From: Chthonomonadia bacterium
GTDB taxonomy: Bacteria; Armatimonadota; HRBIN16
Length of the DNA: 52,722 nt
Assembly: GCA_013314755.1 (NCBI GenBank)
Contig: JABUFA010000024.1
Location: forward strand, 1-52,722
Reading direction: 5' to 3'
Within the stretch, counting starts at the first letter, position 1. Each line of letters begins with the position of its first letter. Shown here in pieces: positions 1-52,722 of the stretch. A program made the position numbers and the translations under genes. The notes below the pieces were generated by a model. It was not told the origin of the DNA, did not search any database, and saw only the letters and a program-made list of their open reading frames with translations.

Positions 1-123
1 TTTGGCGGTGTGTGGTGTTCAGTGGTGGTAGGGATTTGCGATGATGGGTGGAGGTTTGTGGTTGTTGTGTGTTTTGGCTGTTGCTTTCTTTTTGGTTGCA
101 TTCGCCAACCATCAAAGGAACGC

Positions 124-143
124 ACACCCTGACCTCAGGGTGT
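124..143. promoter_or_regulatory. Perfect 9-bp inverted repeat ahead of the first gene
   Basis: Two perfect 9-base arms (124-132 and 135-143) are separated by CC. The dyad directly abuts the -35 box at 144-149, so it is placed like an operator. It could instead be the end of an upstream terminator, because TTTGCGTTT follows it; nothing of an upstream plus-strand gene is visible to decide. Confidence 0.45.
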
Positions 144-173
144 TTGCGTTTAACTGCAGAGATAGGATACAAT
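144..173 (+). promoter_or_regulatory. Probable sigma70-type promoter of the DUF5916 gene
   Basis: TTGCGT (144-149) and TACAAT (168-173) are separated by 18 bases. The predicted transcript would start near 180 and leave a leader of about 29 bases before the TTG start at 209, which carries its own AAGGAG at 196-201. Confidence 0.5.
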
Positions 174-208
174 TAAAACGGTTAAGAAGACGGTGAAGGA
201 GTGAATAA

Positions 209-2203
209 TTGGGACAGATGCGAGTTGCCGTAGCGGTAGCGATTACTGTTGTGCTGGTGTTGTGTGTGCAGCTGTTGCTGATGGCAGGGCAGTATTCAAA
301 CCGTTCTATTCCCGCTGTCAAAACAGCCATTCCTCCGGTGATCGATGGGCGATTGGACGACGAGGTGTGGAAAACGGCGCCAGTGGCAAAAGAGTTCATC
401 GACCCCTACACCGGCAAGCCCGCTCAGGATCAAACGGAAGCATACATCCTGTATGACCAGACGGCTATCTATGTGGCGTTCTACTGCCATGATAGCCAGC
501 CCGATGCGATAGTGGCGCGAGAAATCCGCCCCGGTTCCGATTTCCCCGGCGAGGATACGGTGACCCTTCAGATAGACCCCTACTTCTCGCGCAACTGGGC
601 GAACATTTCGGCGTTCATCGTCAACGCGCTGGGCACGCAGAACGAACGCATCGCCGGCGGGCGTGCTGCCAAGCGCGAGTGGCGGGGCATCTGGCAGGCG
701 GCGGTACAGCGCGTGCCCGACGGATGGACGGTGGAAATGCGCATTCCGTGGGAAGTGCTGAACTACCCGAACGCTAACGGTCCGGTCAACATGAGCATTA
801 ACTTCAAGCGCGACCACGCTCGCACCCGCATTGACTATTTCTGGAGCGATGTGACTCCTATGCGCCGCCCCGAACTGATGGGCATCTGGCAGGGAGTAGA
901 GCTGCCCAAAGCATCCAACCGGAAGAACCTGCAGATGATGACCTACCTCACCCCCGAATGGCGCGAGCAGGCGGGACAGGAGATACGCGCCGGGCTGGAC
1001 CTGCGCTATTCGCCAACCCCGCAGCTGACCGGGGTGTTGAGCCTGTTCCCCGATTTCCGCAATATCGAGGCGTCGGTGGAGGGCATTGAGTTCAGCCGCA
1101 GTGAAAGGTTTGTGGAGGAAACGCGCCCGTTCTTCATGGAGGGCATCCGATATTTTGACCTCACGGAGCCATATGGTATCGGTCGGCTGTTCTACAGTCA
1201 GCGAATCGAAGAGTTTGACGCGGGGATCAAGGTGTTCGGCAATCTGAACTCGTCACTGTCGGTGGGTCTGCTCAGCACATTTCGGGGCAGCCGCGACAGG
1301 GCATCGGTGGCGCATCTGCGCTACTCGGTGGGCGAGCGGGGCGGATGGAGTGTGTACGGGCTGTTGCGCCGCGGCAGCGAATATCCCCAGCATGATGCCT
1401 ATGGCGTCAGCGGCAACCTTCGCTTCGGCAACTTCCGGGTGGGAGGCAAGTGGATCTACGCACGCGAGGGGGATATGGGCGGCACTGCCGTAGATGCCAC
1501 GCTGAACTACGAAGTGCCACGCTGGTTCAGCGGCTTGCGGTGGATGCGCATTGACCCCGATTTCCGCGCATCACTGGGGCTGATATACTTCACTGACCGG
1601 CAAGGCTGGTCATGGTTCACCCGTTACAATAACGAGATACGTCAGGGCCCCGTTCGTGAGGTGGAGGCAGACGTCTTCCTTCGCGATTATACACACTGCG
1701 ATGGTTCTCCGTTCGAAAAAGGGGTGCAGGTGTCCTTTGGTGTGACCCTCCGCAGCGACTATCAAATAGGGCTGGAACATGAGGTGGCGACCTTCGAGGG
1801 CACGCACGACCGGGTGTACGGAATACGCCTTCGGGGCAACGTCAGCAACCGCTTCAAGCAGTGGGGTATCGGCTACGAGTTCGGTCAACGCTCAGACCAG
1901 GACATTCGCTTCATCGGCTTCGGCATCACGCACCGCCTGTTTGGCAAACTGGATGTGGGATTTAACGGTTCCATCCTGCGATTTGATGAAAACCACGACC
2001 AGTACATTCTGACCGTCAGCTGGGAGTTCGACGAGCTGCGCGCGCTGAGCGCACGCCTGGTGCATCAGGATGGCAACTTGAACTGGTACCTGGCGTACCG
2101 AAGTGCCGGTGGCGTGGGGCAGGACCTGTACTTCATCGTGGGCGACCCGAATGCGGAGCGTTTCACCCAGCGTATCGCCCTCAAGTGGGTGTGGGCGATG
2201 TAG
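209..2203 (+). CDS. Secreted CBM9-like / DUF5916 family protein
   Basis: The 664-residue product has an N-terminal hydrophobic signal segment (about residues 5-27). A carbohydrate-binding family 9-like beta-sandwich follows (about 35-225; motif PPVIDGRLDDEVW at its start). The long C-terminal region is rich in alternating aromatic and polar residues and resembles a membrane beta-barrel, the arrangement of DUF5916 proteins. The role is unknown; members of this family are predicted to sit in the outer membrane. The TTG start at 209 is chosen because AAGGAG lies 7 bases upstream; the ATG at 218 would be 16 bases away. The 3' end overlaps the convergent fmt gene by 23 bases. Confidence 0.8.
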   Translation: MGQMRVAVAVAITVVLVLCVQLLLMAGQYSNRSIPAVKTAIPPVIDGRLDDEVWKTAPVAKEFIDPYTGKPAQDQTEAYILYDQTAIYVAFYCHDSQPDAIVAREIRPGSDFPGEDTVTLQIDPYFSRNWANISAFIVNALGTQNERIAGGRAAKREWRGIWQAAVQRVPDGWTVEMRIPWEVLNYPNANGPVNMSINFKRDHARTRIDYFWSDVTPMRRPELMGIWQGVELPKASNRKNLQMMTYLTPEWREQAGQEIRAGLDLRYSPTPQLTGVLSLFPDFRNIEASVEGIEFSRSERFVEETRPFFMEGIRYFDLTEPYGIGRLFYSQRIEEFDAGIKVFGNLNSSLSVGLLSTFRGSRDRASVAHLRYSVGERGGWSVYGLLRRGSEYPQHDAYGVSGNLRFGNFRVGGKWIYAREGDMGGTAVDATLNYEVPRWFSGLRWMRIDPDFRASLGLIYFTDRQGWSWFTRYNNEIRQGPVREVEADVFLRDYTHCDGSPFEKGVQVSFGVTLRSDYQIGLEHEVATFEGTHDRVYGIRLRGNVSNRFKQWGIGYEFGQRSDQDIRFIGFGITHRLFGKLDVGFNGSILRFDENHDQYILTVSWEFDELRALSARLVHQDGNLNWYLAYRSAGGVGQDLYFIVGDPNAERFTQRIALKWVWAM

Positions 2204-3161
2204 GGTCGGTGCTTAATCCATCCTGCAGAACGTGTCCAACCTGTAACCTCGCCCCCCTGTGCCAGTCTCCTGCGCTCATGCGGGGGCGACTTTCAGGCTG
2301 AACCTCCAGGAGATTCAGCACCGTGCCCTCGCCGCAGGCGACGATAACCGACCCTTTTTCCAGCCTCAGCACCGTGCCCGGGGACTGGTTCGTCTCCTCC
2401 TGCAGGGGAACGCACTTCCACAGCTTCACCCATCTGCCCTGCCACAGGAAGCCCGCTCCCGGTCGGGGTGACATCGCACGCACCCGACACCATGTGCGGT
2501 GAGCGGTCTCGCCCCAGCGTATCAGCGAGTCTTCGCGAGTGATGGGCGGCGCATAGGTGGCAAGGGCGTGGTCCTGCGGTTGGGGGGTGACAGAGCCGTC
2601 CTCCAGCGCGCGCAGGGTTTCTATCAGCAGGTCTGCACCCATCTGTGCCAGCTTTGCTTCCAGCGTGCCTGCGTCATCTTCAGGCAGAATCGGGCAGACT
2701 CTCTGGGCGAGTACGGGACCTGTGTCCAGAGTAGCTTCCATCTGCATGATGGTCACGCCGGTTTGCGTTTCGCCGTTCAGAATGGCGTGCTGGATGGGTG
2801 CGGCACCGCGATACTTGGGCAGGAGCGAGGCGTGCACATTGACTGCCCACCCGCTGGAAGGCATCTCCAGCAAAGCCTGCGGCAAAATCTGCCCGAACGC
2901 CGCCACCACAATCACCTCCGGCGAAAGGGAGCGGGCTTGCTCCAGAAACTCCCTGCGGCGCACCTTTTCGGGAGTCCATACCGTCAGTCCACGCTCCTCG
3001 GCGGCGCGGCGGACCGGCGTCGGCTGGAGGCGCAGATGCCTGCCGGTGGGGCGGTCGGGCTGAGTGACCACCACAGGCAGGTCGTATCCTGCCTCCAGCA
3101 GGGCAAGCAAAGAAGGCACGGCGAACTCGCTCGTGCCGAAGAACAGCACTCGTCGTATCAT
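2181..3161 (-). CDS. fmt: Methionyl-tRNA formyltransferase
   Basis: This enzyme formylates initiator Met-tRNA using 10-formyl-tetrahydrofolate in the cytoplasm. The 326-residue protein has the family's usual length. The N-terminal transferase domain opens with FFGTSEFAVPSLLALL and carries the formyl-transfer signature around residue 105-115 (NVHASLLPKYRGAAPI, with the catalytic Asn and His). A C-terminal OB-like tRNA-binding domain follows from about residue 208. The ATG overlaps the def stop codon (ATGA), so the two genes are translationally coupled: def removes the formyl group that fmt adds. Its stop lies 23 bases inside the convergent DUF5916 gene, so no separate terminator fits between them. 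Confidence 0.97.
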   Translation of the reverse strand: MIRRVLFFGTSEFAVPSLLALLEAGYDLPVVVTQPDRPTGRHLRLQPTPVRRAAEERGLTVWTPEKVRRREFLEQARSLSPEVIVVAAFGQILPQALLEMPSSGWAVNVHASLLPKYRGAAPIQHAILNGETQTGVTIMQMEATLDTGPVLAQRVCPILPEDDAGTLEAKLAQMGADLLIETLRALEDGSVTPQPQDHALATYAPPITREDSLIRWGETAHRTWCRVRAMSPRPGAGFLWQGRWVKLWKCVPLQEETNQSPGTVLRLEKGSVIVACGEGTVLNLLEVQPESRPRMSAGDWHRGARLQVGHVLQDGLSTDPTSPTPT

Positions 3162-3706
3162 TTGCTGGCAGCGACCGCTTCCTGCTCTTTCTCCTCTTCG
3201 GTTACCCAGCGCAGGGTTGCCGGGTCGGCACGGTCAATAAACAGAATGCCGTCCAGATGGTCTATCTCGTGCTGGATGACCCGTGCGGTAAGTCCTTCCG
3301 CTTTAAACTTAATCACCTTTCCCTGCATGTTGGTTGCCTTCACCCAGATGGTTTGTGCCCTGCGCACAGTGCCCATCAGTCCGGGCAGGGAAAGGCATCC
3401 TTCGGGAGGCTCCAGCTGTTCGCCCGCTGTTTTCAGAATGACGGGATTAATCAGCGCATGTACCTCAGGCGCCGATTCGTCCGAAAAATCGGTGTACAGT
3501 ATCAATCGGATGGACCGTCCAACCTGCGGGGCAGCGAGCCCGATGCCGTTGGCGTCCTGCATCACCCGGCGCATGAACGAAACCAGCTGGCGTACCTCCG
3601 GCGTGATGCGTTTAATCGGCTCCGCCACCTGGCGCAGGACGGGGTCCGGATATTTCACAATTGGATCGCCTTCCGCTCGCGGAAACGGCGGCAGTTCTAT
3701 CGCCAT
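3158..3706 (-). CDS. def: Peptide deformylase
   Basis: This metalloenzyme removes the N-formyl group from nascent proteins. All three family motifs are present: GIGLAAPQVG, EGCLSLPG (metal Cys) and QHEIDHLDG (two metal His and the catalytic Glu). The length of 182 residues is typical. GGAGG lies 10 bases before the ATG at 3706 but only 1 base before an in-frame ATG at 3715, so 3706 is preferred (protein starts MAIELPPFPR). The gene is first in a two-gene operon with fmt and overlaps it by 4 bases. Confidence 0.96.
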   Translation of the reverse strand: MAIELPPFPRAEGDPIVKYPDPVLRQVAEPIKRITPEVRQLVSFMRRVMQDANGIGLAAPQVGRSIRLILYTDFSDESAPEVHALINPVILKTAGEQLEPPEGCLSLPGLMGTVRRAQTIWVKATNMQGKVIKFKAEGLTARVIQHEIDHLDGILFIDRADPATLRWVTEEEKEQEAVAASK

Positions 3707-3727
3707 CGTCAACATACCTCCGCGAGT

Positions 3728-3733
3728 ATTATA
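3728..3733 (-). promoter_or_regulatory. Candidate -10 box for def-fmt
   Basis: TATAAT on the minus strand lies about 22 bases upstream of the chosen def start. No convincing -35 hexamer was seen at the usual distance, so this is a -10 only. It lies between the divergent def and glnA genes. Confidence 0.35.
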
Positions 3734-3816
3734 CCCTGTTTGCTGGCGTTTGTACGCTGTCCATCATGCCATCTTCCATGCCCATCATGCGTGGTCGGGA
3801 TTTCTTCGCGTTCCGC

Positions 3817-3845
3817 TTGACTCCTGCTTGGGAATAGGGTATACT
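3817..3845 (+). promoter_or_regulatory. Strong sigma70-type promoter of glnA
   Basis: TTGACT (3817-3822) and TATACT (3840-3845) are separated by exactly 17 bases. Transcription would begin near 3852, giving an untranslated leader of about 127 bases before glnA. Confidence 0.75.
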
Positions 3846-3887
3846 ATTGCATAGAAACATCAGGCGAGGTAGCCTCAGATTTGGCGA

Positions 3888-3932
3888 GGGACGCTCCTCA
3901 AAGCAGAACGACTCTGCAGGGGCGTCCCTTTT
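3888..3932 (+). promoter_or_regulatory. Terminator-like hairpin in the glnA leader (possible attenuator)
   Basis: An 11-bp arm (3888-3898) pairs with 3918-3928 with one G-U pair. It encloses a smaller perfect 5-bp hairpin (3903-3907 with 3913-3917). The outer stem ends in TTTT (3929-3932), so the whole looks like an intrinsic terminator inside the leader, 47 bases before the glnA start. Just upstream, GAGG-TAG-CCTC (3866-3876) can form a competing small hairpin. I cannot match it to the glutamine riboswitch classes or another named RNA family. Confidence 0.5.
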
Positions 3933-3978
3933 GGCTTATCTGGAGGCAAAAAACTTAAGACAGGAGGGAAACATTTCC

Positions 3979-5394
3979 ATGACACCCAGAGAGGCGATCG
4001 ACTTCGCCCGCGAGAAGGAAGCGCGTATTGTAGACCTGCGTTTCACCGACCTGCCTGGCACCTGGCAACACTTCTCTATGCCGGTAGAGGCGCTGGACGA
4101 AAGCCTGTTCGAGGAGGGCATCGGTTTTGATGGCTCCTCCATTCGCGGCTTTCAGGTTATCAATGAATCCGACATGCTGTTGATACCCGACCCGAACACG
4201 GCGTTCATGGACCCGTTCACCGAGCATCCGACCGTAGTATTTATCTGCGACGTGGTGGACCCGCTGACCCGGGAGCGCTACACCCGCGACCCGCGCTATG
4301 TGGCGCAGAAGGCGGAGCAGTACCTGCGTTCCACCGGCATTGCGGATGTGGCGTATTTCGGTCCTGAGGCGGAGTTCTACATCCTGAACGATGTGCGCTT
4401 TGACCAGAATCAGCACTCGGGCTACTACTTCATCGACTCCGACGAAGGCGCGTGGAACATGGGGCGCGATGAAAAGCCCAACCTGGGCTATAAGGTGCGC
4501 TACAAAGAGGGCTACTTCCCCGTGCCACCCACCGATAGCCTGCAGGACCTGCGCACCGAGATGATGCTGAACCTGATGGCTGTGGGCGTTGAGGCGGAGG
4601 TGCACCACCACGAGGTTGCCACAGCGGGGCAGGCGGAGATAGACATTCGCTTCGCGCCGCTGGTGCAAATAGCTGACAGCCTGATGAAGTACAAGTATGT
4701 GGTCAAGCAGACGGCGTGGCAGAACGGCTACACGGTCACCTTCATGCCCAAGCCCATCTTCATGGACAACGGTTCGGGAATGCATGTGCATCAGAGTCTG
4801 TGGAAGAACGGGGTGAACATCTTCTTTGATGAGCGTGGCTATGCGGGGCTGTCCGAGACGGCTATCTACTACATCGGTGGTATCCTGAAGCACGCGGCGA
4901 GCGTGCTGGCATTTGCTGCACCGACCACCAACTCCTATCGTCGCCTGGTACCGGGCTATGAGGCGCCGATTAACCTTATCTACAGCCAGCGCAACCGCTC
5001 CGCCTGTATCCGCATCCCGATGTACTCTTCTTCACCGAAGGCGAAGCGCATCGAGTTCCGTGCGCCTGACCCCTCATGCAACGGCTACCTGGCGTTCGCG
5101 GCGATGCTGATGGCGGGACTGGATGGTATCCAGAACAAGATTGTGCCGCCCGACCCGATTGACAAGGACCTCTACGAACTGCCCGCCGAGGAGCGCAAGG
5201 GCATCCAGCACACGCCAGCCAGCCTGGCGGAATCTCTGCAGGCACTGCGCGAAGACCACGAGTATCTCCTGCGCGGCGGCGTGTTCACGGAGGACCTGAT
5301 AGAGACCTACATCGACTACAAGCAGAAGCGCGAGGTAGAGGGTGTGGCACTGCGCCCGCATCCCTACGAGTTCGTGCTGTACTTTGACGTGTAA
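3979..5394 (+). CDS. glnA: Glutamine synthetase, type I
   Basis: This enzyme condenses glutamate and ammonia to glutamine with ATP. The 471-residue protein carries the type I signatures: FDGSSIRGF in the beta-grasp domain, FGPEAEFYI (metal Glu), the [14 protein letters not shown] region, [11 protein letters not shown], and the ATP/glutamate loop [18 protein letters not shown]. Tyr399 in DLYELPAEE lies where the adenylylated Tyr of GSI-beta enzymes sits, so control by an adenylyltransferase is possible but not shown. ATG 3979 is chosen because AGGAGGG precedes it; the reading frame extends upstream to 3847, but that part falls in the structured leader. It is probably transcribed alone. Confidence 0.97.
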
Positions 5395-5406
5395 GCAATG
5401 AGAATA

Positions 5407-5431
5407 AAGCCCCTCGCTTCGGCGGGGGGCT
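5407..5431. terminator. GC-rich hairpin after glnA
   Basis: AAGCCCCTCGC (5407-5417) pairs with GCGGGGGGCTT (5421-5431) with one mismatch-like G-T contact, 12 bases after the glnA stop. No T-run follows on the plus strand. It abuts the stop codon of the minus-strand nucleotidyltransferase remnant and may serve both directions. Confidence 0.55.
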
Positions 5432-5728
5432 TACAGAAACGAGACATCAACTGATTCCTCCTTAACAGTCTCGCGTGCCCATGGCTTTAACGCGCCGCGC
5501 ATAACGAGGTCTACCTCTCTTCCTAAAAGGGCCTGCAGATAGAACTTGACTCGCATATACCCCGATAAAGCCTGGAGGGTTTTCGAAATCCACGAGCAGG
5601 TCGATGTCGCTATGTGGCTGGAGTTCATTTCGTGCTGCAGAGCCGAAGAGCGTTATCGTACGAACTCCCATCCCGCGAAGAGTCTCACGGTTTTCCCTGA
5701 TTTTTTGCACAATCTCCTCTCTGTGCAT
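5431..5728 (-). pseudogene. Frameshifted MNT-type nucleotidyltransferase (MntA-like antitoxin family)
   Basis: The first part (from ATG 5728, preceded by AGGAGG) reads as a minimal nucleotidyltransferase with the LFGSAARNE and SDIDLLVDF motifs. After GFIG the frame is lost at a C4 run (5560-5563 on the plus strand). The continuation (GYMRVKFYLQALLGREVDLV and onward to VSFL) sits in the next frame and has the family's usual C-terminal form. Dropping one C would restore a protein of about 98 residues. Intact relatives adenylylate a partner HEPN toxin; no HEPN gene is adjacent here. It is either a true pseudogene or a homopolymer sequencing error. Confidence 0.8.
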
Positions 5729-5772
5729 GTTTTCCTCCTGTAAATGTCCGCGCGCGCTGGTGCAACGCTGAC

Positions 5773-6249
5773 TCAGCGGGGTTCTGTGCTTCGTAACACC
5801 ACGTCCGAAAGGTGCAGAAGGTCGTGTGCCACACATAGCTGCACTTGCTGGAAGATGCTCCACTCGCCGAACTCGGGATGGATGCCGGTGCGCAGGCGTG
5901 CCTCTTCGGGGAGACTGCGTAAGAATTGCAAGGAGCGAGCGCGCGCCTCGGCGAACCGCGAAATCCCCTCCTCCACGCTACCCCCAGCGAACCTCTCTTC
6001 CGAAAGCGCATCGTGCGGGTCGTACACTGTCAGCTGTGGGCGTTCCTGCTCCGCAATCAGCCGGTATCGCGCGTAGAAAGCCTCTTCCACCTCCGCCAGA
6101 TGGTAAAGCAGTTCCTTCGGAGAATAGCGGTCTGGCGCAGGGCGATGCTCCCACCGTTCGGCGGGCAACAGTTCGGCAAGCCTGCGCAATGCCGATGGCG
6201 TCTTCTCCAGAGCCTCCACACATTCTTCCCAGACGTAAGAATGGTACAT
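5773..6249 (-). CDS. DinB-like / DUF664-type putative metal-binding protein
   Basis: The 158-residue protein resembles the DinB/YfiT four-helix-bundle family, which carries a three-His metal site and includes thiol S-transferases. Visible pieces are LLYHLAEVEEAFY (first His, helix 2), a Trp-rich segment near EFGEWSIFQQVQL and the C-terminal HDLLHLSDV motif with two His. ATG 6249 is chosen because AGGAGG lies 10 bases upstream; an in-frame extension to 6333 lacks such a site. The substrate is unknown. A second DinB-like gene lies at 29590-30057. Confidence 0.75.
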   Translation of the reverse strand: MYHSYVWEECVEALEKTPSALRRLAELLPAERWEHRPAPDRYSPKELLYHLAEVEEAFYARYRLIAEQERPQLTVYDPHDALSEERFAGGSVEEGISRFAEARARSLQFLRSLPEEARLRTGIHPEFGEWSIFQQVQLCVAHDLLHLSDVVLRSTEPR

Positions 6250-6380
6250 CTCTGCAGTGCCTCCTTCAACGGGCTGGTAGATAGAATATAGACGAGGGGC
6301 GAGATGAAAGTCAAGGTACGGATGCAGGAACACGGCGCATGTGTCGGGAACAGAGAGGCAGCTTGCAAGGAGGTATGGAG

Positions 6381-7799
6381 ATGCGAATGGGTGCTTTTGT
6401 GTTTTTGCTGGTGGCAGGCAGTGCCGCAGCGCAGGACGGATGGGTGACGGTGCAGCCCCGTGACACTGGCGAGGCGCTGGTCAACCCCGGCATGGGCTGG
6501 GTGCTTCACTATTACGATAACATTCCTCAGAACTATGGCTCGCGGCTGGAGCCTTCGGACACAGTAGATGACTTCCCCGGGTTGTCGGTGGTGTATCTGC
6601 GCATTCCGTGGTCGTACATCGAGCCGGAGGAGGGGCAGTTCAACTGGTCGGTGCTGGATACGCCGGCGCAGAGGTGGATTGCCAAAGGCAAGCAGATAGC
6701 CCTGCGGATTACCTGCAGTGAGTCGTGGCTTCGCTGGGCGACTCCGGAGTGGGTGCACCGTGCGGGGGCGAAGGGCTATGACTTCGAGCCGGGCGTGGGC
6801 GTGAAGGAAGGCGGCCCCTACTGGGAGCCAGATTATGCGGACCCCATCTTCCTGCAGAAGCTGGATAACTTCCTCTCGGCACTGGCGAGGCGTTATGATG
6901 GAAACACCGAAGTAGCATTCATTGACATCGGCTCACTGGGCGTATGGGGCGAGGGGCACACCTTCGCCAGCACCCGGCGCGAGATTTCTCTGGAGACGTT
7001 CAAGACGCACATCGACCTGCATCTCAAACACTTCAAGCGTACCCTGCTGGCAGCAAACGATGACTTCTGCTTTCGCGGCGCGGGGGCGATGAAACAGGAG
7101 GACGAGACGATAGATTACGCCCGACAGAAGGGACTGACCCTGCGCGACGATAGCATTCTTGTACAGGGTGGAGATAACGCCTACTTCCACGCGGGCATGG
7201 CTCAGGCGTTCTGGCGCGACCGCCCGGTAATTCTGGAGTGTGAACACTATGGACCCTCCAAAGAACGGGGCTACTGGCAGGACGGCAGTAAGTATCTGCA
7301 GGCGGTGGAGGAGTATCACGCCAGTTACGCCTCCATTCACTGGTGGCCTCGCGAGTTTCTTGAGGAAAATCGCGACCTGATCAACAGGATAAACCTACGC
7401 CTCGGCTACCGCTTGCGCCCGGCAGAAGTCTCATGGCAGAAGCAGGTGAAGGTCGGCGACAGGTGGCAACTGCGCTGGCGGTGGCTTAACGCGGGTGTTG
7501 CTCCCTGTTATCGGGGTGGGTATCCCGCCATTACGTGGAAGGACAAGAAAGGTGGTATCGTGGCGGTTCTGGTCGACGAAGGGCTGAACGTACGGAATCT
7601 GCCAGTCGGACCACCGGGCGGTGCGGAGGCTGTGGAGAGCAGGGCAAGCTTTGCCCTGCCGTTCCAGGTTAAACCGGGCGTGTATTCGGTGTACGTTTCG
7701 GTAGGCACGCCGACCGGCACACCGGAGATAGCCCTGCCCCTGCCCGACCATGACGGCGGGAAGCGTTACCTGATAGGACAGGTGGAGGTTATTCCGTAG
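6381..7799 (+). CDS. Secreted DUF4832 protein with glycosidase-like TIM barrel
   Basis: The 472-residue product has a signal peptide (hydrophobic run, AAA-Q cleavage near residue 18). A (beta/alpha)8-like domain of the beta-galactosidase/GH42-like type follows, with NPGMGW near the start, YLRIPWSYIEPEEG, and acidic residues in AFIDIGSLGVWGEG and ILECEHYG that could be catalytic. The C-terminal ~120 residues form the DUF4832 beta-sandwich. It probably acts on or binds polysaccharide outside the cytoplasm, but the substrate is unknown. ATG 6381 is chosen because AAGGAGG lies 7 bases upstream; ATG 6375 would be only 1 base away. Confidence 0.75.
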   Translation: MRMGAFVFLLVAGSAAAQDGWVTVQPRDTGEALVNPGMGWVLHYYDNIPQNYGSRLEPSDTVDDFPGLSVVYLRIPWSYIEPEEGQFNWSVLDTPAQRWIAKGKQIALRITCSESWLRWATPEWVHRAGAKGYDFEPGVGVKEGGPYWEPDYADPIFLQKLDNFLSALARRYDGNTEVAFIDIGSLGVWGEGHTFASTRREISLETFKTHIDLHLKHFKRTLLAANDDFCFRGAGAMKQEDETIDYARQKGLTLRDDSILVQGGDNAYFHAGMAQAFWRDRPVILECEHYGPSKERGYWQDGSKYLQAVEEYHASYASIHWWPREFLEENRDLINRINLRLGYRLRPAEVSWQKQVKVGDRWQLRWRWLNAGVAPCYRGGYPAITWKDKKGGIVAVLVDEGLNVRNLPVGPPGGAEAVESRASFALPFQVKPGVYSVYVSVGTPTGTPEIALPLPDHDGGKRYLIGQVEVIP

Positions 7800-7847
7800 A
7801 CCTGAAGACAGCAGGGATTGTTTACGCGGTGGGCACAGGAGACCTCG

Positions 7848-8873
7848 CTACATCTCCTTGCCCATCGCGTTTGCTATCGCCCTGACTTCGGCCATCAGCT
7901 GGCGGAAGTTCTCGAAGGTGAGCGACTGCGCCCCGTCCTTCCATGCCTGCTCCGGATGCGGGTGCACTTCAATAATCAGCCCGTCCGCTCCTGCCGCTAC
8001 CGCCGCCCGGCTCATCGCGGTCACCAGGCTCCACTTGCCTGTCCCCTGACTGGGGTCAACAACCACTGGCAGATGCGACTCCTGCTTCACCAGCGGCACC
8101 GCAGAAAGGTCGAGTGTGTTGCGCGTCGCGGTTTCAAAGGTTCGGATGCCTCGCTCGCACAGCACCACGTTCTCGTTGCCGCCCTTCATGATATACTCCG
8201 CCGCCATCAGCCATTCGTCAATCCGCGCCCACATGCCCCGCTTCAACAGCACTGGATGGCGGGTTTTGCCTACCTCACGAAGCAGGTCATAGTTCTGCAT
8301 GTTGCGAGTGCCAATCTGAAGCATATCCGCATAACGACACACCAGTTCCACGTTGCGCGGGTCCATCACTTCGGTCACCACGGGCAGTCCCGTTTCGGCG
8401 CGCGCTTCTGCCAGTATCTTTAAGCCGTCAACGCCCAGTCCCTGGAACGAATAGGGCGAGGTACTGGGCTTATACGCGCCGCCGCGAAGCATATGCGCTC
8501 CCGCCTCCTTGACTGCCCGGGCTGTAGCCAACGTTTGTTCACGGGTCTCTACCGTGCACGGACCTGCCATGATGCATACATGGTTTCCGCCGATGTTCAC
8601 CCGGTCGGCGACACGAACCACCGTGCCTTCGGGGCGATAGGCTTTGGCAGCCAGCTTGTAGGGTGCCATGACAATGATTACCTTCTCCACGAACGGCAGG
8701 GCTTCAAACTGTTCCATCAAGCCTGGCTTTTCCTCGTCGGGAACCCCTACCGCTCCGATTACCGTCTTCGCCACCCCGTAAATCGGGTGCGCCTGATAGC
8801 CACTTTCTTCCAGCTTAGAGGCGATTTGCTGGATTTGTTCAGGTGTCGCGCTTTTATCCAGAACGATAATCAT
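7848..8873 (-). CDS. aroF: 3-deoxy-7-phosphoheptulonate synthase (DAHP synthase, class I-beta)
   Basis: This enzyme catalyses the first step of the shikimate pathway from phosphoenolpyruvate and erythrose 4-phosphate. The 341-residue protein has an N-terminal ferredoxin-like/ACT-type regulatory segment (residues 1-70). A TIM-barrel core follows, with [41 protein letters not shown] and [13 protein letters not shown], diagnostic of the I-beta subtype found in Bacillus and Thermotoga. It overlaps the hisC stop by 4 bases (ATGA), so it is coupled to hisC. A HisC-type aminotransferase can also serve aromatic amino acid synthesis, which would fit the pairing. Confidence 0.96.
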
Positions 8874-9961
8874 GCTTTCAGAACCTCCTCCAACACACAG
8901 ATGAAACGCTCGTTCTCTTCGGGCTTGCCAGTGGTAATGCGCAGGTAGGTTGGCAAGCCGAAAATGTGACCGGTGCGCACAATGACCCCCCTGCGCAGTA
9001 ACTGCTGGAAAACTGGCTGAGTATCTCGCCCAAGATCCACCATCACACAGTTTGCTTCGCTACGCACATACGACAGACCCAGTCGCTCAAAGTGCTGGTA
9101 GAAGTATTCCAGCCCCTGTCGGTTCAGTTCCACGGCTCGCTTCAGGTGTTCCTGGTCTTCCAGCGCTGCCAGTGCCGCCGCCTGTGCCACGCTATTGACG
9201 TTGAACGGTTCGCGGACCCGGTTCATCGCATCCACGATTTCGGGACGAGCAATCGCGTATCCCACGCGAAGCCCCGCCAGCGCATACGCCTTCGAAAAAG
9301 TGCGCAGGACGATCACATTGCGCCCCTCACGCACGTAGCGCAGAGTGTCAGGATAGTCGGTACGTGAAACGTACTCCTGGTAAGCCTGGTCAAACACCAC
9401 CACCACATGCTCGGGCAGAGCGCGCACAAAGGCATCCACTTCCTCTGCAGTAACAATGGTGCCCGTCGGGTTGTTGGGGTTGGCGATGAAAATCAGCTTG
9501 GTGCGCGCGTTGACGCGCTCCAGAATAGCGGGCAGGTCGAAGCGGTGTTCGCGCAGGGGTACCAGGTGCAGAACCGCGTTGTTCAGCTTCGCCGCCGCAT
9601 CGTAGCGCACGAACGAAGGATGCCCGGTAATGACCTCATCGCCCGGCATCAGAAAAGTCAAGCCGATGTAGTGTATCAGCTCATCCGAGCCGTTGCCAAA
9701 AAGCAGATACTCGGGCGGCACTCCCACATGCTTTGCCACAGCCTGACGCAGGGCATAGCAGCTGCCATCGGGGTACAGATTGACCGACTGCATCGCCCGC
9801 ATCGCCGCTTCAATCGCGCGGGGGGATGGACCCAGTGGATTTTCATTGGACGCCAGTTTGACCACATCCGTCAGCCCCAGTTCCCGCTTGACCTCGTCGA
9901 TGGGTTTGCCCGGGCTGTACGGCTCCAGTTCAAGCACGTTTGGACGTATTAGCTCAGACAT
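8870..9961 (-). CDS. hisC: Histidinol-phosphate aminotransferase (PLP fold type I)
   Basis: This enzyme transaminates imidazole acetol phosphate in histidine synthesis; related enzymes also accept aromatic oxo acids. Motifs include [32 protein letters not shown] and the PLP-lysine motif [18 protein letters not shown] 9961 is preferred because GAGGAG lies 11 bases upstream, while an in-frame GTG at 9973 overlaps that site. The gene is first in a two-gene unit with the DAHP synthase, so it may serve tyrosine/phenylalanine synthesis as well as, or instead of, histidine. Confidence 0.93.
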
Positions 9962-10001
9962 GGGGTACTGCACTCCTCGGTTAGTAAGCGACGTGTCTTC
10001 T

Positions 10002-10007
10002 ATTATA
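10002..10007 (-). promoter_or_regulatory. Candidate -10 box for hisC-aroF
   Basis: A perfect TATAAT on the minus strand lies 40 bases upstream of the chosen hisC start. No good -35 hexamer sits 16-18 bases further up; that position is occupied by the hairpin at 10022-10045. Confidence 0.45.
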
Positions 10008-10021
10008 TCACATCATGCAAA

Positions 10022-10045
10022 CGGGGCAGGCGATTGCCTGCCCCG
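10022..10045 (-). terminator. Hairpin after the coiled-coil gene
   Basis: A perfect 10-bp stem (10022-10031 with 10036-10045) with loop GATT lies 22 bases beyond the minus-strand stop codon at 10068. Only a short TTTG follows on the minus strand, so it is a plausible but not ideal intrinsic terminator. Confidence 0.6.
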
Positions 10046-10067
10046 CAAACTCGTGGCGCCCGAACAT

Positions 10068-10919
10068 CTACTCAGTTACCAGAGTTAACGCCTGTTCCCA
10101 CCCCTGTATACTGCCATCCAGCAGGACTGCTACTCGCAGACGTTGCGCCTCTCGCTGAGCCCTCCTTCCGATTTCACTGCCCCCCACTGCCGGGACACAC
10201 TTGAATCCTGCCCTGCGCAGCAGTTCTGCGCGGTATGAAGCGCGCGTAACGTCGCCTATCTCGATCACGTTAGAAACCTCTATGGCAACAAACAGATCCG
10301 CGACAGGAGGTGAGTCTGACCTCCCTTTGATCAGTATGTCCAGATTAAGCAGGTCCTCCAATTCCTCCTCGCTCAGAAGTGCACTGGCTTGCTCCAGAAT
10401 AGTGTTTATGTCTACCGTTTGCACTCGCTTCATTACCCGCCCGAAGTATGTGTGCGGACGCGAAGCGTACCGGCTCTCCAGCTGCCAACCCAGGAGCTTG
10501 CCGGTTACGTTCTCAAGGCGAGCAATGCGAGCATCTGAACGCGCCTGCGCCTGACGCAACTCCTGTTGACCGGTGCGTAGCTCCGCCACTTCCTGACGTA
10601 TCTCCGCCTGACCCGCACGTAACTCCGTAACGTCCTGACGCAACTCTTCCTGACCCGCGCGCAACTCCGCTACGTCCTGACGTATCTCTGCCACTTCCTG
10701 ACGCAACTCCGCCACGTCTTGACGTATCTCCGCGACATCCTGACGAAGAACCGCCATGTCCTGACGCAGCTCTGTGACGTCCTGTGCTACCTTATCCACT
10801 CTGGCAGGCAGGGCGTAGAACTCTTCCGGCAGAATCGCCAGAAGGACCCTCCTGCGCAGGTCAGCGTCCTGACGCAAAAGCTGGATGAAAGCCTCTATGT
10901 CTTCCACCTGCATCGGCAT
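10068..10919 (-). CDS. Coiled-coil repeat protein with PD-(D/E)XK-like C-terminus
   Basis: The 283-residue protein has a short helical head (residues 1-40) and a long heptad array (about 46-124) of D-V-x-E-L-R-Q-like units. A globular C-terminus follows (about 140-283) with LDILIKG and LFVAIEVS separated by about 18 residues, which resembles a nuclease-fold D...ExK core in which the Lys is replaced by Ser. Similar coiled-coil plus DUF3782-like proteins are common in thermophiles and cyanobacteria, with no proven role. ATG 10919 is chosen because GAGGG lies 7 bases upstream; a GTG at 10946 lacks a site. It is flanked by hairpins and is probably monocistronic. Confidence 0.65.
   Translation of the reverse strand: MPMQVEDIEAFIQLLRQDADLRRRVLLAILPEEFYALPARVDKVAQDVTELRQDMAVLRQDVAEIRQDVAELRQEVAEIRQDVAELRAGQEELRQDVTELRAGQAEIRQEVAELRTGQQELRQAQARSDARIARLENVTGKLLGWQLESRYASRPHTYFGRVMKRVQTVDINTILEQASALLSEEELEDLLNLDILIKGRSDSPPVADLFVAIEVSNVIEIGDVTRASYRAELLRRAGFKCVPAVGGSEIGRRAQREAQRLRVAVLLDGSIQGWEQALTLVTE
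10548..10784 (-). repeat. 21-bp in-gene tandem repeat (heptad units)
   Basis: About eleven degenerate 21-base units encode seven-residue repeats of the type DVAELRQ, EVAEIRQ and AGQEELRQ. The unit is maintained mainly at protein level; some neighbouring units are nearly identical in DNA, which fits expansion by slippage. This is inside the coiled-coil gene. Confidence 0.85.
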
Positions 10920-10996
10920 CTTCGTACCCTCTGCGTATTCCCTCACAGTTTGATTTTACCCGATTCATCCGCTTTTTGCAGACACAAACAAAGCGG

Positions 10997-11023
10997 GGAG
11001 ACACTGCCACCGGCAGTATCTCC
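10997..11023 (-). terminator. Terminator of the nine-gene operon
   Basis: GGAGACACTGCC (10997-11008) pairs with GGCAGTATCTCC (11012-11023): 11 pairs with one internal C-A mismatch and a three-base loop. It lies 38 bases past the LolD-like stop codon. On the minus strand it is followed by a T-rich stretch (CTTTGTTTGTGT), which suits termination of the long operon. Confidence 0.6.
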
Positions 11024-11060
11024 ATCGTTGCCAGTGCTCAGGTTGCAGGTGTCTTTCCGC

Positions 11061-11834
11061 TTAGCCGGGAGTACCTTCCACGTCGCCAACGCGCACTTCG
11101 ACGGCAGCACGCTCCTCCACGCGGTCAATGCGTCCGTCGCGAATCCACACGATGCGGTCGGACACGTCCACCATCTTGAGGTCGTGCGTTGCGGAGATGA
11201 TAGTCACTCCCTGCTCCTTGTTCAGCTGTCGCAGGAGTTCAATAATCTCCTTGCCCGTGCGCAGGTCCAGGTTACCCGTTGGCTCGTCCGCAAGGATGAT
11301 TTGCGGGTTGTTCGCCAGCGCTCGAGCAATCGCCACGCGCTGCTGCTGTCCACCCGATAGCTCGTTCGGTTTGTGGTGCAGACGCTCGCCAAGCCCTACC
11401 AGTTTCAGCAGTTCGATGCCGCGGTCGATGGCTTCATCGGTAGACAAGCCACCGAAAATCATCGGTAGCATTACGTTCTCCAGCGCGGTCATCACGGGGA
11501 TGAGGTTGAACGTCTGGAAGATATAGCCGATGGTGCGACAGCGCAGGAACGCCAGCTCCTGCGCATCCAGCTGCGCCATATCCACATCGTTGATGAACAC
11601 CGAACCGCTGGTAGGCTTGTCCAGCCCACCAATCATGTTAAACAGAGTGGATTTCCCGGACCCCGAAGGCCCCATGATGGAGAGATACTCTCCCCGTACG
11701 ATGTCCAGGGTCACCCCGTTGAGTGCACGCACCACCTGCGTGCCCATCATGTACTCTTTCACCACATCCTTGCACCGCACGATGTACTCGGTGCCTGTGG
11801 CGCTGGTTTGATTTGTCTGTGGCTGAACCGCCAT
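11061..11834 (-). CDS. LolD/MacB-type ABC transporter ATPase
   Basis: The 257-residue protein is a complete ABC ATPase: Walker A GPSGSGKST, Q-loop FQTFNLIP, signature LSGGQQQRVAIARALANNP, Walker B IILADEP and switch His in SATHD. The sequence between Q-loop and signature matches the LolD/FtsE/MacB class, which drives FtsX-fold permeases rather than classic importers. It is the last gene of the operon, 15 bases after the small FtsX permease. It probably powers that permease, the FtsX half of the giant fusion (16999-21630), or both; no other ATPase is encoded in the operon. Confidence 0.93.
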   Translation of the reverse strand: MAVQPQTNQTSATGTEYIVRCKDVVKEYMMGTQVVRALNGVTLDIVRGEYLSIMGPSGSGKSTLFNMIGGLDKPTSGSVFINDVDMAQLDAQELAFLRCRTIGYIFQTFNLIPVMTALENVMLPMIFGGLSTDEAIDRGIELLKLVGLGERLHHKPNELSGGQQQRVAIARALANNPQIILADEPTGNLDLRTGKEIIELLRQLNKEQGVTIISATHDLKMVDVSDRIVWIRDGRIDRVEERAAVEVRVGDVEGTPG

Positions 11835-11849
11835 AGATGCACCCCCTTG

Positions 11850-12458
11850 TTAGACCTCGACGCGCAGGGCAGCTGCTGCAGGCATCCGCGCCGCTACCTG
11901 CGCAGGGATAATGGTTGCAATCACCGATAACAATGTACCGATGACGATGGAAAGGATGAGGTACAGGAATATCTCGCCAAGAGAAATCCAGCCGAACACC
12001 TTGAACCCATCACTGAAAAGCTTGATGAGTACTACCGCAAACACTCCCAGAAACCACCCGATGACCGACGCAATCAACCCCACCAGGGCAGACTCGATGA
12101 AGAACAGCTCCACGATGAAGATATCGTATGCCCCCAGACACTTCATCGTGCCTATCTCCTTGTAGCGCTCGGTCACCGACATCAGCATAGCGTTCGTGAT
12201 GCCTACCAGGCACACCAGCAGGCTCATAATCACCAGCCACGTCATGCGGTAACGCTCGGAGGGGTCGGTAATTGCTCCTGAGTTGCGCTGAATCATCATT
12301 GCCGTCAGCACTGACACCAGGAACGCGATGCCCAGAACAGTGCCCGCCGCGGTAATCACCGACCGCCAGAAGCGGATGCGCACACTCTGCATGCTGATGT
12401 GGAATGCTACCCGGAACGGCAATTGCAAGCGTTCCACCTGACGCCCGTCTTTTCTCAT
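11850..12458 (-). CDS. Minimal FtsX-type ABC permease
   Basis: The 202-residue protein shows the FtsX/MacB fold in reduced form. One membrane segment (about 33-53) is followed by only about 15 residues instead of the usual 150-250-residue periplasmic domain. Three more segments come next, with the signature stretch VTERYKEIGTMKCLGA after segment 2. The C-terminus ends in IIPAQVAARMPAAAALRVEV, the usual coupling tail. ATG 12458 overlaps the stop of the PqqD-like gene (ATGA), so the two are translationally coupled. It would need the LolD-like ATPase encoded immediately downstream; loss of the periplasmic domain suggests that another protein supplies the external part. Confidence 0.85.
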   Translation of the reverse strand: MRKDGRQVERLQLPFRVAFHISMQSVRIRFWRSVITAAGTVLGIAFLVSVLTAMMIQRNSGAITDPSERYRMTWLVIMSLLVCLVGITNAMLMSVTERYKEIGTMKCLGAYDIFIVELFFIESALVGLIASVIGWFLGVFAVVLIKLFSDGFKVFGWISLGEIFLYLILSIVIGTLLSVIATIIPAQVAARMPAAAALRVEV

Positions 12459-12871
12459 CCCTTCTTCTTTCCTCCCCGTTTGAACGCGACCAATCTGCGA
12501 TCTGCCAGCATCTTCAGGAACATGCTTACCGATGCTTCCACCTCGCGACGGCTCATGCGCGTGTGTTTGCACATCTGCTGAACGATGGAGCCTACGGTAT
12601 GCTCGCCGTCACACAGCTCCCATACTATCGCCCCTACTTCATCCAGCTGAATCTGGCGCACCGGCGGCAGACGAAACGCCGCTATCGCCCAGCGGATGAC
12701 CAGACTGCGCTGTTCCACCGGCACCTTCAGCACCATCTCGCCTGTCTCTGTCCGCTCCCACTCTACCAGCGGATTGCGCACCGGTATCGCAGTCAACGCT
12801 TCCTGCCGCGATAGCACCGGCTTCGGCTTTACCGCCGGGATGTATCTGCCAACGAACTCTCGCAAACCCAT
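12455..12871 (-). CDS. PqqD-like protein
   Basis: The 138-residue protein contains a PqqD-type winged-helix domain at about residues 70-130 (RQIQLDEVGAIVWELCDGEHTV, then a helix ending in FLKMLADRRLVAFKRG). PqqD domains bind precursor peptides in ribosomal peptide modification or act as general adaptors. An N-terminal extension (1-65) is unusual for stand-alone PqqD. No radical SAM enzyme or precursor peptide gene is adjacent, so its usual partner is missing. It overlaps the FtsX-like gene by 4 bases and follows the unknown gene by 9 bases. Confidence 0.75.
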   Translation of the reverse strand: MGLREFVGRYIPAVKPKPVLSRQEALTAIPVRNPLVEWERTETGEMVLKVPVEQRSLVIRWAIAAFRLPPVRQIQLDEVGAIVWELCDGEHTVGSIVQQMCKHTRMSRREVEASVSMFLKMLADRRLVAFKRGGKKKG

Positions 12872-12880
12872 CTCAGGATG

Positions 12881-13783
12881 TCAGTGGCACTGCACTGTGT
12901 CCACAATCTGCTGCAACAGTTCAGGGCTACCCCGCTCCACTCGCACCGAGTAGATGCGGTTACCGGGCTCACAGTACCACACCAGTCCCTGTATCTCATC
13001 CGGTCGGCGCAGGAGCAGGCGCTCCACCTTCCGCCTCAGCCATACCGCCGGCGCACGCCGCACCCCGTTGAGTACAAGCGCGGGATGCGCTTTCACTTCT
13101 CCCGGAGTGTGCCGCGGTTTCACGCGCTTCCATTCCGTCCCATGCAGTGCCCACTCTTCCAGCGGCCATCGCTTCAGAGTGACATCGGCAAGCCCCCACC
13201 GCTCAACGCCCACCTCAGTGTAGCCGCGGCGAAACTGCAGGCCCAGATAGCCCGACATCACCTGCGACCTGACCAGAGTAAACTGCTGTGGCAGCCGGAC
13301 CACCAGCCCCAGCAATGCCCACGTCCACCAGCCATCATCCGAGTGGTCTCTCAGCGTGTCCAGAATCTGGTGGGATACGTTCACCACCGCATCATCAGTG
13401 TCGCCGCTGACCTGCGCAATGACCACCCGTCGGCATTCCGGGCACTGCCGGATAATCCCGCGCACCTTGCGGTCCGCGCGATAGGTAAACTCCAGACCTC
13501 CCGCCTCGTGTTCCGAAGGCTTAATCCGTCCGGTAAAGGTAACTTTGCGCTTCTTCGCCTGGCGCTCCACCATATTCAGGTAATCGTCAAGGCGCTTGCG
13601 AATGTTGACCTGTTTCCTCGCCTGCGCCCACCGCACCTCGGCGATTAGCGAGCCGGGCGAATCGACACGCAAATACCCCTCCTTTGCATCGCCCTGAAAT
13701 CCGGTAACGCTCCAGTCGGGAGGTACCACCAGGCTGACCCCTTGCCAACCGACTATCTGCTCCGGCGCCAGCCCTTGTTTCAC
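12881..13783 (-). CDS. Unknown protein of the export-like operon
   Basis: I do not recognise a family for this 300-residue protein. It has no signal peptide or clear membrane segment. The N-terminal half looks like a beta-rich domain that opens with GWQGVSLVVPPDWSVTGFQG. It carries a CPECRR motif at about residue 114-119 and a Trp-rich stretch (DDGWWTWALLGLVVRLPQQF) near 150-168. The second half repeats a similar opening (LRRGYTEVGVERWGLADV), so it may be two related domains. The start is GTG at 13783 with an AAAGGG about 11 bases upstream. It lies 24 bases after tatA and 9 bases before the PqqD-like gene. Confidence 0.6.
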   Translation of the reverse strand: MKQGLAPEQIVGWQGVSLVVPPDWSVTGFQGDAKEGYLRVDSPGSLIAEVRWAQARKQVNIRKRLDDYLNMVERQAKKRKVTFTGRIKPSEHEAGGLEFTYRADRKVRGIIRQCPECRRVVIAQVSGDTDDAVVNVSHQILDTLRDHSDDGWWTWALLGLVVRLPQQFTLVRSQVMSGYLGLQFRRGYTEVGVERWGLADVTLKRWPLEEWALHGTEWKRVKPRHTPGEVKAHPALVLNGVRRAPAVWLRRKVERLLLRRPDEIQGLVWYCEPGNRIYSVRVERGSPELLQQIVDTVQCH

Positions 13784-13807
13784 GGTATGCTCAGCCCTTT
13801 TCGGTCG

Positions 13808-14023
13808 TTACTGCTGTTCGGCGCTCTTCTCGGTTTTCGCCGGGGCAGGCGGCGCAGGTTCCTCGTCCAGCACCTCAGAGGTGGCTTTCTTGAACTCGCG
13901 CAGGCTCTCGCCTACGGAACGTGCCAGCTCCGGCAGTCGGCGTGCCCCGAACAGCACCACGATGATGACGATTATCGGTAACGCTTCCTGCCATCCGAAA
14001 TACATCTGGATTACCTCACTCAT
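13808..14023 (-). CDS. tatA: Twin-arginine translocase subunit TatA/E
   Basis: The 71-residue protein has one N-terminal membrane helix (about 13-26), the FGARRLPELARSVGESLREFKKA amphipathic helix with the conserved F-G and L-P hinge, and an acidic, Pro/Ala-rich tail; this is the TatA/TatE layout. TatA forms the pore of the Tat pathway for folded proteins. No TatC or TatB is encoded in the window. It lies 48 bases after the OPT-like gene and 24 bases before the unknown gene. Confidence 0.9.
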   Translation of the reverse strand: MSEVIQMYFGWQEALPIIVIIVVLFGARRLPELARSVGESLREFKKATSEVLDEEPAPPAPAKTEKSAEQQ

Positions 14024-14071
14024 CGAAACTCCTCCACAGCACGTCTGTGCCTCATCTCTATTCTATCACAA

Positions 14072-16072
14072 TCAGTAAGGTAAATACGACACCGAGCGCG
14101 CGATGATGGCAAGCGCAATGGCCGCCATACCGATAAGCCCCATGCCGCAGGAGAAACCTGCCAGCAACACCGGCGCCCACATGCGCCACTGCTCCTTGCC
14201 GAACCGACGCGCAAAGTAACGGTGTCCCAGAAACGTGCCCAACAGCATCGGAATCGTGTTATGGGGAAGCGCACCGATGCCTCCCACAAACCCGTAGTAG
14301 AACAGCAGAGGCAGTTTCAGCAGGGAGAAGATGCCGAACAGCACCAGACCTCCGGTGAAGCCCCCGATGATGTAGTCGGTACGCAACGCCCGCAGCAGCC
14401 ACTGCCCGGTCTCGCTTCCCTTCAGGTTAATCTGCTGCCACAGCGCGTTCATCTGCGCGTGCAGGGGCCAGAACTTCTGCGCGTACGGATACTGCGCAGA
14501 GGGAATCTGGCTGGTGTGCCAGAAGAACGCCCAGAACAGGAAGCTGGCAATCAGCACCACCGGAAGCATGAACGCCTCGGCGTACAGGATGCTGGTGAAG
14601 CGAGTGCCAGTGAGCTCGACCTCGCGGAAGCGCTGAGCCGCCCAGCCATGGTCCGCCAGGGGCATCGGCGCATACCAGATGTCCACCTTATCGTAGCCGG
14701 TCTTAAGGATGGTTGCTTCGCGCAGGTAGGGGAAGCTCACACCCTGTCCGGTCAACGCAATCATACGCGCCGAGATGTAAGAGTTAATCGGCGTCCACAC
14801 CAGCCCGAAGAAGATGAATATCCACAGCGGGAAACCGGGCACGAGCTGATGGGCAACCACGATGACGCCGACAGTAGCCAGTAGCCATGCGCCAAGGGCG
14901 ATATACACCGTGTTTGCCTTATCGCCACGCCCCACCGGAATCTGGGAGAGCGTCACCCGCGAGCTGGCACGCTCTTTGCGCAGGGCAAGCACCCGAATCA
15001 CCGCCACGATACCGATAAACGCCACCGCCAGCTGCACACCGATACCCACGCTCAGCCAGAAGTTCATGTCCACCGTCAGCTTCGTCTGGATGGTGCTCAT
15101 GCCCGGATACCAGTCGGGAAGCAAGCCCATCCTTTGCAGAATCGGGTTGGTGAACACCTGGCACAGGATACTGGCGGTCGCGCTACCGATAACAATCGGC
15201 GCGGGAATAACGAAACCAGCCAACACCAGTCCCAGGTCGCCCGACAAACCGGTCAGCGCCGCAGGCAGAATGTGCTCCGTGTTGGGCACAAGGTCGAAGA
15301 AGGGTATCGGGATGAGCATGAAGGCTCTACCAAACAGCACGCTGGTAAAGATGGGCACCGCCAGATAGAACACGCCGTAAACCAGCCCGATTACCGCACC
15401 GGTGGAGAATACACGCCAGCGCCATGATTCCTCTTTGCGTCCAGCCTCCGCCAGCGCAGTTGCACCCGATGCCGCCACCGGAGCCATCGGGAAGGGCAGA
15501 CGCTCGACGTCGTTGGTGATGCGGAACAGGGTATATCCCAGCCCCATCCACATCATGCGCCCAAAAATCTCGTTCATCACCAACAGCAAAATCGGTATCA
15601 GCCAGTCCCGATGGAAGAAGGTACGATGCAATATCGCAGGGCTATCGGGCGCGGGAACCGCCCAGCGTGGTATCTGATCGGCTATCGGCGCGGCGGGAGG
15701 CGACTGGATGAAATACTGGTTCCATATCAGCCAGCCAAAAGGACCGCCTGACAGACCGATACCACCCGACATCAGCACGGTCAATGAAGACGCCACGTAA
15801 AACAGGATGTAAATCTCCTGCTTTTTCAGGGGCGCGAACGAGCGGCGGGCAACCTCCGCAAACAGCACAATGGTCACCCATTGCGCAGCAGGACCCAAAC
15901 CCTGTCCGGCAACCAGCCCCAGATACAACGCGCCGGGCAACATAATGAAGGCGATGAACAGGGTTCCAACCGCCGTACGAACGGTAAACCCCTCTTCAAA
16001 ACGTTGCCCCGCCTCTACCGATTGTGTTTCCGCGGTTTCGCGTGCTAAGGCGATTTCATCCCGTATTGCCAA
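14072..16072 (-). CDS. OPT-like multi-pass membrane protein (DUF6784/DUF6785 type)
   Basis: The 666-residue protein has about 14 hydrophobic segments, with features of the oligopeptide transporter (OPT) superfamily: an N-terminal GTLFIAFIMLPGALYLGLVAG segment, an internal NEIFGRMMWMGLGY stretch, and paired glycine-rich segments near the C-terminus (GGFTGGLVLFGIFSLLKLP). OPT proteins carry peptides or metal chelates by proton symport; the substrate here is unknown. The start is TTG at 16072 with AGGAGGG 9 bases upstream. Its position between the DUF2752 gene and tatA in a permease-rich operon hints that it is a structural partner rather than an independent transporter. Confidence 0.7.
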   Translation of the reverse strand: MAIRDEIALARETAETQSVEAGQRFEEGFTVRTAVGTLFIAFIMLPGALYLGLVAGQGLGPAAQWVTIVLFAEVARRSFAPLKKQEIYILFYVASSLTVLMSGGIGLSGGPFGWLIWNQYFIQSPPAAPIADQIPRWAVPAPDSPAILHRTFFHRDWLIPILLLVMNEIFGRMMWMGLGYTLFRITNDVERLPFPMAPVAASGATALAEAGRKEESWRWRVFSTGAVIGLVYGVFYLAVPIFTSVLFGRAFMLIPIPFFDLVPNTEHILPAALTGLSGDLGLVLAGFVIPAPIVIGSATASILCQVFTNPILQRMGLLPDWYPGMSTIQTKLTVDMNFWLSVGIGVQLAVAFIGIVAVIRVLALRKERASSRVTLSQIPVGRGDKANTVYIALGAWLLATVGVIVVAHQLVPGFPLWIFIFFGLVWTPINSYISARMIALTGQGVSFPYLREATILKTGYDKVDIWYAPMPLADHGWAAQRFREVELTGTRFTSILYAEAFMLPVVLIASFLFWAFFWHTSQIPSAQYPYAQKFWPLHAQMNALWQQINLKGSETGQWLLRALRTDYIIGGFTGGLVLFGIFSLLKLPLLFYYGFVGGIGALPHNTIPMLLGTFLGHRYFARRFGKEQWRMWAPVLLAGFSCGMGLIGMAAIALAIIARSVSYLPY

Positions 16073-16099
16073 CGGTCTATTCCCTCCTTCGACGCTTTG

Positions 16100-16471
16100 C
16101 TATCGTATCCACTCGCCAATGCGCCACACCAGCGATGTAGCGACCACTACCAGAAAAGCCTGCAGGCTGAGCCTGCGCCAGCGTTCCGCCTGCGCGTGAA
16201 CGGGCAGAACGAAATATGTCCACAGCAAACCCACCAGCGCCGCCCAAAACGGCACTGCCAGCGGATGGTAGCGCCATGCCTTCGTCCACTCGCCGTGCGC
16301 CAGGGCACAGGTCGCCCGCGTCATGCCACAGGTTGGGCATGGTTTACCCGACACAATGCGAAAGGTACACACGGTCGGCGCACGCTCCACATACGGTTGG
16401 AGAACATACGCTGACCCCCACACCAAACTCACGGTCAATATCAGCAATAGCGCCCGCCACACAGATTTCAA
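16100..16471 (-). CDS. DUF2752 membrane protein
   Basis: The 123-residue protein has three hydrophobic segments and the family signature CPTCGMTRATCALAHGEWTKAWRYHPLA (the paired Cys, GMTRA, and HPLA after a helix); this is a small three-helix membrane family of unknown role. The start is TTG at 16471, 2 bases after the stop of the GYF protein, so expression is coupled. It lies 27 bases before the OPT-like gene. Confidence 0.85.
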   Translation of the reverse strand: MKSVWRALLLILTVSLVWGSAYVLQPYVERAPTVCTFRIVSGKPCPTCGMTRATCALAHGEWTKAWRYHPLAVPFWAALVGLLWTYFVLPVHAQAERWRRLSLQAFLVVVATSLVWRIGEWIR

Positions 16472-16473
16472 GT

Positions 16474-16959
16474 CTAGTATGGTGAGGACATGGCTGCGAT
16501 AACCAGCACCACAACGACATAAAGCACAGCCAGCCCTAGCAGCACCATACCGATAATCCCTAAAATGTATCCCGCCTGCGCCAGCCCTCGCCCTTCTACC
16601 GGGGACAGTCCCCGATTAATCCGGTCCAATTCCTGCTTACCGACGATATACGCCGGAATGCTCAGCAATCCGCAGCACAGCAAGCTAAGTATGCCTAGTA
16701 CCAGCGCAGTCGTTGCCTGACTGCTTGGACCACCGCCTGCCATCGGCACCGGAGGCGCCTGAGTTGGCGGTGGAGCTGCTCCCTGTGGGAACAGGTGGCT
16801 CAGCTCCGGCAGTAGGCTTGCCCGAATCTGCGTGCCGGTGAACTCATCCTCCAGCGTGGTATTGGGCGCAATGCGCCCTTCTCGTACCCATTGCTGGAGC
16901 GTGGCAATGTCCGCAGGACCATAGCGATTGCCGTCGTGTGCAATCACGTAGTACCCCAA
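16474..16959 (-). CDS. GYF-like and DUF4190 membrane protein
   Basis: The 161-residue protein starts with a GYF_2-type domain (residues 1-58: YYVIAHDGNRYGPADIATL, VREGRIAPNTTL), a cytoplasmic protein-binding module. A Pro/Gly-rich linker (60-80) and a DUF4190-like pair of membrane segments (about 83-110 and 127-155) follow. The start is TTG at 16959, preceded by GGGAGGG. It is second in the operon, 39 bases after the giant fusion gene, and may recruit a proline-rich partner at the inner membrane. Confidence 0.8.
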   Translation of the reverse strand: MGYYVIAHDGNRYGPADIATLQQWVREGRIAPNTTLEDEFTGTQIRASLLPELSHLFPQGAAPPPTQAPPVPMAGGGPSSQATTALVLGILSLLCCGLLSIPAYIVGKQELDRINRGLSPVEGRGLAQAGYILGIIGMVLLGLAVLYVVVVLVIAAMSSPY

Positions 16960-16998
16960 CGCATTCCCTCCCGCGAGAGCGCATGTCCTCCTTGCATC

Positions 16999-19900
16999 TT
17001 ATGCACCTGTTGCCGGTTGCGTGCTGGGCACGCCCGCGGGCTGTCTTCCATCCGTTTTCTGCAGGTAGCGCTCGCGCTCCTCCTGGCGCAGGGTTCGCCA
17101 TATCAGGAACTGCTTGCGCAATGTATTCAGGAAACGGCGGTTCACACGCTTCCAGTTCGCGATGTCCCCGCTGAGGCGTGTCAGCGTCAGGTGCAGGTCG
17201 TACACATCGGGCATATCCGTCGGCGTGGCTTCAATCTCCACGTTCTGGCTGACGCCCAGGTCAAACGGTGCCACCCATGCCGTGCAGGTAATGCGATAGG
17301 CGGTGCCTCCATCGTGCTCGTACTCTTCCGCCTTCACTCCCTGCGTCACGAAGTCGCCGATGGAGTACTCTTCGTATGCCTGCAACCACTCGCTCAGGAA
17401 CGAGTTCAATCCCGCTGCTTGCGCGCGCGTCACCGAGAAGGGCATGGGGATTCGCCACACGTCGCCGTCCGGCTCGGGCACGCGCCAGGTACGCTCCAGA
17501 GCAGGTGTTGCCACCTCGGAGGCTTTACGCGCCGGGTAGATGGTGGAACCGAGCACCGTTGCCACCACGATGAGCGTGGACACTACCGCCGCCATCGAGG
17601 AGAAGTTCAGATACAGTCCGGGCACGTTTAGCCAAACGATTAGCTTCGCGCTCAGCTGACCCAGGAAGTAGCCCGTCACCGAGCCGATGATGGCGTACAC
17701 CATCGCCTCGGCGAGGAACAGCAAGCCGATATGCGTGGGCGACAGCCCCAGAGAGGAGAAGATATGTATCTCCTTCACGCGCTCGTACACACTGCTCAGC
17801 ATCGTCTGAAGTACGATGAGCGCGGCGATTAGCACCGGGATTACGATGAACTCAATGCCCCGTCCCGACGTCGCCGCGAGGGTGGAGTATCGCCATGTGC
17901 GGTCTCCCTGCCCTGCATAGATGTTCAAGCCTAGGCGCGGCATCAGCTTGTCCAGCACCACTCGCACCTCTTCGGGTGTGGCAAAGGAGATGGCGATACT
18001 GCGAATCTCCCCGCCGAGGTTCATCAGCGTCTTGTACGGGATGTAGAAGCAGGCGTCTGGCTCCAGGTGCACATATTCGCGGAAGCCCGCCTCGCCTGCC
18101 CCGGCGCCCTGCCTCTGCATCTTCTGCATCAGGATGAAGTCCACCGGCGTCAGTGGCTCGCGGTCCAGGTCGGTAATCTGCTTGAACTTCTGGCTGTCCA
18201 GAATGCCGATGACCGTGTAGTCCACACCGCTGAAGTTTACCTTCGCCTTGCCCACATCTTCCGGCTCCACGCGCAGTTGCTGGGCGATGGCGGTGGGAAG
18301 CACGGTGACGTAACGGTCGCCTTCGCGGAACCATCGCCCCGCAATCAGCGCCTTCTGCGGCTGGGTGACCTGCGCTTCCGCCGGCGACAGCCCTACCAGC
18401 GCTTTGGCATCGTACTGGCGGTCGCCTCGCCGCAGGCTGAGGAACGACTGTTCACCGAACGCCGCGCCGAAGAACCACGCTCGAGGCGCCACCGCCCGGT
18501 CACGGAACTCATCGTGCAGGAGGCGATATGCGGGTTCCTGCAGAGGCTCCCACAACGCGGTACGAATCATGATGCCGTTATACAGCGGCGTACCGGGCGC
18601 GGGAACCTTGTTGAAGCGCAGGACGTTCACGATGGAGGTGAACGACAGCACGATGAACGTGAGCAGAATCAGCGTGATGCTGGTCAGCGCGGTACGGGCT
18701 TTGCGCCGCCGCATGTTCGACACGCCCAGGTTGAAGGCGGCAAACGCCACACTCACGCGCCCGATGTCCGCCCGGTGTACTCCGCTGATCTGGCGGTTCA
18801 ACTGCTTGAGCTGCTCCTCAAACTTGCCCGCCACCATAAAGGTAACCAGCAGGGACAGCGCCAGCATGATGAACGCCAGCAGAACCACAAACAGGTTGCT
18901 GACCAGCTGGAACGCGGGGTGAATCTGGCTGAAGGCGAAGAATATCAGCAGGAAGATGACGAATGCCGTCAGCAGCTGGCGCTTGAGGTCGCTGAAGCCG
19001 AACAGCAACCGCTCCATGAAGTAGGCGAACGGCATCAGCAGAAACATGTAGAAGATGACACCGCGCACCACATCGTTTGCGGTTGCCTGCACATCGGGAT
19101 AGGCGCGCGCTTCGTAGCCCCATGCGGCACGCGCGTAGGTGTCGAAGGTAGCGTAATCCTTGCGTTCCAGCGCCTCTCGCGCCTTGTCCAGATGCTCCTT
19201 CGCCAGCCCGTGTAACTGCTCCAGACCTTCGTTGATGATTCGGAACCGGCGCAAGCGGCTCATACGCCATTCGTCAAGATTCCACATATCCTCCGCCACA
19301 CGCAGGGCGGTATTGGCGATGGTTCCACCACGCGCAATCAGGTCGCGCTCGGTCAGCTCGCGCTCCGAGAAGGTGCGCACCACAAAGCCCTGCGCCTCTT
19401 CTGCGCTTCCCGCCACCAGGTAACCTTCGCCTTCCGGCTTCTGAGGTGTGGAGTTAATCAGCAGGAAGCGCGTTGCGCCCGGACCCACGCCCATCATCAG
19501 CTTGATTCGAGAACCGGGCTGAGCAAACACCACCGCCACGTCCTCCACATAGGAGGTCAGCGAGTAGTCCTGCACCGTCGCCAGCGCGTAGCCGTACATG
19601 CGCGGCTGTCCGTTGGTCTCGCCGTCCAGCACGTCCATCGTGGTGAGCGCACGAAGCGCCTGCTGGTCTACCAGGTCATAGATGGAGGTAGGCACGCAGC
19701 GGAACACCACGATGCGCGTGGTCTTGCGACCGGTGGACATGGTGAAATCGATAGCGTATTCGCTGGCGCCGGTCACGCCCAGGTCAGGCGCGTATTCTAT
19801 CTCGCCGGTCTGCTCGTTGAGTCGGTACGCGGCGATGTTGGTCATCTTGTTCCAGCCGTAAGCGGTGATGGGTGGAATGCCCGGGAAGCGGAAATAAGCA

Positions 19901-21630
19901 TCCTCGCCCACCTTTTGAATCATGTTGCCGCGCACGCCCATGAAGGTCTTGGTGGCATGGCGCACCACCGCTAAGGAATTGGGCACCGGCTGGTTGGGAA
20001 TAAAGCTTCTGCGCGGGTCAAACAGCACCACCTGCCCGTCCAGCGTACCGAAGCCCCCCTGCAAGCCCATGGTCTGGAAGTTTCCGGGCTCGGAGATGGG
20101 GAAGCGCGGCACGTTCAGCTCGCCGGGCGCATTAGTATCGTTCAGGATGTGGTACAGCAGACAGGCGATAAGCTTCGTCTGGCGCGTGACGTTGGCGATG
20201 TTTACCTTTTCAGGTGTGTCGAAGGGCGTGTCGACCAGCGCGCGCGAGTCGTCGGTGGTGCAGAAGGTCATGCCGTTCGCGCCCGACAGGGTGACCACCT
20301 CGGCGTCAAACGCGAACTTGCCGGGGAGGTAGTTGCGCCAGTTTTTGCCCTCCACCGGGTTCACGCCGTCCGCAAACGCCTTTTTATGGTCGAATCCCAG
20401 AATATATCCGACCTTCTCCGCGTTCTCGCGGCAGATGCGCGCTGTATCCGAGAAGCGGTTCTGCACGTCCTCGCGCATGTCGTAGAAGTAGCCTTTGTAG
20501 AACAGCCCCACCTGCCGCGACTTGCTGGAGAGGTCTAAGGAAAGGAACAGGTAGATGTCCAGCAGCTTCTTCTGTTTGGGCTTGATGCCCACCGCGCCGA
20601 TAAGCGAGTTCACCAGCCGCTGTCCGACGTTCGGTCGCTCCAGTTCAAACATGTGCCGGTCCATCCACTCTCGCACGCCCTGCAGAGAGAGGAAGTGTGC
20701 GCTGGTGGCGAGGAACATGATGGTGCGTTTGGGCGGATTTGCCTTGTAGGCGCGGGCTACCTCCAGCAAGCCGGCGATGCCACAGGCACTCTCCGCGCCC
20801 GGAGCCAGCGCGGGTACCGCCGACATCGCATCGTAGTAAGCCGAGATGACGATAATCTGGTTCTTGAACTTCGGATCAGTGCCCTCTAACCAGCCGATGA
20901 TGTTCTTCGCCGGGCGACGCTCCCAGGGCATGTTGCAGAACAGCGTTCCCTTGATTTCGCGCTGTTGCGCCGTGAGCGCAAGTAGTGGTGCCGCATCGCT
21001 CTTGCGGATGTAGAAGCGCGGAACGGTGACGGGAATGCCGATGAACTTCGACTCCGCCTCGCCGCGCATGGTCGCGCTGGGTTCGATGAAGATGACCGCC
21101 TTCGCGCCAAGTCGGGGGGCGTTCAGCCAGTCGGTGCCACAGTTGAAGTCTACCAGTACGATACTGCCCTCCACGTTTTTGCCGCTGAAGTTGGGCAGTT
21201 TGCCGTCGCCAGCGTAGATAATCGGTCCGGTGATGCCTTCTGGAGGCAGCTGGGAGGTGCGCACCAGGTTGGGCCACATGGCGTACAGCGGAAACTCTCG
21301 CCCGCCAACGCGCAGTTTCGCTCCTTTGTCTATCGGAACCGTGACCGTGAACTCTTCGGTGGTCACGCGCTGCAGCCCGATTTCACGGAACTGCTGTTCC
21401 ACCCACTGCGCAGCGGCGTCGGCGCCCGGATAACCAGCCACCCTGGAGGGATAGGAGGAAAGCTGATACACCGATTGGCGAATGCGTTCAGGAGAGACGG
21501 CTCTCGCCAGACGTCTGTAAGCATCCGCCACCTCCGGCGCCACCGAGGGCTGGCTCCATGCCAACCCGGTGAAAATGCCCATGCAGATTGCGAGCACCCA
21601 CGCCCGCATGAAACGCACCGTCATGTTCAT
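16999..21630 (-). CDS. Giant M28-like pseudo-peptidase fused to an FtsX-type permease
   Basis: The 1543-residue protein starts with a signal/anchor segment (about 10-27). A PA-like insert (about 135-245) and an M28 aminopeptidase-like fold (about 45-330) follow, then a long beta-rich region (540-760). Three membrane segments lie at about 856-935. A MacB/FtsX-type permease (980-1380) has four more segments and a 250-residue external domain, and the C-terminal cytoplasmic part (1380-1530) is of unknown fold. In the M28 part the metal His is Tyr (AYYD), the D-N pair is E-S (GAESACG) and the catalytic Glu pair is replaced (TSAHF), so it is unlikely to cleave peptides. ATG 21630 is chosen because GGAG lies 6 bases upstream. 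Confidence 0.85.
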   Translation of the reverse strand: MNMTVRFMRAWVLAICMGIFTGLAWSQPSVAPEVADAYRRLARAVSPERIRQSVYQLSSYPSRVAGYPGADAAAQWVEQQFREIGLQRVTTEEFTVTVPIDKGAKLRVGGREFPLYAMWPNLVRTSQLPPEGITGPIIYAGDGKLPNFSGKNVEGSIVLVDFNCGTDWLNAPRLGAKAVIFIEPSATMRGEAESKFIGIPVTVPRFYIRKSDAAPLLALTAQQREIKGTLFCNMPWERRPAKNIIGWLEGTDPKFKNQIIVISAYYDAMSAVPALAPGAESACGIAGLLEVARAYKANPPKRTIMFLATSAHFLSLQGVREWMDRHMFELERPNVGQRLVNSLIGAVGIKPKQKKLLDIYLFLSLDLSSKSRQVGLFYKGYFYDMREDVQNRFSDTARICRENAEKVGYILGFDHKKAFADGVNPVEGKNWRNYLPGKFAFDAEVVTLSGANGMTFCTTDDSRALVDTPFDTPEKVNIANVTRQTKLIACLLYHILNDTNAPGELNVPRFPISEPGNFQTMGLQGGFGTLDGQVVLFDPRRSFIPNQPVPNSLAVVRHATKTFMGVRGNMIQKVGEDAYFRFPGIPPITAYGWNKMTNIAAYRLNEQTGEIEYAPDLGVTGASEYAIDFTMSTGRKTTRIVVFRCVPTSIYDLVDQQALRALTTMDVLDGETNGQPRMYGYALATVQDYSLTSYVEDVAVVFAQPGSRIKLMMGVGPGATRFLLINSTPQKPEGEGYLVAGSAEEAQGFVVRTFSERELTERDLIARGGTIANTALRVAEDMWNLDEWRMSRLRRFRIINEGLEQLHGLAKEHLDKAREALERKDYATFDTYARAAWGYEARAYPDVQATANDVVRGVIFYMFLLMPFAYFMERLLFGFSDLKRQLLTAFVIFLLIFFAFSQIHPAFQLVSNLFVVLLAFIMLALSLLVTFMVAGKFEEQLKQLNRQISGVHRADIGRVSVAFAAFNLGVSNMRRRKARTALTSITLILLTFIVLSFTSIVNVLRFNKVPAPGTPLYNGIMIRTALWEPLQEPAYRLLHDEFRDRAVAPRAWFFGAAFGEQSFLSLRRGDRQYDAKALVGLSPAEAQVTQPQKALIAGRWFREGDRYVTVLPTAIAQQLRVEPEDVGKAKVNFSGVDYTVIGILDSQKFKQITDLDREPLTPVDFILMQKMQRQGAGAGEAGFREYVHLEPDACFYIPYKTLMNLGGEIRSIAISFATPEEVRVVLDKLMPRLGLNIYAGQGDRTWRYSTLAATSGRGIEFIVIPVLIAALIVLQTMLSSVYERVKEIHIFSSLGLSPTHIGLLFLAEAMVYAIIGSVTGYFLGQLSAKLIVWLNVPGLYLNFSSMAAVVSTLIVVATVLGSTIYPARKASEVATPALERTWRVPEPDGDVWRIPMPFSVTRAQAAGLNSFLSEWLQAYEEYSIGDFVTQGVKAEEYEHDGGTAYRITCTAWVAPFDLGVSQNVEIEATPTDMPDVYDLHLTLTRLSGDIANWKRVNRRFLNTLRKQFLIWRTLRQEERERYLQKTDGRQPAGVPSTQPATGA

Positions 21631-21659
21631 CACCTTCTCCGGCGTTGGTCGTTAATCCT

Positions 21660-21689
21660 ATGATAACATAACCCCAGAAGTGCTGTGAA
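21660..21689 (-). promoter_or_regulatory. Probable promoter of the nine-gene operon
   Basis: On the minus strand, TTCACA (21684-21689) and TATCAT (21660-21665) are separated by 18 bases; each differs from consensus at one base. Transcription would begin near 21653, about 23 bases before the chosen start. No other promoter of similar quality was seen at the operon's head. Confidence 0.55.
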
Positions 21690-21747
21690 GGGGTTCGTTT
21701 GTTTCATAGTAATATACGGTAGGTTTCTCGGACTTTCCTGCCTGTAA

Positions 21748-21918
21748 TCTCTACGCGAAGCTCTTCCCGGAAAAACGTGGACCACCGCGACGCTGACAAC
21801 CGCACAAACCGTCGTCTACTCCAACAACCCCGCCCCCGGCGACCTGTTCACCAATCTGGGCAGCACCGTTTTAGCGCCCTCCTTCCCTACAGGACTTTCG
21901 TGCTCGGTGGTCAAATAG
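21748..21918 (+). other. Possible protein-coding remnant in the intergenic region
   Basis: Reading frame 21748-21918 is open for 56 codons up to TAG but has no start codon or ribosome-binding site. Its translation looks protein-like rather than random (NPAPGDLFTNLGSTVLAPSF near its end), as in the tail of a secreted beta-sandwich protein. It may be the 3' relic of a lost gene. The rest of the 21634-21928 gap holds the operon promoter and nothing else that I can name. Confidence 0.3.
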
Positions 21919-21928
21919 ATAACTGACT

Positions 21929-23608
21929 ATGAGCACACGTTCTCGCTCACCTCTGTTACAGACGATGCTGCCGGTCGCCCTGCCCCTTGTCGCCATCGGC
22001 ATGGGATGCTTTTTCGGTATCGGCGCGGCAGGGCTGTTTGACCTTGACGAAGGGCTTTACGCGACCGCCGCGCGACAGATGGTGGAATCGGGCGACTGGC
22101 TGGTTCCCCGCGTGGGCACGGATGCGTTCTTCGACAAGCCACCGCTCACCTACTGGGCGCAGGCGCTGAGCATGAAGGTTTTCGGCTTCACGCCCCTTGC
22201 CGCAAGGCTTCCCTCCGCTCTTGCCGGTGCGTTGACCGCATGGCTGATCTGGCAGTGGGCGAAACGGCGCGAACTGGAACGCATCGGCTGGCTGGCGTTG
22301 CTGGTCTATCCCCTCTGCCCGCTGACGATGGGTCTGGCGCGACAGGCGATTATGGATAGCCTGCTGACGCTGTGGCTGACGCTGGCGATATTCGGCTGGA
22401 TCGAGGGCTACACCGGCGACCGTCGCTGGTATCTGCTGATGGCGGCAGGGGCTGGGCTGGCGACGATGACCAAGGGGCTTATCGGTCTTCTCCTGCCAGG
22501 AGGGGCGTTGCTGCTCTGGACGCTACTTCGGCGCGACTGGGCGGAATGGAAACGCATCCCGTGGCTGCCTGCGATAGGGGTGTATCTGCTGATTGTGTTA
22601 CCCTGGCACCTCGCGGTATGGCAAGCGGCTGGCGACCTGTTTGTTCGCGAATACATTGTCCGTCATCACATCCAGCGGTTCCTGGGCAAAGAGTTTGGTC
22701 ACGTCGCACCGTTCTGGTTTTACATTCCGCTTTTGCTGGTGGACATGTATCCCTGGAGTGCGTTTGTGCCCATCATCGGCTGGCAGGCACTGAGCGGCTG
22801 GCGTTGTGAGAAGGAGAAGCTGTGCTGTGCTTGGGCGATGTGGGCGTTCTGGGCGGTGGTGGTGGTGCTCTTCTTCTCGCTCAGCCGGTCTAAACTGCCC
22901 GGTTATGTGCTTCCCGCCGTGCCCGCGCTGTGCCTGCTGGTAGCGGTAAGGCTTCATTCGCTGTGGACGGTGAAAAACGGTCTGCGCCCAGGCGAAGCGG
23001 GCTTAATGGGCTTCACGGGTCTGATTCTGAGCGCCGCGTTTGCCTTAGTCGGTGTGCTGGGGTGGCAGTGGCAGGGCAGTCAGACAGCAACTCTGGCGGG
23101 CAAACAGATACCTGCAGATGTGGTAGGAGCGGTTGCGCACATGGCGCCCTTTGCGCTGATGCTGAGTGCACTGTTCCTGCTGAGTGTGCTGTTCCTGTTC
23201 GCCAGGTGGTCTTCCACTCCGCGCGTGGTGGGCACAGGCGTGCTGTTCGGTCTGCTGTTTGCCTTTCTGGTCGGGCACGACGGTCTGCCCCGCTGGGACA
23301 GCTACGACATCGCCCCGCTACATCGCCTGGCGCAATCGCTGGCGCCCGAGCTGGACCGGGGAGCACATGTGCTGGTCTACGCCTTCGAGCCGAGTCGCCC
23401 CAGCGTGCGGTTCATTATGGGACACCCGGCACAGGTGGTCGAGATGGGCGAACCGCATCAGCTGCAGGAGGCGATACAGGGAAAAACGCGCGTTTACATC
23501 CTCGCCGAAACGCGCACCGAGATGCCGTCGGACCTGCCCTGCAACCTCGTGCGCGAGCGAGAAGATGGACGCTGGGTGATTTACCGATGCGAGCCATCCG
23601 CAAGATAG
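21929..23608 (+). CDS. GT39/ArnT-like membrane glycosyltransferase
   Basis: The 559-residue protein has about 11-12 membrane segments and the GT-C fold hallmark FDLDEGLYATAARQM (the paired Asp/Glu of the first external loop), then FDKPPLTYW; this is the ArnT/dolichyl-phosphate-mannose mannosyltransferase family. Such enzymes move a sugar from a polyprenyl phosphate carrier onto lipid A, protein or another acceptor outside the inner membrane; the acceptor here is unknown. The C-terminal 100 residues form a soluble domain. No clear ribosome-binding site precedes ATG 21929. It overlaps the glycerate kinase gene by 22 bases. Confidence 0.88.
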   Translation: MSTRSRSPLLQTMLPVALPLVAIGMGCFFGIGAAGLFDLDEGLYATAARQMVESGDWLVPRVGTDAFFDKPPLTYWAQALSMKVFGFTPLAARLPSALAGALTAWLIWQWAKRRELERIGWLALLVYPLCPLTMGLARQAIMDSLLTLWLTLAIFGWIEGYTGDRRWYLLMAAGAGLATMTKGLIGLLLPGGALLLWTLLRRDWAEWKRIPWLPAIGVYLLIVLPWHLAVWQAAGDLFVREYIVRHHIQRFLGKEFGHVAPFWFYIPLLLVDMYPWSAFVPIIGWQALSGWRCEKEKLCCAWAMWAFWAVVVVLFFSLSRSKLPGYVLPAVPALCLLVAVRLHSLWTVKNGLRPGEAGLMGFTGLILSAAFALVGVLGWQWQGSQTATLAGKQIPADVVGAVAHMAPFALMLSALFLLSVLFLFARWSSTPRVVGTGVLFGLLFAFLVGHDGLPRWDSYDIAPLHRLAQSLAPELDRGAHVLVYAFEPSRPSVRFIMGHPAQVVEMGEPHQLQEAIQGKTRVYILAETRTEMPSDLPCNLVREREDGRWVIYRCEPSAR

Positions 23609-24717
23609 TGATAGCCCCGACCGCCTTCAAGGGCAGTCTGTCCCCTTTAGAGGCGGCTCAGGCGATGGAGCGTGGCGTGCGTCGCGCCCTTCCTCACGTG
23701 GAGACGGACATCCTGCCTCTGGCGGACGGCGGCGATGGGATGCTGGAGTGTCTGGCGACGGCAGGCGTGTGCCGTCTGCACCGACACCGTGTATCCGACG
23801 CACTGGGGCGAATGCACAACGCGCCTTATGGAATCAGCGCCGATGGAAGCACGGGCTTTATTGAAATGGCGCAGATTTGCGGGCTGGCGCAGCTCCGCCC
23901 TGAAGAGCGCGACCCACGCCGAACAACTACACTCGGCGTCGGAGAGATGATAAGCCATTTGCTGCACGCTGGAGTCGGAAGGCTGGTGATTGGGCTGGGC
24001 GGCAGTGCCACCAACGACGGCGGCGCCGGTGCTCTGGTCGCGCTGGGCTGGCAGATTCTGGACAAAGGGGGCAACGCCGTTCCGCCGGGCAACGCAGGAC
24101 TGAAACAGGTACACCGCGTGGTTCCAGCCTCGCGAGAGAGTACAGACGTGGAGGTTATACTGGCGGCGGACGTCCGGAATCCGCTTCTGGGCAAGCGCGG
24201 GGCAACGGCGGTCTTCGCACCACAGAAAGGAGCCACAGCCGACCAGCTTCCCGAGATGGAACGTGCCATGCGTCGCTGGGCAATGGCTGTGCATCGTGCG
24301 ATTGGCAGGAAGATTTCGCGAGCGCCCGGCACCGGTGCGGCAGGTGGTCTGGGCTTCGGTCTGCTGGCGCACTTCCCGCAGGCACGGCTCCTTTCGGGAG
24401 CGGATTTGGTGATGCAGGCAGTGGGCTTCGAACAAGCCCTGCGCGACGCCGACCTGGTGCTGACTGGCGAAGGGCGCGTGGACGAGACCACTCTGCATGG
24501 GAAGCTGCTCCTTCGTGTGGTACGTACGGCGCGAAAGTGGGGTGCGCCGGTAGCTGTGCTCTGCGGGCAGTTTGTGGGTGACTACTCCTCGCTGGCAACA
24601 TACGGTGTTACCCATTGTGAGTCGCTGGTTTCCCAAACGGTGTCGCAGGAAGAGGCGATGCGCCAGGCTGCGGACCTGCTGGAAGAGAAAACAGCGAAAC
24701 TGTGCAGGCAAATATAA
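23587..24717 (+). CDS. Glycerate kinase (GarK/GlxK type I)
   Basis: The 376-residue protein belongs to the glycerate kinase family that makes 2-phosphoglycerate or 3-phosphoglycerate from glycerate and ATP. It has IVIAPTAFKGSLSPLEAA at the N-terminus, PLADGGDGMLECL, GLGGSATNDGGAGALVALG (nucleotide loop) and GTGAAGGLGFGLLA, with LTGEGRVDETTLHGK near the C-terminus. ATG 23587 is chosen as the start; the open frame upstream runs through the glycosyltransferase gene in another frame. The pairing with a glycosyltransferase by a 22-base overlap suggests cotranscription, not a shared pathway. Confidence 0.9.
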   Translation: MRAIRKIVIAPTAFKGSLSPLEAAQAMERGVRRALPHVETDILPLADGGDGMLECLATAGVCRLHRHRVSDALGRMHNAPYGISADGSTGFIEMAQICGLAQLRPEERDPRRTTTLGVGEMISHLLHAGVGRLVIGLGGSATNDGGAGALVALGWQILDKGGNAVPPGNAGLKQVHRVVPASRESTDVEVILAADVRNPLLGKRGATAVFAPQKGATADQLPEMERAMRRWAMAVHRAIGRKISRAPGTGAAGGLGFGLLAHFPQARLLSGADLVMQAVGFEQALRDADLVLTGEGRVDETTLHGKLLLRVVRTARKWGAPVAVLCGQFVGDYSSLATYGVTHCESLVSQTVSQEEAMRQAADLLEEKTAKLCRQI

Positions 24718-24747
24718 CGTCTTTTATATGGTCGGGTAGCAGGAGTA

Positions 24748-24776
24748 TTGCTTTCCCGGCACGAAAAGATTATAAT
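24748..24776 (+). promoter_or_regulatory. Strong promoter of the small barrel protein
   Basis: TTGCTT (24748-24753) and a perfect TATAAT (24771-24776) are separated by 17 bases, leaving a leader of about 32 bases with GAGGAGG before ATG 24815. Such a promoter with a signal-peptide protein and terminator fits an abundant envelope protein. Confidence 0.75.
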
Positions 24777-24814
24777 ACAAGAAACCTGTTCAGATTACGA
24801 GGAGGTGCTTTAGC

Positions 24815-25345
24815 ATGAAACGACTGTGGTTTGTGTTCGCGGTAGCAGCGGTGCTGGTGGTATGGACGGTGCCGGCTTTTGCACAGTGGGGCGAGGAAAC
24901 GACGGGTAACAACCTCCGGGTGCGCGTTGGCGCGTTCTTCCCCACCGAATCCGCTTCCCGCGACGAAGCCAACACGTGGTTCAACGTTGGGCTGGACTAC
25001 GTGCTGAAGCGCGATGTGGTCATCGGCGAGACCTACAGTGCCGACCTGGGCGCCAGTGTTGACTACTATGGCTCCGGTGATGTGTACAACATCCCCGTCC
25101 TGGTCAACTACTGGGGCAAGCTGTCGGGTGGCTTCGGCTACGTAGGAGGCATCGGCGTCGGCTTCTCGAAGCGACTGAACGGCGACACGAAGACCGGCTT
25201 CGCCTACACCATCGGGCTGAGCTATGACCTCAACGTGGGTCAGGAAGGCGGCACGCAGCTGTTCATTGATGTGCGCTTCAACGGCTTGACCGGCACCGAC
25301 AACGAGCACAACGGCTTTGTGGTCGGGCTTGGCGCCAGGTTCTAA
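24815..25345 (+). CDS. Small secreted beta-barrel-like envelope protein
   Basis: The 176-residue protein has a clear signal peptide (residues 1-23, cut after AFA). The rest is alternating hydrophobic/polar strands with Gly and aromatic residues ([13 protein letters not shown], then [32 protein letters not shown]). It ends in a Phe (VVGLGARF), as outer-membrane barrels do. That predicts an 8-stranded outer-membrane barrel similar to OmpW/OprF-like porins, with no known function. It is monocistronic, between a strong promoter and an intrinsic terminator. Confidence 0.75.
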
Positions 25346-25367
25346 GCAGTCACCTGCCCCAAAGAAG

Positions 25368-25399
25368 CGGCGGGAGGTCTTCCTCCCGCCGTTGTTTTT
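25368..25399 (+). terminator. Intrinsic terminator after the barrel protein
   Basis: A perfect 10-bp stem (25368-25377 with 25382-25391, loop TCTT) is followed by TTGTTTTTA. It is 22 bases past the stop codon at 25345. The trailing T-run overlaps the -35 box of the ispG promoter. Confidence 0.9.
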
Positions 25400-25421
25400 A
25401 TCTTCCCGCAGATGCTACAAT
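25392..25421 (+). promoter_or_regulatory. Candidate ispG promoter, overlapping the terminator
   Basis: TTGTTT (25392-25397) and TACAAT (25416-25421) are separated by 18 bases. A start near 25428 would exclude the in-frame ATG at 25425 and supports ATG 25458. The -35 shares bases with the upstream terminator's T-run. Confidence 0.45.
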
Positions 25422-25457
25422 ACTATGGAACCTCGTTTCTCGCATGGGCAGGAGAAG

Positions 25458-26642
25458 ATGTGGCAAATAGAATATCCTCGTCGGAAGACCCGCCCCGTGC
25501 GCGTGGGCGCGATTACCATCGGCGGTGGACATCCCGTCGTCGTGCAGTCCATGATTACCGCCCCGACCAGCGACGTGGAACGCGCAGCGGAACAGGTCAT
25601 GCAGTTGTGGGACGCCGGCGCAGAGATTGTGCGGGTAACCGCTCCCAACATGAGGGAGGCGCAGTGCATCGGCGAAATCCGCAACCTGCTGGAGAAAAAA
25701 GGCTATCGCGTGCCTCTGGTGGCGGACGTTCATCATCAGGGAACCGATATTGCGGTGGAAGTGGCGCAATATGTGGATAAGGTGCGCATCAACCCGGGTC
25801 TCTTCGTCTATCGCAAACCGCGCCAGCGTGCCGAAGAGTACAGCCCCGAAGAGCACGAGCAGGAGCGACAGGCTATCGAAGAGGCGTTACTGCCCGTGAT
25901 TGAAGCTTGCAAGAAGCGGGGCATTGCCATGCGCATCGGCGTGAATCACGGCAGCCTCAGCGAGCGGATGCTGGTAACCTACGGCGACACGCCCGAAGGC
26001 ATGGTTCAGTCCGCGATGGAGTATATTGAGATTTGCGAGAAGCACGGCTACCGTGACCTCGTTATCTCGTTGAAGGCGAGTCGTGTGCCCATCATGCTGG
26101 CGGCGAACCGCCTGTTGGCGAAGCGACTGGACGAAACGGGGCGCGACTATCCCATCCACCTCGGCGTGACCGAAGCGGGAGACGGAACCTACGCTCGAAT
26201 CAAAAGCACCGCCGGCATCGCTACACTGCTGGCGGAAGGAATCGGGGATACTATTCGCGTCTCGCTGGCAGAAGACCCCATTAACGAGATACCCGTCTGC
26301 TACGACATCCTGCAATCGCTGGGACTGCGCAAAACGCAGGTGGAATACATCGCCTGCCCATCCTGCGGGCGCACCAAGTTCGACCTGCCGACCGTGTTGA
26401 ATCAGGTGCGCGAGGCAACCCGACACCTCAAAGGGCTGGACATTGCGGTGATGGGCTGTATCGTGAACGGGCCCGGCGAGATGGCAGATGCCGACTACGG
26501 CTACGTAGGCAGAGCAGCTGGCAAAATTGCCCTCTACCGCGGGCGTGAACTGGTCAAGGACAACATCCCCCAGGAGCGAGGCGTGGAGGAGCTGATCCGC
26601 CTGCTGAAACAGGATGGTAAATGGATAGACCCGCCCGGTTAG
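25458..26642 (+). CDS. ispG: 4-hydroxy-3-methylbut-2-en-1-yl diphosphate synthase (ispG/gcpE)
   Basis: This iron-sulfur enzyme performs the sixth step of the non-mevalonate isoprenoid pathway. The 394-residue protein starts [18 protein letters not shown] and has the TIM-barrel motif [11 protein letters not shown] and VADVHHQ (family form). The C-terminal cluster ligands are CPSCGR and GCIVNGPGE. The start ATG 25458 is preceded by GCAGGAG at only 3 bases, which is weak, so ATG 25425 remains possible. Its product feeds undecaprenyl phosphate, needed by the wall cluster further along. The TAG stop overlaps the alanine racemase stop by three of its bases. Confidence 0.95.
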
Positions 26643-27769
26643 TCCACCAGAAACCGCTGCACTCGCGCCGACAGCAGGGTAACAACTTCATGGGGGGTGG
26701 TATCCAGCCAGCAGGCAATCTCGTTGACCGTAACCTCCTCATTCCCCTGCCCGCCGATGAGGGTCACCACATCGCCGACCTCTGCGCCCGTGTCGGTGGC
26801 ATCTATCATCATCTGGTCCATGCACACCCGCCCGATAACGGGCACACGCCTGCCGCGCAGAAGCACCTGTGCGCGATTGCCCAGTGCACGCAGATAGCCG
26901 TCGCCATAGCCGACAGGTATGGTCGCCACCAGGGTCTCCCGCGCCGCCACGAAGGTTGCGCCGTAGCCCACTGTCGTTCCCGCCGGTATCCTGCGCAGCG
27001 CCACCACCCGACTGTGCAGCGAGAGCACCGGTCGCAAGCCAAGTGAACGCGGGTCATACCCCGACGGCGCCACGCCGTAAACCAGAAGCCCACACCGAAC
27101 CATATCCGCGCTGGCTTCGGGCACGGCAAGCACGCCCGCACTGGCTGCCGAATGGCGCACGAGCGGCTTGCCCAGCTGTTGCACCACACTCTCAGCCGTC
27201 TGCTGGAATGCCTGCCACTGGTGGCGGGTCAGGTCTGCATCGGAGTCTGCGCAGGGGAAATGGGTGGCGATGCCTGTTAAGTGCACACCGGGCACTCTCT
27301 GGATAGCCATCGCGGTCTCCACTGCATCGCGGGGATGAACGCCAAAGCGGCTCATGCCTGTGTCGACCTTCAGGTGCACTTCCACACGCAGGTTGCGTTT
27401 GACCGCCTGCTCCGAGAGAGCCTGAACAAAGCGCACATCCTGTACCAGGCACACCACACGGGATTCCAGAATGCTCTCCACCTCTTCAGGGAGCACCGGG
27501 CTGAGCAGGTAAACAGGCGCGGTGACCCCCGCCGCACGCAGTTCCGCCGCTTCAGCGGTGGTGGCAACCCCAAAGGCATCACAGCCGACAGCCTGCAGTT
27601 CTGGCGCGACCAGTGCGGCACCGTGTCCATAGGCGTTCGCCTTCACCACCGCCATCAGCTTTGTACCTGCAGGAAGCCGCTCACGGAGCCACCGCACGTT
27701 GTGCACCAGCGCGGAACGGCTGAGCAGAGCAGTGGTACGAGGAGATAAGGGCAGATTGCTCCCTTCCAT
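26639..27769 (-). CDS. alr: Alanine racemase
   Basis: This PLP enzyme supplies D-alanine for the wall, matching the ddl and murF genes in the dcw cluster. The 376-residue protein has the PLP-lysine motif [15 protein letters not shown]-type segments ([15 protein letters not shown]), GYGDGYLRA and the C-terminal catalytic Tyr region [18 protein letters not shown] 27769 is 8 bases after the stop of the aldolase gene; the reading frame upstream of it runs into the aldolase gene. It is the last gene of the kinase-aldolase-racemase run and converges on ispG with overlapping stop codons. Confidence 0.96.
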
Positions 27770-27777
27770 GGCGCCCT

Positions 27778-28632
27778 TTATTTCGCCGCGGGGGGCAATG
27801 CTTCCTGCCCGAGGCAGAGCCTCATCTTCTGCTTGACGAGTTCCGTAACCGCCTGCATTGCCGGAGGGAACACCTGCCGGATGTCGATGCTGTCCGATTG
27901 CTGCACCGCCGTGCGCAGTCCAGCCATGAAGGTGTCCTTGATTTCCGTTGCGAAGTTCACTTTCACAATCCCACGCCGCACCGCCTCGCGCCATTGCTCA
28001 TCGGGGATACCCGATGCTCCATGCAGAACGAGGAACGCATCCACCCGCTCGCCGATAGCCCGAAGTCGCTCCAGGTCCAGCTGGGGCGTCTGTTTATAAA
28101 ACCCGTGCGCGTTACCGATAGCTACAGCCAGCAGGTCCACGCCTGTTTCCCGCACGAAGCGTTCCGCCTGCTCCGGCGAGGTCATTTCGAACTGCTGTGC
28201 CTCTCGCTCGCCCAGCTTGGGGATGTAGCCCAGCTCCGCCTCCACCAGCACACCCCGCCCTTGCGCCAGAGCCATTACCTCGCGCGTGAGGCGCACATTG
28301 GTCTCGAAGTCCTTATCGCTGGCGTCAATCATCACCGAATCGTATCCCGCCTCAATGCAGCGGCGTACCATCCCAACGTCACGGGCATGGTCAAGATGAA
28401 GCCACGCCTGAACACCCAGCTCGTCCCTCCCGGCGCGAGCCAGCCCCACAGCGACTTTCAAGCCGAGATACTCAATCGTGGAGGGTGACGTCTGCAAGAT
28501 GACGGGTGAGCCGAGCGCGCACGCCGCACGTAGGACCGCCAGCAGAGTTTCGGCGTTGTAGAAATTTGTCGCCAGTATCGCTCTGCCGCAACGGCGATAT
28601 TCGCTCAGTGTCTCTCGCAAATCGCTTCCCAT
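27778..28632 (-). CDS. Class II aldolase, FbaA/GatY-like
   Basis: The 284-residue zinc aldolase probably splits or forms a ketose bisphosphate (fructose- or tagatose-1,6-bisphosphate). Visible metal/catalytic motifs are the HLDHARD stretch, SVMIDASD, EAELGYI, AIGNAHGFYK and LHGASGIP. Two ATGs in a row (28635, 28632) directly follow GGAGG; 28632 has the better spacing of 3, but the exact start is uncertain. It sits 8 bases after the PfkB kinase gene. Sugar substrate and direction are not decided by the sequence. Confidence 0.85.
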   Translation of the reverse strand: MGSDLRETLSEYRRCGRAILATNFYNAETLLAVLRAACALGSPVILQTSPSTIEYLGLKVAVGLARAGRDELGVQAWLHLDHARDVGMVRRCIEAGYDSVMIDASDKDFETNVRLTREVMALAQGRGVLVEAELGYIPKLGEREAQQFEMTSPEQAERFVRETGVDLLAVAIGNAHGFYKQTPQLDLERLRAIGERVDAFLVLHGASGIPDEQWREAVRRGIVKVNFATEIKDTFMAGLRTAVQQSDSIDIRQVFPPAMQAVTELVKQKMRLCLGQEALPPAAK

Positions 28633-28640
28633 CATCCTCC

Positions 28641-29579
28641 CTACACCGAAGCCAGAAACGATTCCACCTCCGACAGGGTTGGCAGACCCTCCATCGGGCC
28701 CTGCTTCGTCACCGCCAGTGCTCCGATAGCGCTGGCAAACCGAGCCGCTTCCTCGGCGGACATGCCTCGCAATAGCGCGACGACCATGCCGCCCGCAAAG
28801 GCATCCCCTGCCCCCGTCGGGTCTACCTCTATAACCGGGTAGGCAGGTATCTCCACCCTGTGTCCTTCGGTAAATACCACACACCCCTGCGCTCCCCGTT
28901 TCAGCACCACAATCGGGATGCCCCTTTCCACCAGGTTGCGACACGCCGTCTCCTCATCGGCATCGCCGGTGAGCATGGTGGCTTCCTGACTGCTGGGCAA
29001 CAGCACATCACACGCCTGCAGTATCGGCTCACACAATACGCGCACCGCTTCCACCCCAAGTATTTCAGGGCGGATGTTGGGGTCGAAGGTCACCATTCCT
29101 CCGCGCTGTTTGCATATCTGCGCCGCCCGATAACACGCCTCGCGCACGCCCTCACCGACACCGAGCGCCGAACCGGTGATGTGCACCGCCTTCACGTCGC
29201 GCAGGTAATCCTCGCGCACGTCCTCGGGGGTCAACAGCGCGGCGGCGGAATGGGGAAGATGAAACAGAAACTGGCGCGACCCGTCCGAGCGGTACGAGAC
29301 GAAGGCGATGCCCGTCGTTCGGTGCGAAACCACGCGTACGCCGCGCACGTCCACGCCGTCGCACTTCAACCGGCGCAGGACGCACCTGCCGAAAGCATCA
29401 TCACCCACCACGCCGATGAAGCCACAGGATACCCCCAGTCGCGCCACTGCGTCGATGAAAATCGCCGGAGCGCCACTGGGAAACGGTCCCACAAACTGCC
29501 CCGGCTCATCCAGCGGCTGGTCAACCGCCGGGCGCATAATCTCCACCAGCAACTCGCCCAGTGAAAGTACCTGAGGCAT
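28641..29579 (-). CDS. PfkB-family sugar kinase
   Basis: The 312-residue ribokinase-like protein has SLGELLVEIMRP at the start, the GGNPxN-like motif replaced by FPSGAPAIFIDAVARLG, FDPNIRPEIL, and the C-terminal DPTGAGDAFAGGMV (anion hole and catalytic Asp). This resembles KdgK or fructose/tagatose kinases; the following GatY-like aldolase suggests a phosphorylated ketose as shared substrate. ATG 29579 follows GAGAAGG. It is the first gene of the run and lies 10 bases after the DinB-like gene's stop codon, so it is probably cotranscribed with it. Confidence 0.82.
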   Translation of the reverse strand: MPQVLSLGELLVEIMRPAVDQPLDEPGQFVGPFPSGAPAIFIDAVARLGVSCGFIGVVGDDAFGRCVLRRLKCDGVDVRGVRVVSHRTTGIAFVSYRSDGSRQFLFHLPHSAAALLTPEDVREDYLRDVKAVHITGSALGVGEGVREACYRAAQICKQRGGMVTFDPNIRPEILGVEAVRVLCEPILQACDVLLPSSQEATMLTGDADEETACRNLVERGIPIVVLKRGAQGCVVFTEGHRVEIPAYPVIEVDPTGAGDAFAGGMVVALLRGMSAEEAARFASAIGALAVTKQGPMEGLPTLSEVESFLASV

Positions 29580-29589
29580 TTCAACCTTC

Positions 29590-30057
29590 TCAGTAGTATT
29601 CTTTGTCTCCGTACAGAAGCTGAATGTAAGCGACCTGCCCCAAATGATATGTGAGATTCCAGTAATGAAGCCATGCTGTCTGGAGCAACGTATAGGTTGC
29701 CTGCCAGGGAAGGGTAACTGTTTTGTGGAGGTCATCAGCAGGGATGTCCTGCAGCGCTCGTATCATTTCAGCGGTAGCTGTACGACAGGCACGTTCACAG
29801 GCTTCAACGGTGTCCAGATTACCGCTCTTGGCTCTTGCCTCCTCGAAAACCGCAGGGTCTGCCACTTGCGGTTGCTCGCGTAACACGGTAGCAATTGCCA
29901 AAGGAAGGATGGCATTCTCCTGCAGAATCTCCATCACAGTTCTTGCTTCTGGCGCAGGACGCCAGTTGCGCCGCGTCTCGGGCACTGCGTAGGCATACCG
30001 AAACAGCGCATCTACAGCTTCCTCTGTCATATTCTTCACCATGTCGTAGACGTTCAT
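29590..30057 (-). CDS. DinB-like putative metal-binding protein
   Basis: The 155-residue protein has the DinB/DUF664 helical pattern: a first helix ending in VPETRRNWRPAPEARTVMEILQENA (the usual His here is an Asn) and a final HYWNLTYHLGQVAYIQ motif carrying the C-terminal His residues. The replaced first ligand suggests that metal binding may be altered. GGAGGAG lies 4 bases before ATG 30057. No promoter is certain in the 225-base gap upstream (30058-30282), which has only a TTGACC on the minus strand (30122-30127) with a poor -10. Confidence 0.7.
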   Translation of the reverse strand: MNVYDMVKNMTEEAVDALFRYAYAVPETRRNWRPAPEARTVMEILQENAILPLAIATVLREQPQVADPAVFEEARAKSGNLDTVEACERACRTATAEMIRALQDIPADDLHKTVTLPWQATYTLLQTAWLHYWNLTYHLGQVAYIQLLYGDKEYY

Positions 30058-30282
30058 ATTCTCCTCCCGTCAAGCGTATATATTAACATTCAAATGGCAT
30101 ACCATAAATTGCTCTACGGTAGGTCAAGCAGTTTTCACCACAGAAAGGCTTTTTGTAGTAAACATTCCACCCCACCCCTCGTTTTCCTTCCATCGCACGA
30201 GGAAGAAGGCTTCAGGGAAACGAAGAAAGGAAATGACGGTACATGAGCACACATCACTTTCGAGAACACAGAGGAGACGACG

Positions 30283-31068
30283 ATGCAAAACACTCTGAAG
30301 AAGGCGCTGGTGCTTTCGATGTTGCCCGGCAATCTTGGCTACGTGGAACGATTCAAGCTTGCCGCAGAGGTGGGGTTTGAAGGGATAGAAGCTCCGCCAA
30401 CCAGCGACCCTGAAGAGATAAAGAAACTGCGTGCGGCATCAGAAGCAACCGGAGTGCCCATCCACTCCATCATTTACGGAGGCTGGCATGCTCCGCTCTC
30501 CAGCGGCGACCCGCGCGTGGTGGAGAGAGGCATTGCGGACGTGCAGGCGGCATTACACTGTGCGAAGGAACTGGGCGCGGATACCGTCCTGCTGGTGCCC
30601 GCCATCGTCAACGAAAGCACACGCTACGCCGACGCCTACAAACGCTCGCAGCAGAACATCCGTAAGCTGATACCCCTGGCGGAAAAGCTGAAGGTAGTCA
30701 TCGCTATAGAGAATGTGTGGAATAACTTCCTGCTCAGCCCGATCGAGTTTGCGCGGTATGTGGACGAGTTTCGCAGTCCCTTCGTCAGGGCATATTTTGA
30801 TGTGGGCAACGTGCTGGCGTTCGGCTGGTCAGAGGACTGGATACGCACCCTAGGCAAGCGCATCCACCGCATCCACCTGAAGGACTTCAAGCGAAGCAGT
30901 CGCCAGTTCGTGAACCTGCTGGAGGGTGATGTGAACTGGCGTGAGGTACGCCGTGCGCTGGACGAGGTTGGCTACAGCGGCTTTCTCACCGCCGAGCTGG
31001 GTGGTGGTGACGCAAATTACCTGAGAGACGTGGCACAGCGGATCGACCGCATCATCGCAGGCGTGTAA
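30283..31068 (+). CDS. Sugar phosphate isomerase/epimerase-like (AP endonuclease 2 fold)
   Basis: The 261-residue protein is a xylose-isomerase-like TIM barrel. Metal ligand positions are visible: IAIENVWN (Glu), RAYFDVGN (Asp), RIHLKDFKR (His) and FLTAELGGGD (Glu). Members isomerise or epimerise sugars, but substrate cannot be assigned. An AGAGGAG lies 8 bases before ATG 30283. It converges on ftsZ with a shared terminator. Confidence 0.85.
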   Translation: MQNTLKKALVLSMLPGNLGYVERFKLAAEVGFEGIEAPPTSDPEEIKKLRAASEATGVPIHSIIYGGWHAPLSSGDPRVVERGIADVQAALHCAKELGADTVLLVPAIVNESTRYADAYKRSQQNIRKLIPLAEKLKVVIAIENVWNNFLLSPIEFARYVDEFRSPFVRAYFDVGNVLAFGWSEDWIRTLGKRIHRIHLKDFKRSSRQFVNLLEGDVNWREVRRALDEVGYSGFLTAELGGGDANYLRDVAQRIDRIIAGV

Positions 31069-31074
31069 CAACAA

Positions 31075-31100
31075 GGGGCGAGGATCACACTCCTCGCCCC
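31075..31100. terminator. Bidirectional terminator between the isomerase gene and ftsZ
   Basis: A perfect 10-bp stem (31075-31084 with 31091-31100), loop TCACAC, lies between the stop codons of the convergent isomerase gene and ftsZ. No long T-run follows on either side, so efficiency is uncertain. Confidence 0.6.
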
Positions 31101-31117
31101 TGCCACAGGGAGCCGGT

Positions 31118-32266
31118 TCAGCTGCGCCGGCGCAGGAAGGTTGGAATGTCGTAGTCAGTATTGTCCACCGGTGCCTGCTGAGGCGTTCGCTCTGGTGCTG
31201 CCGGCGCGGCAGTGGTTCGTTCGGCGGGACGTGGAGGCATTCCTCCCGGTCGCTCGCCCACCGGCTCGCGCCGCAGTGCCTCCGCTCTCTGTGCCGGACG
31301 CTCCGCCAGCGAGCCCTGCGAGGATGCCGGCAGCCCCGCCGCCAGCACCGTAATTTTGACCTCGCCCTCCATCTTCGGGTCCAGCACGTGCCCGTAGATA
31401 ATATGCGCGCTTTCGAGATCACACAGGCTCTGGATGACCGCCGCCGCTTCGCTCAGCTCCTGCAGAGTCATATCGGAACCGCTGGTGATGTTGACAAGCA
31501 CACGCTGGGCGCCGTCGATGGATGTTTCCAACAGGGGACTGCTGGTGGCACGCTCCGCCGCTTCACGTGCCCGGTGCTCTCCCGAACCGGTTCCAATGCC
31601 CATCAGCGCGGGTCCCGCGTTGGACATGATGGTTTTCACGTCGGCGAAGTCGACATTGATTAAGCCCGGAATGGTAATAATGTCCGAGATGCCCTGCACG
31701 CCCTGACGCAGGATGTCGTCCGCGGCGCGGAAGGCTTCTACCAGAGTAGTGCGCTTTTCTACAACGCTGAGCAATCGCTCGTTAGGAATGACGATTAGCG
31801 TGTCCACGTGCTCGCGCAGGTTCGCGACGCCCTCTTCGGCAATCTGCATGCGGCGCGGTCCCTCGAAGTTGAAGGGTTTGGTCACCACCGCCACGGTGAG
31901 GGCGCCCATCTCCTTCGCCAGCTGCGCCACCACAGGTGCTGCCCCGGTGCCGGTACCACCGCCCATCCCTGCGGTGATGAACACCATATCCGCCCCTTCC
32001 AGCACCTTCATAATCTCGTTTTTGCTCTCTTCCGCTGCACTGCGACCAATCTGCGGGTTGCCACCTGCCCCCAGACCTCTGGTCAGATTCTCGCCCAGCT
32101 GAACCTTCTTCTCCGCTGCGGAAATCTCGAGCACCTGCACATCGGTGTTCATCGCACAGAAATCCACCCCAACCAGCCCTGCTTCGATCATCCGGTTGAC
32201 GGCGTTCGTGCCTCCACCACCGATGCCGATGACCTTAATCTGAGCATACTGTCTTACCCCAGCCAT
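31118..32266 (-). CDS. ftsZ: Cell division protein FtsZ
   Basis: This tubulin-like GTPase forms the Z-ring. The 382-residue protein has the GTP signature [29 protein letters not shown] at the N-terminus, and the T7/synergy region [15 protein letters not shown]. The linker (about 325-365) is Pro/Ala/Arg-rich. It ends in the C-terminal peptide DIPTFLRRR, which binds FtsA and other partners. The gene is last in the dcw cluster, 37 bases downstream of ftsA, with only a weak ribosome-binding site. Confidence 0.98.
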
Positions 32267-32303
32267 TGGTGTTTAGCCCCCTATGTGCAATTTCTTTCGG
32301 AAA

Positions 32304-33521
32304 TTATTGCGTAAAGCGCGACAACCAGCGACGCCACGCCCCGGTTATCTTGCCCCACCAGGACCGATGGCGGCTGTCAGTGGGAACGTAGGAATGTTTC
32401 AGCCCATACAGCAAAAGCCCCACACCCGTTGCAAACACCGGGCTGTCTACCTTGTCCGCCAGTCCACCGATGTTCATCGGGCGCCCGATGCGCACAGGCA
32501 TGTCCGTCACTTCGCGCGCCAGCTCTGCCACCCCACGCATCAGGCTACCACCCCCGCTGAGCACGAGCCCACCCGGCAACATTCCTGCAGCACCCGATTT
32601 CTTAATCTCCTCGTACACCAGCTCCAGCAGTTCGCGCATGCGGGGTTCCACAATCTCGGCAAGCACCCGCGCCGGTATCTTTCGCTCCTCGCTGGCGCCC
32701 ATCGGTCGATGCGGCACCATCGCACCGTCATCGACCATCTGTATCATCGCGCAGGCATACTGCAGTTTGATGCGCTCGCTCTCTTCGGGCGGGGTGCGAA
32801 GCCCCACCGAAATATCGCTGGTCACATGGTTCCCACCAATGGGGATTACTCCCGTATAGTATATCTCACCATCGGTGAAAACCGCTACATCGGTGGTGCC
32901 GCCCCCGATGTCCGCCAGCGCAACCCCCAGGTTACGTTCGGCTTCCGTCAGCACCGCTTCGGCAGTGGCTATTGGCTCCACCACCAGTGCGCTCACCTGC
33001 AACTGTGCCCGCTGGACACATTTAGTAACGTTCTGAAGGAAGGTGCTGCTGCCATGGATGATGTGTGTCTCTACTTCGAGACGCAAGCCGCTCATCCCTT
33101 CAGGATGTCGAATGCCGTTCTGCCCGTCCACAATGTAACCCCTGGGGATGGCATGGATAATTTCGCGGTCAGGCGTCAGCACCACCGTACGCGAGCTTTC
33201 CATCACCCGCTCGACGTCCTCTCGCGAGATTTCGCGCGTGGGGGAGGTGACCGCTATCATCCCCTTCGAGTTGAGAGAACGGATATGCTCGCCAGTGATT
33301 CCGACGAACACCGACTCGACGCGCCGGCCTGCCATGTGCTCTGCCTGCTCCACAGCCTGCACAATCGACTCGGTTGTCTGGTCGATGTCCACCACCGCCC
33401 CCTTTCGGAGCCCTCTCGAAGGCACAAGCCCAACCCCGATGATGTTCACGCGCATATCGTCGGTTACATCTGCAATTAAAGCCGCGATTTTCGTTGTGCC
33501 GATGTCCAGTCCGGCAATCAT
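32304..33521 (-). CDS. ftsA: Cell division protein FtsA
   Basis: This actin-like protein ties FtsZ to the membrane. The 405-residue protein has MIAGLDIGTTKIAALIADV (phosphate 1), LADIGGGTTDVAVF (phosphate 2), GLVLSGGGSLMRGV (adenosine motif) and a C-terminal amphipathic helix WWGKITGAWRRWLSRFTQ that would insert into the membrane. ATG 33521 is preferred over TTG 33530 because AGGAG lies 9 bases before it and directly before the TTG. It lies 16 bases after the small basic protein gene. Confidence 0.97.
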   Translation of the reverse strand: MIAGLDIGTTKIAALIADVTDDMRVNIIGVGLVPSRGLRKGAVVDIDQTTESIVQAVEQAEHMAGRRVESVFVGITGEHIRSLNSKGMIAVTSPTREISREDVERVMESSRTVVLTPDREIIHAIPRGYIVDGQNGIRHPEGMSGLRLEVETHIIHGSSTFLQNVTKCVQRAQLQVSALVVEPIATAEAVLTEAERNLGVALADIGGGTTDVAVFTDGEIYYTGVIPIGGNHVTSDISVGLRTPPEESERIKLQYACAMIQMVDDGAMVPHRPMGASEERKIPARVLAEIVEPRMRELLELVYEEIKKSGAAGMLPGGLVLSGGGSLMRGVAELAREVTDMPVRIGRPMNIGGLADKVDSPVFATGVGLLLYGLKHSYVPTDSRHRSWWGKITGAWRRWLSRFTQ

Positions 33522-33537
33522 AGATGGCAACTCCTGT

Positions 33538-33906
33538 TCAGGTTCTATCCGAGTCTCGTTGTCGAGATAGATTCCACTGGGTCAGATAGTATCGGCGGAT
33601 CAGCGACAGGTTCAGGAACATCCGTCCCCCCAGCGTAACCACCGCTGCAAGAAAAAGGTCAACCCCTATCTGGTCGCCCAAGTACGCCAGCAGGGTCGCC
33701 AGCAGGGTATTGAAAATGAAGCCTGATACAAATACATCTACGTGAAACTTACCCTCAATCCCTGCACGAATTCCGCCCAGAATCGAATCCAGCCCCGATA
33801 AAGTCGCCAGGCTCAGATAAGGCGCATAGTCGCTGGGCAACTCCAGCGGCACAAAGTAAAACACCAGAAAACCGACAAGCACTGCCACAACAGGTAGCCA
33901 GTTCAT
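33538..33906 (-). CDS. sbp: Small basic protein (DUF1290)
   Basis: The 122-residue protein has an N-terminal hydrophobic pair of segments (about 5-22 and 27-45), the YLSLATLSGLDSILGGIRAG motif and two more segments. This is the DUF1290 family, which is usually found with DUF881 and the division genes of Gram-positives. Its role is unproven. It overlaps the DUF881 gene by 4 bases (ATGA) and precedes ftsA. Confidence 0.88.
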   Translation of the reverse strand: MNWLPVVAVLVGFLVFYFVPLELPSDYAPYLSLATLSGLDSILGGIRAGIEGKFHVDVFVSGFIFNTLLATLLAYLGDQIGVDLFLAAVVTLGGRMFLNLSLIRRYYLTQWNLSRQRDSDRT

Positions 33907-34700
33907 GGAGTTTTTTTCCCTTCCTCCTGCGTCGAGCTGCCGGGCGTTGCCACCACCGGCTTTGCATAGCGAAAGACCAAGCTACCGGCATACGCCGGTA
34001 TACGGATGTTATTCTTTTTAACCACCTTTACCATAGCCGGGTCTATTGCCTGAATATCTGTCAGCACCCCCTGCGGCAGGTTCAGCGCATTTGCCAGCGT
34101 CTCAGGGTCACCGATAGCGCTGATAACATACGGTGACGACAGCGCGATGCCGTTCACCTGCACCGTAGGTCCAACACAGCGGATCGCCGTGTTGGCGATG
34201 ATTCGCTGCCCGTTGATGGCTACTGCTTCGGCGCCTGCGGCGTGCAGTTCGTTGACCACCCGCTGCAGGTCCGAGTCATGAATGATATAGTTTTCAATAT
34301 CTATCGGCGAGTTTGCTGGCGGACGCTTCTTGCTGTCCTGCAGGATAACCTCAATGCCGGGTCCCTCTACCTCCGTCAACCCTGCCAAGAACTTCGCCTC
34401 CTGCAGTGACTGATTGAGCAGTTTGGTCTTTTCGGAAGCCGTCGCCATCTCGTTTTCGTACTGGGTGGTGCGCTCGCGGAGCTTGCTAATCTCCTCGTTC
34501 GCCATCTTGAGCTGCTCCTGCTGGTCGCGGTATGCCGCAGCCAGCCCCGAAAAGCGGTTTGATGGCAACGATGTCGAGCGGATGCTCTGCTGGGTTTTGA
34601 GCGAAACCGCCAGAAGCGCGCCCAGTACCAGCGCCATTACCGTCACGGGTGTTACCCAGGGATTGTTGCGAATGCTAGACAGAAACACGTTCAGGCTCAT
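33903..34700 (-). CDS. DUF881 membrane protein
   Basis: The 265-residue protein has one membrane segment near residue 15-35, then a coiled-coil (60-105) and the DUF881 domain (about 110-240) with GLTEVEGPGIEVILQD, NELHAAGAEAVAINGQRI and CVGPTVQVNGIALSSPYVISAIGD. This family is predicted to act in cell division with sbp. ATG 34700 is 1 base after the ftsQ stop (TGAGATG). The reading frame upstream of it is not used, because it would run into ftsQ. Confidence 0.88.
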   Translation of the reverse strand: MSLNVFLSSIRNNPWVTPVTVMALVLGALLAVSLKTQQSIRSTSLPSNRFSGLAAAYRDQQEQLKMANEEISKLRERTTQYENEMATASEKTKLLNQSLQEAKFLAGLTEVEGPGIEVILQDSKKRPPANSPIDIENYIIHDSDLQRVVNELHAAGAEAVAINGQRIIANTAIRCVGPTVQVNGIALSSPYVISAIGDPETLANALNLPQGVLTDIQAIDPAMVKVVKKNNIRIPAYAGSLVFRYAKPVVATPGSSTQEEGKKTP

Positions 34701-34701
34701 C

Positions 34702-35481
34702 TCACAGGATACCCCCCTTACCCCCCTGTCTTCGCTTCCAGACCGGCTTTTCCACGCAACTGACGTCAAGATACTCCGCTTGCTTGACAATTTCAGGATG
34801 CATCCACAGCTGGGCTGTGCGCATCATCTTATCGGATAGAGAGGTGCTGTCCCCTATCCTCACAGGCGGATGTCCATCTTTCATATTTAAACATAGATTG
34901 CCCTCGCGGTCAACCGTAATTTGCGCAATGGGCAGGGGATATTCGGGAAGATAGCGAATTAAAATCTCCAACCCCGCCTGCACCGACCTGTTCCGCACAA
35001 TGTGCCCAAGCACCACCGGCACAGACGTCTCCATCCGGATCACCGGCAGACCGTTCGTCCGTTCCGTCTTCCAGAAAGCCACCCCCTGCGCATCCAACCA
35101 GTAACTACCCGCAGGTGTCGCCAGCAATGCCACCGGTTGACGCTCGAACACGCGAATAGTTACCCTGCCCGGCAGGCTCCGCGCAACCACCACATCGGCA
35201 ACCGTCGGCAGTTGCTGGATCCTCTGCGCCACCCGCGCGGGCATGAAAAACAACCAGCTCCTGCCATCACCGATATGCGCCTCCTGAACTATCTGCTGGG
35301 GCGAAGTGAGAGCGATACCCTCCACGTAAACGTCCCGAATGCACAGGGCAGGACTGCGCCAGATCGCCACCAGCACCTCCACACACAGTGCCAGCGTTAA
35401 TATAAGCCGGAAAAAACCCAGTACTCCGCGTTTCGCCTGTCGCCCCGGCGGGCGTCGCACGGCGGACTTTCTCTGGCTCAT
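34702..35481 (-). CDS. ftsQ: Cell division protein FtsQ/DivIB
   Basis: The 259-residue bitopic protein has a basic N-terminus, one membrane segment (about 21-43), a POTRA domain (IRDVYVEGIALTSPQQIVQEAHI) and a FtsQ beta domain (ARSLPGRVTIRVFERQPVALL). It scaffolds FtsB/FtsL at the septum. ATG 35481 overlaps the ddl stop by 4 bases, so the genes are coupled. Confidence 0.93.
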   Translation of the reverse strand: MSQRKSAVRRPPGRQAKRGVLGFFRLILTLALCVEVLVAIWRSPALCIRDVYVEGIALTSPQQIVQEAHIGDGRSWLFFMPARVAQRIQQLPTVADVVVARSLPGRVTIRVFERQPVALLATPAGSYWLDAQGVAFWKTERTNGLPVIRMETSVPVVLGHIVRNRSVQAGLEILIRYLPEYPLPIAQITVDREGNLCLNMKDGHPPVRIGDSTSLSDKMMRTAQLWMHPEIVKQAEYLDVSCVEKPVWKRRQGGKGGIL

Positions 35482-36473
35482 ATGATCTCCTCTCCTTTAG
35501 CGAGACGCACGATATTCGTGACCAGCTGCTCGAAACTCCATCCATACGCCTCGGCAGAGCGGGGCAAAAGGCTGGTAGGCGTCATGCCCGGAATGGTGTT
35601 CACCTCCAGCGCCACAATGCGCTGGCGGTCCCAGATGAAGTCGGTGCGCGACATTCCCCGACACCCCAGCGCAAGGTGTGCAAGCGTGGCAAGCATCGCG
35701 CATTGCTTGTGCACCTTTCTCGGCACCCGGGCAGGCACAATTTCTTCGGTAGCACCCGGCGTGTACTTCGCATGATAATCGTAGAAGCCGCTGAGCGGAG
35801 CAATCTCAATCATCGGCAGAGCAATAACGCGCTCATTGCCCACCACCGGCACGGTCAGCTCCACGCCCGGTATCTTCGGCTCTACCAGCACGCAGTTATC
35901 GTATCGGAACGCCTCATCCAGTGCCTGCGCCAGATCGTCCCTGTGATACACCCAGGACACACCAATCGTAGACCCCTGCGTGTTCGGCTTAACGATAGCC
36001 GGATAGCCAATCTCTTTATCCACCCGTTCCATGACAACCTTTATCGGGTCACCGCGCTGGACCACCACATCCAGGGGCACAGGCACTCCCGCCTTATCCA
36101 GTACCCGCTTTGCCATCGCCTTGTCCAGAGCCAGCGCACTCGCCAGAACACCGGAACCGGTATAGGGTATCTTCATCAGGTCCAGCACCGCCTGAACGCG
36201 CCCGTCCTCGCCCGGCGCACCGTGCAGAACGATGAACACCACATCAGGACGATGCTCCTCCAGACGACGGATAAAGTCGGCAAGACCCACCGCCCGCGAC
36301 GGAGTTGCTTCCAACCCCCGGCGAGACGCCACGTCCGGGTCAAACACCACGTCCAGCTCCACCACCTCATAACCCGCCGAGCGCAGACCATCTGCCACCC
36401 GCCTCCCCGACGACAGGGAGACCTCGCGCTCGGTGGAATCTCCCCCCATCAACACCAGAACCTTCTCAGGCAA
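35478..36473 (-). CDS. ddl: D-alanine-D-alanine ligase
   Basis: This ATP-grasp enzyme makes the D-Ala-D-Ala dipeptide used by MurF. The 331-residue protein has LMGGDSTEREVSLSSG, VFIVLHGAPGEDGRVQAVL, IPYTGSGVLASALALDK, KPNTQGSTIGV and LEVNTIPGMTPTSLLPR. It starts at TTG 36473 with GGAGG 8 bases upstream. It follows murC by 4 bases. Alr at 26639 supplies its substrate. MurB, usually near here, is absent. Confidence 0.96.
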   Translation of the reverse strand: MPEKVLVLMGGDSTEREVSLSSGRRVADGLRSAGYEVVELDVVFDPDVASRRGLEATPSRAVGLADFIRRLEEHRPDVVFIVLHGAPGEDGRVQAVLDLMKIPYTGSGVLASALALDKAMAKRVLDKAGVPVPLDVVVQRGDPIKVVMERVDKEIGYPAIVKPNTQGSTIGVSWVYHRDDLAQALDEAFRYDNCVLVEPKIPGVELTVPVVGNERVIALPMIEIAPLSGFYDYHAKYTPGATEEIVPARVPRKVHKQCAMLATLAHLALGCRGMSRTDFIWDRQRIVALEVNTIPGMTPTSLLPRSAEAYGWSFEQLVTNIVRLAKGEEII

Positions 36474-36477
36474 CCTT

Positions 36478-37842
36478 CTATCCTCCCAGCTTCTCCAGCA
36501 GTCGTTTCGCGGTGCAGTCCAGTTCTCCCGCTCCCAGAGTCAACACGGTATCCCCTTCCCGCACCATGGTCAGAAGCACCTCCACCGCTTCCTCTGGCGT
36601 GTCTGCGAGGGCGATGGGCAGTTCGGGCTTGAGACGCCTTACCTCCTCTCCCAGACGATGGGAACTGATACCCGGTATGGGTTCCTCGCGAGCGGGGTAA
36701 ATCTCCACCAGCACCAGCGCATCGCTTCCCGCCGACAGCACCTGCGCAAACTGGTGCAGGAAATCGCGCGTACGGCTGTACAGGTGCGGTTGAAACGCTA
36801 CCACCAGCCTCCTGCTTCCGATGTGCGCGCGCAGGGTGCGAAGGGTCGCCTCGATCTCGGTGGGATGGTGACCGTAATCGTCGTATATCTCTATGTCTCC
36901 CGCTCTCCCGATGAACTCTAACCGCCTCTGCACCCCTTCAAAACTCTCCAGCCCCTGCCGCACCGCCTCGAACGGAAAACCAAGCTCCAGCGCGATGCCG
37001 GCGGAAGCCGTCGCGTTCAGCACATTATGTGAACCGGGCACCCGAAGATGGACCTCTCCTGCCAGCCTGCCGCGCACCTCCAGAGTAAACACACCGTCAG
37101 CATTGCCCGGCACCGCTCGATACTCCGCCTCCGCGCTCCTGCCGAATGTTACTACCTTTGCCTTTGCGTCTCTGCACACATCCACACTGCGCCAATCATC
37201 CGCCCAGGTGACCACAACACCCTTCGGCTCCACCTGCGACACGAACCGGCGGTAGCTTTCTAACATGCGCTCTTCGGTGCGATAGTAGTCCAGATGCTCC
37301 GCCTCCACGTTGGTAATCACCGCCGCGTACGGATACAGGTCCAGAAAGGAATCGTAAGCCTCGCAGGCTTCCACCACCACATAATCCCCCGACCCCAGCC
37401 TCACGTTGCCGCCGTACCTGCGCACCTCACCGCCTATCAGCACCTGCGGGTCCGCCCCGGCACATTCCAGAATGGAAGCAATCATCGCGGTAGTGGTGGT
37501 TTTGCCGTGTGTGCCGGTCACCGCGATGCCCTTATGTCCCTCCAGCAACATGCCGAGCGCCTGCGATCGCCGCAGGATAGAAACGTTCAGCCTCCTCGCC
37601 TCGATGAACTCAGGATTGTCCTCGTGAACGGCAGCGGTGTAGACAAACACGTCACACTCGCGCACGTGTGCCGGATTGTGCCCTATCTCTACCGGAATAC
37701 CCAGGTCGCGCAGTCGGCTCGTGATGGCGCTCTCTTTGATGTCGCAACCAGTAACCTGCCACCCGCGCCGGTGCAATACCTGTGCAATCGCGCTCATGCC
37801 GATGCCGCCAATGCCTGCAAAGTGCACACGACGCCTGTTCAT
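36478..37842 (-). CDS. murC: UDP-N-acetylmuramate-L-alanine ligase
   Basis: This ATP-dependent Mur ligase adds L-Ala to UDP-MurNAc. The 454-residue protein starts HFAGIGGIGMSAIAQVL and carries the P-loop TGTHGKTTTTAMI, then EACEAYDSF and DDYGHHPTEI. It overlaps murG by 4 bases (ATGA). Confidence 0.97.
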   Translation of the reverse strand: MNRRRVHFAGIGGIGMSAIAQVLHRRGWQVTGCDIKESAITSRLRDLGIPVEIGHNPAHVRECDVFVYTAAVHEDNPEFIEARRLNVSILRRSQALGMLLEGHKGIAVTGTHGKTTTTAMIASILECAGADPQVLIGGEVRRYGGNVRLGSGDYVVVEACEAYDSFLDLYPYAAVITNVEAEHLDYYRTEERMLESYRRFVSQVEPKGVVVTWADDWRSVDVCRDAKAKVVTFGRSAEAEYRAVPGNADGVFTLEVRGRLAGEVHLRVPGSHNVLNATASAGIALELGFPFEAVRQGLESFEGVQRRLEFIGRAGDIEIYDDYGHHPTEIEATLRTLRAHIGSRRLVVAFQPHLYSRTRDFLHQFAQVLSAGSDALVLVEIYPAREEPIPGISSHRLGEEVRRLKPELPIALADTPEEAVEVLLTMVREGDTVLTLGAGELDCTAKRLLEKLGG

Positions 37843-38924
37843 CGCTCTGCCGCGACCTCCATGACCTGTTGCACTACTCGCTGAGCGGCATCTTCCTTCG
37901 CCCAGCGTCGGTTCGCCTCGCCCATTTCGCTCAACCTGTCCGGGTTGCTCAGGAGGCTCATAACCTGCCCCAGTAGCTTTTGCGCGTCCAGCTCGCTCTC
38001 ACGAAACGCCACCGCTCCGCCAACCCTTGCCAGCTCTTGTGCGTTGTACCACTGGTGGTCGGCATACGCGTACGGATATGGTATCAGCACCGCTGCTTTG
38101 CCGAACAGCGCGATTTCGGTCAACGTGGAAGCTCCAGCCCGTGACACGACCACATCTGCCGCCGACAACGCCAGCCCCACCTCCCGCGAGTTCATAAAAC
38201 CAAACCAGCGATAGCCCGCGTCCTGAATGTAGCCTTCAAACTCCGACACGTTGCGCTCGCCCACCTGATGCACTATCTGCACACCAGCCTGACGCAAACC
38301 GGGCAGCATCTCCAGCGTCCATCCGTTCAACGTGCGTGCTCCCTGACTGCCTCCAATCACAAAGAGCACTCGCCCAGAGGGATCAAACCCCAGAGCGCGA
38401 CAGGCATCGGCACGGTCTGTTCGAGAGCACAGCAGTTCTTTTCGCACCGGCAGACCGGTATGCACGCACGGACGGCTTCTGAAATAACGCGCGGTGCTCT
38501 CAAAGGTGATACACACCCGCTTTGCCCACCGAGCCAGCCAGCGATTGGTGCGCCCGGGCAGGGCGTTCTGCTCGTGCAACACCGTCTTGCCGCGTCGCAT
38601 AGCATGTGCCAGCACCACGCCGCCGGCTACGTACCCCCCCGTAGCCACCACCACATCGGGCGCAAAATCACGCAGGATTCCATGCGCGATGCGCACCGTA
38701 CGCAACAGCGCACCAATCGCCGCAGGAGCCAGCGACCGCCTCAGTGGGAGTGCATGAATGGCGAAAAACCGCCAGCCCAAAGCTGGCACCACACGTCCCT
38801 CCAGACCGTCTGCACGCCCCGCAAAGGCGATGTCGGTAACGCCGGCATCACGCAACGCCTCGGCGATACTCACGGCGGGAAACAGATGTCCCCCTGTTCC
38901 CCCTCCGACCAGAAGCACGCGCAT
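37839..38924 (-). CDS. murG: UDP-GlcNAc:lipid I GlcNAc transferase MurG
   Basis: This membrane-associated glycosyltransferase makes lipid II from lipid I. The 361-residue protein has the G-rich loop LLVGGGTGGHLFPA at residue 4 and the GGSQGARTLN and SRAGASTLTEIALFGK motifs. The first ATG that keeps the glycine loop is 38924, which lies 77 bases inside ftsW in another frame. Confidence 0.95.
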   Translation of the reverse strand: MRVLLVGGGTGGHLFPAVSIAEALRDAGVTDIAFAGRADGLEGRVVPALGWRFFAIHALPLRRSLAPAAIGALLRTVRIAHGILRDFAPDVVVATGGYVAGGVVLAHAMRRGKTVLHEQNALPGRTNRWLARWAKRVCITFESTARYFRSRPCVHTGLPVRKELLCSRTDRADACRALGFDPSGRVLFVIGGSQGARTLNGWTLEMLPGLRQAGVQIVHQVGERNVSEFEGYIQDAGYRWFGFMNSREVGLALSAADVVVSRAGASTLTEIALFGKAAVLIPYPYAYADHQWYNAQELARVGGAVAFRESELDAQKLLGQVMSLLSNPDRLSEMGEANRRWAKEDAAQRVVQQVMEVAAER

Positions 38925-40056
38925 GGGCTTCTCCTGCAACTCGTTCGGACATCGGATTTTGTGCAACTCTTTGCACAATACCTAAACTGAACAATAGAGC
39001 AATCAGGGACGAACCGCCGTAGCTGATGAGTGGCAGGGGCACGCCTGTGGTAGGAACCATCCCCGTCACCACATACAGGTTAAGCAGGCTTTGCAGGGCA
39101 ATCATGATTCCAATCCCACTGACCAGCAGCATCTGATACATCGCCTGCGTCCTGCGAGCAATCAGGAACAGCCGCCACATCACCAGCCCCAGCAGAGCAA
39201 TGAGCGCACCACTGCCCCAGATGCCCGTCTCTTCTGCTACCGTGGTGAACACGAAATCGGTATCCGCCGCGGGCAGGAACTCTTTGGCGCGCCCCATGCC
39301 AAGCCCTGCGCCCCACACACCGCCGGTCCCAATGCCCATCAAAGAATGCGCCAGCTGATAGCCCGTAGTCTCAATCTGCGCAAAGGGATTCAGAAAGGCA
39401 GAGACTCTCTGCCGGCGATAGTCTTTATGCGCGATGAAAACGCACCCCGTTATCGCAACGAGCGCGATGATAACCAGCACCCTGCGCCAGGACAATCCTG
39501 CTACAAACAGCATCCCGACACCGATGCCCAGAAATATCATCGCCGTTCCCAGGTCCTCCTGAACGATGGCAACGATGCCGGCGAATAGAAAGGTTGCCAG
39601 CACCGCCATCACGGGCCAGCGATTCTCACGCACAGATGCGCACACACCAATCAGGGATGATGCACACAGGCACCGCGCCATTAACAGAATGAACGCCAGC
39701 TTGCCGAACTCTGCGGGCTGAAGCGTGATTTCCACTGGACCAACCTGCCCGAGCAACAGCCACCGGAACGCGCCGCCGCGCTCCTCGCCGATGCCGGGCA
39801 GACGCACCGCAAGCATCAGCAAAAGAGCCAGACCCGCAAGAGCGGGCGCAAGCCAGTGCAGGGCGCGCGGGGAAATCTGCTTTCCCACCAGGTAAGCCAA
39901 CAAGCCGACGAACGCCCACATGGCTTGCTTGACCATCTGCCAGCCCCCCGATTTAGGGAAACTCGCATCATACACCACAATCAGCCCGGTGAGCACCAGC
40001 ACAGCCACCAACCACGCCAGTATCCTGTCCTCTCCATTCGCTCCCCGTTCACGCAT
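38848..40056 (-). CDS. ftsW: Lipid II polymerase FtsW (SEDS family)
   Basis: The 402-residue protein has about ten membrane segments and SEDS hallmarks: GWQMVKQAMWAF, GPVEITLQPAEFGKLAFIL, a periplasmic loop with GIGTGGVWGAGLG, and PLISYGGSSLIALLFSLG near the end. It works with the FtsI transpeptidase to build septal peptidoglycan. ATG 40056 overlaps the murD stop by 8 bases. Its last ~26 codons read through the start of murG in a different frame. Confidence 0.95.
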   Translation of the reverse strand: MRERGANGEDRILAWLVAVLVLTGLIVVYDASFPKSGGWQMVKQAMWAFVGLLAYLVGKQISPRALHWLAPALAGLALLLMLAVRLPGIGEERGGAFRWLLLGQVGPVEITLQPAEFGKLAFILLMARCLCASSLIGVCASVRENRWPVMAVLATFLFAGIVAIVQEDLGTAMIFLGIGVGMLFVAGLSWRRVLVIIALVAITGCVFIAHKDYRRQRVSAFLNPFAQIETTGYQLAHSLMGIGTGGVWGAGLGMGRAKEFLPAADTDFVFTTVAEETGIWGSGALIALLGLVMWRLFLIARRTQAMYQMLLVSGIGIMIALQSLLNLYVVTGMVPTTGVPLPLISYGGSSLIALLFSLGIVQRVAQNPMSERVAGEAHARASGRRGNRGTSVSRREYRRGVA

Positions 40057-41437
40057 GGTGCGCCTCCAGCCGATGCACAACCTCCCGAAAAGCCCTTCCT
40101 CGCTCCTGAAAGTTCGCAAACATATCAAAGCTGGCGCATCCGGGCGACAGCATCACCCAGTCACCCTGCCGGGCAATCTCCGCCGCCCGCAACACTGCCT
40201 CCTCCAGATTGTGACTTCGGATGATTTGCTCCCAGCCCGCCTCACGCAACTGCTTCTCGATGCGCTCCGCGTCCGCTCCAATCAGCACCACTGCCCGCGC
40301 CTTCTCCTGCAGAAGGGGAACAATCTCGCCGAACGCGCTCTCGCTCTTGTCCACCCCACCAATAATGAACACTGCAGGCGCCGGCACCGCTCGGATGCTT
40401 TCCTGCAATGCGTGCAGGTTTGTGCACATAGAGTTATTCACATACTGCACGCCGGCAATCTCTGCGACCCATTCCATCCGATGGGGCAAAGGCTCAAAGG
40501 TGCTTATCGCCTCCTCCATCTGCTCACGAGTGACCTTCCACGCGGAGCAGGCGGCAACCGCGGATGCCAGATTGCGCCGGTTGTGCAGACCCAGCAAACG
40601 GAACCCACGCACCGAAGCCAGACAGGATGCCTCTTCCCCTTGCATCAAGTATACCCCATCCACGAGGCAACAAATGCAGGGAATATCCTTTATGTTTAAG
40701 TTCTGATGCGAAAAATATATTCGTTTCGCCCTCGTATCCACCAGACTTAAAATGAACGCATCATCACCGGGAAGAACGGCATAGTCCCCTTCCGTTTGGC
40801 AGCGGAAGAGACGCGCCTTGACCCGCCCGTACTCTTCGAAGGAGCGGTGGCGGTCCAGGTGGTCCGGCGAAAGCGTGGTCCACACCCCAACATGTGGGCG
40901 AAACTCATGCACCCACTCCAGCTGGAAGCTGCTTACCTCTGCAACCAGAATATCTTCAGGCTGTGCGGAGGCGGCGGCGTCGGTCAGGGTGCGTTCCATC
41001 CCCTCTGCCGAGATATTGCCACACAGTGCGGCATGGTAACCTGCGCTCTTCAGGATATGCGCGATTAAAGCGGCGGTTGTGCTCTTGCCGTTGGTGCCGG
41101 TGACCGCGACAATCGGCGCAGGCGAAAGGTAGTATGCCAGCTCCACCTCCGACCACACAGGCACACCCTTTTGCACCGCCTCCTGAAGTACAGGAGCATC
41201 TGCAGGCACGCCCGGGCTGGTCACAACGAGGTCAAAAGGCTCGGCAGGCATTGCTCCACGCCAGTTGGTCAGCACCCGCACGCCTGTTGAAGCCAGTTCC
41301 TGCGCAAGCGCGGGCGTTGCCCGGTCACAGGCAGTAACCTGTGCGCCTTGCGAATGGAGCACCCGGGCGACGTCAAAACCGCTTCGCCCGATACCCACTA
41401 CCAGTATCCTCTTGCCCTGCCACCTCTGACCGTTCAT
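40049..41437 (-). CDS. murD: UDP-MurNAc-L-Ala:D-Glu ligase
   Basis: This Mur ligase adds D-Glu. The 462-residue protein has ILVVGIGRSGFDVARVL, the VTSPGVP motif and the P-loop VTGTNGKSTTAALI, with DHLDRHRSFEEYG, NLASAVAACSAW and FIIGGVDKSESAF in the C-terminal part. ATG 41437 overlaps the mraY stop by 4 bases; an in-frame ATG at 41449 would lie deeper in mraY. Confidence 0.96.
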   Translation of the reverse strand: MNGQRWQGKRILVVGIGRSGFDVARVLHSQGAQVTACDRATPALAQELASTGVRVLTNWRGAMPAEPFDLVVTSPGVPADAPVLQEAVQKGVPVWSEVELAYYLSPAPIVAVTGTNGKSTTAALIAHILKSAGYHAALCGNISAEGMERTLTDAAASAQPEDILVAEVSSFQLEWVHEFRPHVGVWTTLSPDHLDRHRSFEEYGRVKARLFRCQTEGDYAVLPGDDAFILSLVDTRAKRIYFSHQNLNIKDIPCICCLVDGVYLMQGEEASCLASVRGFRLLGLHNRRNLASAVAACSAWKVTREQMEEAISTFEPLPHRMEWVAEIAGVQYVNNSMCTNLHALQESIRAVPAPAVFIIGGVDKSESAFGEIVPLLQEKARAVVLIGADAERIEKQLREAGWEQIIRSHNLEEAVLRAAEIARQGDWVMLSPGCASFDMFANFQERGRAFREVVHRLEAHHA

Positions 41438-42429
41438 GTGACCATCCAAGCTATTGTGAAGCCTGCTATCCCGCAGACGATGCCTGCCAGCCAGAACAGC
41501 ATTACCACACGCACCTCATGCAGACCGAGCAGTTCGAAATGGTGGTGCAGCGGCGACATGCGGAAAATACGCTTTCCGGTGGCTTGAAAGGAAACTACCT
41601 GCAGAATAACCGATAACATCTCTATCCAGAACACCAGAAAGACCACCATCGCTATCAGTTCCAGTTTTGCGAAAATGGCTATCAGTGCCAGCGATGCGCC
41701 AAGCGCCAGCGAGCCCGTGTCGCCCATGAATACCCTTGCCGGGTACCGGTTAAAGTTCAGAAATCCCGCGCACGCTCCGCCCAGCGCACCCGTTGCCTGC
41801 AGAACCCACGACGCATCGCCTCTGCCCGCGATGCTGCCCAGCGTCGACACGGCAATCAACGACAGCCCCGCCGCCAGACCATCCAGCCCATCGGCGAGAT
41901 TAACCGCATTGGAAAGCCCCACGATAAACAGCACTGCCACTGGATAGTACCAGCTGTGCAGGTCCCAGCGCATCTCACCCAGTTTCAGCACCGTCGTTTC
42001 GCCCATTTCCGCGTTCAGGGACAGGTACACCACAAACGCTGTTGCCACGGCGAACTGCATCAGCAGTTTCTGCCTTGCCTTCAGTCCCAGGTTTTTGCCG
42101 CGACGGATAATCAGGTAATCATCCAGCAGACCGATACCTGCGAAAGCCAGCACGGTGGTGCAGAAGACAGCAGGGTCCCACGCCCTGGTGAAAGGAGGCT
42201 CCGCGAAAGCGGTCTGCGCCCCAATGGCGAGGAGCATCCCAATCACCAGCCCGGTCACAATCAACACTCCGCCCATGGTTGGCGTGCCCGCCTTCTGCTG
42301 GTGCCGTTGAGGGGCATCCTCGCGAATCACCTGTCCTGCTTTGACCGCCGCCAGCACGCGCAGCGCCGGCTCACCCAGCGCCAGCACCACCATCAACGCC
42401 ACGATGAACGCTACCCAGAACCAGAGCAT
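41434..42429 (-). CDS. mraY: Phospho-MurNAc-pentapeptide transferase
   Basis: This integral enzyme transfers phospho-MurNAc-pentapeptide to undecaprenyl phosphate (lipid I). The 331-residue protein has about ten membrane segments, the QKAGTPTMGGVLI loop, GLLDDYLII, NAVNLADGLDGLAAG, and FMGDTGSLALGASLA, then MSPLHHHFELLG; the acidic and His loops are all present. ATG 42429 is 1 base after the murF stop (TGAGATG); a TTG at 42444 is less likely. Confidence 0.97.
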   Translation of the reverse strand: MLWFWVAFIVALMVVLALGEPALRVLAAVKAGQVIREDAPQRHQQKAGTPTMGGVLIVTGLVIGMLLAIGAQTAFAEPPFTRAWDPAVFCTTVLAFAGIGLLDDYLIIRRGKNLGLKARQKLLMQFAVATAFVVYLSLNAEMGETTVLKLGEMRWDLHSWYYPVAVLFIVGLSNAVNLADGLDGLAAGLSLIAVSTLGSIAGRGDASWVLQATGALGGACAGFLNFNRYPARVFMGDTGSLALGASLALIAIFAKLELIAMVVFLVFWIEMLSVILQVVSFQATGKRIFRMSPLHHHFELLGLHEVRVVMLFWLAGIVCGIAGFTIAWMVT

Positions 42430-42430
42430 C

Positions 42431-43807
42431 TCAACAGTCCTCAAAAATCGCTTTGACTACCTGCTCCATCTGCAGGGCACGCGACCCCTTCACGAGCACC
42501 ACATCCCCCTTCTGGAGCCAGCGACCGATGTTTTGCGCAGCGGTCTGACTATCGGCAAAGACAAGGCACACGGGCGGATTCTTGCTCTGCTGGGCGCCGC
42601 GGATGACCTCCTCGGCGTAGTTGCCCACCGCGACCAGCACCTGCGCGCCGATACGCGCCACCTCGTGCCCAACTTCGCGATGCAGGCGAGGGGCTTCTTC
42701 CCCAAGCTCCAGCATGTCCCCCAGCACTACCACCCGCCGACAGCCGTTTGCCATACGCTCCAGCGTGTGCAGGGCTGCGTTCACCGAGGCGGGATTGGCA
42801 TTGTACGTGTCGTCCAGCACCGTTATCTCTTTGGGAGTATGATGTACCTGCATCCGCTGGTGCAGTGACGGCATCCCCTGCAGGCTCTGTGCGGCTTCAG
42901 CCAGCGGAACATCCAGCGAGACCGCCACCGCCAGCGCCGCCAGGGCGTTGCTCAGGTGATGCAGACCGGGCACAGGAACATGCAGGGGCACATGCTCCCT
43001 TCCATAGCGCACAACACACTGTACCCTGCCGTCCTCTCCCACATGCACCTTCACCGCTCGCACCGTTGCCGCGTGGTGCTGTCCAAAGGAGACAACCCGA
43101 CAGGGAGCCTGCCTGCGGCAGAAGTCAAAGTAGTCATCGTCCGCGTTCAGCACGGCAACGCCATCCTCCGGCAGGCGGTTCAGGATTTCACTTTTCGCCA
43201 GCGCAATGTTATCGCGCGAGCCGAGAAGCTCCAGATGCGCCCAGCCAATATTCGTGATGACGCCGATACGGGGACGCGCAATGTAGGTCAGCCAGTCTAT
43301 CTGCCCCAGCCCCCGCATTGCCATCTCCAGCACCGCTACCGTGTGGTGCGCCTCGAGCTGCGCAATCGCCAGAGGCAAGCCGATTTCGGTGTTGAGGTTC
43401 TCGGGGGATTTCAGCACCACATGGCGTGCGCTCAGAGCGGCGGCGGTCATCTCTTTGGTGGTGGTTTTGCCCGCACTGCCGGTAATCCCCACCACGGGGA
43501 TATGGAACAGTCCCCGATACCAGCGTGCAAAACACCCCAGCGCCCACACCGTATCCGCTACGTAAATCAGAGGGAACCCGTCAGGGGCATCTACCGGTTT
43601 GGAAACCACTGCACCGACTGCACCGCGCTCTGCGCACATCCGTACGTAGTGATGCCCGTCGGTGCGTGCGCCGGGTATCGCAAAGAACAGGTGTCCAGTA
43701 TCGATCGTTCTGCTGTCAGTGCTGATACCGGTTACCAGACGTGCCCGCTCGCCGATAAGCACGCCCCCAACCGCTTTTGCCACATCATCCAGAGTAACCG
43801 TTATCAT
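42431..43807 (-). CDS. murF: UDP-MurNAc-tripeptide:D-Ala-D-Ala ligase
   Basis: The 458-residue Mur ligase adds the D-Ala-D-Ala dipeptide made by ddl. It has the P-loop VGITGSAGKTTTKEM, GHLFFAIPGARTDGH at the N-terminal uridine-binding domain, a central LDDTYNANPASVNAAL, and LGDMLELGEEAPRLH. It overlaps murE by 4 bases. Confidence 0.97.
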   Translation of the reverse strand: MITVTLDDVAKAVGGVLIGERARLVTGISTDSRTIDTGHLFFAIPGARTDGHHYVRMCAERGAVGAVVSKPVDAPDGFPLIYVADTVWALGCFARWYRGLFHIPVVGITGSAGKTTTKEMTAAALSARHVVLKSPENLNTEIGLPLAIAQLEAHHTVAVLEMAMRGLGQIDWLTYIARPRIGVITNIGWAHLELLGSRDNIALAKSEILNRLPEDGVAVLNADDDYFDFCRRQAPCRVVSFGQHHAATVRAVKVHVGEDGRVQCVVRYGREHVPLHVPVPGLHHLSNALAALAVAVSLDVPLAEAAQSLQGMPSLHQRMQVHHTPKEITVLDDTYNANPASVNAALHTLERMANGCRRVVVLGDMLELGEEAPRLHREVGHEVARIGAQVLVAVGNYAEEVIRGAQQSKNPPVCLVFADSQTAAQNIGRWLQKGDVVLVKGSRALQMEQVVKAIFEDC

Positions 43808-45294
43808 GGTGATAGTCCTTCCAGTATCTCACGGGCAACGACCCTGTCATCAAACGGGATACGTTCATCCCCGACGATTTGCACGGTCTCATGCCCCTTT
43901 CCCGCAATCACGACCATATCTCCCGGCTGGGCGTTCCCTATCGCCAGTGCTATCGCCTTGCGCCGGTCCTGCTCCACCAGCACCCTCTCTCGCCGGGCGA
44001 TGCCCTGCAGAATCTCCTCAATAATCGCCTCGGGCGATTCGTAACGTGGATTATCGGAGGTGACCACACAGAGGTCTGCCAGTTCTGAAGCTATCGCCCC
44101 CATCCTGGGACGTTTGGAACGGTCACGGTTGCCACCGCATCCGAATACAGTAATTAGACGCCGGGGCTCTAATGCCCTTGCTGAACGCAAAAGATTCTCC
44201 AGCCCGTCCGGCGTGTGCGCGTAATCCACAATCACGGTGATGCCCCGCCGATTGGGCACGATTTCAAACCGCCCCGGAACCTGCGGAGCCGTGCTCAGCG
44301 CGTTCAGCATGGTTTCGGGCGGAAGCGATAGCGCAAACCCAGCCGTCAACGCCGCCAGTACATTGTACACCTGAAACGCCCCGCCCAGAGGCACGCGCAC
44401 CTCGTGCTCACCGGCAGGCGTCACGACGCGCATCTTTACTCCATCTGGCATCAGCTCTATCGCAGACGCTCTGACATCCGCATCCTGACTGTGTACTCCA
44501 TATCCCCATCGGCGATACGTGCTCTCCTCATACCATTTCCTGCCGTAGGCATCATCCAGATTGAATACCGCTTGAAATCTCTTCTCACTCCGGGCGGGAT
44601 AGTCCACAAACAGCCTGCGTTTGCTTTCCGCGTAAGCCTCCATCGTCTCGTGATAATCCAGGTGGTCCTGCGTCAGATTGGTGAATATCGCCAGGTCAAA
44701 CTGCAGACCGAGCGTGCGATGCTGATGCAGGGCATGAGAGGATGCCTCCATCGCCACCGCCTGCACGCCGTTTTGCACCGCGAGATGCAACACGCGCTGG
44801 ATGTCCGGGGCTTCAGGAGTTGTATGCGAAATCGGTACCTCACCGACCCCATCCAGCACCGCGCCCAGCGTGCCGATAGTCCCCGTGCGAAAACCGCTCG
44901 CCCGAAGCAGATGGGCAACCAGATGGGTTGTGGTGGTTTTGCCGTTCGTGCCCGTCACGCCGACCAGCGTTAGCGAGCGAGATGGCGAGCCGTAGAACCT
45001 GTCGGCAAGCAGAGCCAGCGCCTCGCGCGCGTGAGATACCCGGATGACGGGCACAGATCCTGCGTCCACCGTCCGCTCGACCACCACCCCAACCGCTCCT
45101 CGCGACAGGGCGTCCTGTACGAAATCGTGTCCGTCGTGCTGTTGACCGGGAATCGCCACAAACAACGCGCCCGGCTGAACCTTTCGCGAGTCGTAGGCGA
45201 TGTCGGTCACCCATATCTCCGCGATGCCCTCGCCGCCGATAACCTTCGCGCTGGGAATGGCTGTTATCAGGTCAGATAAGAGCACTTGTCTCAT
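43804..45294 (-). CDS. murE: UDP-MurNAc-L-Ala-D-Glu:meso-diaminopimelate ligase
   Basis: The 496-residue Mur ligase adds the third residue of the stem peptide. It has the P-loop GVTGTNGKTTTTHL, TNLTQDHLDYHETMEAY, DYAHTPDGLENLLR, FGCGGNRDRSKRP and TSDNPRYESPEAI. The DNPR sequence is that of meso-diaminopimelate-adding MurE, not the Lys-type, so the wall should contain meso-DAP. AGGTGA precedes ATG 45294 by about 6 bases. It follows ftsI by 17 bases. Confidence 0.96.
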   Translation of the reverse strand: MRQVLLSDLITAIPSAKVIGGEGIAEIWVTDIAYDSRKVQPGALFVAIPGQQHDGHDFVQDALSRGAVGVVVERTVDAGSVPVIRVSHAREALALLADRFYGSPSRSLTLVGVTGTNGKTTTTHLVAHLLRASGFRTGTIGTLGAVLDGVGEVPISHTTPEAPDIQRVLHLAVQNGVQAVAMEASSHALHQHRTLGLQFDLAIFTNLTQDHLDYHETMEAYAESKRRLFVDYPARSEKRFQAVFNLDDAYGRKWYEESTYRRWGYGVHSQDADVRASAIELMPDGVKMRVVTPAGEHEVRVPLGGAFQVYNVLAALTAGFALSLPPETMLNALSTAPQVPGRFEIVPNRRGITVIVDYAHTPDGLENLLRSARALEPRRLITVFGCGGNRDRSKRPRMGAIASELADLCVVTSDNPRYESPEAIIEEILQGIARRERVLVEQDRRKAIALAIGNAQPGDMVVIAGKGHETVQIVGDERIPFDDRVVAREILEGLSP

Positions 45295-45311
45295 CGCCGT
45301 TCACCTCTTCC

Positions 45312-47138
45312 TTAGCGAGCCAGACGTGCCTCGCGCTCCTGCTCCTCGGGCTGGGCAGGTACTCCCAGATACGCCAGCACGCGCTCGGTGATTTGCGCAA
45401 AAGCCGGCGCTGCAACAACACCCCCAAAATAGCCGTTATGCGGCTCGTCCACCACCACCAGCGCCACGATACGCGGGTCATCAGCAGGCGCAAAACCCAC
45501 GAACGAAGCGATATACTTGCCCGAAGCGTAACCGCGCCTGCCGGGTATTACCTTCTGCGCGGTGCCTGTTTTACCGGCGATTTTATATCCCCGAACTCTC
45601 GCCAGCTTTCCGGTGCCCTCATCAACCACCGCCTCGAGATACTCTCTCATTTTACCTGCTATCTCTGGCGACAGCACGGGACGAGTTACCATCGGCTCGT
45701 TCAGCAGCAGGCGTGGCTTGACGTAGTTGCCCCCGTTGGCGAACACGGCATACGCTGCCGCCAGCCCTATCGGCGTCACCTGAATGCCCTGCCCAAAGGC
45801 TACATTCGCCGTTCGAATCGCCTGCCACTGCTTCGGTTGCTCCAGCCTGCCTGCCAAACTGCCCGCTACAGGCTTTTCAAGAAAACCGAACCTTTGCGTC
45901 GCCTGATACAGTGCAGATGCGCCAAGTTTCAAGCCGATCATCGCAGTCGCCACATTGCAGGAATGGGCAACCACATCCTTTAACTTCTGGCTACCATGCG
46001 CCCTGGAACCTCCATGAGGAGCGCAGCGAATGGTGTGCTTACCTACCTTCATCCCACCAGAGCAGTAGAAACCGCTTCCGTCCCGCACTACTCCAGCCTG
46101 CATCGCCGCGGCTATCGTGATAGGTTTGAAGGTGGAACCCGGCTCGAACAGAAACGTCTCAGCCATGTTGCGCATCACACCCAGCCCGTGTTTGCGCAGT
46201 TCCTGGTCCCTCTGGTTCAGGTCAATTTGCGGCGCGTTGGCAACCGCAAGCAGGTCACCGTTACGGGCATCCATTACTATTGCACAGGCGCCAGCAGGAC
46301 GATGTTTCTGCATTACCTCCTGCAAACACTCCTCGGCGATGCTCTGGATGTTCACGTCTATCGTCAGATGCACGTCGCGCCCGTTGCGAACACTGCCCAG
46401 CACCTCTCGCGTACCCGCCAGTATCTGCCCACGAGCCCCGATAACTCCTCTCACCTCGGCGTGTGTCGCCGCCAGAATATCGTTAAAAAGCAGTTCAATC
46501 CCTGCCAGCCCCCGTTCATCCACATCGGTAAACCCGATGAGTGCGTGGGCGATGGAACCATAAGGATACCTGCGACAGGGTTCCTCCAGGATGTCCACTC
46601 CATCCAGCCACGACGTCAAAGCGATCCCCCCCGCAGCGTTCTTTCGCCTCTCCTCTTTGAGGCGCTTGCGCTCACAGGCGACCAGTTCTTTTAACCGTAC
46701 GACACCATCACCGACCAGCTCGCGCTTCAAAAAGAAAGCCGAACGACCATTCCCCCGCTGTGCCTCAACGATACGTTTTTCAATAGCCATCGCAGACTCG
46801 CCCACGATGGGCGCCAGCGTTTGTGCCACCAGCTTTGGCTCGGTGACCGCTCTGGCGCGGATATAGATGGATAACGAACTCTCATCCATTGCTAGCACGT
46901 TACCCTGGCGGTCTTTGATGAAGCCGCGCGTGCCGTACACCGTCCACTGATGAACACGCAAACCACCGTATCTTGCCGACGCCAGACGCAGCTCCTCTGC
47001 CCGAACGGTCTGCAGGTACAGCAATCGTCCAATGACCGCAATGAAGAGCAAGGTAAACAACCACCCAAGACCCACTAATCGGGCTCGGGCGTTCTGGATA
47101 GAAAACGCCGTCCGTTTGCCCTGACGCACAGCCATCAT
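45312..47138 (-). CDS. ftsI: Peptidoglycan transpeptidase FtsI / PBP2B-type (class B)
   Basis: This class B penicillin-binding protein crosslinks septal peptidoglycan. The 608-residue protein has a single membrane anchor (about 20-45), a dimerisation domain and the transpeptidase: the active-site Ser in EPGSTFKPIT, the SCN motif (HSCNVATAMI) and KTG (GKTGTAQKVI). No C-terminal PASTA domain is seen. The start is ATG 47138 (or ATG 47135), 13 bases after the ftsL stop; a TTG at 47168 would overlap ftsL. Confidence 0.95.
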   Translation of the reverse strand: MMAVRQGKRTAFSIQNARARLVGLGWLFTLLFIAVIGRLLYLQTVRAEELRLASARYGGLRVHQWTVYGTRGFIKDRQGNVLAMDESSLSIYIRARAVTEPKLVAQTLAPIVGESAMAIEKRIVEAQRGNGRSAFFLKRELVGDGVVRLKELVACERKRLKEERRKNAAGGIALTSWLDGVDILEEPCRRYPYGSIAHALIGFTDVDERGLAGIELLFNDILAATHAEVRGVIGARGQILAGTREVLGSVRNGRDVHLTIDVNIQSIAEECLQEVMQKHRPAGACAIVMDARNGDLLAVANAPQIDLNQRDQELRKHGLGVMRNMAETFLFEPGSTFKPITIAAAMQAGVVRDGSGFYCSGGMKVGKHTIRCAPHGGSRAHGSQKLKDVVAHSCNVATAMIGLKLGASALYQATQRFGFLEKPVAGSLAGRLEQPKQWQAIRTANVAFGQGIQVTPIGLAAAYAVFANGGNYVKPRLLLNEPMVTRPVLSPEIAGKMREYLEAVVDEGTGKLARVRGYKIAGKTGTAQKVIPGRRGYASGKYIASFVGFAPADDPRIVALVVVDEPHNGYFGGVVAAPAFAQITERVLAYLGVPAQPEEQEREARLAR

Positions 47139-47151
47139 GCGCCCCGGACCT

Positions 47152-47493
47152 TCAGTTTCGCTTGGCAAGCACTGGAGGTGCAGGCACTGCTTCGGGCTTG
47201 GTCAACGGTACCATACCGTATGCCTTCGCCTGCTTCTGAATGCGCACTGGATTGCGTAGCGCCTCGCGCTGACCCCGCAACAGCATATACTCCTTCCGCA
47301 AGGTGTTCCGCTCGGTAACCAGCCGATGCCGTTCCCGGGAGAGGTTGTAAACATAGCCACATGCGGCGATGTACGCGACCACGCACGCCATCGCCAGAAC
47401 AGGCCACAAGCGAACTCCGGTAAGCACCCGGTATCGGGCTACCGATCGAGCGCCCGTTTTCACCCCCACTCGTGCAACAGTTGGAAAAACCAT
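47152..47493 (-). CDS. ftsL: FtsL-like septum protein
   Basis: The 113-residue bitopic protein has a basic N-terminus, one membrane segment (about 32-50) and a short coiled-coil (RERHRLVTERNTLRKEYML), ending in PVRIQKQAKAYGMVPLTKPE, the usual FtsL/DivIC ending before a Pro-rich tail. It recruits FtsI/FtsW with FtsQ. ATG 47493 is preceded by CAGGAGGG at 4 bases. The reading frame upstream runs through rsmH and is rejected. It lies 19 bases after rsmH. Confidence 0.85.
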   Translation of the reverse strand: MVFPTVARVGVKTGARSVARYRVLTGVRLWPVLAMACVVAYIAACGYVYNLSRERHRLVTERNTLRKEYMLLRGQREALRNPVRIQKQAKAYGMVPLTKPEAVPAPPVLAKRN

Positions 47494-47512
47494 TTCACCC
47501 TCCTGCAATGCA

Positions 47513-48460
47513 TTATTCTGTCTCTTCCACCCTCTCAGCAGCGCGACACTGGGCACTGCGAGAGCGAGGATTGCGCGCTATTTCTTCGGCATCTGGCTTA
47601 AGCGCATGTGGCGTGAGCAGGTATATCAACCGTTCCGCCCCGCATTCACAGGTAGGAACGTACGGTGGACAGATGCACCTGCCGCTCAACTTCTGGAAAG
47701 CGCGCTTGACCGCACGCGCTTCCAGCGAATGATACGTTAACACCACAATGCGCCCTCCGGGCTTCAAGCACCGAATCGCCTGCTCTATCGCCTCCTGGAG
47801 CCCTTCCAGTTCACGGTTGACCACAATGCGCAACGCCTGAAACGTGCGGGTGGCGGGATGGATGCGCCCTCCACGACGCCCTGCCGCCCTGGCGACAATG
47901 CCCGCCAGCTGCTGGGTGGTGAGTATCGGACGATTCTGCACAATGGCATGGGCGATGCGCGCTGCGGCGGGTTCCTCGCCGTACTCTGCGATAACCCGGC
48001 GCAGGTCTGCTTCGCTCCAGCGGTTTACTATGTCCGCCGCGGTGAGACCCGGCTGGCTGGTATCCATGCGCATATCCAGCGGTGCGTCAAACCGAAAGCT
48101 GAAGCCCCTTTCCGCATTGTCCAGCTGCATGGAGCTGACGCCAAGGTCAAACAGAACCCCGTCGAGGCCCTCTAGTCCGCGTGCTCGCAGAACCTGAGGC
48201 AACTCGCGAAAATCAGCATGAACCATCGTGACACGTATCGCCCCGCTGAGATGTGCCAGCCGTCGCGCCGCCAGATCCAGCGCCTTTGGGTCCTTGTCCA
48301 TGCCGATAAGCCAGCCTCCCGGTATCAACCGGGATGCTATCTCCACTGCGTGTCCACCCAGCCCCACTGTGGCGTCCACAAACACCTCTCCCGCCTGCGG
48401 GCGCAGGAGCTGCAAAACCTCGCGCACCATTACTGGCGTATGGCTATTCATGGTCATCAT
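47513..48460 (-). CDS. rsmH: 16S rRNA m4C1402 methyltransferase RsmH
   Basis: This enzyme N4-methylates cytosine 1402 of 16S rRNA using SAM. The 315-residue protein has HTPVMVREVLQLL, FVDATVGLGGHAVEIAS (SAM loop), GVLFDLGVSSMQLDNAERGFSF, and IVVLTYHSLEARAVKRAF, with the Cys-rich CICPPYVPTCECG near the C-terminus. ATG 48460 follows the mraZ stop by 1 base (TGACATG). Confidence 0.97.
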   Translation of the reverse strand: MMTMNSHTPVMVREVLQLLRPQAGEVFVDATVGLGGHAVEIASRLIPGGWLIGMDKDPKALDLAARRLAHLSGAIRVTMVHADFRELPQVLRARGLEGLDGVLFDLGVSSMQLDNAERGFSFRFDAPLDMRMDTSQPGLTAADIVNRWSEADLRRVIAEYGEEPAAARIAHAIVQNRPILTTQQLAGIVARAAGRRGGRIHPATRTFQALRIVVNRELEGLQEAIEQAIRCLKPGGRIVVLTYHSLEARAVKRAFQKLSGRCICPPYVPTCECGAERLIYLLTPHALKPDAEEIARNPRSRSAQCRAAERVEETE

Positions 48461-48461
48461 G

Positions 48462-49022
48462 TCACAGCTCCAGTTTCACGTTCAGGGTCGCCGCCGCGGC
48501 GAAGACCGCGCCGTCCTCAATCTCGGCGTTGGTCTCCTTCCATACCTGCTTGCTCCATATCTCCAGCCGATACGGCGCACCGATGATCACCACCGTGCTC
48601 TGAGTCTCGCTGGTCGGTAAGCGAATGTCCGCCAGATCGCGCAGGTGGGCAGGTATCGCCAGACGCCCCTGAGAGTCGATATCTACCTCACTTGCCACAC
48701 TTACAAAGAATCTCTGCAGGAGAACCGCATCCCGGTTGGTGAATGATAACTGCGATAGCTGAGACTTGATGCGTTGCCAGGTGGAAGGATGGAAAACGAA
48801 CAGACTGCGGTTCCAGCCTCGTGTAATCACGCACGAACGGTCAAAGAGCTCTCGGAAGCGCTGGGGCATGATAATACGCCCTTTGTCATCCACCGAGTGT
48901 TCCGAGTAGCCCTGCAGCATCGCAAGCGGGTCCGGCTCGGCTACCGCGGTTCCTGCCTCCACCAGAGGTTGGCTTACCTGGTTGTCTGGAGCCTGTTCTT
49001 CCACCTTCTCACCACCTGGCAT
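48462..49022 (-). CDS. mraZ: Transcriptional regulator MraZ
   Basis: MraZ represses the dcw promoter by binding short direct repeats. The protein carries two AbrB-like MraZ halves with the DxxxR motifs DDKGRIIMP and DSQGRLAIP. The core starts at MLQGYSEHSVDD (ATG 48920), as is normal for the family; ATG 49022 would add a Glu/Pro-rich extension of 34 residues. ATG 48920 lacks a Shine-Dalgarno-like sequence, whereas the region 49001-49037 contains the operator repeats, so the start is unresolved; the longer form is listed. Confidence 0.8.
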   Translation of the reverse strand: MPGGEKVEEQAPDNQVSQPLVEAGTAVAEPDPLAMLQGYSEHSVDDKGRIIMPQRFRELFDRSCVITRGWNRSLFVFHPSTWQRIKSQLSQLSFTNRDAVLLQRFFVSVASEVDIDSQGRLAIPAHLRDLADIRLPTSETQSTVVIIGAPYRLEIWSKQVWKETNAEIEDGAVFAAAATLNVKLEL

Positions 49023-49037
49023 CCACCCAACATCCAC
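49001..49037 (-). promoter_or_regulatory. Four GTGG direct repeats: probable MraZ operator
   Basis: On the minus strand, GTGG occurs at 49034-49037, 49023-49026, 49012-49015 and 49001-49004: four units with an exact 11-base period, each preceded by two purines (AA, GG, AG, AG). MraZ proteins bind short direct repeats (TGGGN in Escherichia coli, AAAGTG-type in mycoplasmas) next to their own promoter. The boxes start about 7 bases past the predicted transcription start. Assignment to MraZ is inferred from position. Confidence 0.6.
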
Positions 49038-49050
49038 TTGGCTTGAGCAT

Positions 49051-49080
49051 ATTGTAAAAAATACGGGGCAGGCTTGTCAA
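49051..49080 (-). promoter_or_regulatory. Promoter of the dcw cluster
   Basis: On the minus strand a perfect TTGACA (49075-49080) is followed after 18 bases by TACAAT (49051-49056). Transcription would begin near 49044. This is the only promoter-like sequence seen upstream of mraZ and should drive the division cluster. Confidence 0.75.
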
Positions 49081-49093
49081 CGGTTTTTGGGGC

Positions 49094-49117
49094 TTTTTCT
49101 CAATATTTTGAGAAAAA
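49094..49117. promoter_or_regulatory. AT-rich perfect palindrome upstream of the dcw promoter
   Basis: TTTTTCTCAA (49094-49103) and TTGAGAAAAA (49108-49117) flank TATT: 10 perfect base pairs. It starts 14 bases upstream of the -35 box, so it may be a regulator site or a curved upstream element. It is too AT-rich for a good terminator of the hydrolase gene. The remaining 49118-49234 gap shows no gene. Confidence 0.5.
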
Positions 49118-49234
49118 TTTTTTGCGCACCCCTATATGTAGACATTTATGCGTGGAGTATTACTGCCTGCGCCTCTTGAGAGCGCGGACAAACGTTCCCC
49201 TCGTGAAGGTCCAGTGGAGCCTGAGTGGAGACGC

Positions 49235-50446
49235 CTACAGTACAAAGTGGAAGAACACGTAACCCGCCGCGGGGCGGGAGGACAGCTCCAGCCCAATATG
49301 CAGCGGCGACAGAGGGCGAAATCCCACCAGAACCGACAGGTTGCGCGGCGATGCCTGCACCGCCACCCCTGCTCTACCCTCGCGCTCCCAGCGCCAGACG
49401 TCCACCGCTACGCTAACACGCGCTCCCCATACGCCGCTGTATAGCAGTCCGATACGCAGGGTTGGCTCGCGCAGGGTGCTCGGCAAAACAAAAGGCTCTG
49501 AATCGTCCTGCAACTTTGCACTCAGAAACCGCTGAACCACGCCAAACAAGGCGGAACGCACCAGTGCAGGTCCGTAATGCCCCGTGTTCAGCCACAGGAT
49601 CGGTCCCTCGCCGAGCGCACGCCGCAGAGCGTCAGCATCCTCTCGCGGGATGACCATATCGTATCTGCCGTTAATCATCAACACCCGGTCGCCGTACTGC
49701 CCGCGCAGGAAATGAAGCGGTTCCACCGATAGCAACTCCTCCCTGAGCCGTTCGTAACCGATTCCTTTACCGCGCAGCTCGCTCCGTATGCCAAGCGTCA
49801 ACGGACTGCGCCACAACACATGCGCCAGATTCGCGCCACCCAGCACCAGCACCCCTGCCTGCAATCGGTTCTCTACCCCAAGCACCAGCGCACTCACGAT
49901 TGCCCCCAGGCTGATGCCCACGATACCTAATCTGTCGGAAGCCACCTGCGGTTGCGACTGCAACCAGTCCACCAGCCGCATGGTATCCAGAACCGCCTGG
50001 CGCATCGTGGTGCGCATGTGCTCCACATCGGGCACAATCATCAGCTCTCCGCTCAGATAGCCGCTGGGCGTGCGCTGGATATGATAGGGTAGCGTCATCA
50101 CCGCTGTGACGAAACCACGCCGTGCAAGCGTTCGGGCAAGCGACAGTTCGATATCGGGCTTCTGCACCCCCCACGAATGCAGGATAACCACCGCAGGCAT
50201 CCTCTGTCCGTGATTCGGCACGAATACCTCGGCAAACACCGTCTGGTTCTGGGGATACTGCGGTGTCTTCATCAGGCTTGGGAACCTGACCAGAAGGTGA
50301 GTGTTTTCCGCTGAGTCGTGTAACCGGACCACTTCCGCCGCCACTGGCTGAGGGGGATAATGAAACCACGTATCTGATGCCGACTGTGCCAGGGACTGCC
50401 CACCCCAGAGCATCAGACCGAATACCACGAGAAGCGACCTTTTCAT
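49235..50446 (-). CDS. Secreted alpha/beta hydrolase (dienelactone hydrolase-like)
   Basis: The 403-residue protein has a signal peptide (residues 1-20, cleavage near SLA-Q). An alpha/beta hydrolase core follows: nucleophile Ser179 in GISLG, Asp263 in NGRYDMVIP and His290 in NTGHYG form a complete triad. It resembles the acetyl xylan esterase/dienelactone hydrolase group. The last 90 residues (about 310-400) form a beta-rich region unlike the core and may be a separate domain. It lies 6 bases after the methyltransferase stop codon and is probably part of the same transcript, although a secreted esterase has no evident tie to restriction. Confidence 0.8.
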   Translation of the reverse strand: MKRSLLVVFGLMLWGGQSLAQSASDTWFHYPPQPVAAEVVRLHDSAENTHLLVRFPSLMKTPQYPQNQTVFAEVFVPNHGQRMPAVVILHSWGVQKPDIELSLARTLARRGFVTAVMTLPYHIQRTPSGYLSGELMIVPDVEHMRTTMRQAVLDTMRLVDWLQSQPQVASDRLGIVGISLGAIVSALVLGVENRLQAGVLVLGGANLAHVLWRSPLTLGIRSELRGKGIGYERLREELLSVEPLHFLRGQYGDRVLMINGRYDMVIPREDADALRRALGEGPILWLNTGHYGPALVRSALFGVVQRFLSAKLQDDSEPFVLPSTLREPTLRIGLLYSGVWGARVSVAVDVWRWEREGRAGVAVQASPRNLSVLVGFRPLSPLHIGLELSSRPAAGYVFFHFVL

Positions 50447-50452
50447 ATCAAC

Positions 50453-51694
50453 TCACCCACGCCACTTTCCAGTAACGTCAAACTCAATAAGCTCCTTCTT
50501 CGAGTTACGCTTGCGAACGGGGACGCACCGGACCTGCTCAAAGCCAAGCCTTTCCAGCATCTCGGCATAGAGATGCTCTGTGGCAACAACAGTATTGTAG
50601 AACTTTGAATTTCCAATAATATAGTGCACTTCCGCGCCCGGCGATAGCACGGAGGTCAAATTGCAGAAGTGTTCCCACATGTCATCGAAGTACTTCACCA
50701 AGTAGTTCGCTAGAATAGCGCCGCTCGGGTTACCCGCACGACGTATCTCATCGATAACACTCTCCAGATGCTCGCTGACAAAGCGGTTGTCTGGACGCTT
50801 CCAGTTTGCAAGACGGCTGGTTGCAATGCCCCACGTGCCTCCGATAGCCTGCCAGTCGAGTTCACCTGCCTCGCGGCCGCTGGCAAGAAACCCAAGCCAG
50901 TACATGTAGGGGCGAAGCTCGCGGATATACGAAATCCTGTTCGCGTAGGGGGGCGAAGTGACAACAAGGTCAACGGGCACGTGAACATATCGGTCCACAT
51001 ACCGAGCATCTCCAAGCAATACAGAGGCAGAACCCCGTGGATTCTCAGAGGCTCCCTCCAAGACAAAGTGTACGTCCTCCGTAAACACGCTGTTGTAATC
51101 CACCCCCAGGTCTATCCTCAGCTGCTGCTGTTCTTTGAAGGACATGGACTGATGGTTAAAGGCGGCATTGGACAGCTTAATCATCGTTCGACAGAACGCA
51201 ACGAGCAGCAGAGCGTGTACGGGTGTATCCGAACCTGCCACAGCATCGATTCCCGCACGAAGCAATCGGAGGTACTCCAGCGTGTCAGCATCCCACCATC
51301 GCTGTATGTTGTGGATAGGAGGCGACGTCCACGGATCAACAGATTTGCGCGTTACAATGCTTGTTACCTCGCGGCATGCTTCTGCCGTGCGCACAACGTC
51401 CGAAGGCGAAAAACAGCGAGTTTTGACGTCCGCCAGCCAAACCAGGAACGGGTTAATATCTACCGTTACCGCATCGCGACCATGGTAGACAGCCGTTAAC
51501 GCTGTGGTGCCGGTGCCACAGAAAGGATCAAGCACCCGTTTCGCCCGTGGATGTGCACTGATAATTTCCTCAACAATTTTAAGGGAATAGGCAGGAGTCA
51601 GCCTGAGCCACCCGTGCCTGCCTGTCACCGTATTCATCTTGAAGGTATAGTCCGCTCGGCGTCCGAGCTTTAGAGGCTCAACATATACGCTCAC
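50453..51694 (-). CDS. Type II DNA methyltransferase with SPPY motif
   Basis: The 413-residue protein has the SAM-binding loop DPFCGTGTTAL near residue 56-66 and the catalytic motif DLVVTSPPYANRI (TSPPY at 246-250). SPPY is typical of N4-cytosine methyltransferases, though N6-adenine enzymes occur. The SAM loop comes first with a long middle region (about 100-235), which suggests target recognition between motif I and motif IV. The GTG start overlaps the endonuclease stop by 4 bases. With the endonuclease upstream it forms a restriction-modification pair. Confidence 0.85.
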   Translation of the reverse strand: MSVYVEPLKLGRRADYTFKMNTVTGRHGWLRLTPAYSLKIVEEIISAHPRAKRVLDPFCGTGTTALTAVYHGRDAVTVDINPFLVWLADVKTRCFSPSDVVRTAEACREVTSIVTRKSVDPWTSPPIHNIQRWWDADTLEYLRLLRAGIDAVAGSDTPVHALLLVAFCRTMIKLSNAAFNHQSMSFKEQQQLRIDLGVDYNSVFTEDVHFVLEGASENPRGSASVLLGDARYVDRYVHVPVDLVVTSPPYANRISYIRELRPYMYWLGFLASGREAGELDWQAIGGTWGIATSRLANWKRPDNRFVSEHLESVIDEIRRAGNPSGAILANYLVKYFDDMWEHFCNLTSVLSPGAEVHYIIGNSKFYNTVVATEHLYAEMLERLGFEQVRCVPVRKRNSKKELIEFDVTGKWRG

Positions 51695-52509
51695 AGGTCA
51701 GCTTCCACCTCCATCAATTCTGCTAAAACCTTGTCAAACTCTTCGCGGATGTACGCACTGTTGCGCTCGAAGAAGCCAGCCAGGTCGTAACCTATCACCT
51801 CACCAATGAAATCATAGGTAGAAACGCACGGATTATTTTCCCCCAGGTATCCCATGAGAACACCCCACTTCGCGTTACGATATCTGGACAACACGTCGCT
51901 ATCGACCTGCGTGGATAGCACCAGCATACAGGGCAAGTACCCGTTTGCGTACGCCGTTACTGCTGTTGTGATGTCGGCGTTTTGACGCTTGGCATCCTTG
52001 CTCTTGTAACCCTGCCGAATCTCGAACACTACCCCGGCTATCGCATCCAGTACCTTTTGGTCCACGCCGATGGACGTTCCCAGCGTGTACATCCACTCTC
52101 TAAAACGCGTCCGCAGGGGTTCTTCAGGGATACTGGCAACCAGCACTCGCGCATCTACATATACCGTCTGCGCCCTGCCAGCGGTTCGGCTAACCGTGTA
52201 CGACCACCTCAGGTCATCGGGTGAAAGATTGAGATAGTCACAAAATATCTGCTTGAGCAGATTCTCACAGGCTTCCCCAATATGCCTGTAGATACTCGTT
52301 ATCGCCCCTGCCGCACGATGAGCAACATACATTTTAGGATTGTCCAGACCGAACCAGCGGTAGAACGGGTCGCTCTGATAAAGCCGTTGAAAATCAGCCA
52401 GCGTCAGTCCTCCTTTGCGCCCACGTCCAAAGGCGGGCTTAAAGTTCGCGGAAGCGCGGATGGCGTTTACAATGAGCCTCAGATACGCCTCATCTTTGTC
52501 TGTGTGCAT
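51691..52509 (-). CDS. Probable type II restriction endonuclease
   Basis: The 272-residue protein pairs with a methyltransferase gene and carries a PD-(D/E)XK-like stretch GVVFEIRQGYKSKDAKRQNAD (Glu163, Lys169, Lys171), preceded by an Asp in YVDARVLVA (about 119). This supports a nuclease but I cannot assign a named family or the recognition site. ATG 52509 is chosen because GAGGAG lies 6 bases upstream; the in-frame TTG at 52569 sits in the -35 box of the promoter. No control (C) protein gene is visible. Confidence 0.7.
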   Translation of the reverse strand: MHTDKDEAYLRLIVNAIRASANFKPAFGRGRKGGLTLADFQRLYQSDPFYRWFGLDNPKMYVAHRAAGAITSIYRHIGEACENLLKQIFCDYLNLSPDDLRWSYTVSRTAGRAQTVYVDARVLVASIPEEPLRTRFREWMYTLGTSIGVDQKVLDAIAGVVFEIRQGYKSKDAKRQNADITTAVTAYANGYLPCMLVLSTQVDSDVLSRYRNAKWGVLMGYLGENNPCVSTYDFIGEVIGYDLAGFFERNSAYIREEFDKVLAELMEVEADL

Positions 52510-52540
52510 GTATGGCTCCTCGCTCTCACACATCACGGCT

Positions 52541-52569
52541 ATTATACGCAATCCCGCCAGAACAGGCAA
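52541..52569 (-). promoter_or_regulatory. Promoter of the restriction-modification genes
   Basis: On the minus strand TTGCCT (52564-52569) and a perfect TATAAT (52541-52546) are separated by exactly 17 bases. Transcription would begin near 52534, about 25 bases before ATG 52509. It lies in the 181-base gap between divergent genes; the rest of the gap shows nothing certain. Confidence 0.7.
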
Positions 52570-52690
52570 ATGCAGAAACCACCGGTGGACGCGAAGTGTC
52601 TGTTACAGCAAGGGTTGGTTTGAAGGGTAGAAGGCTCGCCAACACGAAAAATATCTCCAGAACCACTCGGCATCCCACAGGAGGTAAGCC

Positions 52691-52722
52691 ATGCCACAAC
52701 TGCTCCTGCGTCTACCAGAAGT
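52691..52722 (+). CDS. 5' end of a plus-strand gene, cut by the window edge
   Basis: A perfect AGGAGG (52679-52684) lies 6 bases before ATG 52691, and the frame is open to the end (first residues MPQLLLRLPE). The product cannot be identified from ten codons. Confidence 0.5.
   Translation, partial: MPQLLLRLPE

Follow-up and report, generated by a model that had tools for sequence, protein, structure and literature searches.

Two unlike permeases can make one transporter, as exemplified by LolCE; in the LolCDE system, two separate FtsX-type permeases are combined with a LolD-type ATPase. In MacAB-TolC the ATPase is fused to the permease, while in FtsEX-EnvC an FtsX homodimer devoid of any enzyme-fold fusion transmits mechanical movement to the periplasm, and the activator is a separate protein. 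Type VII ABC transporters, the class that includes MacB, LolCDE and FtsEX, pass an ATP-driven movement to the periplasmic side, and their function is set by partner proteins (PMC12646458, PMC5985334). YbbAP-TesA is a type VII machine with more than four TM helices, in which YbbP fuses two permease halves and the hydrolase-fold periplasmic component, TesA, is a separate active GDSL esterase (PMC12646458). The M28 fold occurs with a PA-domain insertion in BSAP/YwaD and related M28 aminopeptidases (6hc6, 2ek8), and is used outside peptide hydrolysis in nicastrin, nicalin and the transferrin receptor, all of them membrane proteins. In nicastrin, the M28-derived pocket was proposed to be a substrate receptor for protein N-termini (PMC2647162).

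A 52,722-nucleotide stretch of DNA from a Chthonomonadia bacterium (contig JABUFA010000024.1; the window) contains a gene in which an M28-like head is fused to an FtsX permease, here termed psiM28-FtsX; no paper describing such a system was found in the literature. The locus resembles LolCDE in its two separate FtsX-type permeases, its LolD-type ATPase and, by Foldseek, the same membrane fold. It differs in that a pseudo-M28 head, additional TM helices and a C-terminal domain are attached to one permease, the other is almost without a periplasmic loop, and an OPT-like partner is present; the LolCDE equivalog cut-offs are also missed (lolCE, 22.7 bits vs. 362; LolD, 244.5 vs. 307.75). Unlike in MacAB-TolC, the ATPase is a separate gene. 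With YbbAP-TesA the locus shares the type VII design, a periplasmic component of hydrolase fold and a number of TM helices above four, whereas the hydrolase fold here is that of M28, is fused to the permease and has its catalytic residues replaced. Compared with BSAP/YwaD, the fold and the PA insertion are the same but zinc ligands H97, E152 and H256 and the base E151 are replaced, and a permease is attached. Nicastrin, nicalin and the transferrin receptor are eukaryotic and lack an ABC permease, and their substitutions presumably evolved separately.

Architecture of psiM28-FtsX

The gene lies on the minus strand (16999-21633) as a single reading frame without interruption. Translation may start at an ATG at 21630 or an in-frame GTG at 21633; the ATG is favored because a ribosome-binding-like GGAG precedes it, so that 1543 aa (16999..21630) is the most likely length, although residues are numbered here from the GTG. 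From the N- to the C-terminus, the protein consists of a signal peptide (recognized by eye), an M28 fold with a PA-domain insertion, a beta/helical region, three additional TM helices, a complete MacB/FtsX permease and a cytoplasmic C-terminus; the beta/helical region and the C-terminus are unclassified. Pfam detected M28 at residues 244-326 (36.6 bits; cut-off 21.3), MacB_PCD at 981-1174 and FtsX at 1262-1372, the latter two also above cut-off. Full-length homologues across Armatimonadota have the same architecture, by which a single odd gene or chance is ruled out; together with the intact frame, its phylum-wide occurrence also rules out decay or a sequencing artefact. An Rfam search of the window gave no match.

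The head occupies residues 32-500 (20134..21540, minus strand). An AlphaFold (AF2) model of residues 32-860, with 59 homologues as input, reached pLDDT 92.8 and pTM 0.91, and its top Foldseek matches were the PA-domain-containing M28 aminopeptidases 2ek8 (5.8e-26) and BSAP 6hc6, with PaAP, TfR1 and GCPII among further matches. The M28 fold is therefore intact, as the original prediction held, but the domain extends to about residue 500 instead of spanning 40-340. Alignment of the head with an active M28 from the same genome by hhalign gave a probability of 99.5; a viral structure library contained no match below 0.001.

Residues 501-860 (19054..20133, minus strand) are predicted to form a beta-rich and then helical extracytoplasmic region, for which no convincing match to Pfam or PDB sequences was found at residues 515-775, and a plasmid search found no relative of residues 480-980. 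Three extra TM helices (residues 855-939; 18817..19071, minus strand), seen by hydropathy and as helices in the model, are followed by the permease (about residues 961-1384; 17482..18753, minus strand), comprising TM4, the periplasmic core domain and TM5-7. Hydropathy places the helices at about 855-873, 882-911, 904-939, 978-1008, 1255-1283, 1301-1322 and 1339-1368, i.e., three plus four, with about 246 residues (1009-1254) between permease TM1 and TM2, in agreement with the three added segments and the roughly 250-residue external part of a full permease read earlier from the sequence. A type VII permease is marked by an FtsX domain and by a 4-TM unit whose TM1 and TM2 flank a large periplasmic domain, and both features are found here. 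Seven TM helices and a signal peptide are thus consistent with a topology in which the M28 and middle regions are extracytoplasmic, the three added helices return the chain inside and the 4-TM FtsX unit comes next. The model of residues 480-1530 is weaker (pLDDT 82); its best Foldseek matches are MacB, a Streptococcus MacB-like permease, LolC/E, YtrF, the heme exporter HrtB and YbbAP, and 5xu1 is among the structures matched by the permease. The C-terminal domain (residues 1385-1535; 17029..17481, minus strand), cytoplasmic according to the predicted topology, is conserved (mean column identity 49%) and had no convincing match among Pfam and PDB sequences. Weak matches to START/SRPBCC- and Bet v1-like folds suggest that this module, on the same side as the ATPase, binds a hydrophobic ligand or has a regulatory role.

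Substitution of the zinc and catalytic site

Three strings, AYYD, GAESACG and TSAHF, had been taken as evidence of lost metal and catalytic residues, and all three are present at the respective motif positions (SAYYDAM at 264-270, PGAESACG at 278-285 and TSAHF at 310-314; the motifs lie within 20683..20838, minus strand). The hhalign comparison with the active M28 of the same genome pairs H97 with Y266, D117 with E281 (after a one-residue deletion just before E281), E152 with F314, D179 with D367 and H256 with D468, so the two-zinc ligand set is broken; the catalytic Glu, E151, becomes H313. PDB profile alignments agree with this assignment for the N-terminal motifs, in which D268 is kept. The C-terminal portion of the site, from D367 through D468 and D472 (20218..20535, minus strand), was located by family alignment, hhalign and homologue counts.

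Among 100 homologous frames, positions 266 and 468 were never His, position 313 was never Glu and position 314 never an acid, while an acid at 281 and D367 were found in all 100. H313 was present in all 71 members of the non-redundant subset (below 90% identity), and D468 is a near-invariant Asp. The loss thus holds for H97, E151, E152 and H256, replaced in every homologue, which makes canonical di-zinc aminopeptidase chemistry very unlikely as judged from these alignments. It does not extend to all five zinc and catalytic positions: one ligand is kept (D179), one is conservatively replaced (D117), and at two positions an invariant His and a near-invariant Asp have taken over; another metal or chemistry is therefore possible. 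As for a genuine zinc site elsewhere in the chain, which might have kept the domain active, the family alignment of the domain contains no spare canonical HxD/GEE/HTP set.

In the 71 sequences, mean identity is 0.92 over seven pocket positions, D268 included, vs. 0.56 over the whole domain (permutation p 2.5e-5, 200,000 random draws). A pocket so much more conserved than its domain was therefore re-specified and not left to decay. Across the family the canonical site is lost and the replacement pocket is held fixed in the aligned homologues. Other invariants, D422, W432, E445, R464 and D472, sit in the C-terminal part of the M28 domain, and N425 is also invariant in the family alignment. The stand-alone M28s inspected in the same phylum retain AHxD/GADDxxSG/GEE-type motifs whereas the fusions lack them, a divergent fragment in G189 being the one exception, and no intermediates between active M28 and the fusion were seen among the M28s inspected in Armatimonadota genomes. 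One genome (G007) has several psiM28 paralogues (L148, L155, L160, L161), with canonical zinc motifs in none. In another (G189, family f20), a very divergent 626-aa frame (L151) matches part of the M28 region only and reads TFADA where AYYD was sought; head and permease may be split in that lineage, or the contig may be cut.

Operon and neighboring genes

From 21630 to 11061, the minus strand encodes psiM28-FtsX, DUF4190/GYF_2, DUF2752, an OPT-like protein, a TatA-like protein, a 300-aa protein, a PqqD-like protein, a minimal FtsX and a LolD-like ATPase. A promoter-like site just upstream (TTCACA-18-TATCAT with TG before the -10; 21660..21689, minus strand) and a terminator-like hairpin of 12 pairs just 3' of the ATPase gene (10997..11023, minus strand) match the consensus; the total number of such promoter-like sites does not exceed that in shuffles, and hairpins are not enriched over shuffles. 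The order psiM28-FtsX, OPT-like, 300-aa, PqqD, FtsX and ATPase on one strand recurs across many families of Armatimonadota. In five loci (L078, L082-L085), the order is FtsX, ATPase, psiM28-FtsX and OPT-like, so the same four genes stay together, and in several lineages psiM28-FtsX is unlinked from the other operon genes within the stretch viewed.

The ATPase (11061..11834, minus strand) is of the LolD/MacB type, its top named match being LolD (244.5 bits, 8.3e-73). Its linkage is kept in both gene orders, so the genes predict it to be the cognate MacB/LolD-class ATPase of psiM28-FtsX. The minimal FtsX (11850..12572, minus strand; Pfam FtsX 1.9e-18), with a short loop and an uncertain start codon, is proposed to be the second half of the permease dimer. 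The 300-aa protein (12881..13783, minus strand), with an apparently duplicated motif and no Pfam match, and the PqqD-like protein (12455..12871, minus strand; Pfam PqqD 2.8e-13) are neighbors in one of the two arrangements. Among the neighboring proteins scanned, none matched an adaptor family, such as that of MacA.

The OPT-like protein (14072..16072, minus strand) is a polytopic membrane protein of 666 aa. It has no Pfam match itself, and a sequence search found no relative with a solved structure; one of 33 scanned relatives matches OPT at 1.5e-5, and a direct OPT search brought two operon members (G008, G208) over the curated cut-off. OPT-like is therefore a lead and not an assignment. Such a partner lends modest support to a peptide ligand for the head, as had been suggested.

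Several features vary among loci. The DUF4190/GYF_2 and DUF2752 genes (16100-16959, minus strand) and the TatA-like gene (13808-14023, minus strand) are inserts seen, among the homologous loci viewed, in the window's genus only. The PqqD-like protein, a stand-alone member of a peptide-chaperone family, accompanies the ABC genes in the main arrangement and is absent near the rearranged loci. In lineages with a dispersed operon (L087, L088, L090-L093, L095), psiM28-FtsX is preceded on its own strand by a gene for another membrane protein of about 700 aa, which is immediately adjacent in most of these loci and lies 1.3 kb away in L087.

Distribution and co-inheritance

About 198 of 291 Armatimonadota genomes, or two thirds, carry psiM28-FtsX at E <= 1e-20; the 288 genomes with any match include FtsX-only and M28-only matches and do not give its frequency. 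Close copies with 94-96% identity occur in Armatimonadetes and HRbin16 records. So far it has been seen here in Armatimonadota only, the search outside consisting of an insensitive short-pattern scan and the plasmid search.

The OPT-like gene, present in 196 of the 291 genomes, shares its presence or absence with psiM28-FtsX in 277 (190 with both, 87 with neither, 14 discordant). The small FtsX, usually one copy at E <= 1e-35, is present in 190 and agrees in 275 (186 both, 89 neither, 16 discordant); all three genes occur in 181 genomes and none in 86. These counts treat genomes as independent, without correction for phylogeny, and incomplete genomes are counted in. Within group f16, psiM28-FtsX and the OPT-like gene are concordant in 84 of 85 genomes, though unlinked in the loci viewed; such repeated joint presence and absence makes a shared function of the two likely. 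About three quarters of the f16 genomes (G074-G158) lack all three genes, amounting to a natural gain/loss experiment.

Proposed mechanism and alternatives

The reading that we tentatively prefer, at a little less than an even chance, is that psiM28-FtsX is the large permease subunit of an uncharacterized type VII ABC system built on a permease heterodimer, in which the pseudo-peptidase head captures a peptide-like ligand in the periplasm and cooperates with the OPT-like protein. In the predicted complex, the large and small FtsX proteins would pair on an ATPase dimer, and the head would recognize a peptide-like ligand, a role proposed for nicastrin, which shares this fold. Binding and hydrolysis of ATP would then shift the TM helices together with the periplasmic core domain by mechanotransmission, upon which the ligand could be released or handed to the OPT-like protein, or the OPT-like protein gated. 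The original prediction made the head a sensor driving the permease, a less usual direction, since in the type VII systems characterized, force travels outward from the ATPase (PMC12646458, PMC5985334). A further-reaching version is rather unlikely: the machine would represent a new type VII class, with a former peptidase as capture head and ATP-driven mechanotransmission feeding or gating an OPT-type transporter, so that an ABC motor energizes peptide (or peptidoglycan-peptide) uptake via a second, separate membrane protein.

A somewhat unlikely alternative is that the M28-like domain serves mainly for structure or assembly, in the manner of transferrin receptor ectodomains, by positioning the complex or binding to a partner protein, while the old pocket holds no small ligand. 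There are known inactive M28 folds with other functions, the Foldseek matches include TfR1, and invariant W120, R190, R206 and W237 fall outside the old active site. A purely structural use, however, does not require pocket conservation far above that of the rest of the domain; of the two roles first suggested, ligand binding fits this extreme conservation of the substituted pocket and a structural one does not call for it.

Quite unlikely is a Lol-like machine for lipoprotein sorting or membrane extraction, in which the two permeases would take the parts of LolC and LolE with a LolD-like ATPase, and an exposed lipoprotein N-terminus or lipids would be recognized by the head. The ATPase's best named match, the two-permease layout and the fold matches to LolCDE and to the lipid-hydrolase system YbbAP speak for it, but the LolC/E and LolD models are both matched below cut-off, the OPT-like partner is foreign to Lol, and a gene missing from about a third of the sampled genomes is therefore not an essential Lol.

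An active hydrolase with changed chemistry, using one metal or none, with H313 as base or ligand and E/D281, D367 and D468 as a carboxylate set, is likewise improbable. The His at the catalytic-Glu position is invariant, and the AAP structure 2anp, reported to be an E151H mutant that keeps some activity, has His in the same column of the aligned sequence; the retained D179, the acid at D117 and the Asp at H256 would supply possible ligands. Each zinc, however, lacks at least one canonical ligand (H97 to Tyr; E152 to Phe). Pseudoenzymes are common, but an ordinary FtsX-permease fusion with a decayed peptidase of no specific role is hardly credible, being contradicted by the re-specified and conserved pocket, by conservation over most families of the phylum and by near-strict co-inheritance.

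Significance

Beyond what was first read from the gene, the replacement of H256 by Asp, the ATPase, the second permease and the co-inherited partner have been added. Few type VII ABC systems are understood, and what each of them does depends on its partners; the one described here, with a pseudo-peptidase head built into the permease chain and a transporter-like protein inherited alongside, occurs in about two thirds of the Armatimonadota sampled. Like nicastrin, but in bacteria, the head is an M28 fold that has probably become a receptor, and its replacement pocket is conserved enough for a mutational test. In conclusion, the head fused to a permease and its co-inheritance with the OPT-like protein and the small permease point to an uncharacterized envelope machine.
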